Assembly (NCBI RefSeq): GCF_041261205.1
Contig: NZ_JBGCCH010000013.1
Span: 124,001-188,000 of the forward strand
Length of the DNA stretch: 64,000 bases
From: Catenulispora sp. MAP5-51
GTDB taxonomy: Bacteria; Actinomycetota; Actinomycetes; Streptomycetales; Catenulisporaceae
Reading direction: 5' to 3'
In this document: positions 1-64,000 of the stretch, one piece after another
Numbering within the stretch: position 1 is the stretch's first letter
How the letters are laid out: each line of letters starts with the position of its first letter
Notes under the pieces: generated by a model
The model's input: only the letters and a program-made list of their open reading frames with translations
Database searches by the model: none
Told to the model about the DNA's origin: nothing
Made by a program: the position numbers and the translations under genes

Positions 1-2
1 CC

Positions 3-398
3 AGGCCCTATCGAGCCGCGGTAGTGCAGGTAGCGACCTCGGACGCGGCGATCCGCGCGGCGCACCACGCCTCGGCGAAGTTCCCCGACGGACAGTTGTA
101 CGCGAACCTCGCCGCGACGCCCGCCACACCCCCGGCCGCAGTCCTCCGCAGGTTCCTGCGATCGCTCCAGGCGGACCGGCCCGCCGAGGCGACGGCCGAC
201 GAACTCGCGGCCGCCTTCCGCAGCGCGCTGGCCGGCCGCCGGATGCTGGTCGTCCTCGTCGGGGCGCGGTCCGAAGCACAGATCAGGCCGTTGATCCCGG
301 CCGAGGCACAGTGTGCGCTGCTGGTGGCGTTCGGGCTCGGGCCCCATCCGGAAACGCCGATGGGGCCCGAGCCCGACCTCACCGGGCAGTACCCCTAG
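3..398 (+). pseudogene. Remnant of an NB-ARC domain from a SARP/AfsR-type regulator
   Basis: The frame is open to the left edge, so the true start is outside the window or lost. The translation carries the recognisable blocks of the NB-ARC ATPase of actinobacterial SARP regulators: the stretch after Walker A (AAHHASAKFPDGQLYANL), the block VLRRFLRSLQ, and the Walker B-like RRMLVVLVGARSEAQIRPLIP. The usual LLDDA after the Walker B strand reads LVGAR, and the P-loop GxxGxGKT is absent from the first codons. It stops abruptly after about 125 residues with no arginine finger or TPR region. I read it as a decayed fragment rather than a working gene; it might also be the tail of a gene truncated by the window edge. 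Confidence 0.5.
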
Positions 399-1216
399 TC
401 CTCCGGCGGCACCGCCATCGTGAACCGCCCGCCGAGGTAGCGGAACTCCGGGTCCGCCGGATCCGGCGCCCCGCCCGCGGCGGCCTCGACCTTCTCGGCG
501 AACACGTCGGAGTCGTCCTGCGGCTCGTACCCCAGACGCCGCGCGGGTTCCAGGTCCCACCAGGCCGTCTTGTTCGCCGAGATCCCGTAGACGATCTCGT
601 AGCCGACTTCCGGCGCGGTCGCCAGGGCGTGGAACAGGCGCGTGGCGTCGGCGGGGCTGAGCCACGTGTCGAGCATCCGGATGCTCTTCGGCTCCTCGAA
701 GCACGAGCCGATGCGGACGCACACCACCTGCATGCCGTGCCGGTCGGCGTAGAACGACCCGATCGCCTCCATGAAGACCTTCGAGACGCCGTAGTACGTG
801 TCCGGCCTGGGCCGCACGTCCACGCCGATCGGCGCGTCGCGGTAGTCCGCGCGCTCGTGGTACCCCACGGCGTGGTTGCTGCTGGCCGTCAGGATCCGCG
901 GCACCCCGGCCCGCACCGCGGCGTCGAACACCTGGTAGGTCCCGTCGATGTTGCTCTTCAGGATCCGCTCGAAGCGGTCCTCGACCGGGATCCCGGCCAG
1001 GTGGATGACGACGTCCACGTCCCGCATCGCCGCGTCCAGCGCCGCCGCGTCGCCGACGTCGCCCACCACCCACTCGGTGGTTCCGGGCTCGTCCGGGGTC
1101 ACCAGGTCGAAGCCGCGCACCTGCCAGCCCAGTTCGGCCAGGCCGGCGCGCAGGAACGTGCCCACCCCGCCGGCCGCGCCGGTCATCAGGATCCTGCCGA
1201 ATTCCGTATCAGACAT
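395..1216 (-). CDS. udh: Uronate dehydrogenase, NAD-dependent (SDR fold)
   Basis: Oxidises glucuronate or galacturonate to the corresponding aldarolactone using NAD, the first step of oxidative uronate breakdown in the cytosol. The 273-residue protein has the extended-SDR nucleotide motif GAAGGVG at residues 13-19, NAG-like HLAG near 72-75, and the catalytic YxxxK as Y142/K146 in YYGVSK, with ASSNHAVG at 111-118 as in known Udh enzymes. It is the last gene of the minus-strand operon; its ATG lies 15 bases after the stop of the ketodeoxyglucarate dehydratase gene. Family recognition is firm; preference between glucuronate and galacturonate cannot be read from sequence. Confidence 0.88.
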   Translation of the reverse strand: MSDTEFGRILMTGAAGGVGTFLRAGLAELGWQVRGFDLVTPDEPGTTEWVVGDVGDAAALDAAMRDVDVVIHLAGIPVEDRFERILKSNIDGTYQVFDAAVRAGVPRILTASSNHAVGYHERADYRDAPIGVDVRPRPDTYYGVSKVFMEAIGSFYADRHGMQVVCVRIGSCFEEPKSIRMLDTWLSPADATRLFHALATAPEVGYEIVYGISANKTAWWDLEPARRLGYEPQDDSDVFAEKVEAAAGGAPDPADPEFRYLGGRFTMAVPPED

Positions 1217-1231
1217 CTGTCATCCCGTTCT

Positions 1232-2212
1232 TCACACCGACGTGTCGAGCCCGTGTTCGGTCAGTACCCGGCGTCCCTCGTTGACCAACTCCTGAAGCCG
1301 TTCCACGTGCTCCGGGGCGGCGTCGGTCAGCGGCGGACGCACGGGGCCGGCGTCCAGGCCGTCCAGCCGCACTCCGGCCTTCACCAAGGCGACAGCGTAA
1401 CCGGGGGCCTTGGCCCGGAGCTCCACCAGCGGCCGGTAGAAGCGGTCCAGCAGCGCGTTGACCAGGCTCGTCCGTCCCGAGCGGTAGCCGTGGTAGAACG
1501 CCAGCGCGACGTCGGGGACGAAGCAGAACGCGGCCGAGGAGTAGTTCGGCACTCCGACGCCGGCGTAGGCCAGCTGGGACATCTCGGCGGTCGGCAGCCC
1601 GTTGAAGTAGTGGAGCTTGCCCTCGCCGTGCCGGTCCCGGACGGCCGAGACGATGCGCTGCATCAGGTCCAGGTCGCCCTTGCCGTCCTTGAACCCGACG
1701 ATGTTCGGGACCTCGGCCAGGTCCGCGACCACCTCGGGGGTGAACGTCACGTTGTCCCGCTGGTAGATGATCAGGTCCAGGTCGGTCGCCTCGGCCACCG
1801 CGGTGTAGTGGTCGCGCAGGCCCGCCGCTCCCCCGGCGACCAGGTACGGCGGCATCACCAGCAGCCCGTCGGCGCCGGCCTCCTTGGCGGCGGAGGAGAA
1901 CGACGCGGCCAGCGCGGCCCCGTACCCGACCGCGGCCACCACCGGCACCCGCCCGGCCGCGACCTCCGCGGCGGCCCGGACGCACTCGGCGTACTCGTCC
2001 ACGTCCAGCGAGTGGAACTCGCCGGTCCCGCAGCAGGCGAACACCGCCGCGGGCCCCGGACGCTCCGGCGCGTCCAGGAAGGCCAGCCGCGAGCGCAGGT
2101 GCTCGCGGTAGACCTCCAAGTCGACCCGGCCGGGAGACCCGGCGGCGGTGCGCGCGAACGGAGTGACGGGGAAGAACAGCAGGCCGTCGAGCCGATCCAC
2201 CAGTGTTTGCAT
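1232..2212 (-). CDS. kdgD: 5-dehydro-4-deoxyglucarate dehydratase
   Basis: Member of the DapA/NAL class I aldolase family that dehydrates and decarboxylates 5-keto-4-deoxyglucarate to 2,5-dioxopentanoate. Visible features in the 326-residue product are the GTGE block at 62-65, the catalytic tyrosine Y150 in IIYQRDN and the Schiff-base lysine K175 in VGFKDGKGD. The frame is open further upstream, but ATG at 2212 is chosen because the protein then begins with the family-typical LDGLLFFPVTPF and sits 8 bases after the permease stop. It works with the adjacent uronate dehydrogenase; the intermediate aldarate dehydratase is not in this window. Confidence 0.88.
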   Translation of the reverse strand: MQTLVDRLDGLLFFPVTPFARTAAGSPGRVDLEVYREHLRSRLAFLDAPERPGPAAVFACCGTGEFHSLDVDEYAECVRAAAEVAAGRVPVVAAVGYGAALAASFSSAAKEAGADGLLVMPPYLVAGGAAGLRDHYTAVAEATDLDLIIYQRDNVTFTPEVVADLAEVPNIVGFKDGKGDLDLMQRIVSAVRDRHGEGKLHYFNGLPTAEMSQLAYAGVGVPNYSSAAFCFVPDVALAFYHGYRSGRTSLVNALLDRFYRPLVELRAKAPGYAVALVKAGVRLDGLDAGPVRPPLTDAAPEHVERLQELVNEGRRVLTEHGLDTSV

Positions 2213-2220
2213 CAGTACCC

Positions 2221-3069
2221 TTATCCCTTGAGCGATCCGCTGAGCAGGCCGCGTTCGAACAGTCTCTGCAAGGCCAGATAGACCAGCACGCCGGGCACCG
2301 CGAGGATCAGCACGGCCGCCAGCCGTACCCCCTCGCCCTGTTCCTGCGAGGCCTGCAGGCTGGTGACGACGACGGTCAGGGTGTCCATCTTCGGACTCTG
2401 CGACACCAGAAGGGGCAGCAGGTACTGGTCCCAGATCATCAGGAACCCGAACACCGCGCACGTGCCCAGGGCCGGCCGGCACACCGGCAGCACGATGCGC
2501 CAGAAGATGCGGAAGTCGCCTGCGCCGTCGATCCGGGCGGCTTCTTCCAGCTCCAGCGGGACCCGCTTCATGAAGCCGGTGAGCACGTACACCGGGAGCG
2601 CCCAGCCGACCAGCGGCAGGATCAGGCCGCCGTAGGAGTTGACCAGCGTCCCGCCGGTGAAGGGCTGGTGGATCTTGCCGAGCACCTGGAACAGCGGGAC
2701 CGCGATCACCTCCTCGGGCATCATCATGGTGGCCAGGATCGCCAGCATCACCACTCCGGCGCCCTTGAAGCGCTTGCGGGCCAGGGCATAGGCGGCCAGC
2801 GAGGACACCGTCAGCTGCAGGGTCAGCCCGACCGCGACCACGATCAGCGAGTTCAGCAGGCCGCGCGCCACACCGAGGTGCCAGGCCTGGGAGATGTTGG
2901 CGCCGGTGAGCCCGTGCGGGACGTTCATCATCGCGCCGAGCCGGGCCTGCCGCTGGGAGAACACGGTCGCGACCACGGTCCACAGCGGATAGACGAACAC
3001 GAACACGACCAGCGCGTAGAGCAGCCAGACGCCGGCCTTGGTACGGATCCCCATGCCACGGATTCTCAT
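2221..3069 (-). CDS. Sugar ABC transporter permease (MalG type)
   Basis: Inner-membrane subunit of a carbohydrate importer (CUT1 class). The 282-residue protein has about six membrane segments, starting with one at residues 12-38, and the cytoplasmic EAA loop that docks the ATPase is clear (EEAARIDGAGDFRIFWRIVLP, about 173-193). Its ATG overlaps the stop of the preceding permease by four bases (ATGA), so the two are translationally coupled. It is the third gene in the order binding protein, MalF-like, MalG-like, dehydratase, uronate dehydrogenase, which points to a uronate or oligouronide as cargo. No ATPase gene is present in the operon, so a shared MsmK-like ATPase elsewhere is likely. Confidence 0.9.
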   Translation of the reverse strand: MRIRGMGIRTKAGVWLLYALVVFVFVYPLWTVVATVFSQRQARLGAMMNVPHGLTGANISQAWHLGVARGLLNSLIVVAVGLTLQLTVSSLAAYALARKRFKGAGVVMLAILATMMMPEEVIAVPLFQVLGKIHQPFTGGTLVNSYGGLILPLVGWALPVYVLTGFMKRVPLELEEAARIDGAGDFRIFWRIVLPVCRPALGTCAVFGFLMIWDQYLLPLLVSQSPKMDTLTVVVTSLQASQEQGEGVRLAAVLILAVPGVLVYLALQRLFERGLLSGSLKG

Positions 3070-3935
3070 CGCTCAGCACGCCTCCGCCACAGCAGCATCA
3101 GACACGTCAGCGCCATCGTGACCACGAGCAGCGCGGTGCCGATCGCGGCGGCGTACCCGGTGTCGTTGTTCTGGCTGAACTGCCGGTAGAGAAAGGTCAC
3201 CACGGATTCCGACGAGCCCGCCGGGCCGCCGTTGGTCGAGACCCAGATGTCGGTGAAGACCCGCAGACCCCTGATGATCCCGAGCACCAGCACGATCGTG
3301 GTGATCGGCCGCAGCGCCGGCAGCGTCACGAAGCGCAGCCGCTGCCACCAGCCCGCCCCGTCGATCTGGCACGCCTCGTACATCTCGCGGTCGACCGACG
3401 CCAGGCCGGCGACGAAGATGACCATGTCATAGGGCGCGTTCTTCCAGATCTGCATCAGGATCACCGATGCCAGCGCCGAATGCGGGCTGTTGAAGAACGG
3501 TTCCGGGCCCAGGCCGACCTTGCCCAGCAACGAGTTCACCGAGCCGTAGGGCGAGGGGTACAGCAGCGTCGTCCACAGCTCGGCCGCGGCGACCATGGCG
3601 ATCACCGTCGGCAGGAACACCGCGGTCCGCAGGATCCTGACATGCCGGGCCGGGCCCTGGAGCAGCACCGCCAGCCAGAAGCCGACGAAGATCGAGCCGG
3701 AGACGGCGAACGCGGCGTCGAGAAGGGTGTGCACGACGGCCGAGCGCAGGTCCGGGTCGGAGAAGAGCTTGGAGTAGTTCGCCGTGCCGACGTACTGGTT
3801 CCCCAGGTACGGCCGGACGTGGAAGAAGCTCAGGTAGACGCCCCACACCGTCGGCCACACCTTGAACACGCCGATGAACAGCAGCAGGGGTGCCAGGTAG
3901 AGCCAGGGCCCTATTCGGATTCGGCGTGCCGTCAT
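3066..3935 (-). CDS. Sugar ABC transporter permease (MalF type)
   Basis: Second membrane subunit of the CUT1 importer, 289 residues. The N-terminus WLYLAPLLLFIGVFKVWPTV is the standard first helix and NTERM box of MalF/UgpA-like permeases; the EAA loop appears as YEACQIDGAGWWQRLRFVTLP around residues 189-209. ATG at 3935 is chosen because it overlaps the stop of the solute-binding protein by four bases (ATGA at 3932-3935); longer in-frame extensions run through that gene and are spurious. It should pair with the next permease to form the channel. Substrate is inferred from the downstream uronate enzymes, not from this sequence. Confidence 0.9.
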   Translation of the reverse strand: MTARRIRIGPWLYLAPLLLFIGVFKVWPTVWGVYLSFFHVRPYLGNQYVGTANYSKLFSDPDLRSAVVHTLLDAAFAVSGSIFVGFWLAVLLQGPARHVRILRTAVFLPTVIAMVAAAELWTTLLYPSPYGSVNSLLGKVGLGPEPFFNSPHSALASVILMQIWKNAPYDMVIFVAGLASVDREMYEACQIDGAGWWQRLRFVTLPALRPITTIVLVLGIIRGLRVFTDIWVSTNGGPAGSSESVVTFLYRQFSQNNDTGYAAAIGTALLVVTMALTCLMLLWRRRAER

Positions 3936-5287
3936 CCGACGCCCTGCTGCTTCAGGAGCGAGGAGACGTCGGAGTTCATGGAGTTCAGCGCGCTCTGCAC
4001 GTCCCCGCAGGAGGACAGCAGCTTGTTGAGGTCGTCCGACATCTTCTGCCGCAGCTGCGTCCAGTTCGGGGCGTTGTCGTACTCGTAGTGGCCCGAGGTG
4101 CTGTAGACCTGCTGCGCCAGCTGCCAGCGCGGGTCGTTCCCGTGCACGGCGGCCGGGTCGACGGTCTTGTTCACCGGCAGCCGGACGACGGTCGCGGACG
4201 GGATCGCGGTCATGCCGAGCTTCTGCGCGTCGGGGCTGACCATGAACTCCTCGAGCTTGGTCACCTCGTCCTGCTTGCTGTCGGCCATGGTGAAGATGTC
4301 GGTGCCCTCCGCGAGCGTCCCGGCGGTGCCGTCGGGGCCGGTCGGCGGGGCGACCACGATGTACTTGCCCTTGACCGCGGTGGCGTCCATCGTCGCGTAG
4401 GCGTAGGGGCCGGTCAGGTACATGCCGGCCACGCCGGTCTGGAACGCCTTGTTCGTCGCGGTGGTGTCGTCCCCGAGCGCCGAGGGCTGCACGTCCTTGT
4501 TCTTGCAGACCTGGTCCTCCAGGAACTGCGCCGAGGACACGGCCTGCGGGGTGTTCAGGGTCGCGGTGAACTTGCCGCCGCCGGGCTTGAGGAAGTCGCC
4601 GCCCGCGGAGTACAGGAACGAGGACCAGAACCACGAGGTGTAGCCGCGCGAGGTGGAGCCGGGGACGGCCAGGCCGTAGGTGTCGGGCTTGCCGTCGCCG
4701 TCCGGGTCCTGCGTGGTGAAGGCCTGGGCGACCTTGGCCATGTCGTCCCAGGTCTTGGGCGCCTGCAGGCCCAGCTTGTCCAGCCAGTCCTTGCGGATCA
4801 GCAGCACGTTCGCCTGCGCGGAGAACGGAACCGCGTAGACCTGCCCCTTCAGGTCGGTGGCCGAAGTCCACGCCTGGTCGGTGAGCTGGTCGGCGCCGGT
4901 GAACGTGGTCTTGTCGATCGGCAGGACGATGCCCTGGGAGACGAAGTCGCCCATCTGCGCGGCGTCGTCGACGACCATATCGGGAAGCTGGTGCGCGGAG
5001 GCCGCGGCGGTGAGCGCCGTCTCGAAGTCGGTGAGCGTGGCCTTGCCGATGGAGACCTTGATGCCGGTCTGCGCGGTGAAGGCGTCGAAGATCTTCTGGT
5101 ACGCCTTCGGCGAGTCGCCGGAGCCGCGGATCCAGACGTTGAGGGTGCCGGTGGCGGCGGCGTTCTTGGAGGTGGCCGCGCCGGAGGAGCTGCTGGAGCC
5201 GCCGCACGCGGCACCGGATATCGCAACGCCGGCGGTGACGGCCGCGGCGCACAGGGATCTCGCTGTTCGGGATGTCACGGTTCGCAT
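3932..5287 (-). CDS. Extracellular sugar-binding lipoprotein of the ABC importer
   Basis: Cluster B-type solute-binding protein, 451 residues. It has an N-terminal signal peptide with lipobox ISGAAC (cysteine at residue 28), then a serine-rich spacer and a typical maltose-binding-like fold (TLNVWIRGSGDSPKAYQKIFDAFTAQ near 48-73). It would be tethered outside the membrane and hand a uronate or oligosaccharide to the two coupled permeases. It is the first gene of the five-gene operon; the 155-base upstream gap holds an AT-richer stretch with TATGAAC at 5319-5325, similar to a half-site at the IclR operator near 7343. Confidence 0.9.
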   Translation of the reverse strand: MRTVTSRTARSLCAAAVTAGVAISGAACGGSSSSSGAATSKNAAATGTLNVWIRGSGDSPKAYQKIFDAFTAQTGIKVSIGKATLTDFETALTAAASAHQLPDMVVDDAAQMGDFVSQGIVLPIDKTTFTGADQLTDQAWTSATDLKGQVYAVPFSAQANVLLIRKDWLDKLGLQAPKTWDDMAKVAQAFTTQDPDGDGKPDTYGLAVPGSTSRGYTSWFWSSFLYSAGGDFLKPGGGKFTATLNTPQAVSSAQFLEDQVCKNKDVQPSALGDDTTATNKAFQTGVAGMYLTGPYAYATMDATAVKGKYIVVAPPTGPDGTAGTLAEGTDIFTMADSKQDEVTKLEEFMVSPDAQKLGMTAIPSATVVRLPVNKTVDPAAVHGNDPRWQLAQQVYSTSGHYEYDNAPNWTQLRQKMSDDLNKLLSSCGDVQSALNSMNSDVSSLLKQQGVG

Positions 5288-5393
5288 GGGGCCCTCGGCT
5301 TCAACGGGGATTCATGGATATGAACGAAATACAGGAGGGTGAACGGGCTCAGATGCTGGAAAGGTAGTGAAGAACGTCCGAGCGGTCAAGAGG

Positions 5394-5417
5394 AAGGGGC
5401 CCCCGAAGGAGCCCCTT
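5394..5417 (-). terminator. Terminator hairpin of the CBM2-protein gene
   Basis: Inverted repeat AAGGGGC (5394-5400) and GCCCCTT (5411-5417) around a 10-base loop, 26 bases beyond the stop of the CBM2 gene. Read on the minus strand the second arm is followed by CCTCTT, a weak pyrimidine tail. Confidence 0.6.
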
Positions 5418-5442
5418 TGAGATGCCTGAGATGTCGCGCCGG

Positions 5443-7296
5443 TCAGCCGGCCGGTGCGCCCGCGACGGTGTAGGCGTCCCAGTCGTACAGGAAGCCCTTG
5501 TCGTTCGGACCGTCGCCGGACGGATCGCCGTGGTCGTCGACCAGCAGCAGGTCCTGGTTGAGGGCCTGGCCGACGTAGCCGTGGTCGAGCTTGTACTTCA
5601 GGTCCAGCGTGCCGATGTGGTACGCCGTCTCGGTGCTCGCCGCAGACGCGTTGAAGTTCCCGAGCACCTCCATCGCCACCCGCGCGCCGGTGACGTTCAT
5701 CCAGCCCTCGAACACGTAGAGTGCCGAGCTGCGCAGCCCTGAGGAGTCGGTGCTGTTGAACTCGTGGCCCATGCAGCACTGGCCGTCGTACGGACTCGTG
5801 GTGTTGTCCGCGATGTGCGCCGGGCTCACCGTGCTGGCCGCGGTCTTGTCGAAGGTGTTGCCGGCGATGGTGCCCCAGATGCCCATCAGGTCGCTGGAGC
5901 CGTGGCCGGCGTAGACGAACGGCCGCGCGATGGCGGAGTTCCCGCCGCTGCCGACCGCCGCGAAGCACTGGCCGGCGCTGGTGAGGCCGGCCGCGTTCAG
6001 CTGCGCGGTGAAGGTCGCGTCGTTGAAGGAGCTGAGCATGCCGTCCCACGTCGAGGCTCCGAAGTACTGGATCGCCGCGATCTCGGTGTCGACGCCGCCG
6101 TCGCGGTAGTTCGGGTTGTTGGTCTTGGCGAAGTTGCCGTAGCCGCAGATCCCGGAGTCGAAGTTGTTGGCGTCGTTGTAGGCGTAGTTGCTGCCGTAGC
6201 CCATGGCGGCCTCCACCAGCGAGACCTTGTTCTGCTCGGCGGAGGACAGCTGGCTCCACGCCGGGCCGTCGTTCTTCAGCAGCAGCAAGGCCTGCGCGAC
6301 CGGCGCCTGGCCCCACATCTCCAGACCGCCGTCCGCGTCCGGCTCGTGGCCGCCCGCGATGAGGCTCCGGATCTGGGCGAGCAGCGCGCTCTGGACGCCG
6401 GTGCCGTTGGTGGCCTTGGAGCCCGGGGCGGCCTTGTCGACGAGAGCGAGGTAGTACAGCACCTTCGCCTCGGCGATGTTGGACGGGCCGGTCCCCGGCC
6501 GCGGGACGCCCGAGGTGGGCGCGGCCCAGGCGAAGGGCTTCGCGGCGACCGCGCTGTCGATCAGCAACTGGGTGAACGCGCCGCCGCCTCCGCCCCCGGT
6601 GGTGCCGGTGGTGGCGGTGACCGGCGAACTGGCCGAGGAGGCGACCCCGGCGGCGTCGACCGCTTCGACCGTGTAGGTGTGGGTGCTGGCGGCGGCCAGA
6701 CCGCCGACGGTCGCGGAGGTCGCGGTCGGCGACGCGACGACCGCCGAGCCCTCCAGCACCCGGTAGGACACCGCCGGATCGCTGTCGTCGGTCTCGGTCC
6801 AGGCCAGCGAGATGCTCGAGGCCGTGGTGCCGCTGACGGCCAGGCCGGTGGGCGTGGCAGGGCTCGTACTCCCCCCACCGCCGCCGGGGGCGACGGTGAC
6901 GTTGGTCGGGGCTATGTAGTGCCCCGCATTCTCGGTGCCCTTGAAGTGCACCAGCACGCTCGCGCCCGGGGCGAGCGTGGCTGCGGTGCCGGTGGCGGTG
7001 AGCGTGTAGTGCGTTCCGGACGAGGCGTAGGTGACGCCGGTGGAGGAGGTCACGGCCTCGCTGGAATCCAGGTCGAACTGGATGTTCCAGCCGGTGACCG
7101 TGCTGCCGCCGGTGTTCTTCACGGTGGCCCCGTCGCTGAACCCGGCACCCCAGTCCGAGTAGTTCACGACCGAGACCGTGAGGCCCCCGGCCGCCCCCGA
7201 AGCGGCGAAACCGGGTTGATCCATCCCGAACAGGACGAGCCCGAGGCCGATCGCCCCGGCCAGGGCAGCGGTACCCCGTTGTCTTGCGCTGAGCAT
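5443..7296 (-). CDS. Secreted CBM2-FN3 protein with an unassigned catalytic-size C-terminal domain
   Basis: 617-residue secreted protein. A signal peptide (about 1-34) is followed by a family 2 carbohydrate-binding module at roughly 35-140 (WGAGFSDGATVKNTGG, then WNIQFDLDS), a GGGGGS linker, a fibronectin type III domain near 150-240 (SISLAWTETDD, YRVLEGS, YTVEAVDAAG), a second Gly linker, and a C-terminal domain of about 370 residues. That last domain (DGGLEMWGQAP, NNFDSGICGYGNF, NPNYRDGGVDTEIAA, QCCMGHEFNSTD) is not one I can name; by position it should act on a polysaccharide, possibly a uronic-acid polymer. ATG at 7296 is chosen over an ATG 57 bases upstream because it has a good ribosome site (AAGGGAGA) and the upstream extension runs through the operator. 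Confidence 0.8.
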   Translation of the reverse strand: MLSARQRGTAALAGAIGLGLVLFGMDQPGFAASGAAGGLTVSVVNYSDWGAGFSDGATVKNTGGSTVTGWNIQFDLDSSEAVTSSTGVTYASSGTHYTLTATGTAATLAPGASVLVHFKGTENAGHYIAPTNVTVAPGGGGGSTSPATPTGLAVSGTTASSISLAWTETDDSDPAVSYRVLEGSAVVASPTATSATVGGLAAASTHTYTVEAVDAAGVASSASSPVTATTGTTGGGGGGAFTQLLIDSAVAAKPFAWAAPTSGVPRPGTGPSNIAEAKVLYYLALVDKAAPGSKATNGTGVQSALLAQIRSLIAGGHEPDADGGLEMWGQAPVAQALLLLKNDGPAWSQLSSAEQNKVSLVEAAMGYGSNYAYNDANNFDSGICGYGNFAKTNNPNYRDGGVDTEIAAIQYFGASTWDGMLSSFNDATFTAQLNAAGLTSAGQCFAAVGSGGNSAIARPFVYAGHGSSDLMGIWGTIAGNTFDKTAASTVSPAHIADNTTSPYDGQCCMGHEFNSTDSSGLRSSALYVFEGWMNVTGARVAMEVLGNFNASAASTETAYHIGTLDLKYKLDHGYVGQALNQDLLLVDDHGDPSGDGPNDKGFLYDWDAYTVAGAPAG

Positions 7297-7335
7297 TGGC
7301 GGGTCTCCCTTCCGATCCTGTGCGCTCCCTTGATG

Positions 7336-7370
7336 TTTCAGATATGTGAACATTTGTCAGATATCTGAAA
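7336..7370. promoter_or_regulatory. Putative IclR operator between the CBM2 gene and the IclR gene
   Basis: A perfect 10-base inverted repeat, TTTCAGATAT (7336-7345) and ATATCTGAAA (7361-7370), separated by 15 bases. The right half also contains the palindrome CAGATATCTG (7358-7367), and TCAGATAT occurs as a direct repeat at 7338 and 7357. The region is AT-rich and lies between divergent start codons, the usual place for an autoregulated IclR operator. Confidence 0.6.
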
Positions 7371-7421
7371 TCCGCCGCAGACGGTAATGTGGGGTGGGAG
7401 ACCTGTCAACGAAGGAGTCCC

Positions 7422-8270
7422 ATGGCCGACACCGGCATACCGAGCGGACCCGTGATCGGATCCGCCGCCTCGACGAACGACGCGGCCCTCAACGGCGCCG
7501 GCGGCGACTCCGCGGCGGGGGTGAAGTCGGCACGGCGGGCGGTGGAACTGCTGGAGGCCTTCGGCACGAACCATTCCTGGCTCTCGCTGACCGACCTGCA
7601 CCACCACACCGGGTTCCCGCGCTCCTCGCTGCACGGGCTGCTGCGCACCCTGCGCGACGTCGGCTGGATCGAGGCCGACGACGCCGGCACCCGCTTCCGG
7701 CTCGGTGTCAAGGCCCTGATCTGCGGCACCGCCTACCTGGACCGCGACCCGGTGATGCCCTACGCCACCGAGGCCCTGGAACGGCTGCGCGAGCAGATCG
7801 GCTACACCTGCCACTTCGCGCGCCTGAACGGCCCGGACATCGTGTACCTGCAGACCCGCGAGTCGCGCACCTCGGCGCACCTGGTGTCCCGCGTCGGCCG
7901 GACGCTGCCGGCGCACGCCACCGCGCTGGGCAAGGTGCTGCTGGCCGAACTGGCCGACGACGAACTGACGGCGGTGCTGCCCAAGCACCTGGACGCGCTC
8001 ACCGACCTGACCATCACCGACCGCGAGGCACTGCGCTCGGAACTGGCCTTCATCCGCGAGCGCGGCTACTCCACCGAGCGGGGGCAGAGCTCGCCGAACC
8101 TGGCGTGCGTCGCGGCGGTGGTGCCCTACCGGATCCCCGGCACGGACGCGATGAGCTGCTCGATGCCGGACGAACGGGTGACGGACGCCGAGCTTCAGCG
8201 GGTCGGGGCGCTGCTGCGGGATGTGGCCGAGGACCTGAGCCAGCAGCTGCGGCGGGCCGGGATCCGGTAG
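7422..8270 (+). CDS. IclR-family transcriptional regulator
   Basis: 282-residue regulator. Residues about 31-90 form the winged helix-turn-helix (SARRAVELLEAF, LSLTDLHHHTGFPRSSLHGLLRTL), and the rest is the IclR effector-binding domain (RVGRTLPAHATALGKVLLAEL, RGYSTERGQSSPNLACVAAVVPY). ATG at 7422 is preceded by GAAGGAG at 7411-7417; the earlier GTG lacks such a site. It is transcribed away from the CBM2 gene across a palindromic operator, and members of this family often respond to sugar acids and aromatic acids, so it is the likely controller of the CBM2 gene and perhaps the uronate operon. The effector is inferred only from context. Confidence 0.9.
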   Translation: MADTGIPSGPVIGSAASTNDAALNGAGGDSAAGVKSARRAVELLEAFGTNHSWLSLTDLHHHTGFPRSSLHGLLRTLRDVGWIEADDAGTRFRLGVKALICGTAYLDRDPVMPYATEALERLREQIGYTCHFARLNGPDIVYLQTRESRTSAHLVSRVGRTLPAHATALGKVLLAELADDELTAVLPKHLDALTDLTITDREALRSELAFIRERGYSTERGQSSPNLACVAAVVPYRIPGTDAMSCSMPDERVTDAELQRVGALLRDVAEDLSQQLRRAGIR

Positions 8271-8300
8271 CGCGGCTCCGGCCGCCGAGCGTGTCGCATC

Positions 8301-8346
8301 GGGGATGCCACGCGTCGGATTCCGGGGATGCCACGCACCGGATTCC
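8301..8346. repeat. Two tandem copies of a 23-base unit
   Basis: Units at 8301-8323 and 8324-8346 share GGGGATGCCACGC and CGGATTCC and differ at two positions. They sit between the IclR stop and the sugar-porter gene, just upstream of TATGTGAAC at 8368-8376. Confidence 0.7.
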
Positions 8347-8448
8347 GTTGATCGTTAAGCGTTCCTGTATGTGAACGCCATCCGCTTTGCTGAATTGTTA
8401 CCGCCGGATGTCTTGTCAGACTCCTTAACCAGTGCCACGGTTCCCGCC

Positions 8449-9987
8449 ATGGCGAATACTGCGTCCTCGGCAGCTCCGGCTGCGCGCCGGCCGGTGAACC
8501 GCGCGACCCTGTACACGTTCGGCGCCTTCGGCGGCATCCTGTTCGGCTACGACCTCGGGGTCATCGCCGGCGTCCTGGTCCTGCTCGCGAAACAGTGGTC
8601 GCTGACCGCGTTCCAGAAGGGCGCCATCACCGCCAGTCTGTCGGTCGGCGCGATGGTCGGCGCCGTACTGGCCGGCCGGCTGTGCACCCGGATCGGGCGC
8701 CGGCTGACAATCATGAGCGCCGCCGTGGTGGTGATCATCGGGACCGTCGCCTGCGTGCTGGCCGGCGACTGGCAGGCGATGATGCTGACCCGCGGCGTCA
8801 TCGGCATCGGCATCGGGCTGTCCTCGGCGACCGTCCCGGCCTACCTGGCCGAGCTGGCCCCGGCCCGGGTGCGCGGCGCGCTGGGCTCGCTGAACCAGCT
8901 GTTCATCGTCACCGGGATCCTGACCGCGTTCCTGGTGGACTACGCGCTGTCCAGCCACAGCAACTGGAAGGGGATGTTCCTCGGGGCCCTGATCCCCGCG
9001 GCCATCCTGATCGCCGGCCTGCTGGTGCTGCCGGAAACCCCGCGCTGGCTGCTGAGCCAGGGCCGGGACGGCGAGGCCCGGGCCGTGCTGGCCGCCACGC
9101 TGCCGGCCGCGAGCCAGGCGGAGCTGGACGCCGAGGTCCAGGAGATCCGCGACGTGATCCGGCGCGACTCCCAGGAGCGCGGGCGGGTGCGCGACCTGTG
9201 GCAGCCGTGGGTGCGGCCGATGGTCCTGGTCGCGATGATCCTGGCCGTCGGGCAGCAGTTCTCCGGCGTCAACGCGATCAACGCCTACTTCCCGACGATG
9301 CTGAAGTCGCTGGGCTTCGCCACGCGCACCGCGCTGCTGTCGGCGGTCGTGCTCGGCGTCGTGAAGTTCCTGTTCACGGTGTGGGAGCTGTTCATGGTGG
9401 ACCGCTGGGGCCGCAGGCCGCTGCTGATGATCGGCGCCGCGGTGATGGTGGTCTCGCTGTTCGCCGCGGGCCTGGTCATCAAGAACGTGACCGACAAGGA
9501 CACCCTCGGCACCCTGACCCTGGTCTTCCTGATCCTCTACCTGGCCGGCTACGAACTCGGCTGGGGCGCCACGGTCTGGGTGATGATCGGCGAGATCTTC
9601 CCGCTGCGCGCCCGCGCGGCCGGCACGGCCGTGGCCACCACGGTCCTGTGGGCCGCCACCGGCCTGGTCACCGCGGTCTTCCCGACGATGTCGGCGAAGA
9701 GCAACCTCGGGATCGGCGGCGCGATGTGGGTGTTCGCCGGGATCAACATCGTTCTGCTGCTCCTGGCGCGCTTCTACATCCCGGAGACCAAGGGCCGCAG
9801 CCTGGAGCAGATCGAGCGGGATCTGCTCGGCGGGACGATTTCCGCGGGCGGCGAGATGTCCGCGGCCGGCGCCGGGCAGGGGGCCGGTGCGACGGCCGTC
9901 CCGGCCCAGGGCGCCGACACGGCGGCGGGTGCGGCGGGTGTGGTGGCCGAGGAGCCCGGCGAGGCGGGGCTGGTCTCAGAGTCCTGA
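8449..9987 (+). CDS. Sugar-porter family MFS transporter
   Basis: About 512 residues with twelve membrane segments and the classic sugar-porter signatures: GGILFGYDLGVIAG in helix 1, GRRLTIM after helix 2, PAYLAELAPARVRGALGSLNQ in helix 4-5, PETPRWLL, QQFSGVNAINAYFPTML in helix 7, DRWGRRPLLM and PETKGRSLEQIE at the end. It is a likely proton-coupled importer of a monosaccharide or sugar acid. An in-frame GTG at 8371 would add 26 residues, but that extension is atypical and overlaps the TATGTGAAC motif shared with the IclR operator, so ATG 8449 is preferred. The C-terminal 55 residues are an Ala/Gly-rich tail. Context suggests monomer uptake within the uronate island. Confidence 0.88.
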   Translation: MANTASSAAPAARRPVNRATLYTFGAFGGILFGYDLGVIAGVLVLLAKQWSLTAFQKGAITASLSVGAMVGAVLAGRLCTRIGRRLTIMSAAVVVIIGTVACVLAGDWQAMMLTRGVIGIGIGLSSATVPAYLAELAPARVRGALGSLNQLFIVTGILTAFLVDYALSSHSNWKGMFLGALIPAAILIAGLLVLPETPRWLLSQGRDGEARAVLAATLPAASQAELDAEVQEIRDVIRRDSQERGRVRDLWQPWVRPMVLVAMILAVGQQFSGVNAINAYFPTMLKSLGFATRTALLSAVVLGVVKFLFTVWELFMVDRWGRRPLLMIGAAVMVVSLFAAGLVIKNVTDKDTLGTLTLVFLILYLAGYELGWGATVWVMIGEIFPLRARAAGTAVATTVLWAATGLVTAVFPTMSAKSNLGIGGAMWVFAGINIVLLLLARFYIPETKGRSLEQIERDLLGGTISAGGEMSAAGAGQGAGATAVPAQGADTAAGAAGVVAEEPGEAGLVSES

Positions 9988-10007
9988 TCCGCACACGGCC
10001 GGCCGGC

Positions 10008-10040
10008 GGCGCACGAGCGTACAAGACGCGCTCGTGCGCC
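10008..10040 (+). terminator. Hairpin terminator after the sugar-porter gene
   Basis: Perfect 12-base arms GGCGCACGAGCG (10008-10019) and CGCTCGTGCGCC (10029-10040) around a 9-base loop, 20 bases after the MFS stop. There is no T tract, as is common in high-GC actinomycetes. Confidence 0.7.
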
Positions 10041-10059
10041 GCCGTCGATCATCGGGGGC

Positions 10060-10467
10060 ATGTTCGACACGAAGATCGCCGTGCTGCTGCGGGACGACCT
10101 CGCGGTATGGCAGCGGCTGAACGTCACGGCATTCCTGGTCAGCGGGATCGGCACGGCCCGTCCCGACGTCGTCGGCGAGCCCTACCGGGACGCCGACGAC
10201 ACCGCCTACCTGTCGGAGTTCCGGCAGCCGGTGATGGTTTTCGAGGGGGGCAAGGAGCTTTTGGCCGCGGCGCGGGCCAAGGCCGTGGCCCGCGGACTGG
10301 ATGTCGCGGTGTTCACCGCCGACATGTTCGGCACCGGCAACGACGCCGACAACCGGGCGGTGGTGCGCGCCGTGCGCGCGGACGATCTGGATCTGGTCGG
10401 GATCGCGGTGTACGGCCCCAAGAACGCGGTCGACAAGGCTTTCAAGGGTGCTTCGATGCACCCTTGA
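10060..10467 (+). CDS. DUF2000 family protein
   Basis: 135-residue cytosolic protein of the DUF2000 family, recognised from KIAVLLRDDLAVWQRLNVTAFLVSGI at residues 5-30 and the EPYRDADD and RQPVMVFEGG blocks. Members have a peptidyl-tRNA-hydrolase-II-like fold, but no function is established. The ATG follows the MFS terminator by 19 bases, with GGGGGC as a weak ribosome site. The gene converges with an ArsR regulator across a double hairpin. Confidence 0.8.
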   Translation: MFDTKIAVLLRDDLAVWQRLNVTAFLVSGIGTARPDVVGEPYRDADDTAYLSEFRQPVMVFEGGKELLAAARAKAVARGLDVAVFTADMFGTGNDADNRAVVRAVRADDLDLVGIAVYGPKNAVDKAFKGASMHP

Positions 10468-10494
10468 GCGCGCTCCATGCACTAATGAGCGCGC
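10443..10494. terminator. Two adjacent hairpins between convergent DUF2000 and ArsR genes
   Basis: Hairpin one has perfect 9-base arms CAAGGGTGC (10443-10451) and GCACCCTTG (10458-10466), inside the last codons of the DUF2000 gene. Hairpin two has arms GCGCGCTC (10468-10475) and GAGCGCGC (10487-10494). Together they can serve both converging genes. Confidence 0.65.
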
Positions 10495-10500
10495 CGAGCC

Positions 10501-10866
10501 CTACTGCTTCTGCTGCGCCCGGGGCACGCTGCTGTCCGCCAGCACCGCGTCCAGCAGCCCGGGCCAGCGCACGTCCATCAGCTCCCGGCGCAGCCGCACG
10601 TGCTTCTTCGCGCCGACCCACCACATGACGACCAGCCCGGCCTCGCGCAGCACCTTGTAGTGGTGCGACATCGTCGACTTGGTCGCGGTGAGCCCGCTCT
10701 TCTCCCAGACGTCCAGGCAGGCCATGCCGCCCTCGGAGCCGTAGTCGGAGACCGTGTGCACGATGGTCAGCCGGGCCGGCTCGGCCAGCGCCGACAGCAC
10801 CGCTGTCAGCTCCACGGCCTCGTCGCCGGGATGACTCAGTTCGTACTGCTCGGCCTGGGTGTCCAT
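10501..10866 (-). CDS. ArsR-family winged-helix repressor
   Basis: 121-residue regulator with the ArsR/SmtB-like fold: AVLSALAEPARLTIVHTV for the first helices, then SGLTATKSTMSHHYKVLREAGLVVMWWVGAKKHVRLRREL for the recognition helix and wing. It contains one cysteine (GGMACLDVW) but not the metal-binding ELCVCDL motif, so a metal sensor is unlikely. It is divergent from the MFS exporter gene and three near-identical palindromes lie between them, so it most likely represses that exporter and itself. ATG at 10866 is used; a GTG two codons upstream is possible. Confidence 0.87.
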   Translation of the reverse strand: MDTQAEQYELSHPGDEAVELTAVLSALAEPARLTIVHTVSDYGSEGGMACLDVWEKSGLTATKSTMSHHYKVLREAGLVVMWWVGAKKHVRLRRELMDVRWPGLLDAVLADSSVPRAQQKQ

Positions 10867-10894
10867 TGCCACAGCCTAAACCCGCTTGCCTTGA

Positions 10895-10950
10895 GTTCGA
10901 TAGTCGTCGTACAGTTCGATGCTAGTCGAACGGTTCGATGGATGTCGAAC
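10895..10950. promoter_or_regulatory. Array of three 18-base palindromes, likely ArsR operators
   Basis: Three copies of GTTCGA-N6-TCGAAC occur at 10895-10912 (right arm TCGTAC, one mismatch), 10914-10931 (perfect) and 10933-10950 (perfect). The start-to-start period is exactly 19 bases. They fill the middle of the divergent ArsR/MFS intergenic region. Confidence 0.75.
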
Positions 10951-11004
10951 TGATTCTCACTACGTACTACCGAGCGTCACCTCGAGCGAAGCGGATGGTG
11001 CCCC

Positions 11005-12483
11005 GTGTCAGCCACTACGGAAGAACGCCGTACTCCCTTAACAACTGCGCCGGCGCCGGAATCTTCCCCGGACCCGCGGCGCTGGCGCATGCTGCCGGTG
11101 ATCCTTTCGGCCATGTTCATGGCGATGTTCGACTATTTCGTGGTCAATGTCGCCGCCCCCTCGTTCCAGCACGACCTGCACACCACCGACGCCGGCCTGG
11201 AGCTGGTCGTCGGCGGGTACGGCTTCGCCTACGCGGCCGGGCTGATCACCGGCGGCCGGCTGGGCGACCTGCTGGGCTACAAGCGGATGTTCGTCGCCGG
11301 GATGGCCGCGTTCACGCTGGCCAGCCTGGCCTGCGGGATCGCCACCTCCTCGACCCTGCTGATCGTCGCGCGCCTGGTGCAGGGCGCGACCGCGGCCGCG
11401 ATGGTGCCGCAGCTGCTGGCCCTGATCAACGTGATCTACCCGGTGCACGAGCGGCCGCGGGCGATGGCGTGGTTCGGCGCCACCATCGGCACCGGCTCGG
11501 TCGCCGGGCAGGTGCTGGGCGGCGTGCTGCTGGAGGCCAACCTCTTCCACTGGACCTGGCGGCCGATCTTCCTGGTGAACGTGCCGATCGGGCTGATCGC
11601 GGTGTTCCTGGCGCTGCGCTGGCTGCCGGACACCCGGGGCACGCACCGTCCCAAGTTCGACCCGGTCGGCGCGATCGCCATCGCGCTGAGCATCGGCCTG
11701 GCGCTGGCCCCGCTGATCCTGGGCCGCGCCGAGGGGTGGCCGGTGTGGACCTGGGTCTCGCTGATCGCCTCGGTCCCGGTGATGATCGTGGCGATGCGCT
11801 GGGAGGCCCGGCTGGGGCGGGCCGGCGGGTCGCCGATGGTGGACCTGACGCTGTTCAAGGAGCGCACGTTCAGCGTGGGCCTGGCGCTGTCCGGGCTGAT
11901 GCTGGCCATGTTCGGCGGCTTCATGCTGGCCATGACGCTGTTCCTGCAGGGCGGCATGCACATGAGCCCGGTGCGGGCCGGGCTGCTGTTCGGGCCGCTG
12001 GGCGTGGCCTTCGCCGGCAGCTCGATGCTGGCCCGGCGGGTCTCGGGCCGCTGGGGCGCCCGGGTGATCGCCATCGGCGCCTCGCTGAGCACCGCCGGGC
12101 TGGTGCTGCTGGGCGTGGTGCTGGCGTGGCGCGGCGCGGACCTGGCGTCCTGGCAGCTGCTGCCCTCGATGATCCTGGTCGGCGCCGGGAACGGCCTGGT
12201 CCTGCCCTCGCTGGTGGGCTCGGTGCTGGCCGGCATCAAGGCGAAGAACGCCGGCGCGGCCTCCGGGATGCTGGTCACGGCCCAGCAGTTCGGCGGCGCG
12301 TCCGGGGTGACGATCCTGGGCACGGTGTTCTTCTCGGTGCTGGGGTCGCACCCCGGCGGGTTCGGCGGGTACGTGAGCGCGATGCGCTGGGTGGACGCGG
12401 TGGACGTGGTGTTCGTCGTGGCCATCCTGGCGATGGCGTTCCTGCTGCCCAAGCAGGCCGCGGGGATGGCCGCCAGGCGCTGA
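11005..12483 (+). CDS. DHA2-family MFS multidrug-type exporter
   Basis: 492 residues with about fourteen membrane segments, the layout of EmrB/QacA drug:proton antiporters. Visible signatures are the helix 1 region MLPVILSAMFMAMFDYFVVNVAAPSFQ, GGRLGDLLGYKRMFVAG (motif A), LVQGATAAAMVPQ, and GTGSVAGQVLGGVLL (motif C of antiporters). Start is GTG 11005. It is divergent from an ArsR repressor across three tandem palindromes, which suggests induction by a ligand of that repressor. Substrate unknown. Confidence 0.88.
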   Translation: MSATTEERRTPLTTAPAPESSPDPRRWRMLPVILSAMFMAMFDYFVVNVAAPSFQHDLHTTDAGLELVVGGYGFAYAAGLITGGRLGDLLGYKRMFVAGMAAFTLASLACGIATSSTLLIVARLVQGATAAAMVPQLLALINVIYPVHERPRAMAWFGATIGTGSVAGQVLGGVLLEANLFHWTWRPIFLVNVPIGLIAVFLALRWLPDTRGTHRPKFDPVGAIAIALSIGLALAPLILGRAEGWPVWTWVSLIASVPVMIVAMRWEARLGRAGGSPMVDLTLFKERTFSVGLALSGLMLAMFGGFMLAMTLFLQGGMHMSPVRAGLLFGPLGVAFAGSSMLARRVSGRWGARVIAIGASLSTAGLVLLGVVLAWRGADLASWQLLPSMILVGAGNGLVLPSLVGSVLAGIKAKNAGAASGMLVTAQQFGGASGVTILGTVFFSVLGSHPGGFGGYVSAMRWVDAVDVVFVVAILAMAFLLPKQAAGMAARR

Positions 12484-12532
12484 GCGGAGCCGCCTGACCC
12501 AAGCACCTTCACTCGAACAATTCGCCGAGGTC

Positions 12533-12574
12533 ATGCCCGGCCGGATCGCCTCATCAGCCGATCCGGCCGGGCAT
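12533..12574 (+). terminator. Strong hairpin terminator after the MFS gene
   Basis: Sixteen-base perfect arms at 12533-12548 and 12559-12574 (core CCCGGCCGGATCG) with a 10-base loop, 50 bases after the MFS stop and before the DUF2252 gene. Confidence 0.75.
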
Positions 12575-12614
12575 CGGCGTGCGGGCGCCCCCGATCGGTC
12601 GCACGCTGGTTCTT

Positions 12615-13979
12615 ATGACGAACTCGAGCCTGGCCTCGCGAGTAGCGGCCGGACGCGCGGCCCGCAAGCTGGTCACGCGCTCCTCGACCGGGGACTGGAA
12701 GGCACCGCCGGACCGCCGGGACCCGATGGCGATACTGGAGAAACAGGGGGAGACCCGGCTGCCGGGCCTGGTGCCGATCCGCTACGGCCGCATGGCCGCC
12801 TCGGAGTTCGCCTTCCTGCGCGGCGCGCCGGCGATCATGGCCGCCGACCTGGCCGAGTCGCCCACCACCGGGCTGACGGTCCAGCTGTGCGGCGACGCGC
12901 ACCTGTCCAACTTCGGGCTGTACGCCTCCCCCGAACGCCGCCTGGTCTTCGACCTGAACGACTTCGACGAGACCCTGCCGGGGCCCTTCGAATGGGACGT
13001 GAAGCGGCTGACGGCGAGCATCGCGGTGGCGGCGCGCCAGAACGGCTTCAAGGACGACTGCGGGCACAGCGCCGCCGTCGAAGCGGCGCGGGCGTACCGC
13101 ACGGCCATGGCGCGGATGAAGGACAAGAGCGAGCTGGACGTCTGGTACCAGACCGTGGACACCACGATGTTGTTGCAGCTGGCCAGGCGCAAGCGGGGCC
13201 GCAAGGAGCTGGAGGCGTCGTTCAGCCAGGCGGAGCGGCACACGAACCTTCAGGCGCTGCGCAAGCTGACCGGCCCCGGACCCGACGGCACACCGCGGAT
13301 CCGGTACCAGCCGCCGCTGCTGGTTCCCTTCGCGGAACTGGGCTTCGACCGGGACACCGAGGAGGAGACCATCCGCCGGGTCTTCACCGACTACCGCTCG
13401 ACGCTCCAGGAGGATCGCAGGGCCCTGCTTGAGCGGTTCCGGTATGTGGAGTCGGCGCTGAAGGTGGTGGGCGTCGGCAGCGTCGGGACTCGCTGCTCGA
13501 TGGCGCTGATGCTCGGCGAGACCACCTCGACGCCGTTGTTCCTCCAGGTGAAGGAGGCCGAGGAATCGGTGCTCTCGCCGTATCTGAAGTCGAGCCGCTA
13601 CGAGCACCAGGGGCACCGGGTGGTCGCGGGGCAGCGGCTGATGCAGGCGACGAGCGACATCTTCCTGGGGTGGGCCACCGGGCCGGAGGGCCGCTACTTC
13701 TACGTGCGGCAGCTGCGCGACATGAAGGGCTCGGCGAACGTCCCGGAGATGGACAAGACGATGCTGCGCGCGTACGCGGAGCTGTGCGGGTTGACGCTGG
13801 CCCGCGCCCACGCGCGCTCCGGCGACCGGGTGGCGATCTCGGCGTACCTGGGCAGCGGGGATTCGTTCGACCTCGCGATGGGCCGGTGGGCGCTGGCGTA
13901 CGCGGACCAGACCCAGGCGGATCACCAGGTCCTGATGGACGCGATCAAGACGGGCCGGGTGCGGGCGGTCGACGCGTAG
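12615..13979 (+). CDS. DUF2252 family protein
   Basis: 454-residue protein of the DUF2252 family, which resembles aminoglycoside-phosphotransferase/kinase folds. Recognisable blocks are RDPMAILEKQGETRLPGLVPIRYGRM, QLCGDAHLSNFGLYASPERRLVFDLNDFDET (the HxxN and DxxD pair expected of a kinase-like catalytic loop) and FEWDVKRLTASIAVAAR. No function is proven for the family. ATG 12615 is chosen; GTG 12579 would add 12 residues and neither has a good ribosome site. A strong terminator lies just upstream, so it is probably monocistronic. Confidence 0.82.
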   Translation: MTNSSLASRVAAGRAARKLVTRSSTGDWKAPPDRRDPMAILEKQGETRLPGLVPIRYGRMAASEFAFLRGAPAIMAADLAESPTTGLTVQLCGDAHLSNFGLYASPERRLVFDLNDFDETLPGPFEWDVKRLTASIAVAARQNGFKDDCGHSAAVEAARAYRTAMARMKDKSELDVWYQTVDTTMLLQLARRKRGRKELEASFSQAERHTNLQALRKLTGPGPDGTPRIRYQPPLLVPFAELGFDRDTEEETIRRVFTDYRSTLQEDRRALLERFRYVESALKVVGVGSVGTRCSMALMLGETTSTPLFLQVKEAEESVLSPYLKSSRYEHQGHRVVAGQRLMQATSDIFLGWATGPEGRYFYVRQLRDMKGSANVPEMDKTMLRAYAELCGLTLARAHARSGDRVAISAYLGSGDSFDLAMGRWALAYADQTQADHQVLMDAIKTGRVRAVDA

Positions 13980-14001
13980 CTCACGACCCGTGCTCCGGCG
14001 G

Positions 14002-14529
14002 TCAGTAGCGGTGGTTGTTGCGCAGGAGGTACTGGTCGGCCAAGAGGTCGACGAGACGGGCCCGCTGCTCGGGTTCCAGCGCCGAGTCGGGGAACGCCAG
14101 ACCTCGCGTCGGCGCGGCGGCGAGCTTGAGGTGCCACATGCCGAACCGGCGGTAGGCGCGGCGCCATTGGCTCCACGGGAGCTTGGCGATCCGGCCGGAG
14201 ACCGCGTAGGTGACGCCGTCGGTGTCGAACGCGACGGTGACCGCCGCGGGCGTCAGGCGTCCGCTGGACCGCAGCTTGTAATAGTGCAGGAGAACCACGG
14301 ACGCGACGACCACGGACCCGACGGCGGGGAGGATGAAGGTCTTGGTGTTGATCACCTGGACCAGGGCCCCGATGACGATGGCGCTGATCGCAAGGAGGAA
14401 CGCCAGCGCGTCGCCGAGTTCGGTGACGACCGCCGTTCTCGCGGTGCTGATGAAGGCGACGACGACGGGCGTGTCGGCGTCCGCCACGCCCTCCGGCACT
14501 CCGCCATGATCCCCCACCTGACATAGCAT
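14002..14529 (-). CDS. Membrane protein with YcxB-like C-terminal domain
   Basis: Up to 175 residues. Two membrane segments lie about 37-61 and 65-85 (ALAFLLAISAIVIGALVQVI and ILPAVGSVVVASVVLLHYY), followed by a cytoplasmic domain with the YcxB pattern (TVAFDTDGVTYAVSGRIAKLPWSQWRRAYRRFGMWHL, then a proline-led loop and a C-terminal helix). Function unknown. The start is uncertain: ATG 14529 gives a long hydrophilic lead, while internal GTG codons preceded by GGAGGG would shorten it by about 15 residues. It converges with the DUF2252 gene, with only 22 bases between the stops. Confidence 0.6.
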   Translation of the reverse strand: MLCQVGDHGGVPEGVADADTPVVVAFISTARTAVVTELGDALAFLLAISAIVIGALVQVINTKTFILPAVGSVVVASVVLLHYYKLRSSGRLTPAAVTVAFDTDGVTYAVSGRIAKLPWSQWRRAYRRFGMWHLKLAAAPTRGLAFPDSALEPEQRARLVDLLADQYLLRNNHRY

Positions 14530-14583
14530 GCCCTATCTGGGCGAAGACGCGAAAGAGATTGTCCCGGGGGCGCACTAGGGAAG

Positions 14584-14603
14584 GGCCCCGCCGGAGCGGG
14601 GCC
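14584..14603 (-). terminator. Hairpin terminator after the minus-strand MFS gene
   Basis: Arms GGCCCCGC (14584-14591) and GCGGGGCC (14596-14603) with loop CGGA, 18 bases past the MFS stop on the minus strand. Confidence 0.65.
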
Positions 14604-14620
14604 GTTCTGGATCCTCAGGT

Positions 14621-16123
14621 TCAGCGGCCTACGGCCCGCGTCCGCGTCCTTGTCCGCAGCCCGAAGCCCACCAGCGCGGCGGCCACGAGTACGACCACGC
14701 CATCGGTGCCCAGGCTGAGCTGGATGCCACTGGTGAGCGCGTCCTTGGCGGTGTGCCCGGCGCTCTTCAGGCTGTCGCTGCGGGCCGAGGCCACGGCGGA
14801 CAGCAGCGGGATGCCGAGCGTCAGGCCGACCTGCTGCGAGGTGGTGACCAGGCCGGTGGCCAGGCCCTGCTCGGTGTCGCCGAGGCCGGAGGTCGCGGTG
14901 ACCCCGTAGGAGACCACGGCGGCCAGGTGGCCGAAGGCGGCGACGGCGCCGATCGTCAGCAGCAGCACGGTGCCGTTGCCGGGGGCGATCAGCGCCAGCG
15001 GCAGGATCAGCAGGCCCTGGAACAGCAGGCCGCCGACCAGAGTGGCCCTGGCGCCGAAGCGGCCGATGAGCCGCGGCGCGGCCATGCCGCCCAGCGCCGC
15101 CGCGACCCCCATCACCGCGAAGACCAGGCCGGTCAGCGTCGGGGACATACCCTCCACCTGCTGCAGGAACAGCGTGCCGAGGAAGACGACCGCGCTCATG
15201 CAGGCGAAGGTCACCAGCCCGCCGAGGTTGCCGATCGCGACGCTGCGGCGGCGCAGGATCCGCAGCGACACCAACGGTTCGGCGGCGCGCGACTCGATGA
15301 CGGCGAAGGCCGCCATCAGCGCGACCCCGGCAACGAGGCCGACGATCACGTCGGCGCGCCCGAACCCGGCTTGCGCGGCCGTGGACAGGGCGTAGATCAG
15401 GGCCAGCAGAGCCGTGGTGACGGTGACGGCACCGGGGACGTCCAGCCGCGAGGCGTGCGGGTTGCGGCTCTCGGTGAGCAGCCGCGGCGCGCCAAGCAGG
15501 ACGACGGCGCCCATCGCGGTGTTCAGCACCATGGTGGAGCGCCAGGACAGCGCCTGGGTCAGCGCGCCGCCGAGCACCATACCGGCGGTGAAGCCGACGG
15601 TCATCAGGGTGCCGTTGATCCCCAGCGCGCGCTCCCGCTGCGGCCCCTCGGGGAAGGACGTCGTCAGCAGCGCCATGCCGGTCGGCACGATCATCGCCGC
15701 GCCGATGCCCTGCAACGCGCGCCCGGCCAGCAGCACCGCCGGAACCCAGGCGACGGCCGCGATGACACTGGCCGCGGTGAACAGCACGGTGCCGGCGACG
15801 AAGACCTTCTTGCGGCCGACGAGGTCGCCGACCCGCCCGGACAACAGCAGCAGGCCGCCGGAGGGCAGCGCGAAGGCGGTGGCGATCCACTGCAGGTTGG
15901 CGTCGGCGATGTGCAGGTCCTTGCCGATGCTGGGGACGGCGATGTTCAGGATGGAGAAGTCGACGGCGACCATGAAGTTCGCCGCGCAGAGCAAGAACAA
16001 AACGAGCTTGGCCCGAGCGGACAGGCCAGAGGTCGGCGAAGGGTTGTCGATGTTCGCGGTGGCTGCCGCACCACCCGCGCCGGCGGACGTCACCGGTGTG
16101 GACTGGTCGAGGACATCTGTCAT
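14621..16123 (-). CDS. DHA2-family MFS exporter
   Basis: 500 residues, about fourteen membrane helices. Signatures: LCAANFMVAVDFSILNIAVPSI in helix 1 (acidic residue typical of drug:proton antiporters), SGRVGDLVGRKKVFVAG (motif A), ALQGIGAAMIVPTGMALL and a motif C-like NGTLMTVGFTAGMVLGGAL. ATG 16123 is preferred over an ATG ten codons upstream because homologous N-termini are short before helix 1. It is divergent from an XRE/MmyB-type regulator and should be its target. Substrate unknown. Confidence 0.88.
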   Translation of the reverse strand: MTDVLDQSTPVTSAGAGGAAATANIDNPSPTSGLSARAKLVLFLLCAANFMVAVDFSILNIAVPSIGKDLHIADANLQWIATAFALPSGGLLLLSGRVGDLVGRKKVFVAGTVLFTAASVIAAVAWVPAVLLAGRALQGIGAAMIVPTGMALLTTSFPEGPQRERALGINGTLMTVGFTAGMVLGGALTQALSWRSTMVLNTAMGAVVLLGAPRLLTESRNPHASRLDVPGAVTVTTALLALIYALSTAAQAGFGRADVIVGLVAGVALMAAFAVIESRAAEPLVSLRILRRRSVAIGNLGGLVTFACMSAVVFLGTLFLQQVEGMSPTLTGLVFAVMGVAAALGGMAAPRLIGRFGARATLVGGLLFQGLLILPLALIAPGNGTVLLLTIGAVAAFGHLAAVVSYGVTATSGLGDTEQGLATGLVTTSQQVGLTLGIPLLSAVASARSDSLKSAGHTAKDALTSGIQLSLGTDGVVVLVAAALVGFGLRTRTRTRAVGR

Positions 16124-16173
16124 GGGATCCAGGATTCGGCGCGGGAAGCGCACGTGGGTAGCGCCTGTTTATG

Positions 16174-16192
16174 CTGGTGGTCCTTACACCAG
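16174..16192. promoter_or_regulatory. Small palindrome in the MFS/XRE divergent promoter region
   Basis: Arms CTGGTG (16174-16179) and CACCAG (16187-16192) with a 7-base spacer, near a TTTATGCT -10-like stretch. Plausible operator for the XRE regulator; support is positional only. Confidence 0.35.
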
Positions 16193-16310
16193 GCTGAGCA
16201 CCGCGGCCCACGCCGGCCGCGCACACCGTCTCGCCTGGTGACGGGGATCGGCTCCGGCGCCCGGCAACGTGCCGAGTATCGGGGCTTCGCATGCTTGAGG
16301 GGAGAAAGCT

Positions 16311-17201
16311 GTGTCGATGACGTCCCCGGTCCAGGTGGACCCCAACACCGTCCGGCGGGCGAACCTGAGGGAGTTCCTGGTCGCCCGCCGCGCCCGCATC
16401 ACCCCCGAGGAGGTGGGCCTGGCCCCCGGCAGCCGCCGCCGCACCCCGGGCCTGCGCCGCGAGGAGGTGGCGGTCCTGGCGGGCGTCGGCACCTCCTGGT
16501 ACCAGTGGCTGGAGCAAGGCCGGGACATCACGGTGTCCTCCCAGGTCCTGGACGCCATCGGCCGCGTCCTGAAACTCGACGAACCAGAAACCCGCCACCT
16601 GTACGCCCTGGCCGGCCTCAACCCACCCCCCGTAGGCCGCATCTGCCCGAACGACGCCGCCGGCCCGGTGAACGAAGCCCTGATCCACCTCGTGAACACC
16701 TGGCTCCCCAACCCCGGCATGATCATCGACCGCTACTGGAACATGGTGGTCGCCAACCGAGCAGCGGAACTGGCCCTCCACACCACCGAAACCGGCTGGA
16801 ACTGCCTCCACCAGTACTTCCTGGACGACATCTACCGCGAATCCCTGGAGAACTGGTCGGACCTGGCCCCCCACGTCGTGGCGACGTACCGCTCGGAAAT
16901 GACGGCCTGCCCCGGCGACGAAGGCTTCCGCCAGGTGGTGGAAACCCTGCTGCCGCAAAGCGAGGAGTTCGCCGAACTGTGGGCACGCCAAGGCGTGGCA
17001 CACAGCGGCGTGAACAAGAAGTCCCTGAGCTCCCGCGTCGGCCCCCTGCACTTCGAGTCGGTGACCCTGGCCGTCCCGGACCGCGCGGACCTGCGCATCG
17101 TCCTGCACAACCCGCAGGCCGGCTCGGACACGCGGGCGAAGATGGAGCGCTTGCTGGCGGAGGATGAGCGGCGGAACGGGTTGCGGTTGGTGGCGGGGTA
17201 G
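16311..17201 (+). CDS. XRE-family regulator with MmyB-like ligand domain
   Basis: 296 residues. The N-terminal HTH spans about 15-95 with the signature RRRTPGLRREEVAVLAGVGTSWYQWLEQGRDITVSSQVLDAIGRVLKL. The C-terminal 190 residues match the MmyB-type PAS-like domain that binds small hydrophobic ligands in Streptomyces regulators (IIDRYWNMVVANRAAELAL, WSDLAPHVVATYRSEM). The GTG start is preceded by GAGGGGAG at 16297-16304. It is divergent from the DHA2 exporter gene and likely controls it; this regulator/exporter pairing is very common in actinomycetes. Confidence 0.9.
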   Translation: MSMTSPVQVDPNTVRRANLREFLVARRARITPEEVGLAPGSRRRTPGLRREEVAVLAGVGTSWYQWLEQGRDITVSSQVLDAIGRVLKLDEPETRHLYALAGLNPPPVGRICPNDAAGPVNEALIHLVNTWLPNPGMIIDRYWNMVVANRAAELALHTTETGWNCLHQYFLDDIYRESLENWSDLAPHVVATYRSEMTACPGDEGFRQVVETLLPQSEEFAELWARQGVAHSGVNKKSLSSRVGPLHFESVTLAVPDRADLRIVLHNPQAGSDTRAKMERLLAEDERRNGLRLVAG

Positions 17202-17263
17202 TCAGGGTTCGACCGCCGATCTACCCTGAAAAACGCACGGAAGTCCAGTGCTAGGGGTAAGCC

Positions 17264-17842
17264 ATGTCAGATGTCGAACGTACCGACCTCAACCGCCTGC
17301 GCGACATCATCCGCGGCGCGCAGCAGCAGGGCGACCAGTATCCGGTGGATCCGAAGGCGCGGATCACGGTCGGGTCCGAGGGGGAGATCTTCACCGGGGT
17401 GGTGCCTGCGGGGCGTCCTTTGAGCAAGGTGCAGCATGGGACGTTCGCTGCTCGGGTGCGGGGGCGGGAGGTCGAGGATCTGCGGTGGGCGGCCAAGCAC
17501 ATGCCGCGGAACACGCAGTTCATCGATCATCGGGATGCTCGGGGATGGTGTTACAGCTTCCTGTCGCAGTTGGGGCGGCCTTACACCATGTTCGCGTACT
17601 TCGATGGGAGCAGCTATCAGGTCAAGTTGGTCGAGCCTCGGTTGGAGGGGCAGGTCGGGGCGCATGCCGGGCATCTGTATGCCAACGGGCGTCTGTGCCT
17701 GAGCCAGGCCGGGGGTTCGGGGCAGCCGACTTTGGAGGAGGCCTACTCCAAGTCCGTGTTGTGGGCTACGGGGATGGACGTCGTCCTGGCGGGGTATCCG
17801 TTCCCCTTCTCGACGAACAACGAGTTCGAGTACGGCCTCTGA
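17264..17842 (+). CDS. Prokaryotic E2-like ubiquitin-conjugating protein
   Basis: 192 residues. The second half has the E2/UBC core: YTMFAYFDGSSYQVKLVEP for the beta meander, then HLYANGRLCLSQ at residues 137-148, the counterpart of the E2 active-site block, with C145 as the candidate catalytic cysteine, and TLEEAYSKSVLWATGMDVVLAGYPFPF for the C-terminal helix. The N-terminal 90 residues are not assigned. It is the first gene of a plus-strand cassette; the next gene encodes a JAMM protease fused to an E1, starting 31 bases downstream. Codon use has more T/G-ending low-preference codons than its neighbours, which may indicate transfer. Family call by motif only; no conjugation activity is known from this sequence. 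Confidence 0.75.
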   Translation: MSDVERTDLNRLRDIIRGAQQQGDQYPVDPKARITVGSEGEIFTGVVPAGRPLSKVQHGTFAARVRGREVEDLRWAAKHMPRNTQFIDHRDARGWCYSFLSQLGRPYTMFAYFDGSSYQVKLVEPRLEGQVGAHAGHLYANGRLCLSQAGGSGQPTLEEAYSKSVLWATGMDVVLAGYPFPFSTNNEFEYGL

Positions 17843-17873
17843 TTCGGCGGCCGTGCGGAGGTCGGAGGAGCGA

Positions 17874-19637
17874 ATGCTGACGCCCGTGCGGGTGGCGGAC
17901 TTCGTGCTGGACGCCATCGCCGCGCGCGTCGGGGCGGTCGAGCCGGAGCAGGGCGGGGCGCTGCTGGGGCTGCCCGGGTCGGACTACGTCACCGAGTTCA
18001 TCCACGACGCCGATGCCGCGACGACCGGCACGCGGTATCAGAACACCGACTGGCTGATCGCGGCCATCGGCGCGCGGGAAGCTGCGACGGCGGCGCGGTT
18101 CAAGGGGATCGTGCACTCGCACCCCCGCGGGATGCCCGTGCCCTCCTCCCAGGACCAGGCCGAGTACGCGGAGTCGCTGCGGCTGAATCCGCTGCTGGCG
18201 CGCTACCTGGCGCCGATCGTGACGCACGACGTCGACACCCCGCTGGCCGGCCACGAGATCCGACTCGGGCCGGCACGCATCTCCTTCTACGGCGCGGAGC
18301 GGGCCGCCGACGGCTTCGTGCTGGCCCCGGTGCGCCCCGTGGTTGTGCCGGTGGCGCGGATGCTGCGGCGCGCCGGGATACGGCCGGAGGGCGACCCCGC
18401 GGCGATCGACGTGGAGGGCGCGACACTGCTCGCCACCCAAGCACAGCTGCCCGGCTTCGGTGCGGTGACCTTGTTGCTGGGCGCGGATTTCCCGGCCACC
18501 GCACCGATCGTGCTGCCGGAACACGGCGACGGCCCGCTGGCGCTCGGCTGGGACCTCGGGGTGCCGGCGGTCGAGCGACTGGCCCGGGCGGTGCGGACGC
18601 TGCGGCGTGGGCGCGCCAGGGACCGCGAGGAGCGCGATGCGTCGCATCGAGACGGGGCAGGCGCGGACGAGGCGGGTACGGAGGAACAAGGCGCGGTAGC
18701 GGCTGCCAGGCGCGACCCGGTGCGGCTCCTGTTCGCCCGCACCGAGGGCATCCTGTCCCCGACGCTCGCCGATCGCAGTGTCCTGATCGCCGGCGCCGGA
18801 TCTGTCGGCTCCTACATGGCCGAGGTGCTCGCACGCAGCGGCGTGGGCGCCTTCACGATCGTGGATCCCGACGAGGTCGAAGCCGTCAACGTGGGCCGGA
18901 GCGCCTATCGGGTGGCCGATGTGGGGCTGGGCAAGGCGTTCGCGGCCGCCGAGATCGTGCTGGCGATCAACCCCTCGGCCCGGGTGGGTGTCCACGCCGC
19001 GCGCCACGAGGATGTGGACCTGGCGGCGTTGGTGGCGGAGGCCGATGTCGTTGTCGTGGCCACCGACGATCCGCAGGCACAGGCCCGGGTGGGCCACTTC
19101 GCGTATTGGGCCGGACGGCCGGCCGTCTTCCCGGGCCTGTACCAGGGTGCCCAAGGCGGCGAGGTGATCATCACCGCCGAGGGCAGCGCCTGCTTCGCTT
19201 GCGCCACCGGCGGCGTGCGGGCCGATCTGGAGGAGACCGGCAGCAATGAGGTCGCCGCGCGGACCGACTACGGCACCGGGCGATTGATCGCCGAACCGGG
19301 GCTGCTGACCGACGTGCACCACGTCGCGGCCATCGCGGCCAAGGCGGCCCTCGGCCTGCTCCACTCCCCCGACGACGACGTCACCGCCGCCCGCTTCGCC
19401 CACGGAATCCTCAAAGCCGGCACCACATATGCCGTCTTCGGCCACGAGCCCGACTACTGGATCTTCGCCGAGCTGATGCGCGCCGCCCCGGCGCAGTACG
19501 CGTACCAGTCGCTGTGGCTGACGGTCGCCGGTCGAAGCGATTGCCCGGTATGCGGCGAGCCGGCCGGACGCACGGATCCGTCCGCCTACAAGGAGCCGGA
19601 TGTGGACTTCATCAGGACGCTGCGAGATGGCGAATGA
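17874..19637 (+). CDS. JAMM/MPN protease fused to an E1-like adenylyltransferase
   Basis: 587 residues. Residues about 5-120 form a JAB/MPN domain with the full metal motif: glutamate in VEPEQGG (23 or 25), H81 and H83 in HSHP, and S91-x-x-D94. A 110-residue middle region (about 130-245) and a charged linker (245-280) are unassigned. Residues 300-555 are a ThiF/E1 domain: GAGSVG (307-312), VDPDEVEAVNVGR, the conserved lysine in GLGK (351-354), ATDD, and two CxxC pairs (C440/C443 and C557/C560) as in the zinc site of ThiF/MoeB. It would activate a modifier's C-terminus and could also process or remove it. ATG 17874 follows GGAGGAG; the last codon overlaps the next start (ATGA). Confidence 0.82.
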   Translation: MLTPVRVADFVLDAIAARVGAVEPEQGGALLGLPGSDYVTEFIHDADAATTGTRYQNTDWLIAAIGAREAATAARFKGIVHSHPRGMPVPSSQDQAEYAESLRLNPLLARYLAPIVTHDVDTPLAGHEIRLGPARISFYGAERAADGFVLAPVRPVVVPVARMLRRAGIRPEGDPAAIDVEGATLLATQAQLPGFGAVTLLLGADFPATAPIVLPEHGDGPLALGWDLGVPAVERLARAVRTLRRGRARDREERDASHRDGAGADEAGTEEQGAVAAARRDPVRLLFARTEGILSPTLADRSVLIAGAGSVGSYMAEVLARSGVGAFTIVDPDEVEAVNVGRSAYRVADVGLGKAFAAAEIVLAINPSARVGVHAARHEDVDLAALVAEADVVVVATDDPQAQARVGHFAYWAGRPAVFPGLYQGAQGGEVIITAEGSACFACATGGVRADLEETGSNEVAARTDYGTGRLIAEPGLLTDVHHVAAIAAKAALGLLHSPDDDVTAARFAHGILKAGTTYAVFGHEPDYWIFAELMRAAPAQYAYQSLWLTVAGRSDCPVCGEPAGRTDPSAYKEPDVDFIRTLRDGE

Positions 19638-20359
19638 GCGCCCTCTACCCCGCGCCCTCCCCCACTGCGGTGGCATGGCTCGCGACGTTGCGCACGGCGC
19701 TGGCGAGCCTGGCCGACCAGGTGCCGCTCGTACCCCCGATCGACATCGACACGGTAGCCCACCAGCTGGAATCCGAATCGCCGGAGGCCGCGGAACTCGG
19801 CGACGGGCTGATCGCGACGCTGGACGAGTTCGAGCCGATCATCGGCGGCCTGACGGTGGCGTTCGCCATGTGGCCGTCGACGATCCTCATCGCGCTGGGG
19901 CGCGGCGAGGAGATCGGGGAACTGGATCCGGTGGTCGCGGCGGTTTCGCGGGTGGAGACCGCGGAAATCAGGCCTCTGACTTCGTCGGGCACCGTCACCA
20001 TCGGGAAGGACGGCCGCTCGACCACGCTCATCGCCGCGACGACCGTGGCCGCGCCGGTCGGTCCGGTGCGCGTCCGGTGGCCCGATCGCGATGACGTGTG
20101 GCTCTGCGCCGTGCCGGCCGCCGCCGATCCGGTTCGCACCGCGCGCGCCGCACTGGAGCGGATCCTCCCCCATGTGGGTGTGAGCCGCGCGTACCTCCGC
20201 ACCGCCCCAGGAGACCGCCCAGCCGCCCTCCACGCCGCCCTCCTCACCATCGACCCCACCGCCGACCCCGACCTCGTCATGGCCCGCCTGGAGGGCTGGC
20301 GCGCCGCCCTGGAGCAACTCCACCGGGGCGCGGTGGCCGTGTACTGGGAGCAAGCCTGA
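19634..20359 (+). CDS. Unknown protein of the E2/JAMM-E1 cassette
   Basis: 241 residues, no family recognised. It begins at an ATG overlapping the JAMM-E1 stop by four bases, so it is translationally coupled to it. Composition is ordinary cytosolic: a helical N-terminal half (AVAWLATLRTALASLADQ, DTVAHQLESESPEAAELGDGLIATLDEFE) and a beta-rich middle with TSSGTVTIGKDGRSTTLIAATTVAAPVGPVRVRWPD. It ends YWEQA, so it lacks a C-terminal Gly-Gly, and no catalytic motif stands out. It could be a target, an adaptor or a diverged modifier precursor; none of these is shown. Confidence 0.7.
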   Translation: MSALYPAPSPTAVAWLATLRTALASLADQVPLVPPIDIDTVAHQLESESPEAAELGDGLIATLDEFEPIIGGLTVAFAMWPSTILIALGRGEEIGELDPVVAAVSRVETAEIRPLTSSGTVTIGKDGRSTTLIAATTVAAPVGPVRVRWPDRDDVWLCAVPAAADPVRTARAALERILPHVGVSRAYLRTAPGDRPAALHAALLTIDPTADPDLVMARLEGWRAALEQLHRGAVAVYWEQA

Positions 20360-20360
20360 G

Positions 20361-21017
20361 ATGGCCAACCACGACATCGACAAGATCCGCACCGCGATCG
20401 CCCGGCAGGAGGGCCGCGTCCCCCGGGCCGTCATCCGCCCCGGCCGCAGCCATCGGCCGCATCTGCGCCCCGCCCCGCGCACCCGCGGCGAGTTCGCGCT
20501 CGCGCTGCTCTCGATCGTGTTGACGTTTCTGGCCCTGCTGTTCAGCGTTACCGCGGGACAGTTGGCGGCGTTCTGGATCGGGGACCACGCGCAGAGCGGC
20601 GGCAAGGCCTGGCCGGTGTTCCGTGCGCTGGGTTACAAGCCGTGGCGATTAGGTGGCCCATCAATACTGCGACGCGCAGCGTCTCCTCAACGGGCGGTGG
20701 TGGGAGACGGGAGGGCATATCTGTACCACGCGATGGTGGTGGAGTTCCGATTGCTGCCGTGGATCACGATCGTCGCGGTGTTGACGGCCACGGTGGCCCG
20801 GCCCTACCAGGCGGTGCTGGCAGCGTTCGTCGCGGGGATCGTGGAGAACAACTGGTGGCTGCACCTGCCGACCTATGACTTCCCGCAGTGGTTCGCGGAC
20901 CTGGTCGACAAGCAGCGGACGCTCCTGGAGCACCACGACCCCTGGCAGGCGTTCGGGATCCTGCTGGCCTCGGCTCTGGTGGCGATGGCCTGGGCGGAGC
21001 GGACCCAGGCCACGTAG
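20361..21017 (+). CDS. Membrane protein of the E2/JAMM-E1 cassette, carrying an in-frame repeat insertion
   Basis: 218 residues, starting one base after the previous stop. A basic N-terminal segment (PGRSHRPHLRPAPRTRG) precedes a membrane helix at about 46-70; two more hydrophobic segments lie near 128-158 and 196-210, with a WWLHLPTYDFPQWFADLVDKQ loop between them. Bases 20661-20715 are a copy of a dispersed repeat; it adds about 18 residues (PSILRRAASPQRAVVGDG) without breaking the frame. Function unknown; as the membrane component of the cassette it may be an effector or an anchor. Confidence 0.7.
   Translation: MANHDIDKIRTAIARQEGRVPRAVIRPGRSHRPHLRPAPRTRGEFALALLSIVLTFLALLFSVTAGQLAAFWIGDHAQSGGKAWPVFRALGYKPWRLGGPSILRRAASPQRAVVGDGRAYLYHAMVVEFRLLPWITIVAVLTATVARPYQAVLAAFVAGIVENNWWLHLPTYDFPQWFADLVDKQRTLLEHHDPWQAFGILLASALVAMAWAERTQAT
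20661..20715 (+). repeat. Dispersed 55-base repeat, copy A (inside a coding sequence)
   Basis: Starts TCAATACTGCG and ends GGGAGACGGGAGGG; it contains the inverted arms CGTCTCC and GGAGACG. Its 37-base core differs at three positions from the copy at 57853-57889 and at three from the inverted copy at 26200-26236. Here it is in frame within the membrane-protein gene. Confidence 0.8.
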
Positions 21018-21087
21018 TTCGCCGGCTTCGGTGCGCCAGCTTCGGTTCGCCGGCTTTGGTTCGCCGGCTTGAGTTCGCCGAGCTTCG
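21017..21087. repeat. Five tandem copies of a 14-base unit
   Basis: Degenerate units based on GTTCGCCGGCTTCG run from 21017 through 21087, beginning exactly at the stop codon of the membrane-protein gene and filling most of the gap to the GH130 gene. Confidence 0.75.
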
Positions 21088-21137
21088 TTCTGGCCGGCGC
21101 GTCCGGCGGGTATCCGGAGCGCGCCGTCAGCCCTCGC

Positions 21138-22097
21138 TCAGCCGTACTGGAGCAGGTAGTCCATGACCTCGCTCATCGAGGCCGTCGCCATGGCGATGCA
21201 GGAGTCGGCCGCGCCGTAGTACAGCCGCAGGTCGCCGGTCTCCTCGTCGTGGATCATCCCGGTGGGGAACACCACGTTCGGCACGTCGCCGTGGGTCTCG
21301 TAGTCGGTGGCCGGACCCAGGATCCACTGCGGGGAGCGGCGGATCACCTTGGCCGGGTTGTCCAGGTCGAACAGGACCAGGCCGGCACGGTAGAGCGGGC
21401 CGGCGGCCATCTGCTTCACGCCGTGGTAGACGCCGAGCCAGCCGTGCTCGGTCTCGATCGGGGCCGGACCCAGGCCCATGCGGGCCGCGTCCCACCAGGC
21501 GCCCTCGCGACTGGTCATCACCGGCTCCGGGCTGCTCCACGTGCGCAGGTCCTGGGAGCGGGACATCCAGACGTCCGCGCGGCCGTCGTGGCCCGCGTAC
21601 GGGCGGTGGTACAGGCAGAACTCGCCGTTGACGCGCCGGGGCAGCAACGATGCGTTCTTGTCCTCGGGGGGCATGACGACGCCGAGCTTCTCCACCGACT
21701 GGAAGTCCTCGGTGGTGGCCAGGGCGACGCACGGTCCGGAGGGGCCGTAGGCGGTGTAGGAGATGACGTACGCGGACAGTTCGGCCACGTAGGTGATGCG
21801 GCAGTCCTCGACGCCCCACATGCTGGTGTGGTCGGCCGGGTCGTCGGCCAGCAGCGGCTTGGGCTCCACGCGCCAGCCGTGCACCCCGTCCGGGGAGCGC
21901 GCGACGGTCAGGTGGGACAGGCCGCGGCGGTCCTCGACACGGCACAGGAGCACCGTCTCGCCGTCGTGGCTGGTGGCGCCGGGGTTGAACACGGTGTTGA
22001 TCTGGTAGGGCCAGTCGCTGGCCGTCAGGATCGGGTTGGCGGGGTTCCGGCGGAACAGTTCGCCATGGGGGCTGGTGGTGCCGAGCTGGGTCGACAT
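21138..22097 (-). CDS. GH130-family glycoside phosphorylase/hydrolase
   Basis: 319 residues of the five-bladed beta-propeller GH130 family, which mostly phosphorolyses or hydrolyses beta-mannosides. Seen blocks: RNPANPILTASDWPYQINTVFNPGA at the N-terminus, RVEDRRGLSHLTVARSPDG, the catalytic-region GVEDCRITYV, GPCVALATTEDF, KNASLLPRRVNGEF and the late TGMIHDEETGDLRLYYGAAD. No signal peptide, so it is cytosolic. A mannosyl-type GT4 gene lies 1.4 kb away on the same strand, a frequent partner. Precise linkage and the choice between phosphorylase and hydrolase are not readable here. Confidence 0.87.
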   Translation of the reverse strand: MSTQLGTTSPHGELFRRNPANPILTASDWPYQINTVFNPGATSHDGETVLLCRVEDRRGLSHLTVARSPDGVHGWRVEPKPLLADDPADHTSMWGVEDCRITYVAELSAYVISYTAYGPSGPCVALATTEDFQSVEKLGVVMPPEDKNASLLPRRVNGEFCLYHRPYAGHDGRADVWMSRSQDLRTWSSPEPVMTSREGAWWDAARMGLGPAPIETEHGWLGVYHGVKQMAAGPLYRAGLVLFDLDNPAKVIRRSPQWILGPATDYETHGDVPNVVFPTGMIHDEETGDLRLYYGAADSCIAMATASMSEVMDYLLQYG

Positions 22098-22510
22098 CTT
22101 TTGCCTCGCAGGTGGTCTGGTTGCGAACAGGTTTCGATCTTCGCAAACGGCACAGTTCGCCGCTGGAAAGCACCGACTGTAGCGCCCGTGATCACGCCCT
22201 GTCTGGACAACACGCTAAAGGCGGGTTCCAACAGGGGCTTTCCGTTTAGGGGCCCCTATCGCAGCTCTCGGGCTTTTCGCCACGACCCGCCATGGACGCG
22301 GTGTTTACGGGCCTTGACGGCCGTGCGGCCGATTGTGTGACGAAGGCCACAGCGCGACGGTCGTGCGACCCCACCCGGTGCGGAACGGTCCGGCGCCACC
22401 CCTATGATTACTCGGCCGTTGACGGATTGCTCGCTGTTCACGTACTCGCGAGGTCACAGACGGCAGCCACCACGATGCTGTCCGTCTCCGCCTGGAAGAG
22501 GTGTGCTCCC
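22098..22510. promoter_or_regulatory. Divergent control region between the GH130 and MHYT genes
   Basis: This 413-base gap has no convincing gene. Near the GH130 start it holds the inverted repeat TTGCGAA (22121-22127) and TTCGCAA (22140-22146), a plausible operator, and farther along the palindrome TAGGGGCCCCTA (22247-22258). The remainder shows no clear structure to me. Confidence 0.45.
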
Positions 22511-23320
22511 GTGCACGTCAATGGTTTCACCTACGGCCCGCTGACCCCTTTGCTGGCCTTCTTCATGGCCTTCCTGGGCTCGGTGATCGGGCTGCAGAGC
22601 GCCTCGCGGGCGCGGGCGGCCACCGGGGGCTCGCGGACCCGCTGGCTGACGATGGCCTCGCTGGCTTTGGGCGGCACGGCCATTTGGGTCATGCAGTACA
22701 TAGCGATCCTGGGCTTCACGGTGCCGGGCGTCGAGATCCGCTACGACCCGGTGCTGACCGTCGCCGGCCTGGTCGCGGCGATCGCGGCGGCGGCCGGCGG
22801 GCTGACCCTGGTGGTACGCCGCCAGACCGACGACCGGTCGCTGCTGCTCGGCGGACTCGTCATCGGTTCGGCCGTCGCCGGGGTGAACTTCCTCGGCATG
22901 GCGACCCTGCACATGGCCGTGGGGAAGCACTACACCGGATGGCTGATCGCCGCCTCGGAGGTGGTCGCCGTGGTCGGCACCGCCGGCGCGCTCTGGTTCG
23001 CGCTGCGGGTGCACGGACTGCCCTCCACCCTCGGCGCCGCGGCGATCCTGGGCGCGGCCGTCACCGGTGCGCACTACCTCGGGATGGCGGCGCTGTACCT
23101 CACCGACTCCGCCACGGCTGACGCGTCGGCGTTCGGTTCCGCGCCGGCCGTGCCGTCCGGGATGGCGGCCTCGGAGCTGCTGACGCCGCTGGTGCTCGGG
23201 ATCAGCATCGTCACCACGATCATGCTGCTGGTGGTGGCGATGGCGCCGACCGAGCGCGAGCTGCGCGAGGAGCAGCGGGCCGTGGAACTGGCCACGGCAC
23301 TGCGGGAACGCAGTTACTGA
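22511..23320 (+). CDS. MHYT-domain integral membrane protein
   Basis: 269 residues with about seven membrane helices. The MHYT-type repeats show as MQYIAILGF, MATLHMAVGKHYTGW and GAHYLGMAALYL, with the conserved Met/His pairs thought to bind copper and sense O2, CO or NO. Unlike many relatives it carries no GGDEF, kinase or HTH output domain: only a short charged C-tail (PTERELREEQRAVELATALRE). GTG 22511 is preferred because VHVNGFTYG matches family N-termini; an upstream ATG at about 22475 would add 12 residues. Stand-alone role unknown. Confidence 0.8.
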   Translation: MHVNGFTYGPLTPLLAFFMAFLGSVIGLQSASRARAATGGSRTRWLTMASLALGGTAIWVMQYIAILGFTVPGVEIRYDPVLTVAGLVAAIAAAAGGLTLVVRRQTDDRSLLLGGLVIGSAVAGVNFLGMATLHMAVGKHYTGWLIAASEVVAVVGTAGALWFALRVHGLPSTLGAAAILGAAVTGAHYLGMAALYLTDSATADASAFGSAPAVPSGMAASELLTPLVLGISIVTTIMLLVVAMAPTERELREEQRAVELATALRERSY

Positions 23321-23330
23321 GCACCAAGAG

Positions 23331-23421
23331 CGGCCCCGTACCACATCCCCGCTCGCGCGGGGTGCGGCACGGGGCCGTGTCACACGGCGCCGGGACTGAA
23401 TCTCCAAGCCGGGCTTGGAGA
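23331..23421. terminator. Two hairpins between convergent MHYT and glycosyltransferase genes
   Basis: Outer arms CGGCCCCGT (23331-23339) and ACGGGGCCG (23369-23377) enclose a further GC-rich stem. A second compact hairpin, TCTCCAAGCC (23401-23410) with GGCTTGGAGA (23412-23421), follows. Suits bidirectional termination. Confidence 0.65.
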
Positions 23422-23456
23422 AAGCGCCTTGAGCGCACTGAACGCGCCGGCCGAGA

Positions 23457-25757
23457 TCACACCAGGTCGGCGGACCTCAGAGCCAGCAGTGCCTGGTAGT
23501 AGGCCAGCGTCGACTCAGCTCCCTGATTCTCGTTCGCCTGGGTCTCGCGCAGCCCGTCCCGGCCGCCGCCGCTGCTCGCGTCGTACAGCGGCAGGCCGAG
23601 CCGGTTCGCGCCGAGGAACCAGCCGAAGGCCCGCCTGGCCCGGTCGGCGTAGAACTCCCGGCCGGTGACCCGCCAGGCCTCGACACACGCCTCGACGACC
23701 GCGGCGGCGTCGATCGGCTGCTCGTCCCCTTCCCGGGCCGGACGCGGCGCCCCTTTGCGCCGCCACAGGTTCCCGACCAGGATCAGACGCCCCTCCGCTG
23801 CCCCCGGGCCGGTGTCCGCCGAGCCGGCCTCCCCGAGGCCGACCTGACCGAGGTACCAGTCCAGGGCCCGCAACGCGTCCGCCACCATCGCGGCGTCCCC
23901 GGCCCGCTCGCCGCCGGCCAGCAGCGCCTGCGGCAGGCGGGCGTTGTCGTAGGTGAGTTCGTCCTCGAACCATGGCCAGTCATCGGTGGAGGCGGCGCGG
24001 AACGCCGCCTCCAGCCGGGCCACTCCGAGCGCCAACTCCGGTCCTGGCTCTGGGACGCGCACGAGCCCCAGCAAGGCGTAGGCGGTCGAGCGGACCGTCG
24101 TCATCGCGCGCAGCGACGGCCGCGCCGCGTCCAGCAGCGCCGCGGCCCGTTCGCGGTACTTGTCCGGCACCGCGGCGCCGGCCGCGACACCGCCCAGGGA
24201 CCACAGCAGCCGCCCCACGTGGTCCCCGTTGTGCGGCTCGTCCAGCCACAGTCCGGACGCGTCGCGCATGTTGCGGGACCCGAGGGCGGCCGGGTCGTAG
24301 CCGGCTTCCAGGAAGGCCAGAGAGGTGTCCAGCCAGTCGTGCGGGTCGGCTCCCTTCAGTTCGCGGACGGGGACGTCGCACAGTCCCGCCGCCACGATCG
24401 CCAGCCGGGCGACGTCGTCGACGCAGTAGCCGGATCCGAGGTCGGGTTTGGCATGGTCGCTGAACTGGACGACCCCGGCGGAGTCGGTGATCCGGTTCAG
24501 ATGCGCGAGCTTGAGCTTGGGCACGTCGACCCGCGCCATGCCCGCGGCGTCGGTCGCGACCGCGTCCGGCACGGGGCGGCTGCGGCGGGCCGCGGTGGCC
24601 CTTGCGATCCCGGCGAACCGGCGGGCCACCGCGGTCCAGTGCAATCCCGCGCCCTGGGTCCTGGCGGCTTCCCTGGCGCGCTCCATGCGGTCCGGATCGG
24701 ACAGCAGGGCATGCAGCGCCTCGGCGTAGGCCTCCGGGTCCTCCGGCGGAACCGTGATGCCGGCGCCGCCGGCGAGCATGTCCTCGGCGTAGAAGTAAGC
24801 CGTCGACACGACCGGGCAGCCGGCGGCGACGGCGAAGGTGAGGGCTCCGGACGAGATCTGCTCGCGGGAGCGGTAGGGCGTGCAGAAGATCTCGGTGCGG
24901 GCCAGGACCGCGGAGATCTCGGCGTCGGACAGGAAGGTGTCCAGGAACACCACCCGGTCCTGCAACTGCGCCTCCTGGACTGCGGCGACCAGGTGGTCGC
25001 GATAGTTCTCGCCTTCTTGACGGGCGACCTCCGGGTGCGTGGAGCCGGCGATGAGATAGGTCACGTCGGGATGCCGCGCGGCGATCAGGCCCAGCGCCGC
25101 GATGGCGGTCTGCAGGCCCTTGTTGGGCGAGAGCAGACCGAAGGTGGACAGCAGCCGCCGGCCGGCCAGCCGGTCCAGCGTCGCGGCCACCTCGGGGCGC
25201 ACGGCGCCGCCGCTCCCCGGCGGCGGCGCTCCGTGCGGGACGTGCACGATCCGGTCCGGCGGAGCGATTCCGGTGTCGACCGCCAGCCGGCGCGCGGTCC
25301 CGGTGAACACGGTCACGGCCGCGGCGTCGCGGCACAGCCGATACAGGGCGCCGGCCTGGGAAGGGCTCGGCTCGGAGAGCACCGTGTGCAGTGTGACCAG
25401 ATAGGGGACGCCGAGCCGGTGCAACTCGGCGGCGAAGTCCGTGATCCAGGCGCCATCGACGCCGCCGAAGATCCCGTACTCGTGCTGGATGACGACGGCG
25501 CCGACCCCGGAGGCGGCCACCTGCTGGGCCGCCTTGCGGTAGTCGGAGCGCTCGTCCTGGCGGATCACCGTCCGCACCGTTGCGGGGTAGGCCAGTCCGT
25601 CCCGGTCCAACGCGCAGACCTCCACGCGCACGTCCGGAGCAGCATCGTTGAGCGCGACGGCCAGGTCGCGCGAGTAGGTGGCGATGCCGCACCGTCGCGG
25701 CGGATACGTGGAAACGATCGCGAGTGTTATGCCGATGTTCGAGACAGTCCCTGCCAT
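23457..25757 (-). CDS. GT4 glycosyltransferase with a C-terminal alpha-helical domain
   Basis: 766 residues. Residues about 8-395 are a GT-B, GT4-family glycosyltransferase: STYPPRRCGIATYSRDLA at the N-terminus, HEYGIFGG, VPHGAPPP, LLSPNKGLQTAIAAL, and the donor-site block CTPYRSREQISSGALTFAVAAGCPVVST. A basic linker leads to a helical region of about 340 residues (YCVDDVARLAIVAAGL, MRDASGLWLDEPHNGDHVGRLLWSLGGVA, NENQGAESTLAYYQALLAL) that looks like an alpha/alpha-barrel sugar-binding or glycosidase-like fold. The same two-part architecture is common next to GH130 genes. Ribosome site GAGAGG precedes ATG 25757. Product glycan unknown; mannan-type is inferred. Confidence 0.8.
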   Translation of the reverse strand: MAGTVSNIGITLAIVSTYPPRRCGIATYSRDLAVALNDAAPDVRVEVCALDRDGLAYPATVRTVIRQDERSDYRKAAQQVAASGVGAVVIQHEYGIFGGVDGAWITDFAAELHRLGVPYLVTLHTVLSEPSPSQAGALYRLCRDAAAVTVFTGTARRLAVDTGIAPPDRIVHVPHGAPPPGSGGAVRPEVAATLDRLAGRRLLSTFGLLSPNKGLQTAIAALGLIAARHPDVTYLIAGSTHPEVARQEGENYRDHLVAAVQEAQLQDRVVFLDTFLSDAEISAVLARTEIFCTPYRSREQISSGALTFAVAAGCPVVSTAYFYAEDMLAGGAGITVPPEDPEAYAEALHALLSDPDRMERAREAARTQGAGLHWTAVARRFAGIARATAARRSRPVPDAVATDAAGMARVDVPKLKLAHLNRITDSAGVVQFSDHAKPDLGSGYCVDDVARLAIVAAGLCDVPVRELKGADPHDWLDTSLAFLEAGYDPAALGSRNMRDASGLWLDEPHNGDHVGRLLWSLGGVAAGAAVPDKYRERAAALLDAARPSLRAMTTVRSTAYALLGLVRVPEPGPELALGVARLEAAFRAASTDDWPWFEDELTYDNARLPQALLAGGERAGDAAMVADALRALDWYLGQVGLGEAGSADTGPGAAEGRLILVGNLWRRKGAPRPAREGDEQPIDAAAVVEACVEAWRVTGREFYADRARRAFGWFLGANRLGLPLYDASSGGGRDGLRETQANENQGAESTLAYYQALLALRSADLV

Positions 25758-25774
25758 GACCTCTCATACCTCTC

Positions 25775-25798
25775 TCCGTCGTCACTAAATACGACGGA
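25775..25798 (-). promoter_or_regulatory. Palindrome upstream of the GT4 gene
   Basis: Perfect 8-base arms TCCGTCGT (25775-25782) and ACGACGGA (25791-25798) with the AT-rich spacer CACTAAAT, 18 bases upstream of the start codon. Likely operator or transcript hairpin. Confidence 0.5.
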
Positions 25799-25958
25799 AC
25801 CGGCAAGTCACTCTAACGTTACTCAGCAGCCTGAATCAATACTCTTAGACGTATTGCCGGACGCATACCGGTGAGCAGCGCGGGATCCACACCGCCTTTG
25901 GCAAACCGCTGAACGGCGGAAAAAAGCCCGCCCCACCTGCGCCTGTGACGTGGGTCGC

Positions 25959-25991
25959 TTGACAAGCCCCCAGGTGCCTCGTGGTTTAATA
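25959..25991 (+). promoter_or_regulatory. Promoter of the cysteine-rich small ORF
   Basis: A TTTAAT -10 box (25985-25990) sits six bases before the ATG at 25997, placing the expected transcription start on the start codon itself (leaderless mRNA). TTGACA is present at 25959-25964 but its 20-base spacing is too long for a normal -35, so it may not be used. Confidence 0.5.
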
Positions 25992-25996
25992 GCGCC

Positions 25997-26095
25997 ATGA
26001 ACGGCGCTTGCATCACGTGCTGCGCGACCTGCCATGGGACGAAAGCCCATATGGCCGGCCGCGTATGCCGCATGCGCCGAATGTGCGGCCGCTGA
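25997..26095 (+). CDS. Leaderless cysteine-rich small ORF (32 residues)
   Basis: Encodes a 32-residue peptide beginning MNGACITCCATCHG, with six cysteines (residues 5, 8, 9, 12, 24 and 30) and two histidines. Four cysteine codons fall within codons 5-12. Mycobacterial leaderless poly-cysteine small ORFs are known to act as cysteine-responsive attenuators of the genes behind them, and this one has the same arrangement: -10 box six bases before ATG and a cysteine cluster near the start. The next downstream gene (26467) is not a recognised sulfur gene, so its target is unclear. A small zinc-knuckle-like peptide is the alternative. Confidence 0.5.
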   Translation: MNGACITCCATCHGTKAHMAGRVCRMRRMCGR

Positions 26096-26466
26096 CGTCC
26101 GATAGCCCGCTGGTACGGAAAGAGCGAGGGTTCGCCCCCGCTTCATCCGGAGGGCACCTTCCAGCCGCCGTACTCCTGTAGAGGTAACTCTGATGACACC
26201 CCTCCCGTCTCCCACCACCGCCCGTCGTGGAGCCGCTCCGCGGCGCAGTGTTAATACCTCGAGGCCCCGCCTCAGCTCCTCCACTCTCATCCGCCGCACA
26301 CCGGATTACCGCTTGTGCCTGCTTGCGCACCGGGTCCCTCCCCGCGTTCATAAAACGTGCCGCCGAATGCGCTGGGGCGTACCAGCCAGCGTTGTCTGCG
26401 TACGCCCTTTCCGGACCGCCGACCCCCGTTTCGTGAGCTTTGCGACCCCGCTGAGGAGCACCCCCG
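26096..26466. other. 371-base gap after the cysteine-rich ORF
   Basis: No convincing gene. It contains an inverted copy of the dispersed 55-base repeat (26200-26254) and a stem GGGCGTAC (26375-26382) with GTACGCCC (26400-26407). A weak 105-codon frame from ATG 26193 has a ribosome-like GAGG but low-complexity translation and starts inside the repeat. The stem could be part of an attenuator for the downstream gene. Confidence 0.4.
26200..26254 (-). repeat. Dispersed 55-base repeat, copy B (intergenic, inverted)
   Basis: Reverse complement begins TTAACACTGCG and ends GGGAGACGGGAGGG. The 21 bases at the GGGAGG end are identical to copy A. Confidence 0.78.
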
Positions 26467-27090
26467 ATGGACCCCCGCCGCCTGGAGAAGATCTACGACG
26501 CCGTCCGTGACGAGCTGGCCGGCCTGGACCGCTACGAGATCGAGCAGCGCGCCTGCGTGGCCCGCGCCCGCTGGCACGCCGCCTCGACAAGCCCGAACGC
26601 CAATCCTGAACAACGGGCCCTGGCCGGGGCCCGCGCCGCGGCCATCGGCCGGATCCTGATCCACCTGCGGCGCACCTGGACCGACGAGTACGACGCCGCC
26701 GACCACGCGGCCCGCGCCCTGGCCGCCGAGCGCGTCGACCCCGAGGTGTCCGCGAGCGTGCGGGCGGCCGGGCACCCGGTCGGGGCCCGGGTGGAGGTCG
26801 TCGGCGAGGAGCGCACCGGGGTCGTGCAGCAGATCCTGGTCTCCCGCGAGGAGGACGGGTACTACGCGCGCTGGTACGTCGTGCACGTCGCCGAACTGCA
26901 GCTGTGCCGCGCCTACGGCTGCGACGAGCTGGAGACCCTGGAGCCGGAGCAGGCTCCGCTGGCACCGGCCGCGCAGCACTCGGCGGCCTCCTTCGCCGCG
27001 CTGGCCGAGCGGGCCGAGCGCGCCGACCGGGGCGCGGTGACGGTGCGGCACGGGCAGCGCAACGGCCGGCGGGTGCTGGCCGCGGCCTGA
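26467..27090 (+). CDS. Unknown 207-residue protein
   Basis: No family recognised. The first 100 residues are predicted helical and charged (RRLEKIYDAVRDELAGLDRYEIEQRACVARARW), followed by a small beta-rich module resembling an SH3-like barrel (GARVEVVGEERTGVVQQILVSREEDGYYARWYVVHVAELQLC) and an Ala-rich helical tail ending in a basic segment (RHGQRNGRRVLAAA). ATG 26467 has AGGAG upstream. It lies 370 bases behind the cysteine-rich leader ORF and might be controlled by it. Two cysteines occur close together near residues 142 and 146. Confidence 0.6.
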   Translation: MDPRRLEKIYDAVRDELAGLDRYEIEQRACVARARWHAASTSPNANPEQRALAGARAAAIGRILIHLRRTWTDEYDAADHAARALAAERVDPEVSASVRAAGHPVGARVEVVGEERTGVVQQILVSREEDGYYARWYVVHVAELQLCRAYGCDELETLEPEQAPLAPAAQHSAASFAALAERAERADRGAVTVRHGQRNGRRVLAAA

Positions 27091-27228
27091 GCCGGGCTGG
27101 CCAAGGGAGCCGGGCTGGGAAGCTGGGCAGGGAGGCCATACAGGGAAGCCGGGCAACGAAGCCGGGCGAGAAACTGGCGAGGAAGCCCGGGTGGCGGATC
27201 AGCGGGAGCCGCCCGAGGTCCACACGAG

Positions 27229-27260
27229 GCCGGATCCGGTGCGCAGACACCGGATCCGGC
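27229..27260. terminator. Hairpin terminator between the unknown protein and the Vps62-like gene
   Basis: Perfect 13-base arms GCCGGATCCGGTG (27229-27241) and CACCGGATCCGGC (27248-27260), 6-base loop. The rest of the 306-base gap (27091-27396) is low-complexity DNA with scattered GAAGCCGGGC-like units and no gene I can see. Confidence 0.7.
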
Positions 27261-27396
27261 GCGTCGGCGATCGGCGTTCATGGCGGGGATCCGTCGGAGA
27301 CCGCGTTGAGCGACGGTTTCCCGCCGTTCGCGCGTGACGGCCGACACATCGGGCGGCACATCGAGCAATAGATCGGGGCCGACCCGCGCCCGGCGC

Positions 27397-29250
27397 TCAC
27401 CGCCGGAAGAAGTCCCGCACGTTCACCAGCAGCAGCACCAGCGCGGCGATGCCCATCGCGACCAGGAACGCGTCGCGGGCGTGGCGTGCCGCGTACTCCA
27501 GGACGCTGATCACCACGCCGGCGCCGACCAGGATCACCGCGAGGCTGACCGCGGTGGTCAGCAGGCGGCGGCGGGCCAGGGACTCCAGGGCGGCGAAGAC
27601 CACCAGGATGGCCAGCAGGGTCGGGATCTTCTGGCGGTCGTCGGGCAGCAGCAGGACCGTCGCCACCGCCAGGAACAGCAGCGGGACGCTGACCGCGGCC
27701 CAGATCTGCAGCAGGATGCCGTGGTGCTTGCGGTCGCCGGGGTCGTACGGCTTGTGGGAGCGGGCGACGTGCTCCTGCGGATCCTGCGGCGGCGGGCCGC
27801 CGCGCCGCAACACGTCCGCGTGGACCGCGCGCTCCTCGGCCAGCGCGGTGCGCTCCCGGATCAGGCTCATGACCGACTGCTCGGCGACCCGCGCCTCGCC
27901 GAGGCGCTCGGCCGCGGCCTTGGCGGTCTGGAATTCCGTGCTCAGGGACCGGACTTCGGCGTGGCGGTCGCGGGCTCCCTGCTGCAGGGCCACGGTCTGC
28001 TCGTCGGCGTCGGCGATGCGGACGTCGAGGTCGGCGATGCGGCTCTGGAGGCTGTGCGCCAGGCCGGTGTCGTCCGGGGACACCTTGTGCAGGCCGGCCC
28101 AGCCGAGGGGGTCGGCCCAGGAGAAGCGGACGGTGCCGTCGCGCTCGTAGCGCGGGCCGGCCGGGGCCCGCTCGCCGCCGGCCCAGTCCCGGGTGTCGAT
28201 GCCCCACAGGCCGCGGAAGCCGCGCACCCAGGGGGTGTCGTCGTCGATGAGGACCGGCTGCCATTCGCGGTCCTGGCCGGGGCCGACCCGGGTGCCGTCG
28301 CCGCGCGCGTAGTCGATGAAGGGGATGCCGAAGCCGTGGTCCTGGCTGCGGGCCCGGCGCAGGATCACCTCCGCCGCGCGCTTCCACCAGCGGGCCAGCG
28401 TGCCCAGGAAGCGGGGGTTCACAGTAACGAGGTAGTCGCCGGCCAGGAAGGCCCCGGAGTGGGAGCCGGCTCCGGCGAAGACGACGGGATGGGTGCCCTC
28501 GGCCACGGTGAGGTCGGGGTCGTCCCAGCGGCGGCGGAGGTCGTCGCCGGTGTAGTCGTGCGAGGAGAAGGCGACCCAGCGCGGGGACACGGTGCTTGAC
28601 GGGGACACGGTGCTCGGCCCCTCGGCGCTGGCGTCCTGGTCCTCGGCGAGGTAGACGGTCACCATCTCCCAGTCGGCCTCGTGGTCGTTGACCCCGCCGA
28701 AGGTGGAGCGCCAGTCGTTGGCCGCGTAGAAGTACCAGTACTGCAGGATGACGTAGCCGCCTTGGCGCACCACGCGGCCGTAGTACGGAGACGCTTGCGC
28801 CCCGCCGCCGGCGTGGTACTGCTCGGCTGCCTTGGTCATCACGCCGCCGGGCACCGTGCCGCGGATCAGCAGGCTCAGCCGGAGCAGCACGTCGATCAGG
28901 CGCGCGATGAACCCGACGGCCGCGAGCCGGCCGGTGCGGCGGATGCCGGTGGGGTGCCCTTTGCGCCAGCGGCGGACCTCGCCGCTGCCGGCGGGTTTGA
29001 GGACGTAGCGCAGGAACAGCGGGCGGCCGGGGTGCCGCTCGGCGGCCGCCAGCAGGCTCGCGAGGTCGAGCTCCCCGGCCGGGACCAGCTCGGTCTGTTT
29101 GTCGCCGTCGTGCCACAGGCCGGCCGCGGCGATGTAGCGCTCGATGTCGGTCGGGAGGAAGTACTCGCCCTTGGTGTAGGCCAGGATCGGTTCGTGGGCG
29201 CGGAGCAGGGCGAGGTCGTCCTGGGACGGGGCGGGATCGGCGGCAGTCAT
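27397..29250 (-). CDS. Vps62-like membrane protein
   Basis: 617 residues. The first half carries the Vps62/DUF946 signature: GGYVILQYWYFYAANDWR, followed by NDHEADWEMVTVYL, VAFSSHDYTGDDLRRRW, and VVFAGAGSHSGAFLAGDYLV. Residues about 435-505 form a coiled coil (LQSRIADLDVRIADADEQTVALQQGARDRHAEVRSL). Four membrane segments follow near the C-terminus (510-615). Bacterial members of this group have no settled role; a lipase/phospholipase-like or membrane-remodelling function has been supposed. A short in-gene duplication gives STVSP twice near residue 215-224. Unlinked to its neighbours by strand and by terminator. Confidence 0.65.
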   Translation of the reverse strand: MTAADPAPSQDDLALLRAHEPILAYTKGEYFLPTDIERYIAAAGLWHDGDKQTELVPAGELDLASLLAAAERHPGRPLFLRYVLKPAGSGEVRRWRKGHPTGIRRTGRLAAVGFIARLIDVLLRLSLLIRGTVPGGVMTKAAEQYHAGGGAQASPYYGRVVRQGGYVILQYWYFYAANDWRSTFGGVNDHEADWEMVTVYLAEDQDASAEGPSTVSPSSTVSPRWVAFSSHDYTGDDLRRRWDDPDLTVAEGTHPVVFAGAGSHSGAFLAGDYLVTVNPRFLGTLARWWKRAAEVILRRARSQDHGFGIPFIDYARGDGTRVGPGQDREWQPVLIDDDTPWVRGFRGLWGIDTRDWAGGERAPAGPRYERDGTVRFSWADPLGWAGLHKVSPDDTGLAHSLQSRIADLDVRIADADEQTVALQQGARDRHAEVRSLSTEFQTAKAAAERLGEARVAEQSVMSLIRERTALAEERAVHADVLRRGGPPPQDPQEHVARSHKPYDPGDRKHHGILLQIWAAVSVPLLFLAVATVLLLPDDRQKIPTLLAILVVFAALESLARRRLLTTAVSLAVILVGAGVVISVLEYAARHARDAFLVAMGIAALVLLLVNVRDFFRR

Positions 29251-29295
29251 CGATGCCGACGATAGGTCACCGCGATCAAGGACGCGCGGCGGATC

Positions 29296-30060
29296 TCAGC
29301 GTGTCGTGAAGGCCCCGCCGTTCACGTGGATGGTCTGACCGGTGATCTGCCGCGCCCCGGCCGAGGCCAGGAAGAAGACCGTCTCGGCGATGTCGTTCGG
29401 CACGCCGGCCCGCTTGGTGTGCGTCTCGGCGATCAGGGCCTGCTCGCGCGTGTCGGTCATGGCGCCCTGGAAGAAGCCGGTGTCGGCGATGTATCCGGGC
29501 GCGATCACGTTGGCGGTGACGCCGCGCGGACCGAGCTCGGCCGACAGCATCGCGTACCAGGCGGCCAGGGCGGCCTTGGAAGCGCCGTAGGAGCCGCCGC
29601 GGCGTTCGGAGCCGATGGTGCCGACGGCGAGCACGGTGCCGCCGGGAGCCAGGACCGGCTTGAGGGCGGTGGTGGTCAGGACGGCGCTGAGCAGGTTGCC
29701 GTCGAGGTCGGCCCGCCATTGGGCGAGCGCGGCCTCCAGCTCGGTGGCATCCGGTCCCGGCTGCGCGGCGCCCAGGCCGCCGGCCGCGTTGACCAGGACG
29801 TCAAGGGTCTCGAACCGGGCCGCGAGGGCCTCGACGGCACGCGGGTCGGTGGCGTCACAGACCACGCCGGTACAGACCACGCCGGTACAGACCACGCCGG
29901 TACAGACCACGCCGACCGCGCCGAGGTCCTTCGCGACGCTCTCGACGAGGTGCTCGCGGCGGCCGGTGATGACGACATCGGCGCCGTCGGCGAGGAAGCG
30001 TTCGGCGACGGCGCGGCCGATGCCACTGGTGCCGCCGGTGACGAGGACGCTGCGGGGCAT
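29296..30060 (-). CDS. SDR-family oxidoreductase with an internal tandem repeat
   Basis: 254 residues, classical SDR: TGGTSGIGRAVAERF (cofactor motif, about 8-22), NAAG (91-94), catalytic YxxxK in SYGASKAALAAWY and PGYIADTGF. After strand 3 there is VVCTG repeated three times followed by VVC, where ordinary SDRs have one VVCDATD; three 15-base tandem copies (29861-29905) have been added in frame. The aspartate that follows still aligns. The insert is near the cofactor pocket and may affect activity. It is divergent from a MarR regulator, which probably controls it. Substrate unknown. Confidence 0.85.
   Translation of the reverse strand: MPRSVLVTGGTSGIGRAVAERFLADGADVVITGRREHLVESVAKDLGAVGVVCTGVVCTGVVCTGVVCDATDPRAVEALAARFETLDVLVNAAGGLGAAQPGPDATELEAALAQWRADLDGNLLSAVLTTTALKPVLAPGGTVLAVGTIGSERRGGSYGASKAALAAWYAMLSAELGPRGVTANVIAPGYIADTGFFQGAMTDTREQALIAETHTKRAGVPNDIAETVFFLASAGARQITGQTIHVNGGAFTTR
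29861..29914 (-). repeat. 15-base in-frame tandem repeat in the SDR gene
   Basis: Three full copies of ACCACGCCGGTACAG (29861-29905) plus a partial fourth (29906-29914). On the minus strand they encode VVCTG units. Confidence 0.9.
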
Positions 30061-30071
30061 GGCCGCCTCCT

Positions 30072-30109
30072 GGTATGTTTAGAGCTAAACATTTAGACCT
30101 TAACATACC
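30072..30109. promoter_or_regulatory. Nested palindromes between SDR and MarR genes
   Basis: Inner palindrome TGTTTAG (30076-30082) AG CTAAACA (30085-30091), and outer arms GGTATGTT (30072-30079) and AACATACC (30102-30109). AT-rich and centred in a 72-base divergent gap; a typical MarR operator layout. Confidence 0.65.
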
Positions 30110-30132
30110 GCCGCCAAGGAGGCCGGAGCCGC

Positions 30133-30630
30133 ATGAGCACCACCCCCGCCGAGATCGCCGAGGCCTGGCGCCGCGAGCGCCCCGGGACCCCGGTCGACTC
30201 CATCGAGGTCTTCACCCCGGTCGTGCGCCTGGCCAAGCTGCTCACCGACGACCGGACCCGGGTGCTGCGCGCGGCCGGCATCGACCGGGCCACGCTGGAC
30301 CTGCTGTCGGTGCTGCGGCGCTCCGGGCCGCCCTACACGCTGACCACGCGCGAGCTGACCGAGCGGACTCTGGTGACCGCCGGGGCGATCTCCCAGCGGG
30401 TGGCGCGGGCCGAGCAGGAGGGCCTGGTCACCCGGGCCCCGGATCGTTCGGGGCACAAGGCCGTGGCCGTGGCGTTGACCGCGGCCGGGCACGCGGTGAT
30501 CGAGCGCTCCGTGGACGCGGTGCTCGGGCGCGACTCGGAACTGGTCGCCGGGCTCAGCGCCGAGGAGCGGGAGGTGCTGAGCCCGCTCCTCGGCAAGCTC
30601 GAGGCCTACGTCAGGTCGCGCGGCGCCTGA
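30133..30630 (+). CDS. MarR-family regulator
   Basis: 165 residues with a winged helix: LDLLSVLRRSGPPYTLTTRELTERTLVTAGAISQRVARAEQEGLVTRAPDRSGHKAVAVALTAAGHAVIERSV. The N-terminal helices (TPVVRLAKLLTDDRTRVLRAAGID) serve dimerisation. AAGGAGG at 30116-30122 precedes ATG 30133. Divergent from the SDR gene over nested palindromes, so autoregulation and control of the SDR are likely. No cysteine, so a thiol-redox switch of the OhrR type is unlikely. Confidence 0.9.
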   Translation: MSTTPAEIAEAWRRERPGTPVDSIEVFTPVVRLAKLLTDDRTRVLRAAGIDRATLDLLSVLRRSGPPYTLTTRELTERTLVTAGAISQRVARAEQEGLVTRAPDRSGHKAVAVALTAAGHAVIERSVDAVLGRDSELVAGLSAEEREVLSPLLGKLEAYVRSRGA

Positions 30631-30640
30631 CGCACAGCCG

Positions 30641-32284
30641 CTACTGCTGCGACCCCGCCGCCGCGACGCACAGGTTCGGGTCGGCCGCGTTCTCCCCGTC
30701 GGCGCTGGACAGCGCCGCCGACGGCAGCGCGCTCGGGCTGCTGGAGGACGAGGCCGCGGCCGGGTTGAACACGTCGCCGCTGGCGAAGTCCGAGCCGACG
30801 CGGACCACGATCGGCGCGCTGCCGTCGGTGCCCGGCTGGACCGCGGAGGCCGGCAGCTGGAGCGCCGCGGCGACCGCCTCGGCCGCGGCCTGGTGCGCCT
30901 GGCCGCTGTAGTACACGGTGGTCGTGGCGACGGTGCTGCTGTAGCCGACGCCGCTGGCGTTCTTGAAGCCGTCGGCCTGCAGGGTCGCGGCGAGCTGGCG
31001 GGAGCGGCCGTCGTTGCTGGTGCCGTTCTCGACCACGATGGCGTCCGTGACCGAGCTCGGGCGCAGGCTGCTGGAGGTCGCCTGCGGGGTCGGGGACGGC
31101 GTGCCCGGGGTGGCGCCGGCGCTGCCGCTCGCCGCCGTGGTGGGGCCGGTGACCGACTGGTCGTGGGCGATCAGGGAGAAGATCTGGTCGTCCAGGGCGG
31201 TGTCCGGGGCCACGCGGTTGGGGTCCGGCGCGTAGGCGGTCGTGGGCATGGTCAGGAAGGTGATGTTCTGGGTCGGCACCTTCTTGAGCGTGTTGGCCAG
31301 GTCCAGGAGCTTGCCGACGCTGGCGATGCCGTCGTCCACGGTCAGCGACTTGGAGGCGATGTCCATCAGGTGCGTGGCCTGGATCGGGTTGTCGAAGGTG
31401 GCCTGGTCCTTCATCTTGCGGATCAGGGCCGACAGGTACTGGTGCTGCGCCTCGGTGCGGTACAGGTCCGAGCCGTCGGCGAAGCCCTCGCGGGTGCGCA
31501 GGAAGGCCAGGGCGGTGTCGCCCTGGATCGTCGAGGTGCCGGCCGGGAGGTTCAGGTGCGAGTCCGGGTCGTTCACCGCCTTGGTGACGCAGACCGGGAC
31601 GCCGCCGACGGCGTTGGTCAGGGCCACCACCCCGGCGAAGTCGACCATCATGAAGTGGTCGATCTTGACGTGCGTGAACTCCTCGACGGTGTCCACCTGA
31701 CAGCCGGGGCCGGCGGCCAGCGCGGAGTTGATCATGCCGATGCTCTGCGCCGGGTACTGGTTGCCCTTGGCGTCCACGCAGGCCGGGATCGGGATCATGG
31801 TGTCGCGCGGCAGCGACACCACGGTGGCGTTGCTGCGGTCGGCCGAGACGTGGACGAGCATCTCCACGTCGGAGCGGCCGGAGGGGTCGGTGAAGCCGCC
31901 CAGGGCCGCGTCCTGGCCGGGCAGCCGGGCGTCGGTGCCGATGAGCAGGATGTTGATCGGGACGTCGCCGTACGGGTCCGGGGTCGGCTGGACGATGCCG
32001 CCGCCGCTGGCCAGCTGCTCCGGCGGGACGACGGCGCCGTGCAGCGGAGCGCCCTTGATGTTGTGGTCGATGCGGTAGTACCAGTAGCCCGCGTAGGCGA
32101 CCGTGCCGCCTATGACCAGCACCAGCATCCCGGACAGGACCATCAGCGTGCGCTTGACCCGGCGCCGCGTCTTGCCCGCCTGGGCCGTGGCGGCGGTGCC
32201 GTCCTGCGGCGTCGCCGAAGAGTGTTTCGGGACCCAGGCCGTGCTCGAAGTGTCGCCGTCTATACCGGACGCGTCGTCGCTCAT
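30641..32284 (-). CDS. LytR-CpsA-Psr family cell-wall ligase
   Basis: 547 residues. A cytoplasmic Ser/Thr-rich lead, a membrane helix at about 47-70, then the LCP catalytic domain (INILLIGTDARLPG, GRSDVEMLVHVSADRSNATVVSLPRDTMIPIP, TVEEFTHVKIDHFMMVDFAGVVALTNAVGGV, HLNLPAGTSTIQGDTALAFLRTREGFADGSDLYRTEAQHQYL) containing the arginine and aspartate residues that bind the pyrophosphate. A C-terminal LytR_C domain lies at about 415-510 (AIVVENGTSNDGRSRQLAATLQADGF). It should transfer undecaprenyl-linked polymers to peptidoglycan. ATG 32284 follows GGAG; the HelD stop is 19 bases upstream, so the two may be cotranscribed. Confidence 0.9.
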   Translation of the reverse strand: MSDDASGIDGDTSSTAWVPKHSSATPQDGTAATAQAGKTRRRVKRTLMVLSGMLVLVIGGTVAYAGYWYYRIDHNIKGAPLHGAVVPPEQLASGGGIVQPTPDPYGDVPINILLIGTDARLPGQDAALGGFTDPSGRSDVEMLVHVSADRSNATVVSLPRDTMIPIPACVDAKGNQYPAQSIGMINSALAAGPGCQVDTVEEFTHVKIDHFMMVDFAGVVALTNAVGGVPVCVTKAVNDPDSHLNLPAGTSTIQGDTALAFLRTREGFADGSDLYRTEAQHQYLSALIRKMKDQATFDNPIQATHLMDIASKSLTVDDGIASVGKLLDLANTLKKVPTQNITFLTMPTTAYAPDPNRVAPDTALDDQIFSLIAHDQSVTGPTTAASGSAGATPGTPSPTPQATSSSLRPSSVTDAIVVENGTSNDGRSRQLAATLQADGFKNASGVGYSSTVATTTVYYSGQAHQAAAEAVAAALQLPASAVQPGTDGSAPIVVRVGSDFASGDVFNPAAASSSSSPSALPSAALSSADGENAADPNLCVAAAGSQQ

Positions 32285-32303
32285 CGTTCCGTACTCCGTC
32301 CGC

Positions 32304-34613
32304 TCAGTCCCCGTTCCCGCCCACTTCGATGACGTTCGACCCCCCGGCGGCGGTTCCACCTTGGAGGGAAACCGTGACGAGGAGCTGAGTGGCCCGAGTA
32401 GCGGTCACGTAGTGGGTGCGGGGGCCCATCGGGGACTCCGAGGCGATCAGGTCCGGGTCGACCAGCACCACGGCGTCGAACTCCAGGCCCTTGGACTCCA
32501 GCGAGCCCAGGACCTGCACCCGGTCCGGCACATCGGTCACGACGAAGCTCCCCAGCCTGGTCATCGGAACGATCACTCCGACTGTGCCCTCCACCTCGCC
32601 GGCCAACCGGCGCGCGGCGGCCCCGGCGGCCGAGGCCAGGTCGGCCTCGTCGCTCACCACGAATTCCGGCGGCCGTCCGGTCGAACGGACGGCCCGGGGC
32701 AGCGCCGCGTCCGGCAGGAAGCGGCGCAGCAGCGTCGCGGCGTAGTCGGCGATCTCGACCGGGTTCCGGTAGTTCGTGGTCAGTTCGAACTGCCGGCGCT
32801 CGCGCGAGGTGCCCAGCGCCAGGTCCATCGAGCGCCGCGCCTCGTCCAGGTCCTCCCACGAGCTCTGCGCGGCGTCGGCCACCACGGTCCAGGTCGCGTG
32901 CCGGCCGCGCCGGGCCAGCATCCGCCACTGCATGGGCGAGAGGTCCTGGGCCTCGTCGACGACGATGTGCCCGAACTCCTCGGGGTCCGGCTCTTCCACA
33001 TAGCCGCCGCGACGTGCCGCGCGGTCGCCGAACGTGGACAGTTCGCGGAAACCGCCGGACTCCGGATCCGAGCCGTCGTCGGTCTCCTCGCCGGTCAGCA
33101 GGTTCACGCCGTCCACGACGTAGGGGTTCGCCGCCGCGGCCGCGCGCGCCGTGCGCGGGCCCTCGCCGAGCAGCGAGTCCAGCTCGTCCAGCAGGGCCAC
33201 GTCGGAGTAGGACAGGCCGGCCCCGGCCTCTCCCACCGTCCGCCACGATTCGGCCAACAGGGCAGCGTCGCCGGCGCTGAGCACCCCGCGCGAGACGTCG
33301 GCCAGGTAGGCCGGGTCCCCGAGCGAGCGCAGGACCTCCAGCGGGCTGCGCTGGGGCCACCAGGCGGACACGAAGTCCGCGAACGGCCGCTCGGAGCGCA
33401 GCTCGGACAGGAAGGTGCGCTTGTCGTCCTCGAGCAGGTCCGGGTACTCGTCGTAGGGCGAGGCGTCGCCGGCGGCGCGCTTGGCGTTCTGGTAGGCGTT
33501 CCACGCCGCGTCCTGCAGGGCCCGGATGACGTCGGCGCGCACCGCGTTCGGGCGCCGGTTGCCGCCGCGCAGCATCCGTTCGCGCAGCGCGACCAGCTGC
33601 GGCGCGTCCAGGGTGAAGAAGGTGCCCTGGTAGATCAGGCGCACGTCCTTCGGGGCGCCCCAGGGCGCGTCGTTCGCCGCCTTGCGGAGGATCCGCACCA
33701 TACGCGGCGAGCCCTTCAGCTTGGCCCGCGCCGCGTCCTCGTGGCGGGTGGCCTCCGCGCCGTTCACCACGTCGCCCAGCGAGCGCAGCGCCGCGCCGCC
33801 TTCACCGAGGGAGGGCAGCACCCGCTCGATGTAGTCGGTGAAGCGCCGGTTCGGCCCGACCACCAGCACCCCGCGCGAACCGAAGCGGCGCCGGTGCTGG
33901 AACATCAGCCACGCCACCCGGTGCAGCGCCACCGCGGTCTTGCCGGTGCCCGGACCGCCGGTGACCACCACGCTCACGTCGGCGGGCGAGCGGATCACCA
34001 CGTCCTGCTCGCGCTGGATGGTCGCGACGATGTCGCGCATGTGGCCGGTGCGGGTGCGGGCCAGCGCCGCGATGAAGGCGCCGTCGCCGACCACCGGCAG
34101 GCCCTCCGGGGCGGCGTCCGGGTCGAGCAGGTCGTCCTCGATGTCCAGGACCTTGTCGGCGCGGCAGTGCAGCACGCGGCGGCGCACGACGCCCCTCGGG
34201 TCCTCCGGGGCGGCCTGGTAGAAGGCGGCGGCGGCCGGCGCGCGCCAGTCCACGACCAGCGGCTCCAGCTCCTCGGTGCGCACCCCGAGCCGGCCGATGC
34301 GGTAGGTCTCCAGCTCCTGGCCGGGGACCTCGGGCTTGAGATCCAGGCGGCCGAACACCAGTTCGTTGTAGGCGTTCTCCAGGGACCGCTCCCAGATGGC
34401 CGCCTCCATCACCTGGACGTCCCGGTCGACCAGCGCCGAGTAGGTCCCGCCCTGCGCCACCTTGTAGCTCTCGCGCACCCGGTTCGCGGCCTGCTCGCGC
34501 ATCCGGGCCAGCCGGGCGTACGCGGCGTCCACGGCCTCCTGCTCGACCGCGATCTCGCGGTCCTTCACGTGCGCCGAACCGTCCTGCTGAGGTGACACCC
34601 CGCGACCTCTCAT
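32304..34613 (-). CDS. helD: HelD-like superfamily 1 helicase (RNA polymerase recycling factor)
   Basis: 769 residues. Signs of HelD: an N-terminal arm of helices (VEQEAVDAAYARLARMREQAANRVRESY), a split SF1 ATPase with Walker A GGPGTGKTAVALHR near residue 218, HIVVDEAQDLSPMQWRML (DEAQ Walker B), TTNYRNPVEIADYA, and C-terminal motifs LESKGLEFDAVVLVDP and YVTATRATQLLVTVSL. Actinobacterial HelD/HelR proteins clear stalled RNA polymerase and some confer rifamycin tolerance. It precedes the LCP gene on the same strand. The exact start is uncertain; ATG 34613 gives a hydrophilic 15-residue lead. Confidence 0.85.
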   Translation of the reverse strand: MRGRGVSPQQDGSAHVKDREIAVEQEAVDAAYARLARMREQAANRVRESYKVAQGGTYSALVDRDVQVMEAAIWERSLENAYNELVFGRLDLKPEVPGQELETYRIGRLGVRTEELEPLVVDWRAPAAAAFYQAAPEDPRGVVRRRVLHCRADKVLDIEDDLLDPDAAPEGLPVVGDGAFIAALARTRTGHMRDIVATIQREQDVVIRSPADVSVVVTGGPGTGKTAVALHRVAWLMFQHRRRFGSRGVLVVGPNRRFTDYIERVLPSLGEGGAALRSLGDVVNGAEATRHEDAARAKLKGSPRMVRILRKAANDAPWGAPKDVRLIYQGTFFTLDAPQLVALRERMLRGGNRRPNAVRADVIRALQDAAWNAYQNAKRAAGDASPYDEYPDLLEDDKRTFLSELRSERPFADFVSAWWPQRSPLEVLRSLGDPAYLADVSRGVLSAGDAALLAESWRTVGEAGAGLSYSDVALLDELDSLLGEGPRTARAAAAANPYVVDGVNLLTGEETDDGSDPESGGFRELSTFGDRAARRGGYVEEPDPEEFGHIVVDEAQDLSPMQWRMLARRGRHATWTVVADAAQSSWEDLDEARRSMDLALGTSRERRQFELTTNYRNPVEIADYAATLLRRFLPDAALPRAVRSTGRPPEFVVSDEADLASAAGAAARRLAGEVEGTVGVIVPMTRLGSFVVTDVPDRVQVLGSLESKGLEFDAVVLVDPDLIASESPMGPRTHYVTATRATQLLVTVSLQGGTAAGGSNVIEVGGNGD

Positions 34614-34757
34614 CGTCTACTGAGCCAGCACAACCGCACGATCATCGCCGACCGCGCCCACCCGGGCAAACGCCGCCCCTCCCCGAAGTGTTTGCATTCC
34701 GTTTGGAACAGCCGTCACAGGGTCCTCATAAGCACCCCCCGGACTTATGTTCAGACC

Positions 34758-36296
34758 GTGTCGGGGACTCTCACTCAGGCGCCCAAGCGCAGTACATCGC
34801 ATCGGGCAGCCGGCTACGGAACCAGTTTCAGCGATCATCTCACTCACATCCCGCACGCACCTCGCGGGACCACGCCGAACCTGCTGCGCGCGGCTGCCGC
34901 CGCCACCGGGGTTCTGGCACTCGTCGCCGCCTTCGTGCTGACCGGCTCGGCCTCGCAGGCCCGATCCCGGATCAGCACGGTGCGGACCACGGACGCCCCC
35001 AGCGTCCGGGCCACCGACGACTTCCTCTTCCGGCTCCAGGACATGGACGCACAACTGGTCAACGCGCTGCTCGTGAACGGGGACACGGAGGTCCACGTGC
35101 CGCGCGGGACCAGCGAGGCGCTGTACGACGCCGACCGCAAGCTGGCCGACGGGGACCTCGAGGCCGCGACGGTCGCGCTGGCCGGCGACCAGCCGGCGCT
35201 GAACCAGCTGCACTCGGTGTCCGACGACTTCGGCCAGTACCAGGCCCAGGCCACCCGGACCCTCGCCGACGACGAGCGCACCGGCGGCACCGTCGCCGGG
35301 GCCGCGCCGGCCGCGGTGTTCGCCGATTACCTGGCCGGGCACGCGCTCCTGTTCGGCGACGACGACAACGGCGGACTGATGAAGTCCGCCACCGACCTGG
35401 AGAAGTCCAGCCGGGACGCCATCGACTCCTCCGCGTCCTCGGTGAACGACGCGCTGGACACGGCCGAGGCCGAGTTCGTGATCTTCGGCCTGGTCCTGGC
35501 CGGCGGCCTGGTGTGCCTGCAGCTGTTCGTCTTCCGGCGCTTCAAGCGCGTGCTCAACCCGGCCCTGATCGCCGCGACCCTGGCCGCGCTGGCCCTCACC
35601 GTCGGCGGGTCGGTGGGGGCGGCGGTCGCCGGGAACGACTTCCAGACCGCCAAGTCCGCCGCGTTCGACTCGGTGCTGGCGCTGAGCGAGGCCGACGCGA
35701 CGAGCGCGGGGATCAACTCCGATGAGAGCCGCTGGCTGCTGGCGCAGAACTATCCCGGGCAGCGCGGCGAGTACGAGGCCTCGTTCCTGCGGGGCGAGAA
35801 CGCCATCGCCGGCCTGGCCGGCACGACCGACGTCGGCTCCTACGCCGAGCTTCTGAACAACGTCACCGACGGGCAGAACCTGGACAACCTGAACCGGACG
35901 CCGCTCACCCCGGCCAGCAGTTTCGGCAAGGAGTTCACCAACATCACCTTCCCCGGCGAGGACCAGCAGGCGATGGCCGCGTTCGCCGCCTACAACACCT
36001 ACGTCCAGGACGACGCCCACCTGCGCACGATGCCGATGGGCACGCCCGCGCAGCTGAAGGCGGCGATCGACTTCGACACCAACGCCGACACCCCCGGGAC
36101 GTCGGACCAGGCGTTCAACACCTACAGCAGGGCGCTCGGAGACGTGATCGCGAACAACGAGTCGCACTTCGAGTCCTCCATGCCGAAGGCGCAGAACGGG
36201 ATCGGCGTCTGGACCTGGCTGCCCTACGTGCTCGTGCTGCTGATGATCGGGCTCACGCTGCTGGGCCTGCGGCCGCGGCTCACCGAATACCGCTGA
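34758..36296 (+). CDS. Membrane protein with two extracellular helical domains
   Basis: 512 residues, family unnamed to me. Four membrane helices are evident: about 45-65 (LLRAAAAATGVLALVAAFVLTG), 237-256 (FVIFGLVLAGGLVCLQLFVF), 269-289 (LIAATLAALALTVGGSVGAAV) and 485-505 (WLPYVLVLLMIGLTLLGL). The two large loops are acidic and helical and resemble the four-helix-bundle sensor of chemoreceptors (RATDDFLFRLQDMDAQLVNALLVNGD). No kinase or HAMP output is attached. GTG 34758 is chosen by composition and the lack of conserved residues upstream. Divergent from HelD. Confidence 0.65.
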   Translation: MSGTLTQAPKRSTSHRAAGYGTSFSDHLTHIPHAPRGTTPNLLRAAAAATGVLALVAAFVLTGSASQARSRISTVRTTDAPSVRATDDFLFRLQDMDAQLVNALLVNGDTEVHVPRGTSEALYDADRKLADGDLEAATVALAGDQPALNQLHSVSDDFGQYQAQATRTLADDERTGGTVAGAAPAAVFADYLAGHALLFGDDDNGGLMKSATDLEKSSRDAIDSSASSVNDALDTAEAEFVIFGLVLAGGLVCLQLFVFRRFKRVLNPALIAATLAALALTVGGSVGAAVAGNDFQTAKSAAFDSVLALSEADATSAGINSDESRWLLAQNYPGQRGEYEASFLRGENAIAGLAGTTDVGSYAELLNNVTDGQNLDNLNRTPLTPASSFGKEFTNITFPGEDQQAMAAFAAYNTYVQDDAHLRTMPMGTPAQLKAAIDFDTNADTPGTSDQAFNTYSRALGDVIANNESHFESSMPKAQNGIGVWTWLPYVLVLLMIGLTLLGLRPRLTEYR

Positions 36297-36312
36297 CCTT
36301 CTCTTCGAAGGC

Positions 36313-36353
36313 CTTCGGGCCGCCGACCCGCGAACGCGGGCGGCGGCCCGAAG
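36313..36353 (+). terminator. Strong hairpin terminator after the membrane-protein gene
   Basis: Arms CTTCGGGCCGCCG (36313-36325) and CGGCGGCCCGAAG (36341-36353) continue into an inner stem CCCGCG/CGCGGG (36327-36332, 36335-36340). Seventeen bases after the stop. Confidence 0.75.
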
Positions 36354-36392
36354 TGCGTCCGGGTACCGACTCGGTGTGCTTGGTGCGGTCAG

Positions 36393-36437
36393 TGTGCCCG
36401 GTGTGCCCGCTGTGCCCGCTGTGCCCGGTGTGCTCGG
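36393..36437. repeat. Five tandem 9-base units TGTGCCCGG
   Basis: Units TGTGCCCGG/C at 36393, 36402, 36411, 36420 and a variant at 36429, just beyond the uppP stop. Confidence 0.75.
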
Positions 36438-36442
36438 TGTCC

Positions 36443-37366
36443 TCAGTGGTGCACCGAGAACCAGACCAGCGACACGGCACCGGCGATCACGCAGTAGACG
36501 CCGAACGGCTTCAGGTCGCGGTTCTCGAAGTACCTGGTCAGGAAGCGCACCGAGATGTAGGCGGCGATCCCGGCCAGCACCGAGCCGGCGATCGCCGGGC
36601 CCAGGATGCTGTGGTTGGCGGGCTTGGCCAGCTCAGGGGCCTTGTACACGCCGGCGGCCAGGATCACCGGGGTGGCCAGCAGGAACGCGAAGCGGGCGGC
36701 GTCCTCGGTCTTCAACCCGCGCGCGAGGCCGGCGACCATGGTGATACCGGAGCGGCTGATGCCCGGCAGCAGGGCGAAGGCCTGCGCGCCGCCTATGCCG
36801 GCGGCGGACTTCCAGCCGAGCCGGGCCAGCCGGCGGTCGGCGGCGATCTCCGGGGGCTCGCCACCGCGCGGCGGGGCGTTGCCGTCGTCGGCGTGCCGGC
36901 CCTTGGAGGAGCTCTTGAGCATGTAGTCCGCGAGGAAGATCACAAAGCCGTTGATGAGCAGGAACACGGCCGCGGGCACCGGCTTGCCCAGGTGCGTGCG
37001 CAGCGCCTTGTCCGCCACGATGCCGACCAGGCCGACCGGGATCGTACCGATCACCAGCAGCCAGGCCAGCCGTTCGTCCGGGGTCTCCACGCTGCGGTGC
37101 CGGATCGAGGTGAACAGGGACCTGATGATGCGCACCCAGTCCCGCCAGAAGAAGGCCACCAGCGCCAAGGCGGTCGCGACGTGCGCCAGCACCAGGAACG
37201 CCAGGTACGGCGAGTCCTTGGCGGTCATGTCCAGGTCGGCCTTCCAGCTCCCGCCGATGAAGGCGGGCAGGAGTATCGAGTGGCCGAGGCTGGATATGGG
37301 GAACAGCTCGGTGACGCCTTGGACCAGCCCGATGGTGCAGGCTTCGATATACGTGAGGCCGGACAA
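36443..37366 (-). CDS. uppP: Undecaprenyl-diphosphatase (BacA/UppP family)
   Basis: 307 residues, integral membrane phosphatase that recycles undecaprenyl pyrophosphate for peptidoglycan and other envelope polymers. Both signature regions are seen: QGVTELFPISSLGHS near residues 14-28 and LLPGISRSGITMVAGL around 202-217, with eight or so helices. The reading frame extends to 37468, but the extra residues are not family-like; TTG 37366, preceded by GGGG, gives the standard start (SGLTYIEACTIG). A hydrophilic insert KSSSKGRHADDGNAPPRGGEPPE lies mid-protein. It complements the LCP ligase upstream, which also uses undecaprenyl carriers. Confidence 0.85.
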   Translation of the reverse strand: MSGLTYIEACTIGLVQGVTELFPISSLGHSILLPAFIGGSWKADLDMTAKDSPYLAFLVLAHVATALALVAFFWRDWVRIIRSLFTSIRHRSVETPDERLAWLLVIGTIPVGLVGIVADKALRTHLGKPVPAAVFLLINGFVIFLADYMLKSSSKGRHADDGNAPPRGGEPPEIAADRRLARLGWKSAAGIGGAQAFALLPGISRSGITMVAGLARGLKTEDAARFAFLLATPVILAAGVYKAPELAKPANHSILGPAIAGSVLAGIAAYISVRFLTRYFENRDLKPFGVYCVIAGAVSLVWFSVHH

Positions 37367-37570
37367 CTCGTACCCCTGTCGGAAAACGGATGCAGTCTGC
37401 CGGAGAATACGCGGGACGTCCGGCGGCGCGGGGAAACAGACGGTGAACGTAGGGCAAAGCAGCAGCACACTGGCTTGGTCCGGAACGATCGGCGGACGCC
37501 CCCGGCGCCGCGGGGGTGCCGGGGACAGCCTACGACAGGTTGTAGCAGTTATGCGCCGAAGGGTCGTCCC

Positions 37571-38173
37571 CTACGAGGTGCGCCCGGCATACCAGCTGTC
37601 CAGATCGGCCGGCTGCACCCGCAGCGCGGCGGCCAGCCGTTCCCGGGACACCGGTTCGGGGCCGGAGACGGCCATGTTCAGCACCGCCTGCAGCATCGCG
37701 TTCACCACGCTGCGGGCCTTCACCAGCGACTCCAGGGCACTCTCGTAAGAACCCTGGTCCACGGCCCGGGTCGCCATCGGCAGACCGACGTTGACCAGGC
37801 CGTTGACCCGGCCGCGCAGATCGGCGTCGAGCTCGCCGGGCAGCAGCGCGCGGCCGTCGGCGTGCAGTTCGGCCAGGGCCTGGCCCGACTTGTCCCGGAC
37901 CATCGCGCGCACGCTCAGGTACGCGCCGTAGCGCAGCGCCGGGGCGTGCGCCTCACCCCGCGGCGCGGTCACGTGCTCGGCGAAGTCCCGCAGGCGCGGG
38001 AGCATCGCCAGCACGTAGTCCTTCAGCGCGTCCATCCCGTTCAGCGGAGCGGGATCGACAGCGTCGACCGCGGCGGTGGCCCACTGGGTCACGCCGGCCG
38101 CGGCCTCGGCCGGATCGGGGTGCGCGGTGAGAACGTCGTACTCGACCCGCTCCGGGCGGAACTGTCGCGCCAT
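37571..38173 (-). CDS. Unknown 200-residue protein
   Basis: I do not recognise the family. It is soluble and mostly helical, with an aromatic-poor composition and a conserved-looking central segment (APALRYGAYLSVRAMVRDKSGQALAELHADGRALLPGELDADLRGRVNGLVNVGLPMATRAV). The C-terminal 35 residues (PVSRERLAAALRVQPADLDSWYAGRTS) resemble a small helix-turn-helix-like ending. It lies alone between uppP and an MFS gene, all on the minus strand but with gaps of about 200 and 100 bases. Confidence 0.6.
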   Translation of the reverse strand: MARQFRPERVEYDVLTAHPDPAEAAAGVTQWATAAVDAVDPAPLNGMDALKDYVLAMLPRLRDFAEHVTAPRGEAHAPALRYGAYLSVRAMVRDKSGQALAELHADGRALLPGELDADLRGRVNGLVNVGLPMATRAVDQGSYESALESLVKARSVVNAMLQAVLNMAVSGPEPVSRERLAAALRVQPADLDSWYAGRTS

Positions 38174-38270
38174 GCCCCGAAGTCTGGTCGACCAAGGCGA
38201 ATCTCAGGTGAACATCCAGCGAAGTACGGACACCTTCGCGGGCAGCAATCGACGCGTGACCTGGCGTTTG

Positions 38271-40010
38271 TCAGTGTGCGAACACAGGTGCGAGGTCCTG
38301 CGAGCCGGCGTCGCCGTCGGCGCCGGAGGAGCCGTCCTGGCCCTTGGCCCGCACGTTCTTCGGCAGGAAGAACATCAGCAGGAAGACAAGGAACTGTCCC
38401 CCGGCGACGAACCACAGCGTGGTCTCGTACCCGTTGATCATGGTCTGCTGCCCCGCCTTCACCCCCTGCGCGGCCAGGATCTGACCGACCGCAGCCGGCT
38501 GGTTCGGATCCGGGTGCGCCGGATTCGGGCAGGACGCCGGAAGGCTGCTCGGGTCCTTCTCCTTGGCCCGGTCCACCGCGCACTGCTTGAAGGACGCGAA
38601 GATCTGGTCCGCCTGCTGCGCGGGCACCCCGGCGGCCACCAGCTGGTGGGTGACGGCGGGCTTCTGGTCGTCCACCGCCTTGGTGGCGTTCGTCCCCATC
38701 ATGTTGAAGAAGACCAGCGCGGTCAGCGCGATGCCGAAGGCCTGGCCGAGCTGCTGGCTGGTGTTCAGCAGGCCGGAGGCCGAGCCGGCGTCGCGGGTCG
38801 GCACGTCGGTGAGGATCAGGTCGAAGATCGGGGCCACCACCAGGCCCATGCCCACCCCGGTGATCAGCAGCGGCAGCGCCATCTGGACCGAGGTGAAGGA
38901 CAAGTCCAGATGCTTGGCCATCTCGATGTACAACACCAGGCCGCCGCCCATCAGCAGCACGCCGAACTGCACCACCTTGCGCCCGAACCTCGGCACCAGG
39001 AACTGCACCGACATGCCGGCCGCGGCCGAGACGCCGATCGAGAACGGGATGCCGGTCAGGCCGGCGTGCAGCGGCGTCCAGCCCAGGCCCAGCTGCATGT
39101 ACAGCGACCAGACCAGGAAGAAGACGCCGAGCGTCACGGCGAAGGTGAGGTTCGTCAGGATGCCGGAGGCGAAGGAGCGGAAGCGGAACAGGCTCAGCTC
39201 CACCAGCGGCGAGTCGCCGCGCAGGCCCTTGCGGCGCTCGTAGAGCACGAAGCCGGCCAGCACCGGCACCGCGGCGGCCATCATCAGCCAGCCCCACAGC
39301 GGCCAGCCCAGGTCCCGGCCCTGCATCAGCGGGAAGACGAGCATGAACAGGCCGACCACGGACAGGCCGACGCCGGGCAGGTCGAGCTTGGTGGCGTGCG
39401 GCGCCTTGGACTCGGTGATGACCCGGAAGGCGACGATCAGACCGAAGATCCCGACCGGCAGGTTCACCAGGAAGATCGGGCGCCAGTGCAGGCCGAGCAG
39501 GTTCCACTGCACCAGCAGGCCGCCGACGATGGGTCCTGCGACCGCGGCCGATCCGACGATGCCGCCGAACATGCCCATCACCTTGCCGCGTTCCTCGGCC
39601 GGGAAGGTGACGTGGATGATCGCCATGACCTGCGGCACCATCAGCGCCGCCATGCCGCCCTGGAAGACCCGGGCGCCGATGAGCATGCCGGGCGTCGTCG
39701 CCAGACCGCACAGCGCGGAGGCGATCGTGAAGCCGGTCATGCCGATGAGGAACAGCCGCTTGCGGCCGAAGATGTCGCCGAGCCGGCCGCCGGTGATGAG
39801 CACGACGGCGAAGGCCAGCGCGTAGCCGGCGGTGATCCACTGGATCGCCGAGTACCCGGCCTTCATCTGGCTCTGGATCGACGGGATCGCGACGTTGACG
39901 ATCGTGACGTCCAGCAGGTCCATGAACGCCGCGGACAAGATGACGGCCAGCGCGAGCCAGCGCTTGGGATCGGGGGTCGTCATGTCCCCGGATATATCGT
40001 TCTCAGCCAT
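38271..40010 (-). CDS. DHA2-family EmrB-type MFS exporter
   Basis: 579 residues with fourteen helices. Signatures: LSAAFMDLLDVTIVNVAIPSI in helix 1, GGRLGDIFGRKRLFLIG (motif A), FQGGMAALMVPQVMA, and GGIVGSAAVAGPIVGGLLV (motif C). A large extracytoplasmic loop of about 90 residues (roughly 430-520, with two cysteines) before the last helix is typical of actinobacterial EmrB proteins. ATG 40010 starts MAENDISGD. A near-palindrome at 40035-40058 is the likely operator, yet no regulator gene is adjacent. Substrate unknown. Confidence 0.88.
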   Translation of the reverse strand: MAENDISGDMTTPDPKRWLALAVILSAAFMDLLDVTIVNVAIPSIQSQMKAGYSAIQWITAGYALAFAVVLITGGRLGDIFGRKRLFLIGMTGFTIASALCGLATTPGMLIGARVFQGGMAALMVPQVMAIIHVTFPAEERGKVMGMFGGIVGSAAVAGPIVGGLLVQWNLLGLHWRPIFLVNLPVGIFGLIVAFRVITESKAPHATKLDLPGVGLSVVGLFMLVFPLMQGRDLGWPLWGWLMMAAAVPVLAGFVLYERRKGLRGDSPLVELSLFRFRSFASGILTNLTFAVTLGVFFLVWSLYMQLGLGWTPLHAGLTGIPFSIGVSAAAGMSVQFLVPRFGRKVVQFGVLLMGGGLVLYIEMAKHLDLSFTSVQMALPLLITGVGMGLVVAPIFDLILTDVPTRDAGSASGLLNTSQQLGQAFGIALTALVFFNMMGTNATKAVDDQKPAVTHQLVAAGVPAQQADQIFASFKQCAVDRAKEKDPSSLPASCPNPAHPDPNQPAAVGQILAAQGVKAGQQTMINGYETTLWFVAGGQFLVFLLMFFLPKNVRAKGQDGSSGADGDAGSQDLAPVFAH

Positions 40011-40034
40011 GCCTCTTCGGCCCCCTCAGGCTTC

Positions 40035-40058
40035 AGACTCAATTCTCAAATTAAGTCT
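40035..40058 (-). promoter_or_regulatory. Operator-like near-palindrome upstream of the MFS gene
   Basis: AGACTCAATT (40035-40044), spacer CTCA, AATTAAGTCT (40049-40058): ten-base arms with one mismatch, centred 36 bases upstream of the ATG in an AT-rich patch. Confidence 0.55.
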
Positions 40059-40161
40059 CAGGCTAGAGGGGGCCGCCGACAGTATGCCGAGGTAGAAGGC
40101 GTCTGATAGCTCACAACGCGTTGTGACACGGATACGTTGTGATCCGTGCCACAAGAGGGCG

Positions 40162-41631
40162 TCAGCTCTCGACGACGTGCTGCGCGAACCGGTCCCGCGC
40201 CTCGGACCACGCCTGCTGGTCCCACTGCCCGCTGCCCAGGGCCTCGGCGGCTTCGTAGCCCATCGTCAGCGCGTGGTGGGTGTTGTCCGGGGTGAACAGG
40301 CCCAGCCGCCCGAAGGTCGTGACGTGCGGCAGCGACTCGACCCAGCCCTCCAGGTCGGCCAGCGCCTCCCGGTAGCCCTTGTGGTAGATCGGGTAGACCT
40401 GGCGCATCCGCTTGACCTGCACCCATTCCAGGTTCAGGTGCGGCAGCCCCAGGCGGCGCACCGTCTCCCGGACCAGGTTCGCCAGCTGGTCCTCGTCCGC
40501 GGCCCACAGGTCGTCCCCTATGTCGCAGGGGATCTCGAAGCACAGCACGGTCCGCTCGGTCGGGTCGTCCGGCGAGAAGCGGTGGTTCGCGGGCTCGGAG
40601 ATGCGGGTGACCGGGGTGTCGCCGTCCGGGATGTAGTGCACGTCGCTGTTGGTCCAGCGCCCGCCGGCGTGGACCGCGTAGACCAGCAGGATCGCGCGGA
40701 AGCGCAGCTTGCCGCTGGCCTCGACGGCCTCGTACGGCGCGCCCGGCGAGGTCAGCCGGGCCAGCAGCGGCACCGGGATGGTCGAGAAGACGTGGCCGGC
40801 CCGGATGTCCGAACCGCCCTCGGCCCAGTGCTGCTCCCCCGACCAGCCGCCGCGTTCGGCGGCCGAGCCGTGGAACTCCGAGCGGGCCAGGGTCACGCTC
40901 ACGCCGTCGGCGTCCACCGCCAAATGCTCGGCCGCGGCGCCGAGGCGGATGCGCACGCCGGCCTCCATCGCCGCGTCGGCGAGGGCTTCGCAGAGCTGAC
41001 CGAAACCGCGGCGCGGGTACAGGTAGGCCAGCGACTCGCTGGCGATCGAGTTGCGCACGCTGCGCACCAGGGCGCCCCACATCGTCTGCGAGCCCGCCTT
41101 GCGCCGGGCCTGGTCGATGTCGATGTCCTCGCCGGAGACGCCCCAGAGCTTGGCCGCGTAGGGCTCGTAGACCTGCTTGTACATCGTCGGCCCGAACCCG
41201 GCGCGCATCAGCTCCGCGTAGGACTCCGCGGCCGCGATCTGCTTCTTGCCGCGCCAGGTGGCGGCCACGGCGTCGAAGGCGGCGCGGGCCATCGGCACCG
41301 TGGGCATCGACTTGGCCAGTTCGCGCGGTTTGAACGGATAGGCGACCCAGCGGTCGCCCACCAGCAGCCGGCCGTTGCGGTACCGGGTCTGCAGGTCCGA
41401 GCCCATCAGAGCCCTGAGATCGGCCAGGATGTTCTCCGGCAGGTCCGGGTTCAGCCGGTGGCTGCCCAGGTCCACGCGGAAGCCCGCGACGTCGAACGAC
41501 GCCGCCATCCCGCCCACGGTCTCGGCCCGCTCCAACACGTCCACGGACAGGCCGCGGCGCGCCGCGTACCAGGCCGCGGCCAGGCCCGCGGGCCCCGCGC
41601 CGAGCACGACGAGATCGGCCCTACCGGTCAT
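40162..41631 (-). CDS. FAD-dependent oxidoreductase, amine-oxidase/UDP-galactopyranose-mutase-like
   Basis: 489 residues. The N-terminus carries the FAD motif VVLGAGPAGLAAAWYAARRGLSVDVLERAETVGGMAASF, then GFRVDLGSHRLNPD. Other blocks typical of this NAD(P)/FAD clade are YEPYAAKLWGVSGEDI, YPRRGFGQLCEALADAAMEAGVRI, HVFSTIPVPLLARL and a C-terminal FAD contact near TFGRLGLFTPDNTHHALTMGYEAAEAL. Such proteins include UDP-galactopyranose mutases and protoporphyrinogen-oxidase-like enzymes; the substrate here is not clear. It ends 150 bases from the exporter start and stands alone. Confidence 0.78.
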   Translation of the reverse strand: MTGRADLVVLGAGPAGLAAAWYAARRGLSVDVLERAETVGGMAASFDVAGFRVDLGSHRLNPDLPENILADLRALMGSDLQTRYRNGRLLVGDRWVAYPFKPRELAKSMPTVPMARAAFDAVAATWRGKKQIAAAESYAELMRAGFGPTMYKQVYEPYAAKLWGVSGEDIDIDQARRKAGSQTMWGALVRSVRNSIASESLAYLYPRRGFGQLCEALADAAMEAGVRIRLGAAAEHLAVDADGVSVTLARSEFHGSAAERGGWSGEQHWAEGGSDIRAGHVFSTIPVPLLARLTSPGAPYEAVEASGKLRFRAILLVYAVHAGGRWTNSDVHYIPDGDTPVTRISEPANHRFSPDDPTERTVLCFEIPCDIGDDLWAADEDQLANLVRETVRRLGLPHLNLEWVQVKRMRQVYPIYHKGYREALADLEGWVESLPHVTTFGRLGLFTPDNTHHALTMGYEAAEALGSGQWDQQAWSEARDRFAQHVVES

Positions 41632-41752
41632 CGTTGGTATCCATCAGAACGCCCACAGTAGTAGTCCCACCCCATTCCCGGAACGCGCCGCGCGATGCGC
41701 GTCTCGGGTCTCACCCGATAGGGGAGATCATGCCGTATCTGAGGCTTGCGTA

Positions 41753-42910
41753 TCACATCTCGTCGATGCGCGGCAGGAGCACCTCGGTCGCGATGAGCTT
41801 CACGGCGACCGCCGCCGGGATCGCGACCAGCGCACCGACGATGCCGAACAGAGCCGCTCCGGCCAGCACCGCGAGGATGGTGACCATCGGGTGGACGTCG
41901 ACCGTACGGCGGTTGACCCTAGGGGCGATCAGGTAGTCCTCGGCCAGGCGGGCCACCACGTAGTAGGCCAGCGTGATGATCGCCACCTTCACCGAGATGG
42001 TCAGCGCCACCAGCGTCACCACCGCGCCGCCGATCGAGGAGCCGACCACCGGCACCAGGCCGAACAGCGCGACCACCACGCCGAGCGCGGCCGGATAAGG
42101 GATCGACCACGCCATCGCCCAGATCCAGGTGAAGAAGCCGGCGATGGAGGCGATGATCATCTGCCCGATCACGTACTTGCCGACCTGCGCCAGGATCCGG
42201 TCGGAGAGCTCGGAGACGCGCGGGCGCCGGCGGACCGGCACCAGGTGGTAGGCGAAGTTCTTTATGCCCGGCATGTTCGCCACGAAGTAGAAGGTCAGCG
42301 CGATCCCGGCCAGGGTCCCGGTGAGCAGCGAGAAGACGGCCTTGCCGGCGCCCAGGATGCCGTTGAGGTCCAACGTCCCGGCCTTGTTGGCGTTGATCCA
42401 GGACTTGGCCTTCTCGATGATCTGGTACTTGTTCTCCAGCTTGCCGAGGTAGGTCGACTTGTTGCGCAGGTCGTCCAGGTAGGCCGGGATCGCGTTGATC
42501 AGGGAGTTGACCTCCCGGTCCACCGGCGGGAAGACCAGCGCCACGAACCCGGCGAGCACGGCCAGCACGGCCAGCGCGACGACCGCCACGGCCAGGCCGC
42601 GCCGCAGCCCGCGGTTCACCAGCCCGGTGACCATCGGGTCCAGCGCGGTGGCGAAGAACACCGCCAGCAGCAGGATCGACAGCAGGCTGCCCAGGCCCGA
42701 GACCAGGTGGACCAGGGCGTAGGCGGTGATGGCGCCGGCAGCGAGCCAGAACGCGAAGGCGAACCAGCCGCCCGCGGGCATCGCGGACAGCGACGGCGGA
42801 TCGCCGGCGCCGGCCCGGGCGCTCTGGCCCCGCGGCGCGGAGCCGTTCGCGGCCGGGGGCACGCTGGAGGGCTTCGGGGCGCGCGTCGAAGTCGCCTGTT
42901 CACCGGCCAT
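41753..42910 (-). CDS. AI-2E family transporter (TqsA/PerM-like)
   Basis: 385 residues, eight membrane helices. The family pattern is visible: FFATALDPMVTGLVNRGLRRGLAVAVVALAVLAVLAGFVALVFPPV, a central soluble/amphipathic stretch (VNSLINAIPAYLDDL through DLNGILGAGKAVFSLL), and the conserved ending FGLVPVVGSSIGGAVVTLVAL, LIAPRVNRRTVDVHPMVTILAVLAGAALFG. These proteins export AI-2 or act as ion antiporters; which applies is unknown. ATG 42910 is preferred over GTG 42916, with AAGG upstream. Confidence 0.85.
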   Translation of the reverse strand: MAGEQATSTRAPKPSSVPPAANGSAPRGQSARAGAGDPPSLSAMPAGGWFAFAFWLAAGAITAYALVHLVSGLGSLLSILLLAVFFATALDPMVTGLVNRGLRRGLAVAVVALAVLAVLAGFVALVFPPVDREVNSLINAIPAYLDDLRNKSTYLGKLENKYQIIEKAKSWINANKAGTLDLNGILGAGKAVFSLLTGTLAGIALTFYFVANMPGIKNFAYHLVPVRRRPRVSELSDRILAQVGKYVIGQMIIASIAGFFTWIWAMAWSIPYPAALGVVVALFGLVPVVGSSIGGAVVTLVALTISVKVAIITLAYYVVARLAEDYLIAPRVNRRTVDVHPMVTILAVLAGAALFGIVGALVAIPAAVAVKLIATEVLLPRIDEM

Positions 42911-42981
42911 GCCCACGACCTTAGGGGACGTGGGTGGTCTACGGGTAACTCGTCGGTGACGGGTTCAGTGCGGGGCGCCGG

Positions 42982-43314
42982 TCAGAGATAAAGACCGGTT
43001 TCGCCCTCGCCCTCGCCGAGGCGCTCGGCTGCCACGGCGTGCACGTCGCGCTCCCGGAGCAGCACATAATCCGTGCCGCGCACCTCGACCTCGCCGCGGT
43101 CGGCCGGATCGTAGAGCACCCGGTCGCCGACCTGGATCGTGCGCACGTTCGCGCCGATCGCCACGACCTCCGCCCAGGCCAGACGGCTGCCCACCCGCGC
43201 CGTCGCGGGAATGAGGATGCCCCCGGACGAGCGCCGGTCCCCCGCCTCCGGGTCCTCGCGCACCAGCACGCGGTCGTGCAGCATCCGGATCGGCAGCTTC
43301 TCTCCTGAACTCAC
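42982..43314 (-). CDS. GroES-like co-chaperonin
   Basis: 110 residues. The GroES fold is indicated by IRMLHDRVLVREDPEAGDRRSSGGILIPATARVGSRLAWAEVVAIGANVRTIQVGDRVLYDPADRGEVEVRGTDYVLLRERDVHAV, including a mobile-loop segment (RRSSGGILIP). It differs from the GroEL-linked GroES: it is alone, has a shorter core and ends in GLYL, as in the actinobacterial stand-alone paralog. GTG 43314 is used; GATAAC lies seven to twelve bases upstream, suggesting a leaderless transcript. Partner chaperonin is not in this window. Confidence 0.85.
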   Translation of the reverse strand: MSSGEKLPIRMLHDRVLVREDPEAGDRRSSGGILIPATARVGSRLAWAEVVAIGANVRTIQVGDRVLYDPADRGEVEVRGTDYVLLRERDVHAVAAERLGEGEGETGLYL

Positions 43315-43389
43315 GCTTGCGACGTTATCGCACCAGCCCGCGGCCGTCAGCGCGGGTGACCGAGGGCCCCCTCGTCTAGCCTGGGACCC

Positions 43390-43869
43390 GTGAAACTCAA
43401 CCCCGGAGACACCGCCCCCGCCTTCACCCTGACCGACGACCACGGCGCGTCCGTGAGCCTGGCCGACTACGCCGGCCGCAAGGTCATCCTGTACGTCTAC
43501 CCGGCCGCCATGACCCCGGGGTGCACGAAGCAGGCCTGCGACTTCCGCGACAACATCGCCTCCTTCCAGAAGGAGGGCTACGCCATCCTCGGCCTGTCCC
43601 CCGACAAGCCGGAGAAGCTGGCGAAGTTCCGCGAGCGCGACGCCCTGACCTTCCCCCTCCTGTCCGACCCGGACAAGACGGTCCTGGAGGAGTACGGCGC
43701 CTACGGCGAGAAGAAGCTGTACGGCAAGACCGTGGTCGGCGTGATCCGGTCGACGTTCGTGCTGGACGTGGACGCCAAGGGCGCCGCGAAGGTGGACGTC
43801 GCGCAGTACGCCGTGAAGGCGACGGGGCATGTCGCGAAGTTGCGGCGGGACCTGAGGTTGGACGGGTAG
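43390..43869 (+). CDS. bcp: Thioredoxin-dependent peroxiredoxin (BCP/PrxQ)
   Basis: 159 residues, cytosolic. Peroxidatic cysteine C45 in MTPGCTKQAC and resolving cysteine C50 give the one-helix PrxQ spacing. The thioredoxin-like core (ILYVYPAAMTPG, GYAILGLSPDKPEKLAKFRERDALTFPLLSDPDKTVLEEYGAYGEKK) and the closing VIRSTFVLD are complete. GTG 43390 is the only reasonable start. Reduces hydrogen and alkyl peroxides using thioredoxin. It is divergent from the GroES-like gene with 75 bases between starts. Confidence 0.93.
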   Translation: MKLNPGDTAPAFTLTDDHGASVSLADYAGRKVILYVYPAAMTPGCTKQACDFRDNIASFQKEGYAILGLSPDKPEKLAKFRERDALTFPLLSDPDKTVLEEYGAYGEKKLYGKTVVGVIRSTFVLDVDAKGAAKVDVAQYAVKATGHVAKLRRDLRLDG

Positions 43870-44030
43870 ACACGGGCTGCTCATCATTTCATGTGATATC
43901 GCATGCTTGACTCCCTGCGAAGGCTTCGCAAGGGCTCTAAGTTCGCCCGCATGAGCAGCGCATACACGTTCGAGGAGCTCGCCGCAGCTGCGGCGGGCTC
44001 GAAAACGCCTCACAGCTGTACACACGCGAG

Positions 44031-44696
44031 ATGCTCGAAGAGGCGGCCGCGCAGTCGACGTCCATCGCCGAAGTGGTCCGGCGGCTCGGCGCCAAAGAAG
44101 TCGGTGGAACTCAAGCCCACGTCGGGCGCCGGTTGCGGTCATTCGAGATCGACATCTCGCACTTCGAGTCGATGCGGCGGAAGCCTCGGCAACGGCTCAA
44201 GGAAGTGCCGTGGGCCGAGTTCGCGGATGCCGTCTCCCAGGCGCGCAGCGTTGCGCAGGTCGCCAGGATTCTCGGGGTCGCGGACACAACCGATTTCCGC
44301 CGTCAGTACCGCACGCGGGTTGTCGAACTCGGGCTGGATGTCTCACATTTCTTGGGACAAGCCCATGCTCGCGGTACCAGGAGCACACGACGAACGGATC
44401 CGGCCGACATTCTGATCGCCGACCCGACGGCCCGCGGCCGGACCAAGACCCGACTGCTCCGTCCCGCGATGATCGAGGTCGGCATCCTCCACCACTGCGC
44501 GCTCTGCGAGACCGGTCCTGAGTGGCGTGGTCGTCAGCTCACGCTGGAGATCGACCACATCAACGGCGACATGACTGACAATCGGCCGGAAGACCTGCGG
44601 TTCCTCTGCCCGAACTGCCACGCGACCACGCCGACCTTCTGCCGCAAAAAGAAGCGCGAGACCCGGTCCTTGGACGGTCCCGACAGGTCGCGATAG
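44031..44696 (+). CDS. HNH endonuclease, possibly with a frameshifted N-terminus
   Basis: 221 residues from ATG 44031. The C-terminus is a clear HNH domain: HHCALCETGPEWRGRQLTLEIDHINGDMTDNRPEDLRFLCPNCHATTPTFCRKKK, with two CxxC zinc knuckles and the DH/N/H active-site residues. The N-terminal part has repeated small helical modules (STSIAEVVRRLGAKE and ARSVAQVARILGVAD) that look DNA-binding. In another frame just upstream (from ATG 43951) lies SSAYTFEELAAAAAGS, a sequence resembling the start of such modules, so one base may have been lost or gained near 44005. It is followed by a tRNA gene eight bases later. Confidence 0.75.
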   Translation: MLEEAAAQSTSIAEVVRRLGAKEVGGTQAHVGRRLRSFEIDISHFESMRRKPRQRLKEVPWAEFADAVSQARSVAQVARILGVADTTDFRRQYRTRVVELGLDVSHFLGQAHARGTRSTRRTDPADILIADPTARGRTKTRLLRPAMIEVGILHHCALCETGPEWRGRQLTLEIDHINGDMTDNRPEDLRFLCPNCHATTPTFCRKKKRETRSLDGPDRSR

Positions 44697-44704
44697 CCTG
44701 CGGT

Positions 44705-44779
44705 GGGGCCGTAGCCCAATCGGCAGGAGGCAATGACTTTAGGTGTCATTCAGTGCGAGTTCGAATCTCGTCGGCCCCA
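44705..44779 (+). tRNA. tRNA with UAG anticodon (leucine-type loop) on a short-variable-arm body
   Basis: 75 bases fold as a cloverleaf: acceptor GGGGCCG (44705-44711) with CGGCCCC (44772-44778) and discriminator A; a weak 3-pair D stem GCC/GGC; anticodon stem ATGAC (44733-44737) with GTCAT (44745-44749); loop TTTAGGT, anticodon TAG at 44740-44742; T stem GCGAG/CTCGT with loop TTCGAAT. The loop matches that of tRNA-Leu(UAG), but the variable region is only five bases, whereas leucine tRNAs have a long variable arm. CCA is not encoded. Either an unusual isoacceptor or a non-standard/decayed tRNA. Confidence 0.75.
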
Positions 44780-44876
44780 CTCCAAAATCTTGGTCACGTC
44801 GGCCGCGCGCGGGCGTCCGACCGCTAGGCTCCGTCAACGACTGGAGATCACGACGAAGCCTGGGGGACGCCCGACC

Positions 44877-45707
44877 GTGAGCACACCGACGAACGATCCC
44901 AATCCGTTCGGCACCCCGGCCCCGCCTGGACAGGCGCCGCTGCCGGGGCAGTTCGGGGCGGCGGGTGCGCAGGGTCCCGGGTATCCGGCGACGCCCGAGC
45001 AGAGTATGCCGACGCAGACCGCGCCGGTGTACGGCGGGCAGCCGGATTCGCAGTACGCGCCGTATGTGCCGCCGGGCGGAGCGCCCGGGCCGGGGCCGCA
45101 GTTCGGGCCGGGTGGCATGCAGCCGTCGGGGCCGGTGCCGGGCGGGATGCCCGGGCCGATGCCGGGGCCCGGGTCCATGCCGCCGCCCTACGGCTACGGC
45201 TATCCCCCGCCGAAGCCGACGGTGACCAGTGCCGTCGCGATCGTCGCACTGTGCCTGTTCTGGGTGCCCGTGGCCGGGTTGGTGCTGAGCATCATCGGGA
45301 TGGTGAAGACCGCCAAGGGGAAGGCGCGGGGGCGCGGGCTGGCCATCGCGGCTCTGGTGTTGTCCATTCTGGTGACCCTCGGCGCGGTGCTCGTGGGGGC
45401 CGCGATCGCTTCGAAGCCGTCGGCGCTGGATCCGGGGTGTACGCGCGGGAAGACGGCGGTGCTGGAGCAGTCCAAGCAGATCGACGCCGATTCGGCGAAG
45501 GGCGACACGACCGCCGTGCAGAACGACCTCGGGACGCTCGTCGACGATCTGGCGAAGGCCGCGTCCGAGTCCAAGCGCGGTGATGTGCGCGCGACGGTGC
45601 AGGCCGTGCACGACGACTACGCCGCCATCGCCGGCGGCCAGGACAACCAGGGCAAGCTCGCCTCCGATCTGCAGCAGATGGACCACCTCTGCACCATCGG
45701 CAAGTAG
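44877..45707 (+). CDS. DUF4190-type membrane protein with Pro/Gly-rich N-terminus
   Basis: 276 residues. The first 105 residues are a disordered Pro/Gly/Gln-rich cytoplasmic segment (PGQAPLPGQFG, PPGGAPGPGPQFGPGG). Two membrane helices, SAVAIVALCLFWVPVAGLVLSIIGMV and GLAIAALVLSILVTLGAVLVGAAIA, form the DUF4190 hairpin with the KTAKGKARGRG loop. The extracellular C-terminal 115 residues are helical with two cysteines that could pair (DPGCTRG and DHLCTIGK). GTG 44877 is chosen from family context. Function unknown. Confidence 0.78.
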   Translation: MSTPTNDPNPFGTPAPPGQAPLPGQFGAAGAQGPGYPATPEQSMPTQTAPVYGGQPDSQYAPYVPPGGAPGPGPQFGPGGMQPSGPVPGGMPGPMPGPGSMPPPYGYGYPPPKPTVTSAVAIVALCLFWVPVAGLVLSIIGMVKTAKGKARGRGLAIAALVLSILVTLGAVLVGAAIASKPSALDPGCTRGKTAVLEQSKQIDADSAKGDTTAVQNDLGTLVDDLAKAASESKRGDVRATVQAVHDDYAAIAGGQDNQGKLASDLQQMDHLCTIGK

Positions 45708-45773
45708 CGGCAGGTAGCGGCAGGCAAAGGGCCAGGTGCCAGCACACCGCGCGCCGAACCCCGGCAACACACG

Positions 45774-45814
45774 ACGGCCGCCGCCGACCGGAGTTCCCGG
45801 TCGGCGGTGGCCGT
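45774..45814. terminator. Bidirectional hairpin between convergent DUF4190 and rdgB genes
   Basis: Inner arms CCGCCGACCGG (45781-45791) and CCGGTCGGCGG (45797-45807), extended by ACGGCC (45774-45779) and GGCCGT (45809-45814) across one mismatch. Confidence 0.72.
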
Positions 45815-45826
45815 CGCCGTTCTCGG

Positions 45827-46444
45827 TCAGCCCTTCAGCAGCGGCACCAGGGCCCGGAACGCGCGGCCGCGGTGGCTGATCGCGTCCTTCTCCTGCGGGC
45901 TGAGCTCGGAGGTGGTCCGGGTCTCGCCCTCGGGGACGAAGATCGGGTCGTAGCCGAAGCCGCCGTCGCCGCGGGGGGCGCGGATCAGGCGGCCGGTGAC
46001 GACGCCCTCGACCACATGCTCGGTATGGTCGGGCTGGACCAAGGCCGCCGCGCAGGTGAAGTTGGCGCCCAGGGCCTCGTCGGGGACGTCGGCGACCTGG
46101 TCCAGGACCAGCTGCAGGTTCGACACGTCGCGGCCGGGGCCGGCCGGCAGGTCGCCGAAGCGGCCCGACCAGCGCGCGGACAGGATGCCCGGCATGCCGT
46201 TCAGCGCCTCCACGCACAGGCCCGAGTCGTCGGCGACGGCGGGCAGGCCGGTCGCGGCGGCCACCGCGCGCGCCTTGATCAGGGCGTTCTCGGCGAAGGT
46301 CAGGCCGGTCTCGGGGATCTCCGGCAGGGCCGCGTACAGCTCGGGGCCGGCGAGTTCGACGTCGGTCAGGCCGGCGGCGAGCAGGATCCGCTGGAGTTCG
46401 GTGATCTTCTTGGCGTTGCGGGTGGCGAGCACGATCTGGCGCAT
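45827..46444 (-). CDS. rdgB: XTP/dITP diphosphatase (HAM1/RdgB)
   Basis: 205 residues. The N-terminal SxNxxK-type motif reads LATRNAKKITELQRIL, followed by GLTFAENALIKARAVAAATGLPAVADDSGLCVEALNGMPGILSARWSG and RGDGGFGYDPIFVPEGETRTTSELSPQEKDAISHRGRAFRAL, all standard for house-cleaning hydrolases that remove XTP and dITP. It is the last gene of the conserved murI-MBL-rph-rdgB group, here separated from rph by a lipoprotein gene. Confidence 0.93.
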   Translation of the reverse strand: MRQIVLATRNAKKITELQRILLAAGLTDVELAGPELYAALPEIPETGLTFAENALIKARAVAAATGLPAVADDSGLCVEALNGMPGILSARWSGRFGDLPAGPGRDVSNLQLVLDQVADVPDEALGANFTCAAALVQPDHTEHVVEGVVTGRLIRAPRGDGGFGYDPIFVPEGETRTTSELSPQEKDAISHRGRAFRALVPLLKG

Positions 46445-46510
46445 GGGCGCCAGTCTATTTGGCTGCCGGCCATCGGCGTGGCCTGCGGGCCGACGGGCCG
46501 ACGGGCCGTT

Positions 46511-47113
46511 CTACTGGTTGCCGGCCGAGCAGATGTTGCCCATCACCTGGAAGTCGGACTTCACCGGTCCGTTGTTCGGAGTCTGGCCCTGCTGCGCCTG
46601 CGTGAAGATCGTCTGCATATCGGTGGCCAGCTTGTTCATCGCGTCGGCCGCGCCGGGCTTCTTGGTCTGCTGGGCGCCGATGTGGATCTTCTGGACCGAG
46701 GCGGGGATCGTCGCGACGGCCTGCAGCACGCTCTTCTGCTGCGCGGTCACGTAGTCGCCGAAGCCGGCCAGGGCGGTCTTGCAGCCCTGGTCGGTCCAGG
46801 TGCTGTTGAGTTCCTTCAGCGACGAGGCCAGGACCGAGGGGTCCTGGGAGCTCGGTGCGGCCGGGGAGGAGCCGGTGGCGGCCGACGGTGCCGAGGAGCC
46901 GGTGTCGGCGGAGGAGGGGGCGCTGGTGCCGCCGGTGCCGCCCGTGGAGGAACCGTTCGCCGAGCCCGACGCGCTCGTGGAGTTCCCCGTGCCGGGGACC
47001 GTCCCGCCCGCCGTGCCCGCCCCGATCGTGCCCTGCGATGCGCACGCCGCCAGCGACAGCGCGGTCAGGGCCAGCAGTCCCGGTATCACGCTCGTGCGCA
47101 GCCGCACGGTCAT
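46511..47113 (-). CDS. Putative lipoprotein, Ser/Gly-rich linker
   Basis: 200 residues. Signal peptide with lipobox LSLAAC (cysteine about residue 25), then a 60-residue low-complexity Ser/Gly/Thr linker, and a helical domain of 100 residues (SVLASSLKELNSTWTDQGCKTALAGFGDYVTAQQKSVLQAVATIPASVQKIHIG). Two cysteines, in DQGCKTAL and NICSAGNQ, may form a disulfide. No family recognised. ATG 47113 follows GGGGGTGG; an upstream ATG would place residues before the signal peptide. It lies between rph and rdgB, behind the rph terminator. Confidence 0.65.
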   Translation of the reverse strand: MTVRLRTSVIPGLLALTALSLAACASQGTIGAGTAGGTVPGTGNSTSASGSANGSSTGGTGGTSAPSSADTGSSAPSAATGSSPAAPSSQDPSVLASSLKELNSTWTDQGCKTALAGFGDYVTAQQKSVLQAVATIPASVQKIHIGAQQTKKPGAADAMNKLATDMQTIFTQAQQGQTPNNGPVKSDFQVMGNICSAGNQ

Positions 47114-47136
47114 GAGCCCACCCCCAGTGGAAAGCA

Positions 47137-47168
47137 TTCGGAGCCCCGGCTTTCGCCGGGGCTCCGAA
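47137..47168 (-). terminator. Strong hairpin terminator after rph
   Basis: Fourteen-base perfect arms at 47137-47150 and 47155-47168 (core CGGAGCCCCGGC) with tetraloop; on the minus strand followed by TGCTTT. Twenty-five bases after the rph stop. Confidence 0.8.
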
Positions 47169-47193
47169 CAATATAGGAGGTGGTTGCCTGCGG

Positions 47194-47925
47194 TCAGCTC
47201 AGCAGTGCCTTGACCTGGTGCGAGGCCAGTTCGCGGCAGCCGGCGGCGGCCAGGTCGAGCAGGGCGTCCAGCTCGGCGCGGTCGAAGGGGGCGCCCTCGG
47301 CGGTGCCCTGGACCTCGACGAACTTGCCGTCGGCGGTGCACACGACGTTCATGTCGGTCTCGGCGCGGACGTCCTCTTCGTAACACAGGTCGAGCATCGG
47401 GACGCCGTCGATGATGCCGACGCTGACCGCCGAGACCGAACCGGTCAGCGGCTCCTTGGAGGCCTTGATCATCTTCTTGTCGCGCATCCACGTGACCGCG
47501 TCCTGCAGCGCCACGAACCCGCCGGTGATGGCCGCGGTCCGGGTGCCGCCGTCGGCCTGCAGCACGTCGCAGTCCACGACGATGGTGTTCTCGCCCAGGG
47601 CCTTGGTGTCCACCACGGCCCGCAGCGCGCGCCCGATCAGCCGGGAGATCTCCTGGGTGCGGCCGCCGACCTTGCCCTTGACCGACTCGCGGTCGCCGCG
47701 GGTGTTGGTGGCCCGGGGCAGCATCGCGTACTCGGCGGTGATCCAGCCCTTGCCGGTGCCGCGCAGCCAGCGCGGGACGCCTTCGGTGACGCTGGCGGTG
47801 CACAGCACCTTGGTCTGGCCGAACTCCACGAGGACGCTGCCCTCGGGGTGGATCGACCACTTGCGGGTCAGGGTGACCGGACGGAGCTGGCCTGTTTTGC
47901 GGCCGTCGACGCGTGCTGCTGACAT
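47194..47925 (-). CDS. rph: Ribonuclease PH
   Basis: 243 residues. 3'-to-5' phosphorolytic trimming of tRNA ends. Core blocks: [114 protein letters not shown] and [18 protein letters not shown]. Complete length. In actinobacteria it normally follows an MBL hydrolase and precedes rdgB; here a 163-residue unknown protein sits upstream. Confidence 0.95.
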
Positions 47926-48076
47926 GTGAAGACCCTAGCCCACCCCCGGGGCCGGCGCGGCCGACGGTGCGGCGCGCGCGGGGCCGTCGCCGGGCTCCGC
48001 CCCGGCCGCGCCGGGGGTGGAGGCGGGGGTGAAGGCGGGGGTTTGGTGTGCGGGGCGTGCGCGGCGGGGTGCCCGA

Positions 48077-48115
48077 CGGGTGTGCCCAGCGGGTGTGCCC
48101 GGCGGGTGTGCCCGG
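48077..48115. repeat. Three tandem 13-base units CGGGTGTGCCCGG
   Basis: Units at 48077-48089 (ending CAG), 48090-48102 and 48103-48115. The 195-base gap 47926-48120 also holds inverted arms CCGGCGCGGCC (47952-47962) and GGCCGCGCCGG (48005-48015), probably the terminator of the 48121 gene. Confidence 0.7.
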
Positions 48116-48120
48116 CGCGA

Positions 48121-48612
48121 TCAGTCGAGCGGCACGTGGGCCAGCAGCCGCAGCGTCGGCAGGTCGGTGGCCTTGCGCAGGCGGGAGGCCAGGTCCCGGT
48201 GGAAGAACTCCTCGACCAGGTGCGGCACCGTCAGCACGATGATCTCGTCGACCACGTACTTGGCCGCGATCTCCTTCAGCCCTTCCACCGGCGGGCCGGC
48301 CAGCAGCTCGCCGGCGGCCTGCCTGCCGGCCTTCTGGAACGCCTCCACGGTCGCGGTCATGATCGTGCGGGCCTCCACGACGGCCTCGTTCAGCGGCTCG
48401 TCGTGGGAGTCCTCCTCGGCCCCCTTGAAGTTGCCCAGCGCCAGGTCGTCGAGGGTGGCCAGGACCTTGCCGTTCTCCTTGCCGACAGGCACCACGACGA
48501 CGTAGTTCTCGGCCTCCATGCCCTCCTCGACGTTGTCGTCGTGCAGACCGACGACGTACTCCAGGTCGTGCTGGTTGATCGTCTTCTCGACGACGAGCAT
48601 GGTGGTCGGCAC
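48121..48612 (-). CDS. Small unknown protein with UspA-like ending
   Basis: 163 residues. The C-terminal half (AAKYVVDEIIVLTVPHLVEEFFHRDLASRLRKATDLPTLRLLAHVP) resembles the nucleotide-fold end of universal-stress-like proteins. The N-terminal half is acidic (HDDNVEEGMEAENYVVVVPVGKENGKVLATL). Homologs are widespread in actinomycetes as unnamed proteins. It lies between the MBL hydrolase and rph on the same strand. ATG 48612; GAGAGGAC upstream acts as ribosome site. Confidence 0.65.
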   Translation of the reverse strand: MPTTMLVVEKTINQHDLEYVVGLHDDNVEEGMEAENYVVVVPVGKENGKVLATLDDLALGNFKGAEEDSHDEPLNEAVVEARTIMTATVEAFQKAGRQAAGELLAGPPVEGLKEIAAKYVVDEIIVLTVPHLVEEFFHRDLASRLRKATDLPTLRLLAHVPLD

Positions 48613-48685
48613 AGTCGGGTCCTCTCAGGTGCTGCTGCCCGGGGGCGGCGCCGGGCGCCGCTCCCCTCATCTCCCCATCATGGTC

Positions 48686-49459
48686 TCAGATCTGGAACAC
48701 CGCGCCCGGCGTGGCCAGGTTCACCTGGCCGTCGAAGGCGGCCCTGGCCGCGGCCAGGTTGAGCTCGGCGTCCGTCCACGGCGGGATGTGGGTCAGCACC
48801 AGGCGGTTGACGCCGCCGGCGGTCGCGCTCTCGCCGGCCTCGCGGCCGTTGAGGTGCAGGCCCAGCAGTCCGTCGTCGCGCGGCTCCTGGAACGAGGCCT
48901 CGGCCAGCAGCAGGTCGGCGCCCTTGGCCAGGTGGTCCAGCGCCGGGCAGGGGCCGGTGTCGCCGGAGTAGACCAGGGTGCTCCCGCCGGCCTCCAGGCG
49001 GATCGCGTAGGCCTCGACGGGGTGGTCGACGCGGGTCACGCGCACGGTGAACGGACCGGTCTCGAAGGTGTTGCCGGTGGCGCCCTCCGGGGCCCCCTCC
49101 AGCACGTTGCGGAAGTCGAAGACCGACTCGCACTCGACGTCGTCGGTGTCGTAGGCCTTGGCGATGCGCTCGCGGGTGCCGGCCGGGCCCCACACCGGCA
49201 GCAGCGGCAGCGGCTCGCCGCCGGGCCGGTATTTGCGCGCGACGTAGTACCCGCACATGTCGACGCAGTGATCGGCGTGCAGGTGCGACAGGATCACGGC
49301 CTGCAGGTCGTAGATGTCGCCGTACCGCTGAAGTTCGCCGAGCGCGCCGTTGCCGAAGTCGAGCAGGACCCGGTGGCCGTCGTGCTCGACCAGGTAGCTC
49401 GAACACGGGTTGCCGGGGCCTCCGAAGGAGCCGGAGGAACCGATCACGGTGAGCTTCAT
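48686..49459 (-). CDS. MBL-fold metallohydrolase (Rv1339-like)
   Basis: 257 residues. Metal motif HLHADH at H59, H61, D63 and H64, with [37 protein letters not shown] at the N-terminus, [10 protein letters not shown] and LTHIPPWTD near the end. The orthologous position in mycobacteria (between murI and rph) is held by Rv1339, reported as an atypical class II cAMP phosphodiesterase, so the same activity is plausible. Its ATG overlaps the murI stop by four bases (ATGA), indicating coupling. Confidence 0.88.
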
Positions 49460-50352
49460 GGGGTCTCCGCAACTGTGGCGTATCGGGGTTCGGTGGCGGC
49501 GGCATCTTGTGATGCGGCGGGGAGCTGTCCCTGGTGCACGTGGCCGATCTCGGGGCCGAGGAAGCGCTGCCCGATCTGGAGGAACTGGTCCGGGTCGCCG
49601 GTGGTGGTGAAGCTGTGCGTGGGCTCGGGGAGGTCGGCCGGGCGCATCAGCGCGTTCTCGGCCAGGACGCGGTAGACGTCCTTGGCGGTCTCCTCGGCGC
49701 TGTTGATCAGGATCACGTCGTCCCCCATCACGTAGGAGATGACGCCGGTGAGCAGGGGGTAGTGCGTGCAGCCCAGGATCAGCGTGTCGACGCCGGCCTG
49801 CACGACCGGGTCCAGGTACTCGTGCGCGACCTTCAGCAGCTCCTCGCCGGCGGTCTCCCCGGCCTCGACGAACTCCACGAAGCGCGGGCACTCCTGGGTG
49901 GTGAGCTGGATCTGCGGCGCCGCGGCGAAGGCGTCGACATAGGCCATCGAGCGCCGGGTGGAACGGGTGCTGATCACGCCGACGTGCTGGTTCCGGGTGG
50001 CGGCCACGGCCAGCCGCACGGCCGGCCGGATGACCTCCACCACCGGGATCTCATAGCGCTCGCGGGCATCGCGCAGCACCGCGCCGGAGGCCGAGTTGCA
50101 CGCGATGACCAGCATCTTCACCCCGGACTCGACGAGCTTGTCCATGCACTCCAGGGCGTACGCGCGCACCTGCGCGATCGGCCGCGGGCCGTAGGGCTGG
50201 CGCGCGGTGTCGCCGAAGTAGCTGACGGCCTCGTGGGGCAGCTGATCCAGCAGGGCCCGGACGACGGTCAACCCGCCGAAGCCGGAGTCGAAGATGCCGA
50301 TGGGCGCGTCCCGGGAGGCCGGGTCGATGAACGGAGGCAGTGGTGCGGCCAT
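49456..50352 (-). CDS. murI: Glutamate racemase
   Basis: 298 residues. Supplies D-glutamate for peptidoglycan. The fold and both catalytic cysteines are evident: [17 protein letters not shown] at the N-terminus, [10 protein letters not shown] (C85) and [11 protein letters not shown] (C195), with [14 protein letters not shown] for substrate binding. A tail of about 25 residues past the usual end ([24 protein letters not shown]) is low-complexity. Translationally coupled to the MBL hydrolase. Confidence 0.95.
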
Positions 50353-50473
50353 GAGGGAAAAGAGTACGGCTCCCCGCGCAGAGCGTCCGCGATCGGGCGG
50401 GTCGATGTGGCCACTGTCTCAGCGGTGGTTTTGCTCACGGGGCGCTTGACGTGCGGCGGGGTGGTTGCGGGGG

Positions 50474-51484
50474 TCAGGCGGTCGGGGCCTGGGGGGCCAG
50501 GGCCGGGGCGGTCGGAGACGGCGCCGTCGCGGCCGGGGCCTGGGCGGTCGGGGCCTGCGGGGCTGGGGCCGGGGCGGTCGGGGCAGCCCAGGCGAGCAGG
50601 GCGTCGCAGACGTCGGTCAGCCGGCGCCGCAGCGGGGCGCCGCGGCGGGCGAACTCGGCCTGCATGCCGGCGTACTCGGCGCGGCCGGCGGGGGTCTCGA
50701 TGGCGATCGGCGGGTAGCCGAGCTCGGCGAGGTCATAAGGGCTGGCACGCATGTCCATCTCGCGGATCTCGGCGGCCAGCGCGAAGCAGTCGGCGATCAG
50801 CTCGGAGGGCACGAACGGGTCCAGCTTGTAGGCCCACTTGTAGAGGTCCATGCCGGCGTGCAGGCAGCCCGGCTGCTCGTTGGCGACCTGCTCGTCGCGA
50901 GTCGGGCGCAGGGTGTTCAGCGGAACCGCGTCGGGGGTGAAGAAGCGGTAGGCGTCGAAGTGCGAGCAGCGGATGTGCTGGGTCTCGACGACCTCGTCGG
51001 TACCGGCCGGACCCAGCCGCAGCCGCCGCGCGGAGTGCCGCACCTGCTCGGGCTCGAGGCGGTAGACCATGGCCCACTCGTGCAGCCCGAAGCACGCCAG
51101 CCGAGGCTCGCGCCCGGCGGTGGCGGCGAGCAGCGCGCGGACGAACTCGGCGGTGCGGCGCCGGCCATCGGTGAACTCGGCGGGATCCAGGGCCACGCCC
51201 TCAGGGGTCTCGCGATAGCCGCGCCAGGCCAGCCGCTCGCGAGCCGCCGCCCCCGCCAGCACGACGCCAGCGCCGGGATGCCACCGCAGCAAGCGCGCAG
51301 GGCGGTGCGAGTAGTAGGTGAACAGGAAGTCCATCACCGGGTGCGCCTCGTTGTCAGCGCGGCGGCGCAGGTGGGGATCGGTCCAGGCGGCGACGCGGGT
51401 GCGGTACGCGGCTTCGCGGGCCTGCCAGACGGATTCGGGCAGGACGACAGCCGTAGTCGCGACTTCTTGCTCGGCCTGGTCCAC
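50474..51484 (-). CDS. Actinobacterial family annotated as 3-methyladenine DNA glycosylase
   Basis: 336 residues. I recognise the family by VLPESVWQAREAAYRTRVAAWTDPHLRRRADNEAHPVMDFLFTYYSHRPARLLRWHPGAGVVLAG and HEWAMVYRLEPEQVRHSARRLRLG, HIRCSHFDAYRFFTPDAVPLNTLRPTRDEQVANEQPGCLHAGMDLYKWAYKL. It is annotated in Streptomyces as 3-methyladenine DNA glycosylase, though a glycosylase fold is not obvious from sequence. The last 40 residues are an Ala/Pro repeat tail (APTAPAPAPQAPTAQAP). GTG 51484 has GAGG seven bases upstream; GTG 51490 is the alternative. Confidence 0.7.
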   Translation of the reverse strand: MDQAEQEVATTAVVLPESVWQAREAAYRTRVAAWTDPHLRRRADNEAHPVMDFLFTYYSHRPARLLRWHPGAGVVLAGAAARERLAWRGYRETPEGVALDPAEFTDGRRRTAEFVRALLAATAGREPRLACFGLHEWAMVYRLEPEQVRHSARRLRLGPAGTDEVVETQHIRCSHFDAYRFFTPDAVPLNTLRPTRDEQVANEQPGCLHAGMDLYKWAYKLDPFVPSELIADCFALAAEIREMDMRASPYDLAELGYPPIAIETPAGRAEYAGMQAEFARRGAPLRRRLTDVCDALLAWAAPTAPAPAPQAPTAQAPAATAPSPTAPALAPQAPTA

Positions 51485-51555
51485 GCTCACACCTCGACGG
51501 TATCCGGTGACCGCCGCCGGGCCGAATCGCTGTTCGCCCGGCGGCAGCGGCGTGC

Positions 51556-52752
51556 TTACGCGCCCGAGCTCGAGGTGCCCGACGGCGCCGAGGACGAGGC
51601 GCTGCTCGAGGCCGACGAGCCGCTGGACGAGCTGCTCGACGTGCCGCTCGACGAGGTCGAGGAGGAGCTCGCCGGACCGGTCGGCGTCGGGGCGCCCGGC
51701 GTGGAGGGAACGCTCGGCGTCGTCGGGGCGCCCGGCGTGCTCGGGCTGCTCGGCGTGCTCGGAGTGCTCGGGGTGCTGGGCGTGCTGGGCGCCGAGGACC
51801 CCTGCGAGCTCGCCGGGCTCGTCGGCGTCGAGCTCCCGGAGTCCTGCGAGCCGCTCTGCGCCGCTTCGGCCTGCTTCACCATCGCGACGAAATCCGCGCT
51901 CTGCGTGTCGGGGATCGGTGCCACGTCGACCGAGGTGCCCCAGGCGCTGTAGTCGATCTCGCCGGTCATGCTGCCGTTCGGCGTGGTCTCGGTGAAGGTC
52001 ATCGCGACCGGCAGGCCGGCGGCGTTCAGCCAGACGTCGTAGCCCAGCTTGGTGACCAGGCCCTGGGCCAGCGCGTCGTTGACGGTGGCGGCGTCGTCGG
52101 CGGTCAGGCCGTTGCGGCCGGCGATGTTGGGGTCGGTGACGTCGTCGTTGGTGAGGGTGCCGGCGTAGTGCATGGTCTGGACGCCGCCGTGCTGCTCGGA
52201 GCCGACCGTGTGCAGGTCCTTGCTGGCCGCCAGCATGGTCAGGCCCTTGCTCGGGGAGGTGTTCTCCACCACATCGGCGCCGATGCCGAAGGACGCGGTG
52301 TTCGGGTCCTGGGCCATGGCCTGCAGGTCCAGCTTCAGCCACTGCTTGCCGTTCATCTGGGCGGCCATCTGCGGGTCGCCGCCCATCTGCATGTACATCA
52401 CGTCGTCCGCGTAGCGGATCGGGACGGCCGGGCCGGAGGCCTGCGAGCCCGGGTTGGAGGGGTCGGCCGAGCTCGTGCTCAGCGTGCCCTGCAGCGACGG
52501 GTGCTCGTCGAAGCTCGCCACCACGTCGTCGGTCTCCGAGGCGGTCGCGGTGGTCAGCACCGTGTGCACCTTGGCGCTGGGGTGCGAGGAGACGGCGCGG
52601 TCCGCGGCCTGGATCGCCTGCCCGGCGGTGAGCGAGGACAGCTGCGTGAAGGACTGCGGCGTGCCGTCGGACCCCTTCAGGGAGCAGCCGGTGAGCGAGG
52701 ACGCGGCCACGGCCGCCAGCACGGCGCCGGACCATATCTGCTTGCGGGGCAT
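51556..52752 (-). CDS. LppX/LprG-like lipoprotein with a Ser/Pro/Thr-rich tail
   Basis: 398 residues. Lipobox LTGC at about residues 20-23. The domain (SLTAGQAIQAADRAVSSHPSAKVHTVLTT, YADDVMYMQMGG, KQWLKLDLQAM, HYAGTLTNDD, DVWLNAAGLPVAMTFTETTPNGSMTGEIDYSAWG) fits the LppX/LprA-F-G group, which carries lipids in a hydrophobic cavity. The last 100 residues are STPSTPSTPS-type and poly-Ser repeats, tandem at the DNA level between 51690 and 51790. A second such lipoprotein lies just downstream in coordinates (52851). Confidence 0.75.
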   Translation of the reverse strand: MPRKQIWSGAVLAAVAASSLTGCSLKGSDGTPQSFTQLSSLTAGQAIQAADRAVSSHPSAKVHTVLTTATASETDDVVASFDEHPSLQGTLSTSSADPSNPGSQASGPAVPIRYADDVMYMQMGGDPQMAAQMNGKQWLKLDLQAMAQDPNTASFGIGADVVENTSPSKGLTMLAASKDLHTVGSEQHGGVQTMHYAGTLTNDDVTDPNIAGRNGLTADDAATVNDALAQGLVTKLGYDVWLNAAGLPVAMTFTETTPNGSMTGEIDYSAWGTSVDVAPIPDTQSADFVAMVKQAEAAQSGSQDSGSSTPTSPASSQGSSAPSTPSTPSTPSTPSSPSTPGAPTTPSVPSTPGAPTPTGPASSSSTSSSGTSSSSSSGSSASSSASSSAPSGTSSSGA

Positions 52753-52850
52753 GTGTTTCCCAACCCTTGATCGTGAAAGCCGAAGAGCGGAGGAATCCTA
52801 GCGTCGCCGCACTTCAGGCCGATGATCGGGGGCCGGTGAAGATCGTCTCC

Positions 52851-53708
52851 TCAGGTGACGGGCACCACATACGAGTCGGCGGCGGGCGGCACGGACACCG
52901 TCAGCGGCACGCCCCACTTGACCGCGGTCAGGTCGATGACGGTGTCGCCGTCGGCCGTGGAGTCGACCTCGATGGACTCGATGAGCCGGCCGTCCGCGCC
53001 GTACCAGCAGTCGATGCCGACCTTGGTGGCCTTCACCGCCTGCAGCTGCTGCCGGCGGTAGTCCAGGTAGTCCTGCGTCAGCCCGGACCCCGCGGGCGGG
53101 GTCGCCGGCAACGTGGCCAGGGTGAGCGTCCCGGCGATGTGCAGCGCCCGCTCGCCGTCCCTGGTCTCGACGCCGACCCGGTGCAGGTCGGAGAACGCCA
53201 GCGTGAAGGCCGACGCCTGGCGCGGATCCCGGTGCCGGTAGGTCGAGCTCAGCGTCGCGAACAACGCCGACGCCGGGGCGCCGGGGGCCGCCGACAGCGG
53301 ATGCGTGAGATCGATCTTCACCCACGTCTTGCCCTGCCGATAGGTCGCCGGGAGTCCGGGATCGTTCAGGTAGACCGCGTTCCCTTCAACGCGGATCTCA
53401 CCATGGACCGTCGTGTTGGTGGCGGCCGTCGTCGTCGCGGAGGTCTGGTCCTCCTCGAGGGCGTCGGTCCGCTGGACCCCGTCCGTCGTGATGGTGAACG
53501 CCTTCTCGGTGATCGTCGCGTGGTTGTGCACCGTGTGCTGCGCCCCGCCGGCGCTCTGGCCTTCCAGGACCGCCTGAGCGGCGCTCTCCGTGTTCAGATC
53601 GACGTTCGTGCCCGCGGCGCCCCCCTTGGACGCACAAGCGGCGGCGGCCATGACCGTGGTCACCGCCGCCGCCGTCGCGACACACCGAACCCAGGACTTC
53701 GCGCCCAT
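52851..53708 (-). CDS. LppX/LprG-like lipoprotein
   Basis: 285 residues. Signal peptide with lipobox AAAAC (cysteine about residue 25). The pattern HTVHNHATITEKAFTITTDGVQR, RVEGNAVYLNDPG, KTWVKIDLTHPLS, LHIAGTLTLATLP, DCWYGADGRLIESIEVDSTADGDTVIDLTAVKWGVPLTVSVPP parallels the preceding lipoprotein, so they look like diverged paralogs of one lipid-carrier family. ATG 53708 follows a GGGGGGTGGG ribosome site. Confidence 0.72.
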   Translation of the reverse strand: MGAKSWVRCVATAAAVTTVMAAAACASKGGAAGTNVDLNTESAAQAVLEGQSAGGAQHTVHNHATITEKAFTITTDGVQRTDALEEDQTSATTTAATNTTVHGEIRVEGNAVYLNDPGLPATYRQGKTWVKIDLTHPLSAAPGAPASALFATLSSTYRHRDPRQASAFTLAFSDLHRVGVETRDGERALHIAGTLTLATLPATPPAGSGLTQDYLDYRRQQLQAVKATKVGIDCWYGADGRLIESIEVDSTADGDTVIDLTAVKWGVPLTVSVPPAADSYVVPVT

Positions 53709-53776
53709 CGCACCCACCCCCCGTAAGTCAGGACTGCGACATCCTAACCACGGGCAACAGGCACTACCGGCACTAC

Positions 53777-55075
<1,299 letters not shown>

Positions 55076-55199
55076 GGCCGGTCATCTCCTCGTGGGAAAA
55101 GGGCGGAACAGGCGAGCAGGGCGTATGGGAGGCCCCGCGGGAAGGCACGCGGCTGCCGGGGCCGCGGCTCGATCGCGGGGGACGGTGCGGGTCGCGGGT

Positions 55200-55298
55200 T
55201 CAGGCGCCCCGGCGACACAGCGCGCTGGCCAGCCGGCCGAAGTCGACATGGCGGCGCGCGACGAGCAGCACCGTCGGGTCCATGCCGGGAGAACGCAT
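55200..55298 (-). CDS. Sulfur-type leader peptide upstream of cysO-cysM
   Basis: 32 codons from ATG 55298, with the motif VLLVARRHVDFGRLASALCRR. This matches the actinobacterial small leader-peptide group found before sulfur-assimilation and cysteine genes. A TATCAT -10 box lies six bases upstream of the ATG on the minus strand, so the transcript is probably leaderless. About 124 bases of GC-rich, stem-forming sequence separate it from cysO. It likely adjusts cysO-cysM expression to cysteine or sulfur supply. Too short to be an enzyme. Confidence 0.72.
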   Translation of the reverse strand: MRSPGMDPTVLLVARRHVDFGRLASALCRRGA

Positions 55299-55374
55299 AC
55301 CCCCATGATATTCATCCCGGCCGGCGAGCGGAGCCCGGTTCCCGAGCGGTGAGACCGGGGCCGCCCGGCACGCG

Positions 55375-55419
55375 CCGAGGGCCCGCCGGCGCCTGGAGGA
55401 GGCGTGGGCGGGCCCTCGG
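55375..55419 (-). terminator. Hairpin terminator after pgi
   Basis: Thirteen-base perfect arms CCGAGGGCCCGCC (55375-55387) and GGCGGGCCCTCGG (55407-55419) with a 19-base loop, 29 bases after the pgi stop, separating it from the leader-cysO transcript. Confidence 0.72.
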
Positions 55420-55448
55420 CGGTCACAGCGGCTGCCGGGTGGCGCGTG

Positions 55449-57110
55449 TCACTTCCCCGGCTCGCGGTCGGCGCGGTAGCGCTCGATCGCGGCGTTGGTC
55501 GAGGAGTCGTGGCCCAGGTCCCCGTCCGAGGACAGCTCGGGGACGATCTTCTTGGCCAGCACCTTGCCCAGCTCCACGCCCCACTGGTCGAAGGAGTCGA
55601 TGTCCCAGATCGCGCCCTGCACGAACACCTTGTGCTCGTACAGCGCGACCAGCTGGCCCAGGATCGAGGGGGTCAGGCGGCGGGCGGTGATCGTGGTGGT
55701 CGGGTGGTTGCCGCGGAAGGTGCGGTGCGGGACCTGCGCGGCCGCCACGCCCTCGGCCTCGACCTGCTCGCGGGTCTTGCCGAAGGCCAGGGCCTCGGTC
55801 TGGGCGAAGAAGTTCGCCATCAGCGCGTCGTGCTGCCCGAACGGGTCCGTGCCCTCGATCGGACGGTCGAAGCCGATGAAGTCGGCCGGGATCAGCGCGG
55901 TGCCCTGGTGGATCAGCTGGTAGTAGGCGTGCTGGCCGTTGGTGCCCGGGGTGCCCCAGACGATCGGGCCGGTCTCCCACTCCACCGGCTCGCCGTCGCG
56001 GCGCGTCGACTTGCCGTTGGACTCCATGTCCAGCTGCTGCAGGTAGGCGGTGAACTTGGAGAGGTAGTGCGAGTACGGCAGGACGGCCAGGGTCTGAGCG
56101 TCCCAGAAGTCGCGGTACCACAGGCCGATCAGGCCGATCAGCAGCGGCAGGTTCTTCTCGGCCGGCGCGGTGCGGAAGTGCTCGTCGATGGTGTGGAAGC
56201 CCTGGAGCATCTCCTCGAAGCGCTCCGGGCCGATCGCGATCATCAGCGACAGGCCGATCGCCGAGTCGTAGGAGTAGCGCCCGCCGACCCAGTCCCAGAA
56301 CCCGAACATGTTGTCGGTGTCGATGCCGAAGGCGGAGACCGCCTCGGCGTTGGTGGAGACGGCCACGAAGTGCTTGGCGATAGCCCCTGCGGCGGGGCCG
56401 CCATCAGACATCGCGTCGCCGCCCAGGCCGGCCAGCAGCCACTTCTTGGCGGAGGTGGCGTTGGTGACGGTCTCGACCGTGGTGAAGGTCTTGGAGGAGA
56501 CGACGAACAGCGTCTCGGCCGGGTCCAGGTCGTGCGTGGCCTCGTACAGGTCGGCGCCGTCCACGTTGGAGACGAAGCGGAACTGCATGTCGCGCATGCT
56601 GTACGGCTTGAGCGCCTCGTAGGCCATCGCCGGGCCCAGGTCCGAGCCGCCGATGCCGATGTTGACGACGGTCTTGATGCGCTTGCCGGTGGCGCCGGTC
56701 CACTCCCCGCTGCGGACCCGGGAGGAGAAGGCGGCCATCCGGTGGAGGACCTCGTGCACCTCCGGCACCACGTCCTCGCCGTCGACCTCGATGCGCTCGG
56801 TCTCCGGGGCGCGCAGGGCGACGTGCAGCACCGCGCGGTCCTCGGTGAGGTTGATCTTCTCGCCGGCGAACATCTTGTCGCGCAGCTCGAACACCCCGCG
56901 CTCGCGCGCCAGGTCCAGCAGCAGCCGCAGGGTCTCGTCCGTGACCAGCTGCTTGGAGTAGTCCACCGACAGGTCGCCGGCCTGTGCGAAGTAGCGCTCG
57001 GCGCGGCCCGGGTCGGTCTTGAACAGCTCGCGCAGGTTCACCCGGTCGAACTCCGCGTGGTGCGTCTCCAGCGCCTTCCACTGCGGCAGATCGGTGAGCT
57101 TCTCGGTCAT
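55449..57110 (-). CDS. pgi: Glucose-6-phosphate isomerase
   Basis: 553 residues, full length. Interconverts glucose-6-P and fructose-6-P. Family signatures are clear: [112 protein letters not shown] and [19 protein letters not shown] 57110 has AGGAGG at the right spacing; an ATG seven codons earlier lacks one. Divergent from a TPR protein. Confidence 0.95.
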
Positions 57111-57220
57111 CGGCGTCCTCCTAGCGGGCATTCTTCATACTGCTGACGACCCTATCGCCGTGTCCGGTTCGGGGCCCGGCCAGAGCGGTGAACAGCGGGG
57201 GATACAGAGATGATTCCGGT

Positions 57221-57733
57221 ATGGCGATGATCGAAGGAAACCGCGACGAGCGACTGGCCGAGGCGGTGGCGCTGCGCGCCAGCGGCGAGCGCGAGAAGGC
57301 CCGGCAACAGTTGCTCGCCTTGAGTGCCGACTCCCCCGCCGACGCCGAAGTGGCGTATCAGACCGCGTGGGCCCACGACGTCCTCGGCCTGGAGGCCGAG
57401 GCGGTGCCGTTCTACGAACTCGCACTCGCCGACAACGGCGCAGGCTTGTCAGAGAAGGACCGGCGCGGCGCGTTCCTGGGCTACGGCAGCACCCTGCGGG
57501 GCCTGGGCCGGTATTCGAAGGCGGTCGAGGTGTTCCGGCGCGGGGTCGCGGAGTTCCCGGACGACAATGCCCTGCGCACCTTCTCGGCGATGGCGTTGTA
57601 CAACGTCGGCGAGCACCACGAGGCGATGCGGACGCTGCTTGAAGTCGTCGCGGAGACGAGTTCCGACCCCGGCATCCAGGGCTACCGGGCCGCCATCGAG
57701 CACTACGCGAAGGACCTCGACGCGGTCGAATAG
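57221..57733 (+). CDS. Tetratricopeptide-repeat protein
   Basis: 170 residues, all-helical, with about four TPR units (RDERLAEAVALRASGEREKARQQLLAL; AEVAYQTAWAHDVLGLEAEAVPFYELALA; AFLGYGSTLRGLGRYSKAVEVFRRGVAEFP; NALRTFSAMALYNVGEHHEAMRTLLEVVAE). Similar small TPR proteins are widespread in Streptomyces, with no defined role; likely protein-protein contact. ATG 57221 chosen; upstream GTG 57188 would add 11 residues with no TPR content. Confidence 0.8.
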   Translation: MAMIEGNRDERLAEAVALRASGEREKARQQLLALSADSPADAEVAYQTAWAHDVLGLEAEAVPFYELALADNGAGLSEKDRRGAFLGYGSTLRGLGRYSKAVEVFRRGVAEFPDDNALRTFSAMALYNVGEHHEAMRTLLEVVAETSSDPGIQGYRAAIEHYAKDLDAVE

Positions 57734-57827
57734 CAAGATCGCGCAGGTCGTGGCACACCCTGTGCCGAAACTGTGCGCGTTCGGTCACGATCTCGGAGCG
57801 TGGGCTGGTGGTGCCTATGCTGAAGCG

Positions 57828-58706
57828 GTGACCAGTCAATCAGCGGCGCGAAGCGTCTCCTTAACGGGCGGCGGTGGGAGACGGGTGGGAATTCTCGTCG
57901 TGGAGGACGAACCGACTCTCGCCGAGGCGATCGCGGCCCGGCTGCGGGCCGAGGGCTTCGCCACCCACCTGGCCGGGGACGGTCCGGCCGCGGTGCGCAC
58001 CGCCCAGGAGCAGTTGCCGGACCTGATCGTCCTGGACGTGATGCTGCCCGGCTTCGACGGCCTGGAGGTGTGCCGCCGCATCCAGGCCGAGCGGGCCGTC
58101 CCGGTGCTGATGGTCACCGCGCGTGACGACGAGAGCGATCTGATCGAGGGGCTGCGCACCGGCGCCGACGACTATCTGACCAAGCCGTTCTCGATGCGCG
58201 AGCTGATCGCGCGGGTGCACGCCCTGCTCCGGCGCGTGGAGCGCGCCGCGGAGATCGGTTCCAACGGCGGCGCCCCGGCCGAGAGCAACGTCGTGCCGAT
58301 CGGGACCGGCTTCGGGCCGGGCACCACCGCCGTGCGCAAGCCCCAGCCGCTGCGTTTCATGGCCATCGGCACCAGCGCCGGCACCCGGCTGCTGGAGATC
58401 GACCCGGCCCAGCGGCGGGTGCGGGTCGGGGCCGGGCGCTCGCAGGACGAGGCGCACCTGACGCCCACCGAGTTCGACCTGCTGGCCTGCCTGGCCGGGC
58501 AGCCGCGCACCGTCCTGACCCGGGAGAAGCTGCTGGCCGAGGTGTGGGACTGGCTGGACGCCTCCGGCACCCGCACCGTCGACAGCCACGTCAAGGCCGT
58601 GCGCCGCAAGATCGGCGCGGACTGGATCCGCACCGTGCACGGCGTCGGCTACGCGCTGGAGGCCGAGCCGATCCTGGGCGACGCGCTGGAGGCGGCCGGC
58701 CGATGA
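57828..58706 (+). CDS. OmpR-family response regulator with an extended linker
   Basis: 292 residues from GTG 57828. Receiver at about 20-138: E26/D27, phospho-acceptor D70, T97 and K119. The winged-helix DNA-binding domain is about 190-280 (LTPTEFDLLACLAGQPRTVLTREKLLAEVWDWLDASGTRTVDSHVKAVRRKIG). A 50-residue insert (about 140-188) separates them, longer than usual. The first 19 residues derive from a copy of the dispersed repeat (57836-57889), so the ancestral start may have been at GILVVEDEP. Last codon overlaps the histidine kinase start (ATGA), making a standard pair. Confidence 0.85.
   Translation: MTSQSAARSVSLTGGGGRRVGILVVEDEPTLAEAIAARLRAEGFATHLAGDGPAAVRTAQEQLPDLIVLDVMLPGFDGLEVCRRIQAERAVPVLMVTARDDESDLIEGLRTGADDYLTKPFSMRELIARVHALLRRVERAAEIGSNGGAPAESNVVPIGTGFGPGTTAVRKPQPLRFMAIGTSAGTRLLEIDPAQRRVRVGAGRSQDEAHLTPTEFDLLACLAGQPRTVLTREKLLAEVWDWLDASGTRTVDSHVKAVRRKIGADWIRTVHGVGYALEAEPILGDALEAAGR
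57836..57889 (+). repeat. Dispersed 55-base repeat, copy C (start of response regulator)
   Basis: One base shorter than copies A and B: TCAATCAGCGG at the left end, GGGAGACGGGTGGG at the right. It supplies the first codons of the response regulator. Confidence 0.78.
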
Positions 58707-59908
58707 GCTCGCGCGTCTCGCTGAACGTGACCACCCTGAACGCCGCCTCGCGCAGGGTCGGCGGCACCGCCGTCGCCCGCGCCCGCGAGGTGCGCCCGCT
58801 GGACCGCTTCCACAGCATCAAGGTCAAGCTCGGCGTGCTGGTCGTGGCCTCGGTGTCGGTGGTCGGGGTGTTCACCGCCCTCGGGGTCACGGCCGGCATC
58901 CAGGCCCGGTACGTGGTCAGCGTCGCGGTGATCCTCTCGCTCGGCGTCACGCAGTTCCTGGCGCACGGCATGACCAGTCCGCTGCGCTCCATGGCCGACG
59001 CCGTCGAGCGCATCGCCCGCGGCGACTACAGCCGCCGCGTCGCCGCCTCCAACTCCCGCGACGAGGTCGGGCAGCTGGCGGCCGCGTTCAACCTGATGGC
59101 CGCCGACCTGGAGGCGGTGGACCGGCAGCGCAAGGAGCTGATCGCGAACGTCTCGCACGAACTGCGCACGCCGATCTCGGCGCTGCGCGCGGTGCTGGAG
59201 AACGTCGTGGACGGCGTCACCGAGCCCGATCCGCCGACCATGCGGCTGGCCCTGGAGCAGGCCGAGCGGCTGGGCCGGCTGGTCAGCACCCTGCTGGACC
59301 TGTCCCGGATCGACGCCGGCGCGGTCGAGCTGGACCGCGAGGACGTGGCGCTGGAGGAGTTCCTGGGCACCGTGGCCCGCGAGGCCACGGTCTCGATGCT
59401 GACCCGGGACGGCGCCGACCAGCGCCCCTACACCGTGGTCGACGTGGTCCCGCCGGCGCTCACCGTGCGCGCCGACCGCGAGCGGCTGCACCAGGTCGCG
59501 GCGAACCTGCTGGACAACGCCGTCCGCCACTCCCCGCCCGGGGGCAAGGTGACGCTGCGAGCCCGGCGGCTGGAGGAGGGCGGCGTCCGGATCGAGGTCT
59601 GCGACCAGGGCCCGGGCATCCCGCCCGGCGAGCGGGTCCGGGTGTTCGACCGCTTCGACCGCGGCTCGCGGCAGGCCGCGGACGGCGGCACCGGGCTGGG
59701 GCTGGCCATCGCGCGCTGGGTGGTGGATCTGCACGGCGGCCGGATCTCGGTGGCCGAGCCCGCGGTGCCGGTGCTCGCCGACGACGCCGACAAAGCCGCC
59801 GAAGCCGCCGAGCCCGTCGCGGCCGCGGCCGACCAACCCGGCCATTCCGGCCATCCCGTGGCCGTCAGCGCGTCACCCGGCTGTGTCATCCGCGTCGATC
59901 TGCCGTAA
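58703..59908 (+). CDS. Sensor histidine kinase
   Basis: 401 residues, coupled to the response regulator by a four-base overlap. One hydrophobic region at about 42-90 gives two closely spaced helices with almost no extracellular loop, so it likely senses within the membrane. HAMP follows (MTSPLRSMADAVERIARGDYSRRV), then H-box NVSHELRTPISALR (H152), N-box LLDNAVRHSPPGG, and G-boxes CDQGPGIPPGE and GGTGLGLAIARWVVDLHGG. Between the G2 box and the final strand it carries a long Ala/Pro linker. Partner of the OmpR regulator at 57828. Confidence 0.9.
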   Translation: MSSRVSLNVTTLNAASRRVGGTAVARAREVRPLDRFHSIKVKLGVLVVASVSVVGVFTALGVTAGIQARYVVSVAVILSLGVTQFLAHGMTSPLRSMADAVERIARGDYSRRVAASNSRDEVGQLAAAFNLMAADLEAVDRQRKELIANVSHELRTPISALRAVLENVVDGVTEPDPPTMRLALEQAERLGRLVSTLLDLSRIDAGAVELDREDVALEEFLGTVAREATVSMLTRDGADQRPYTVVDVVPPALTVRADRERLHQVAANLLDNAVRHSPPGGKVTLRARRLEEGGVRIEVCDQGPGIPPGERVRVFDRFDRGSRQAADGGTGLGLAIARWVVDLHGGRISVAEPAVPVLADDADKAAEAAEPVAAAADQPGHSGHPVAVSASPGCVIRVDLP

Positions 59909-59954
59909 CCGGCCCCACAAGTCACACGTACTGATGTACGACCCAGGTGTGAAT

Positions 59955-59972
59955 CTGGTCACTCCTGACCAG
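59955..59972. promoter_or_regulatory. Small inverted repeat in the kgd upstream region
   Basis: CTGGTCA (59955-59961) CTCC TGACCAG (59966-59972), plus CGTAC/GTACG at 59927-59940. They lie in the 264-base gap before kgd and could be operators or a terminator for the histidine kinase gene. Confidence 0.4.
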
Positions 59973-60172
59973 GCGCCTGCCACCTGGCCCTAGTCAGATA
60001 GAGGGATTTTCCGCGTCGGCCGGTGTGATCAGTGCCTCGAACCCGGGGCGCGACTGCAATAAGGCCGCACATCGGCGTAGCCTGGATGACCGCTATACGT
60101 CTACGACCGAGCCCCGGTCGTAGCCGCCGTGCACTCCTATACGCACCCACGCGGAAGAGGGCGGAAACCGCC

Positions 60173-63100
60173 GTGTCGCCACAGCCGTCGCAGCAGGCAA
60201 CCACCGATCAGACTGCCGGTACGCCGGGCTCCACGCCGGGGCACACCCTGGCCGAGTTCGGCCCGAACGAGTGGCTGGTGGACGAGATCTACCAGCAGTT
60301 CCTGCGCGACCCCGAGAGCGTGGACCGCGCGTGGTGGGACTTCTTCAACGACTACCAGCCCACGGACAGCTCTGCCGCCGCGCAGGCTCTTGCCCCCGTT
60401 GCGAAGGTTGATAACCCCGAAGTGACTGTGACCTCCGACACATCGGCCGCCTCTCAGACCGCTCCCGCCCCCGCCCCCTCCGCCGCTGCCCCGGCCGCCA
60501 CGGCGACCGTGCCGGCCCCGGCTCCGGCCCCCGCCGCGCAGCCCGCGGCTCCGGCTCCGGCTCCGGCCCCGGCCGCCCCCGCCCCGGTCCAGGTCCCGCG
60601 CGACGCGGCGACCACCGCCGCCCCGGCCCCGGCCGGCGGCGCCGCGGGCACCACCACGGCGGTCCTGAAGGGCCCGGCGGCCCGCGTGGTCACCAACATG
60701 GAGTCCTCCCTGGAGGTCCCGACCGCGACCAGCGTGCGCGCCGTCCCGGCCAAGCTGCTGATCGACAACCGGATCGTCATCAACAACCACCTGAAGCGGG
60801 CCCGCGGCGGCAAGGTCTCCTTCACCCACATCATCGGCTACGCCCTGGCGCAGGCGCTCAAGGCCATGCCGGAGATGAACCGCTCGTTCACCACGGAGAA
60901 CAACAAGCCGGCGGTCGTGACCCCGGCGCACGTCAACGTGGGCCTGGCCATCGACCAGGTGAAGCCGGACGGCACCCGGCAGCTGCTGGTCCCCTCCATC
61001 AAGGGCGCCGAGCTCATGGACTTCCGCGAGTTCTGGCAGGCCTACGAGGACGTGGTCCGCCGCGCCCGCAACAACAAGCTGACCCCGGACGACTTCGCCG
61101 GCACCACGATCTCGCTGACCAACCCGGGCACCATCGGCACCGTGCACTCCGTGCCGCGCCTGATGAAGGGCCAGGGCACCATCCTGGGCGTGGGCGCCAT
61201 GGAGTACCCGGCGGAGTACTCCGGCACCAGCGAGGAGACCCTGTCCCGGCTGGCGGTCAGCAAGGTCATGACCCTGACCTCGACCTACGACCACCGGATC
61301 ATCCAGGGCGCGCAGTCCGGCGACTTCCTGCGGATCATCCACCAGCTGCTGCTGGGCGAGGACGGGTTCTACGACAAGATCTTCGAGTCGCTGCGCATCC
61401 CCTACGAGCCGGTCCGCTGGATCCAGGACATCTCGGCCTCGCACGAGGACGACATCAACAAGACCGCGCGCGTGCAGGAGCTCATCGAGTCCTACCGCAC
61501 CCGCGGCCACCTGATGGCCGACACCGACCCGCTGGAGTACAAGCAGCGCCGGCACCCGGACCTGGACGTGGTCAGCCACGGCCTGACCCTGTGGGACCTG
61601 GAGCGCGAGTTCGCCACCGGCGGCTTCGGCGGCAAGAAGCTGATGAAGCTGCGCGACGTGCTGGGCGTGCTGCGCGACTCCTACTGCCGCACCATCGGCA
61701 TCGAGTACATGCACATCCAGTCCCCGGACGAGCGCAAGTGGATCCAGAACCGGGTGGAGCACGGCTACGCCAAGCCCGACCGCACCGAGCAGCTGCGCAT
61801 CCTGGAGCGCCTGAACGCCGCCGAGGCCTTCGAGACCTTCCTGCAGGTCAAGTTCATGGGCCAGAAGCGCTTCTCGCTGGAGGGCGGGGAGTCGGCGATC
61901 CCGCTGCTCGGCGAGATCCTGGCCGACGCCGCCCGGTCCGGCCTGGACGAGGTCGCGATCGGCATGGCGCACCGCGGCCGGCTCAACGTGCTGACGAACA
62001 TCGTCGGCAAGGAGTACGCCGAGGTCTTCCGCGAGTTCGAGGGCAACCTGGACCCCAAGTCCATGCACGGCTCCGGCGACGTGAAGTACCACCTGGGCGC
62101 CTCGGGCAGCTTCACCGCGCTGGACGGCTCGGAGATCGCCGTCACCCTGGCCGCGAACCCCTCTCACCTGGAGACCGTGGACCCGGTCCTGGAGGGCATC
62201 GTCCGCGCCAAGCAGGACATCATCGACAAGGCCTCGGCCGGCTTCACCGTGCTGCCGCTGCTGATCCACGGCGACGCCGCGTTCGCCGGCCAGGGCGTGG
62301 TGGCCGAGACCCTGAACCTGTCGCAGCTGCGCGGCTACCGCACCGGCGGCACCGTGCACCTGGTGATCAACAACCAGGTCGGCTTCACCACCTCGCCGAC
62401 CTCCTCGCGCTCCTCGATCTACGCCACCGACGTGGCCCGGATGATCGAGGCGCCGATCTTCCACGTGAACGGCGACGACCCCGAGGCCTGCGTCCGGGTG
62501 GCCAAGCTGGCCTTCGACTACCGCCAGGCGTTCAACAAGGACGTCGTCATCGACATGATCTGCTACCGCCGCCGCGGCCACAACGAGGGCGACGACCCGT
62601 CGATGACGCAGCCCCTGATGTACAACCTCATCGAGGCCAAGCGCAGCGTCCGCAAGCTGTACACCGAGGGCCTGATCGGCCGCGGCGACATCACCCTGGA
62701 AGAGGCCGAGGAGGCCCTGCGCAACTACCAGGGCCAGCTGGAGCGGGTGTTCGCCGAGACCAAGGAGGTCTCCAAGGCCCCGGTGTCGGCGACCTTCGCC
62801 GTGGACGTGCAGCCCTACCCGGCGCAGGTGGAGACCGCGATCACCGACCAGACCGTCAAGGTCATCGCCGACTCGCAGGTCTCGCTGCCCGACGGCTTCA
62901 CCCCGCACCCGAAGGTGCTGCAGCCGCTGCAGAAGCGGGCGCAGATGATCACCGACGACAAGATCGACTGGGGCATGGGCGAGACCCTGGCCTTCGGCTC
63001 GCTGCTGATGGAGGGCGTGCCGGTCCGGATGGCCGGCCAGGACTCCCGGCGCGGCACCTTCGTGCAGCGCCAGCACGTGCTGGTGGACCGGGAGAACGCC

Positions 63101-63982
63101 ACCGAGTACACCCCGCTGTCGAACCTGAGCTCCGAGCAGGCCAAGTACACCGTCTACGACTCGCTGCTCAGCGAGTACGCGGCCCTGGGCTTCGAGTACG
63201 GCTACTCCGTGGCCCGCGCGAACGCCCTGGTGCTGTGGGAGGCGCAGTTCGGCGACTTCGTCAACGGCGCGCAGTCGGTCATCGACGAGTACATCTCCAG
63301 CGGCGAGCAGAAGTGGGGCCAGCGCTCCGGCGTGGTGCTGCTGCTGCCGCACGGCTACGAGGGCCAGGGCCCGGACCACTCCTCGGCCCGCCCCGAGCGC
63401 TTCCTGCAGATGTGCGCGCAGAACAACATGACCGTGGCGATGCCCTCGAACCCGGCGTCGTACTTCCACCTCCTGCGCTGGCAGGCGCACAATCCGGCGC
63501 ACAAGCCGCTGGTGGTCTTCACGCCCAAGTCGATGCTGCGCCTGAAGGACGCCGTCTCGCCGGTCGCGGACTTCACCTCCGGCCGCTTCGAGCCGGTGCT
63601 GCCGGACGTCACGGTCGACCCGGCCGGCGTGCGCCGGGTGCTGCTGGTCTCCGGCAAGCTCTACTGGGAGCTGGCGGCCAAGCGCGCCAAGGCGGGCATC
63701 ACCGACACCGCGATCGTGCGGGTGGAGCGGCTGCACCCGCTGCCGGCCGCCGAGATCGCCGCGGTGCTGGCCGCCTACGGCCCGGACGTGGACCTGCGCT
63801 GGGTCCAGGAGGAGCCGGCCAACCAGGGCGTGTGGCCGTTCGTGGCGATGAACCTGCCGGCGGCCCTGGGCCGCGGCCTGACGGTGGTCTCGCGGGCCGC
63901 CGCCTCGTCCCCGGCGGTGGGCTCGGGCAAGCGGCACGCCGTTGAGCAGGGTCAGCTGGTCGAGGACGCCTTCACCGGCTGA
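60173..63982 (+). CDS. kgd: Multifunctional 2-oxoglutarate dehydrogenase (E1 with E2-like domain)
   Basis: 1269 residues. N-terminal segment [29 protein letters not shown] is the E1 targeting helix; residues about 65-165 are an Ala/Pro linker; about 170-390 form an E2 succinyltransferase catalytic domain with H374 in [13 protein letters not shown]; from about 430 the TPP-dependent E1 follows ([57 protein letters not shown]). No lipoyl domain, as expected for the actinobacterial enzyme that also makes 2-hydroxy-3-oxoadipate or succinic semialdehyde products. GTG 60173 agrees with family N-termini. Complete; stop at 63980-63982. Confidence 0.95.
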
Positions 63983-64000
63983 CGGAAAACCGACACGGGG

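Follow-up and report, generated by a model that had tools for sequence, protein, structure and literature searches.

The window analysed here, 64,000 nucleotides of Catenulispora sp. MAP5-51, belongs to a 10.9-Mb genome. Within it a short frame rich in cysteine codons (sORF1) precedes a gene for a 207-aa protein at 26467, with a probable second frame (ORF2) beginning between them. Ten loci in nine of the ten Catenulispora genomes, including two in a single MAG (G007a and G007b), keep the promoter-like hexamers, start, stop, frame and six cysteine codons of sORF1, and these are the ten loci referred to below. The features, all on the plus strand, are as follows.

25959..25964, plus strand: -35-like TTGACA, invariant in all ten loci and 20 nt 5' of the -10 in all of them
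25985..25990, plus strand: -10-like TTTAAT, at -12 to -7 relative to the ATG, invariant in 10/10 loci
25997..26095, plus strand: sORF1, presumed leaderless leader ORF of 32 codons, six of them Cys
26002..26079, plus strand: predicted hairpin I, taking in nearly all of sORF1; arms begin CGGCGC and end GCGCCG
26057..26090, plus strand: predicted alternative helix GGCCGCGTAT / ATGTGCGGCC, which excludes hairpins I and II
26078..26086, plus strand: motif CGAATGTGC, in frame (R-M-C) and common to metN leaders
26083..26173, plus strand: predicted hairpin II, in which the sORF1 stop region (26083-26094) pairs with 26162-26173
26180..26191, plus strand: small hairpin AGAG-GTAA-CTCT with the ORF2 Shine-Dalgarno; pairs kept in 10/10 loci, two via G-U
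26193..26510, plus strand: probable ORF2, with an AGAGG Shine-Dalgarno eight bases from the ATG; reading frame conserved as far as ...HKTCRRMRWGVPASVVCVRP or beyond
26364..26372, plus strand: the motif again, as CGAATGCGC, here in frame with ORF2; invariant in 10/10 loci
26375..26407, plus strand: 8-bp hairpin GGGCGTAC...GTACGCCC, 3' of the second motif; stem identical in 10/10 loci, no T-run
26467..27090, plus strand: orphan 207-aa gene, the presumed target

sORF1 opens with the ATG at 25997, closes with a TGA ending at 26095 and encodes MNGACITCCATCHGTKAHMAGRVCRMRRMCGR, with cysteines at codons 5, 8, 9, 12, 24 and 30 and methionines at 26 and 29. The earlier note had described a 32-codon frame with six cysteines, four of them among codons 5-12, and a TTTAAT six bases before its ATG; the sequence agrees on both points. 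For a leaderless start the -10 box is expected to span positions -12 to -7 relative to the ATG, and from this spacing we consider the start of sORF1 probably leaderless. A sigma-70 scan of the upstream region found no promoter, because the spacer between the hexamers is 20 nt in every locus, where the scan spans 16-18 nt, and because TTTAAT has no A at position 2. A MerR-type promoter was entertained as the reason for the long spacer and rejected, as no consistent palindrome could be seen in it by eye. A gene on the minus strand at sORF1 was also rejected, since the open frames there extend into the poorly conserved stretch from -160 to -57.

A second ORF at 26193, between the leader and the 26467 gene, is probable and was overlooked in the earlier note. 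From its ATG to the residues MR[WR]GVPA it measures 174, 120, 138, 120, 111, 120, 120, 174, 165 and 114 nt in the ten loci, in each case a multiple of three, while the stretches before and after (96-99 and 99-101 nt) are not in phase. In seven loci the core of ORF2 has a dN/dS of 0.20 in frame versus 0.80 and 1.18 in the other frames. Its last 22 codons, compared across all ten, carry hardly any frame signal (0.70 versus 0.80 and 0.85), and the whole frame lacks codon-position bias. The coding status of ORF2 is therefore mixed, the case for it being made by the seven-locus core and the frame-keeping indels, and we regard it as probably translated. ORF2 matches neither NF042936 nor NF042934 of the NCBIfam leader families. 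A dispersed, REP-like repeat, about 54 nt long and with GGAG plus a palindrome as its core, lies at 26200-26255, 20660-20715 and 57843-57889 (minus strand) of the window; it occurs at 25 places in the genome, the query included, and has copies in nine of the ten genus genomes. The loci of G000 and G009 carry a copy in ORF2 right after ATGACA, adding 54 nt in frame, a copy that G008 and G002, their nearest sequence relatives, lack.

The 207-aa protein was found in nine of the 60 genomes searched (our own included), all of them Catenulispora, at ten loci. It matches no Pfam or NCBIfam family and has no meaningful PDB match, and its AlphaFold2 model (mean pLDDT 47.7) is too poor for a fold search. 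It has no known tie to sulfur or cysteine. The earlier note had named the next gene after the leader an unknown protein; the 26467 gene is indeed an orphan, but the next ORF is probably the one at 26193, with its Shine-Dalgarno. Further along on the minus strand, a 617-aa protein (27397-29250) has a sub-threshold Pfam match to NPP1 (19.9 bits, cut-off 21), and a short-chain-dehydrogenase-like gene contains an in-frame tandem repeat (TGVVC repeated) at about 29855-29950.

Conservation of sORF1 within Catenulispora

Whether relatives preserve the cysteine codons upstream of the 26467 gene was a check proposed in the earlier note, and all six are kept in 10/10 loci, in one of them despite a 3-nt insertion that leaves the frame intact. 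The tenth genome of the genus, G003, is without both the 207-aa gene and the sORF1 element. Its copy of the divergent glycosyltransferase gene breaks off at residue 405 on the side where sORF1 would be expected, with three bases left to the end of the contig; the absence is uninformative because the contig stops before the sORF1 site.

The mean pairwise difference is 3.55% across sORF1, where 11 of 99 columns vary, 8.81% in the 97 nt from its stop to ORF2 and 30.57% in the stretch from -160 to -57. At fourfold sites it is 3.70% in sORF1, against 20.96% in the first 149 codons of the 207-aa gene. Since silent sites are constrained too, the nucleotide sequence of sORF1 itself matters. A dN/dS of 0.54 in frame, versus 1.38 and 6.07 in the other two frames, suggests a mild protein-level signal as well.

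The element is present in a single copy in its own genome. A covariance model run over 119 genomes of the order found it in nine, all Catenulispora, together with a marginal hit in G087 (E 0.0497). A nucleotide search of 293 genomes of the order returned short matches at 16 places in 15 genomes outside the genus, of which the 11 places fetched were rejected as relatives, being apparently chance matches and nearly all inside longer open frames; G002 carries a second nucleotide match, of 31 nt. A peptide search of 394 genomes of the class gave 13 weak matches beyond our own (best E 0.0036). The matches to sORF1 found beyond Catenulispora are marginal or apparently due to chance.

Likeness to metN leaders

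Passages of a study of Streptomyces lividans describe MetL, a 29-aa ORF upstream of metNIQ that is leaderless by RNA-seq and ends RCMCRRMCAF (PMC8079986). The sORF1 peptide ends RVCRMRRMCGR. The metN gene of our own genome is preceded by a 31-codon ORF, MIDTQSSRTSAATKAPRMMCGCMPSCRMCSC, and such Met/Cys-rich leader ORFs resembling MetL were observed at L101 (526-621) and L114-L120. In the seven loci of the genus where metN was found, the leader has TATAGT seven bases before its ATG and looks leaderless as well. Its peptide ends CRMC[SG]C in six of the seven and CRMYGC in the seventh.

The resemblance extends to the nucleotides. The last bases of the metN leader are TGTCGAATGTGC[AG]GCTGCTGA in three of the seven loci, versus CGCCGAATGTGCGGCCGCTGA for sORF1, and over the 18 nt before the stop the two leaders share 15 bases in G009 and G002 and 14 in G000. 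Among 6,897 distinct stop-aligned ends, drawn from the window and the loci, the outsiders matching at 14 or more of 18 positions were all of metN or MetL type, bar one; this exception (16/18) came from the sORF1 search itself and closes a longer frame. The ranking lends support but is no unbiased test: searches had contributed part of the set, and the two leaders were compared only once the likeness of their peptide ends had been noticed.

CGAATG is found in all seven metN leaders and in 12/12 MetL-type leaders of the same order (the best 12 of 46 places). The codon after it is TGC or CGC in 11 of the 12 and TGT in the other; in the metN leaders it is TGC in three, TGT in three and TAC in one. 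This change among Cys, Arg and Tyr favors a nucleotide signal rather than a cysteine codon. CGA makes up only one of 155 Arg codons in three genes of the window. Chance alone predicts 1.9 copies of the nine-base form CGAATGYGC per window; two were found, both inside the sORF1-ORF2 leader. The motif was tried as a transcription pause site and rejected: by the consensus G-10Y-1G+1 given in passages of PMC12288461 and PMC9291695, Y-1 and G+1 are present, but -10, where G is expected, is a pyrimidine in every sORF1 sequence (10/10) and metN leader (7/7) and in all but one of the 12 same-order leaders, the exception being L109 with G. One metN leader has A at +1.

MetL and the Catenulispora metN leader are the nearest known counterparts of sORF1 that we found in form: each has about 30 codons with Cys and Met codons before the stop, and no clear terminator. 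S. lividans MetL is leaderless by RNA-seq in the passages of PMC8079986, and sORF1 is presumed to be so from its promoter spacing. The in-frame CGAATG with its rare CGA is shared by sORF1 and the MetL-type leaders of same-order relatives, as read from the relatives' DNA rather than that of S. lividans. As a mark of the type, CGAATG in frame before the stop was defined in this analysis and not by PMC8079986, and sORF1 has it. A stop region able to pair downstream is predicted for sORF1 and the Catenulispora metN leader alike. Unlike these leaders, sORF1 has an orphan target, an extra cysteine cluster at codons 5-12 and a near-frozen sequence, and it is followed by the probable ORF2, in which the motif recurs. 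It does not lie upstream of metN, which has its own leader; because of this and of the orphan downstream, we class sORF1 as MetL-like and not as a metN leader.

Compared over one set of six species, divergence is 16.9% for the metN leader ORF and 1.8% for sORF1, so that sORF1 carries constraint beyond that of an ordinary leader, which raises the question of a further role for its sequence. In an alternative reading, sORF1 would make a small Cys/His-rich protein (C-x2-CC-x2-CH...H...C...C) acting in trans, for example in metal binding or thiol sensing, with the RNA merely its message. The retention of the six cysteines and of His18 in 10/10 loci, the lower dN/dS in frame than out of frame and the conservation in excess of the metN leader all speak for a protein of this kind. 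However, the amino-acid constraint is mild (dN/dS 0.54) and fourfold sites are held as well (3.7% versus 21%), the 3' end is common at the nucleotide level to leaders whose peptides are otherwise different, His13 is replaced by Gln in one locus, and no family matches. We consider a trans-acting protein improbable, if the most credible of the alternatives.

Predicted RNA structure

The RNA from 25997 to 26198 folds at -89.5 kcal/mol (z -3.3), a value equaled by one of 200 shuffles, and the same full-length fold gives z between -1.9 and -4.8 in the ten loci, whose sequences are related and not independent. Hairpin I is more stable than dinucleotide shuffles in all ten (z -2.1 to -4.8). Against synonymous recodings it has no advantage in the five loci tested (z +0.43 to -0.83), and against codon-order permutations only a mild one (z -0.53 to -1.53). 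The arms of the alternative helix, 26057-26066 and 26081-26090, can pair in 10/10 sequences taken alone. When nt 8-40 of sORF1 were blocked to mimic a ribosome at the first cysteine cluster, the prediction for G000 and G007b replaced hairpin II by the alternative helix; in G005, the third of the three loci tested, the blocked fold lacks it. Predicted access to the ORF2 ribosome site in these three loci is nearly the same across states (0.08-0.24, mostly about 0.2). A double change is seen at only one of the 62 consensus pairs, so the evidence for structure in sORF1 is purely energetic.

The metN leader may form a similar pairing. Its stop region is predicted to pair with a stretch that lies 25-28 nt past the stop in six loci; in the seventh the distance is 92 nt. 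Seven of seven bases match in five loci and six in two; the first pair of this helix is A-U in four loci, G-C in two and broken in one. Shuffled downstream sequences match over 7 bp 10-25% of the time, and it is consequently the shared position and the double change that support the pairing. In the region of the metN leader corresponding to hairpin I, four of 25 pairs show a double change across six species and others are broken.

A search of 25750-26500 found no terminator-like site, the intrinsic terminator of a trp/his-type attenuator included. Rfam models came nowhere near cut-off at the sORF1 leader, and they likewise gave no match at two MetL loci of the same order, at a metN locus of Catenulispora or at a cysI locus. 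A further observation is that 26109-26117 (GCTGGTACG) is complementary over 9 nt to 26378-26386 (CGTACCAGC), in the hairpin after the second motif. By eye, this pairing includes one G-U in G007a and is broken in G005, and it may be a long-range contact or chance.

The depth of nucleotide conservation could instead mean that the locus makes a structured non-coding RNA or a protein-binding leader, in which the open frame is incidental or secondary. About 200 nt are near-invariant, synonymous sites included, divergence is still only 8.8% over the 97 nt past the stop, and the full-length fold is stable throughout the related loci, as such an RNA would lead one to expect. Yet covariation is almost absent, no Rfam family comes close, and the start, stop, frame and cysteine codons are all kept, even through the 3-nt insertion. 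We hold this reading to be unlikely too, and place it after the trans-acting protein.

Cysteine leaders and the proposed mechanism

In mycobacteria, leaderless, cysteine-enriched uORFs were reported in 2015 upstream of genes for cysteine metabolism and also of hypothetical ones (passages of PMC4633059), and cysteine-responsive attenuation in M. smegmatis is attributed to Canestrari 2020 as cited in passages of PMC9094748, PMC9031893 and PMC13236596. As described there, these polycysteine sORFs resemble sORF1 in being cysteine-rich, first in an operon and leaderless, the last presumed for sORF1, with regulation through ribosome speed, which for sORF1 is our proposal. sORF1 differs in having a single adjacent cysteine pair (codons 8-9), no cysteine gene downstream and no NCBIfam leader match, whether to NF042936 or NF042934, two families of small leader ORFs that are otherwise of its kind. 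Passages of Seliverstov 2005 (PMC1262725) propose cysteine leader ORFs for actinobacterial cys operons, without clear terminators. Those leaders share with sORF1 the cysteine codons in a short ORF and the lack of a conserved terminator; their cysteine run lies near the stop and their targets are cys or cbs.

The cysI gene of our own genome has a different putative leader, MNMSRAGIALVSRRHVDYGRLSSMVCTACTAL, with weak matches to NF042936 and NF042934 below their cut-offs. It was seen at L079 on the reverse strand, starting 173 nt before cysI, with RRHVDYGRLSSM; RHVD is kept in 10/10 loci of the genus and the two cysteine codons are not. Together with the sORF1 and metN leaders, this brings the putative cysteine-bearing leader frames of the genome to at least three. 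In the titles and passages of the literature searched, we found no description of the sORF1 locus or of the shared motif.

The earlier note had read sORF1 as a cysteine-sensing leader of the mycobacterial poly-cysteine type. A strict cysteine attenuator of that type would account for the leaderless layout, the six cysteine codons and the operon-like position, and the mycobacterial uORFs also precede hypothetical genes (passages of PMC4633059). But the single cysteine pair, the missing family match (the cysI leader at least matches weakly), a target without a known tie to cysteine and a 3' end that points to the metN leader class make sORF1 no plain copy, and we think it quite doubtful that this is what the locus encodes. 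What survives of the idea is the broader one of a sulfur amino-acid leader, given six cysteine codons kept throughout and a metN-like 3' end, with the qualification that the closest relative found is a leader rich in methionine as well as cysteine. That the frame arose by chance deserves almost no credence: small ORFs are common in GC-rich intergenic DNA, but a search of both window strands for ATG-started ORFs of 15-60 codons with four cysteines in codons 5-12 turned up sORF1 alone, none appeared in 40 single strands simulated with the same first-order composition, and the conservation of sORF1 in 10/10 loci refutes the idea.

We therefore favor, with somewhat better than even confidence, the reading that 25959-26466 is a MetL-like regulatory leader of the 26467 gene (and of ORF2) that senses cysteine and/or methionine. 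The resemblance of the sORF1 3' end to that of the metN leader of the genus is what makes a leader for sulfur amino acids our preferred reading. Conservation, the common 3' end and the potential to form hairpins are properties of the sequence, from which we infer the transcript start, translation, the effector and the direction of control. Hypothetically, transcription would begin at or beside the ATG at 25997, and ribosomes would load on the 5' AUG and read sORF1. Their pace over the six Cys codons (5, 8, 9, 12, 24 and 30) and Met codons 26 and 29 would set whether hairpin I re-forms, and also which partner the stop region takes, either the sequence just 5' of the ORF2 ribosome site, giving hairpin II, or the 3' half of sORF1. 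Hairpin II would reduce downstream expression through a translation block or factor-dependent termination, and when charged Cys (or Met) tRNA runs short, a stalled ribosome would relieve that effect. In this respect the leader would work like the leaderless metNIQ leader of Streptomyces (MetL) and the metN leader of the genus. Which amino acid is sensed, which of the two outputs is used and which sign the control has are assigned here by our interpretation of the analysis.

More tentatively, and as a possibility we would put below even odds, an unrecorded class of actinobacterial leader RNA may be marked by CGAATGYGC when it lies close to the end of a short frame rich in Cys and Met codons and a hairpin follows. 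This class would serve metN in bacteria of the Streptomyces order and, in Catenulispora, also an orphan gene with tandem leaders (sORF1 and ORF2), which would bring that gene into the sulfur amino-acid regulon as a new member. From the sequence, such membership is plausible. If it is true, a nucleotide motif common to the leaders of different genera could be tested as a regulatory signal, and control by sulfur amino acids would be the first hint at the function of a gene without a recognised family.
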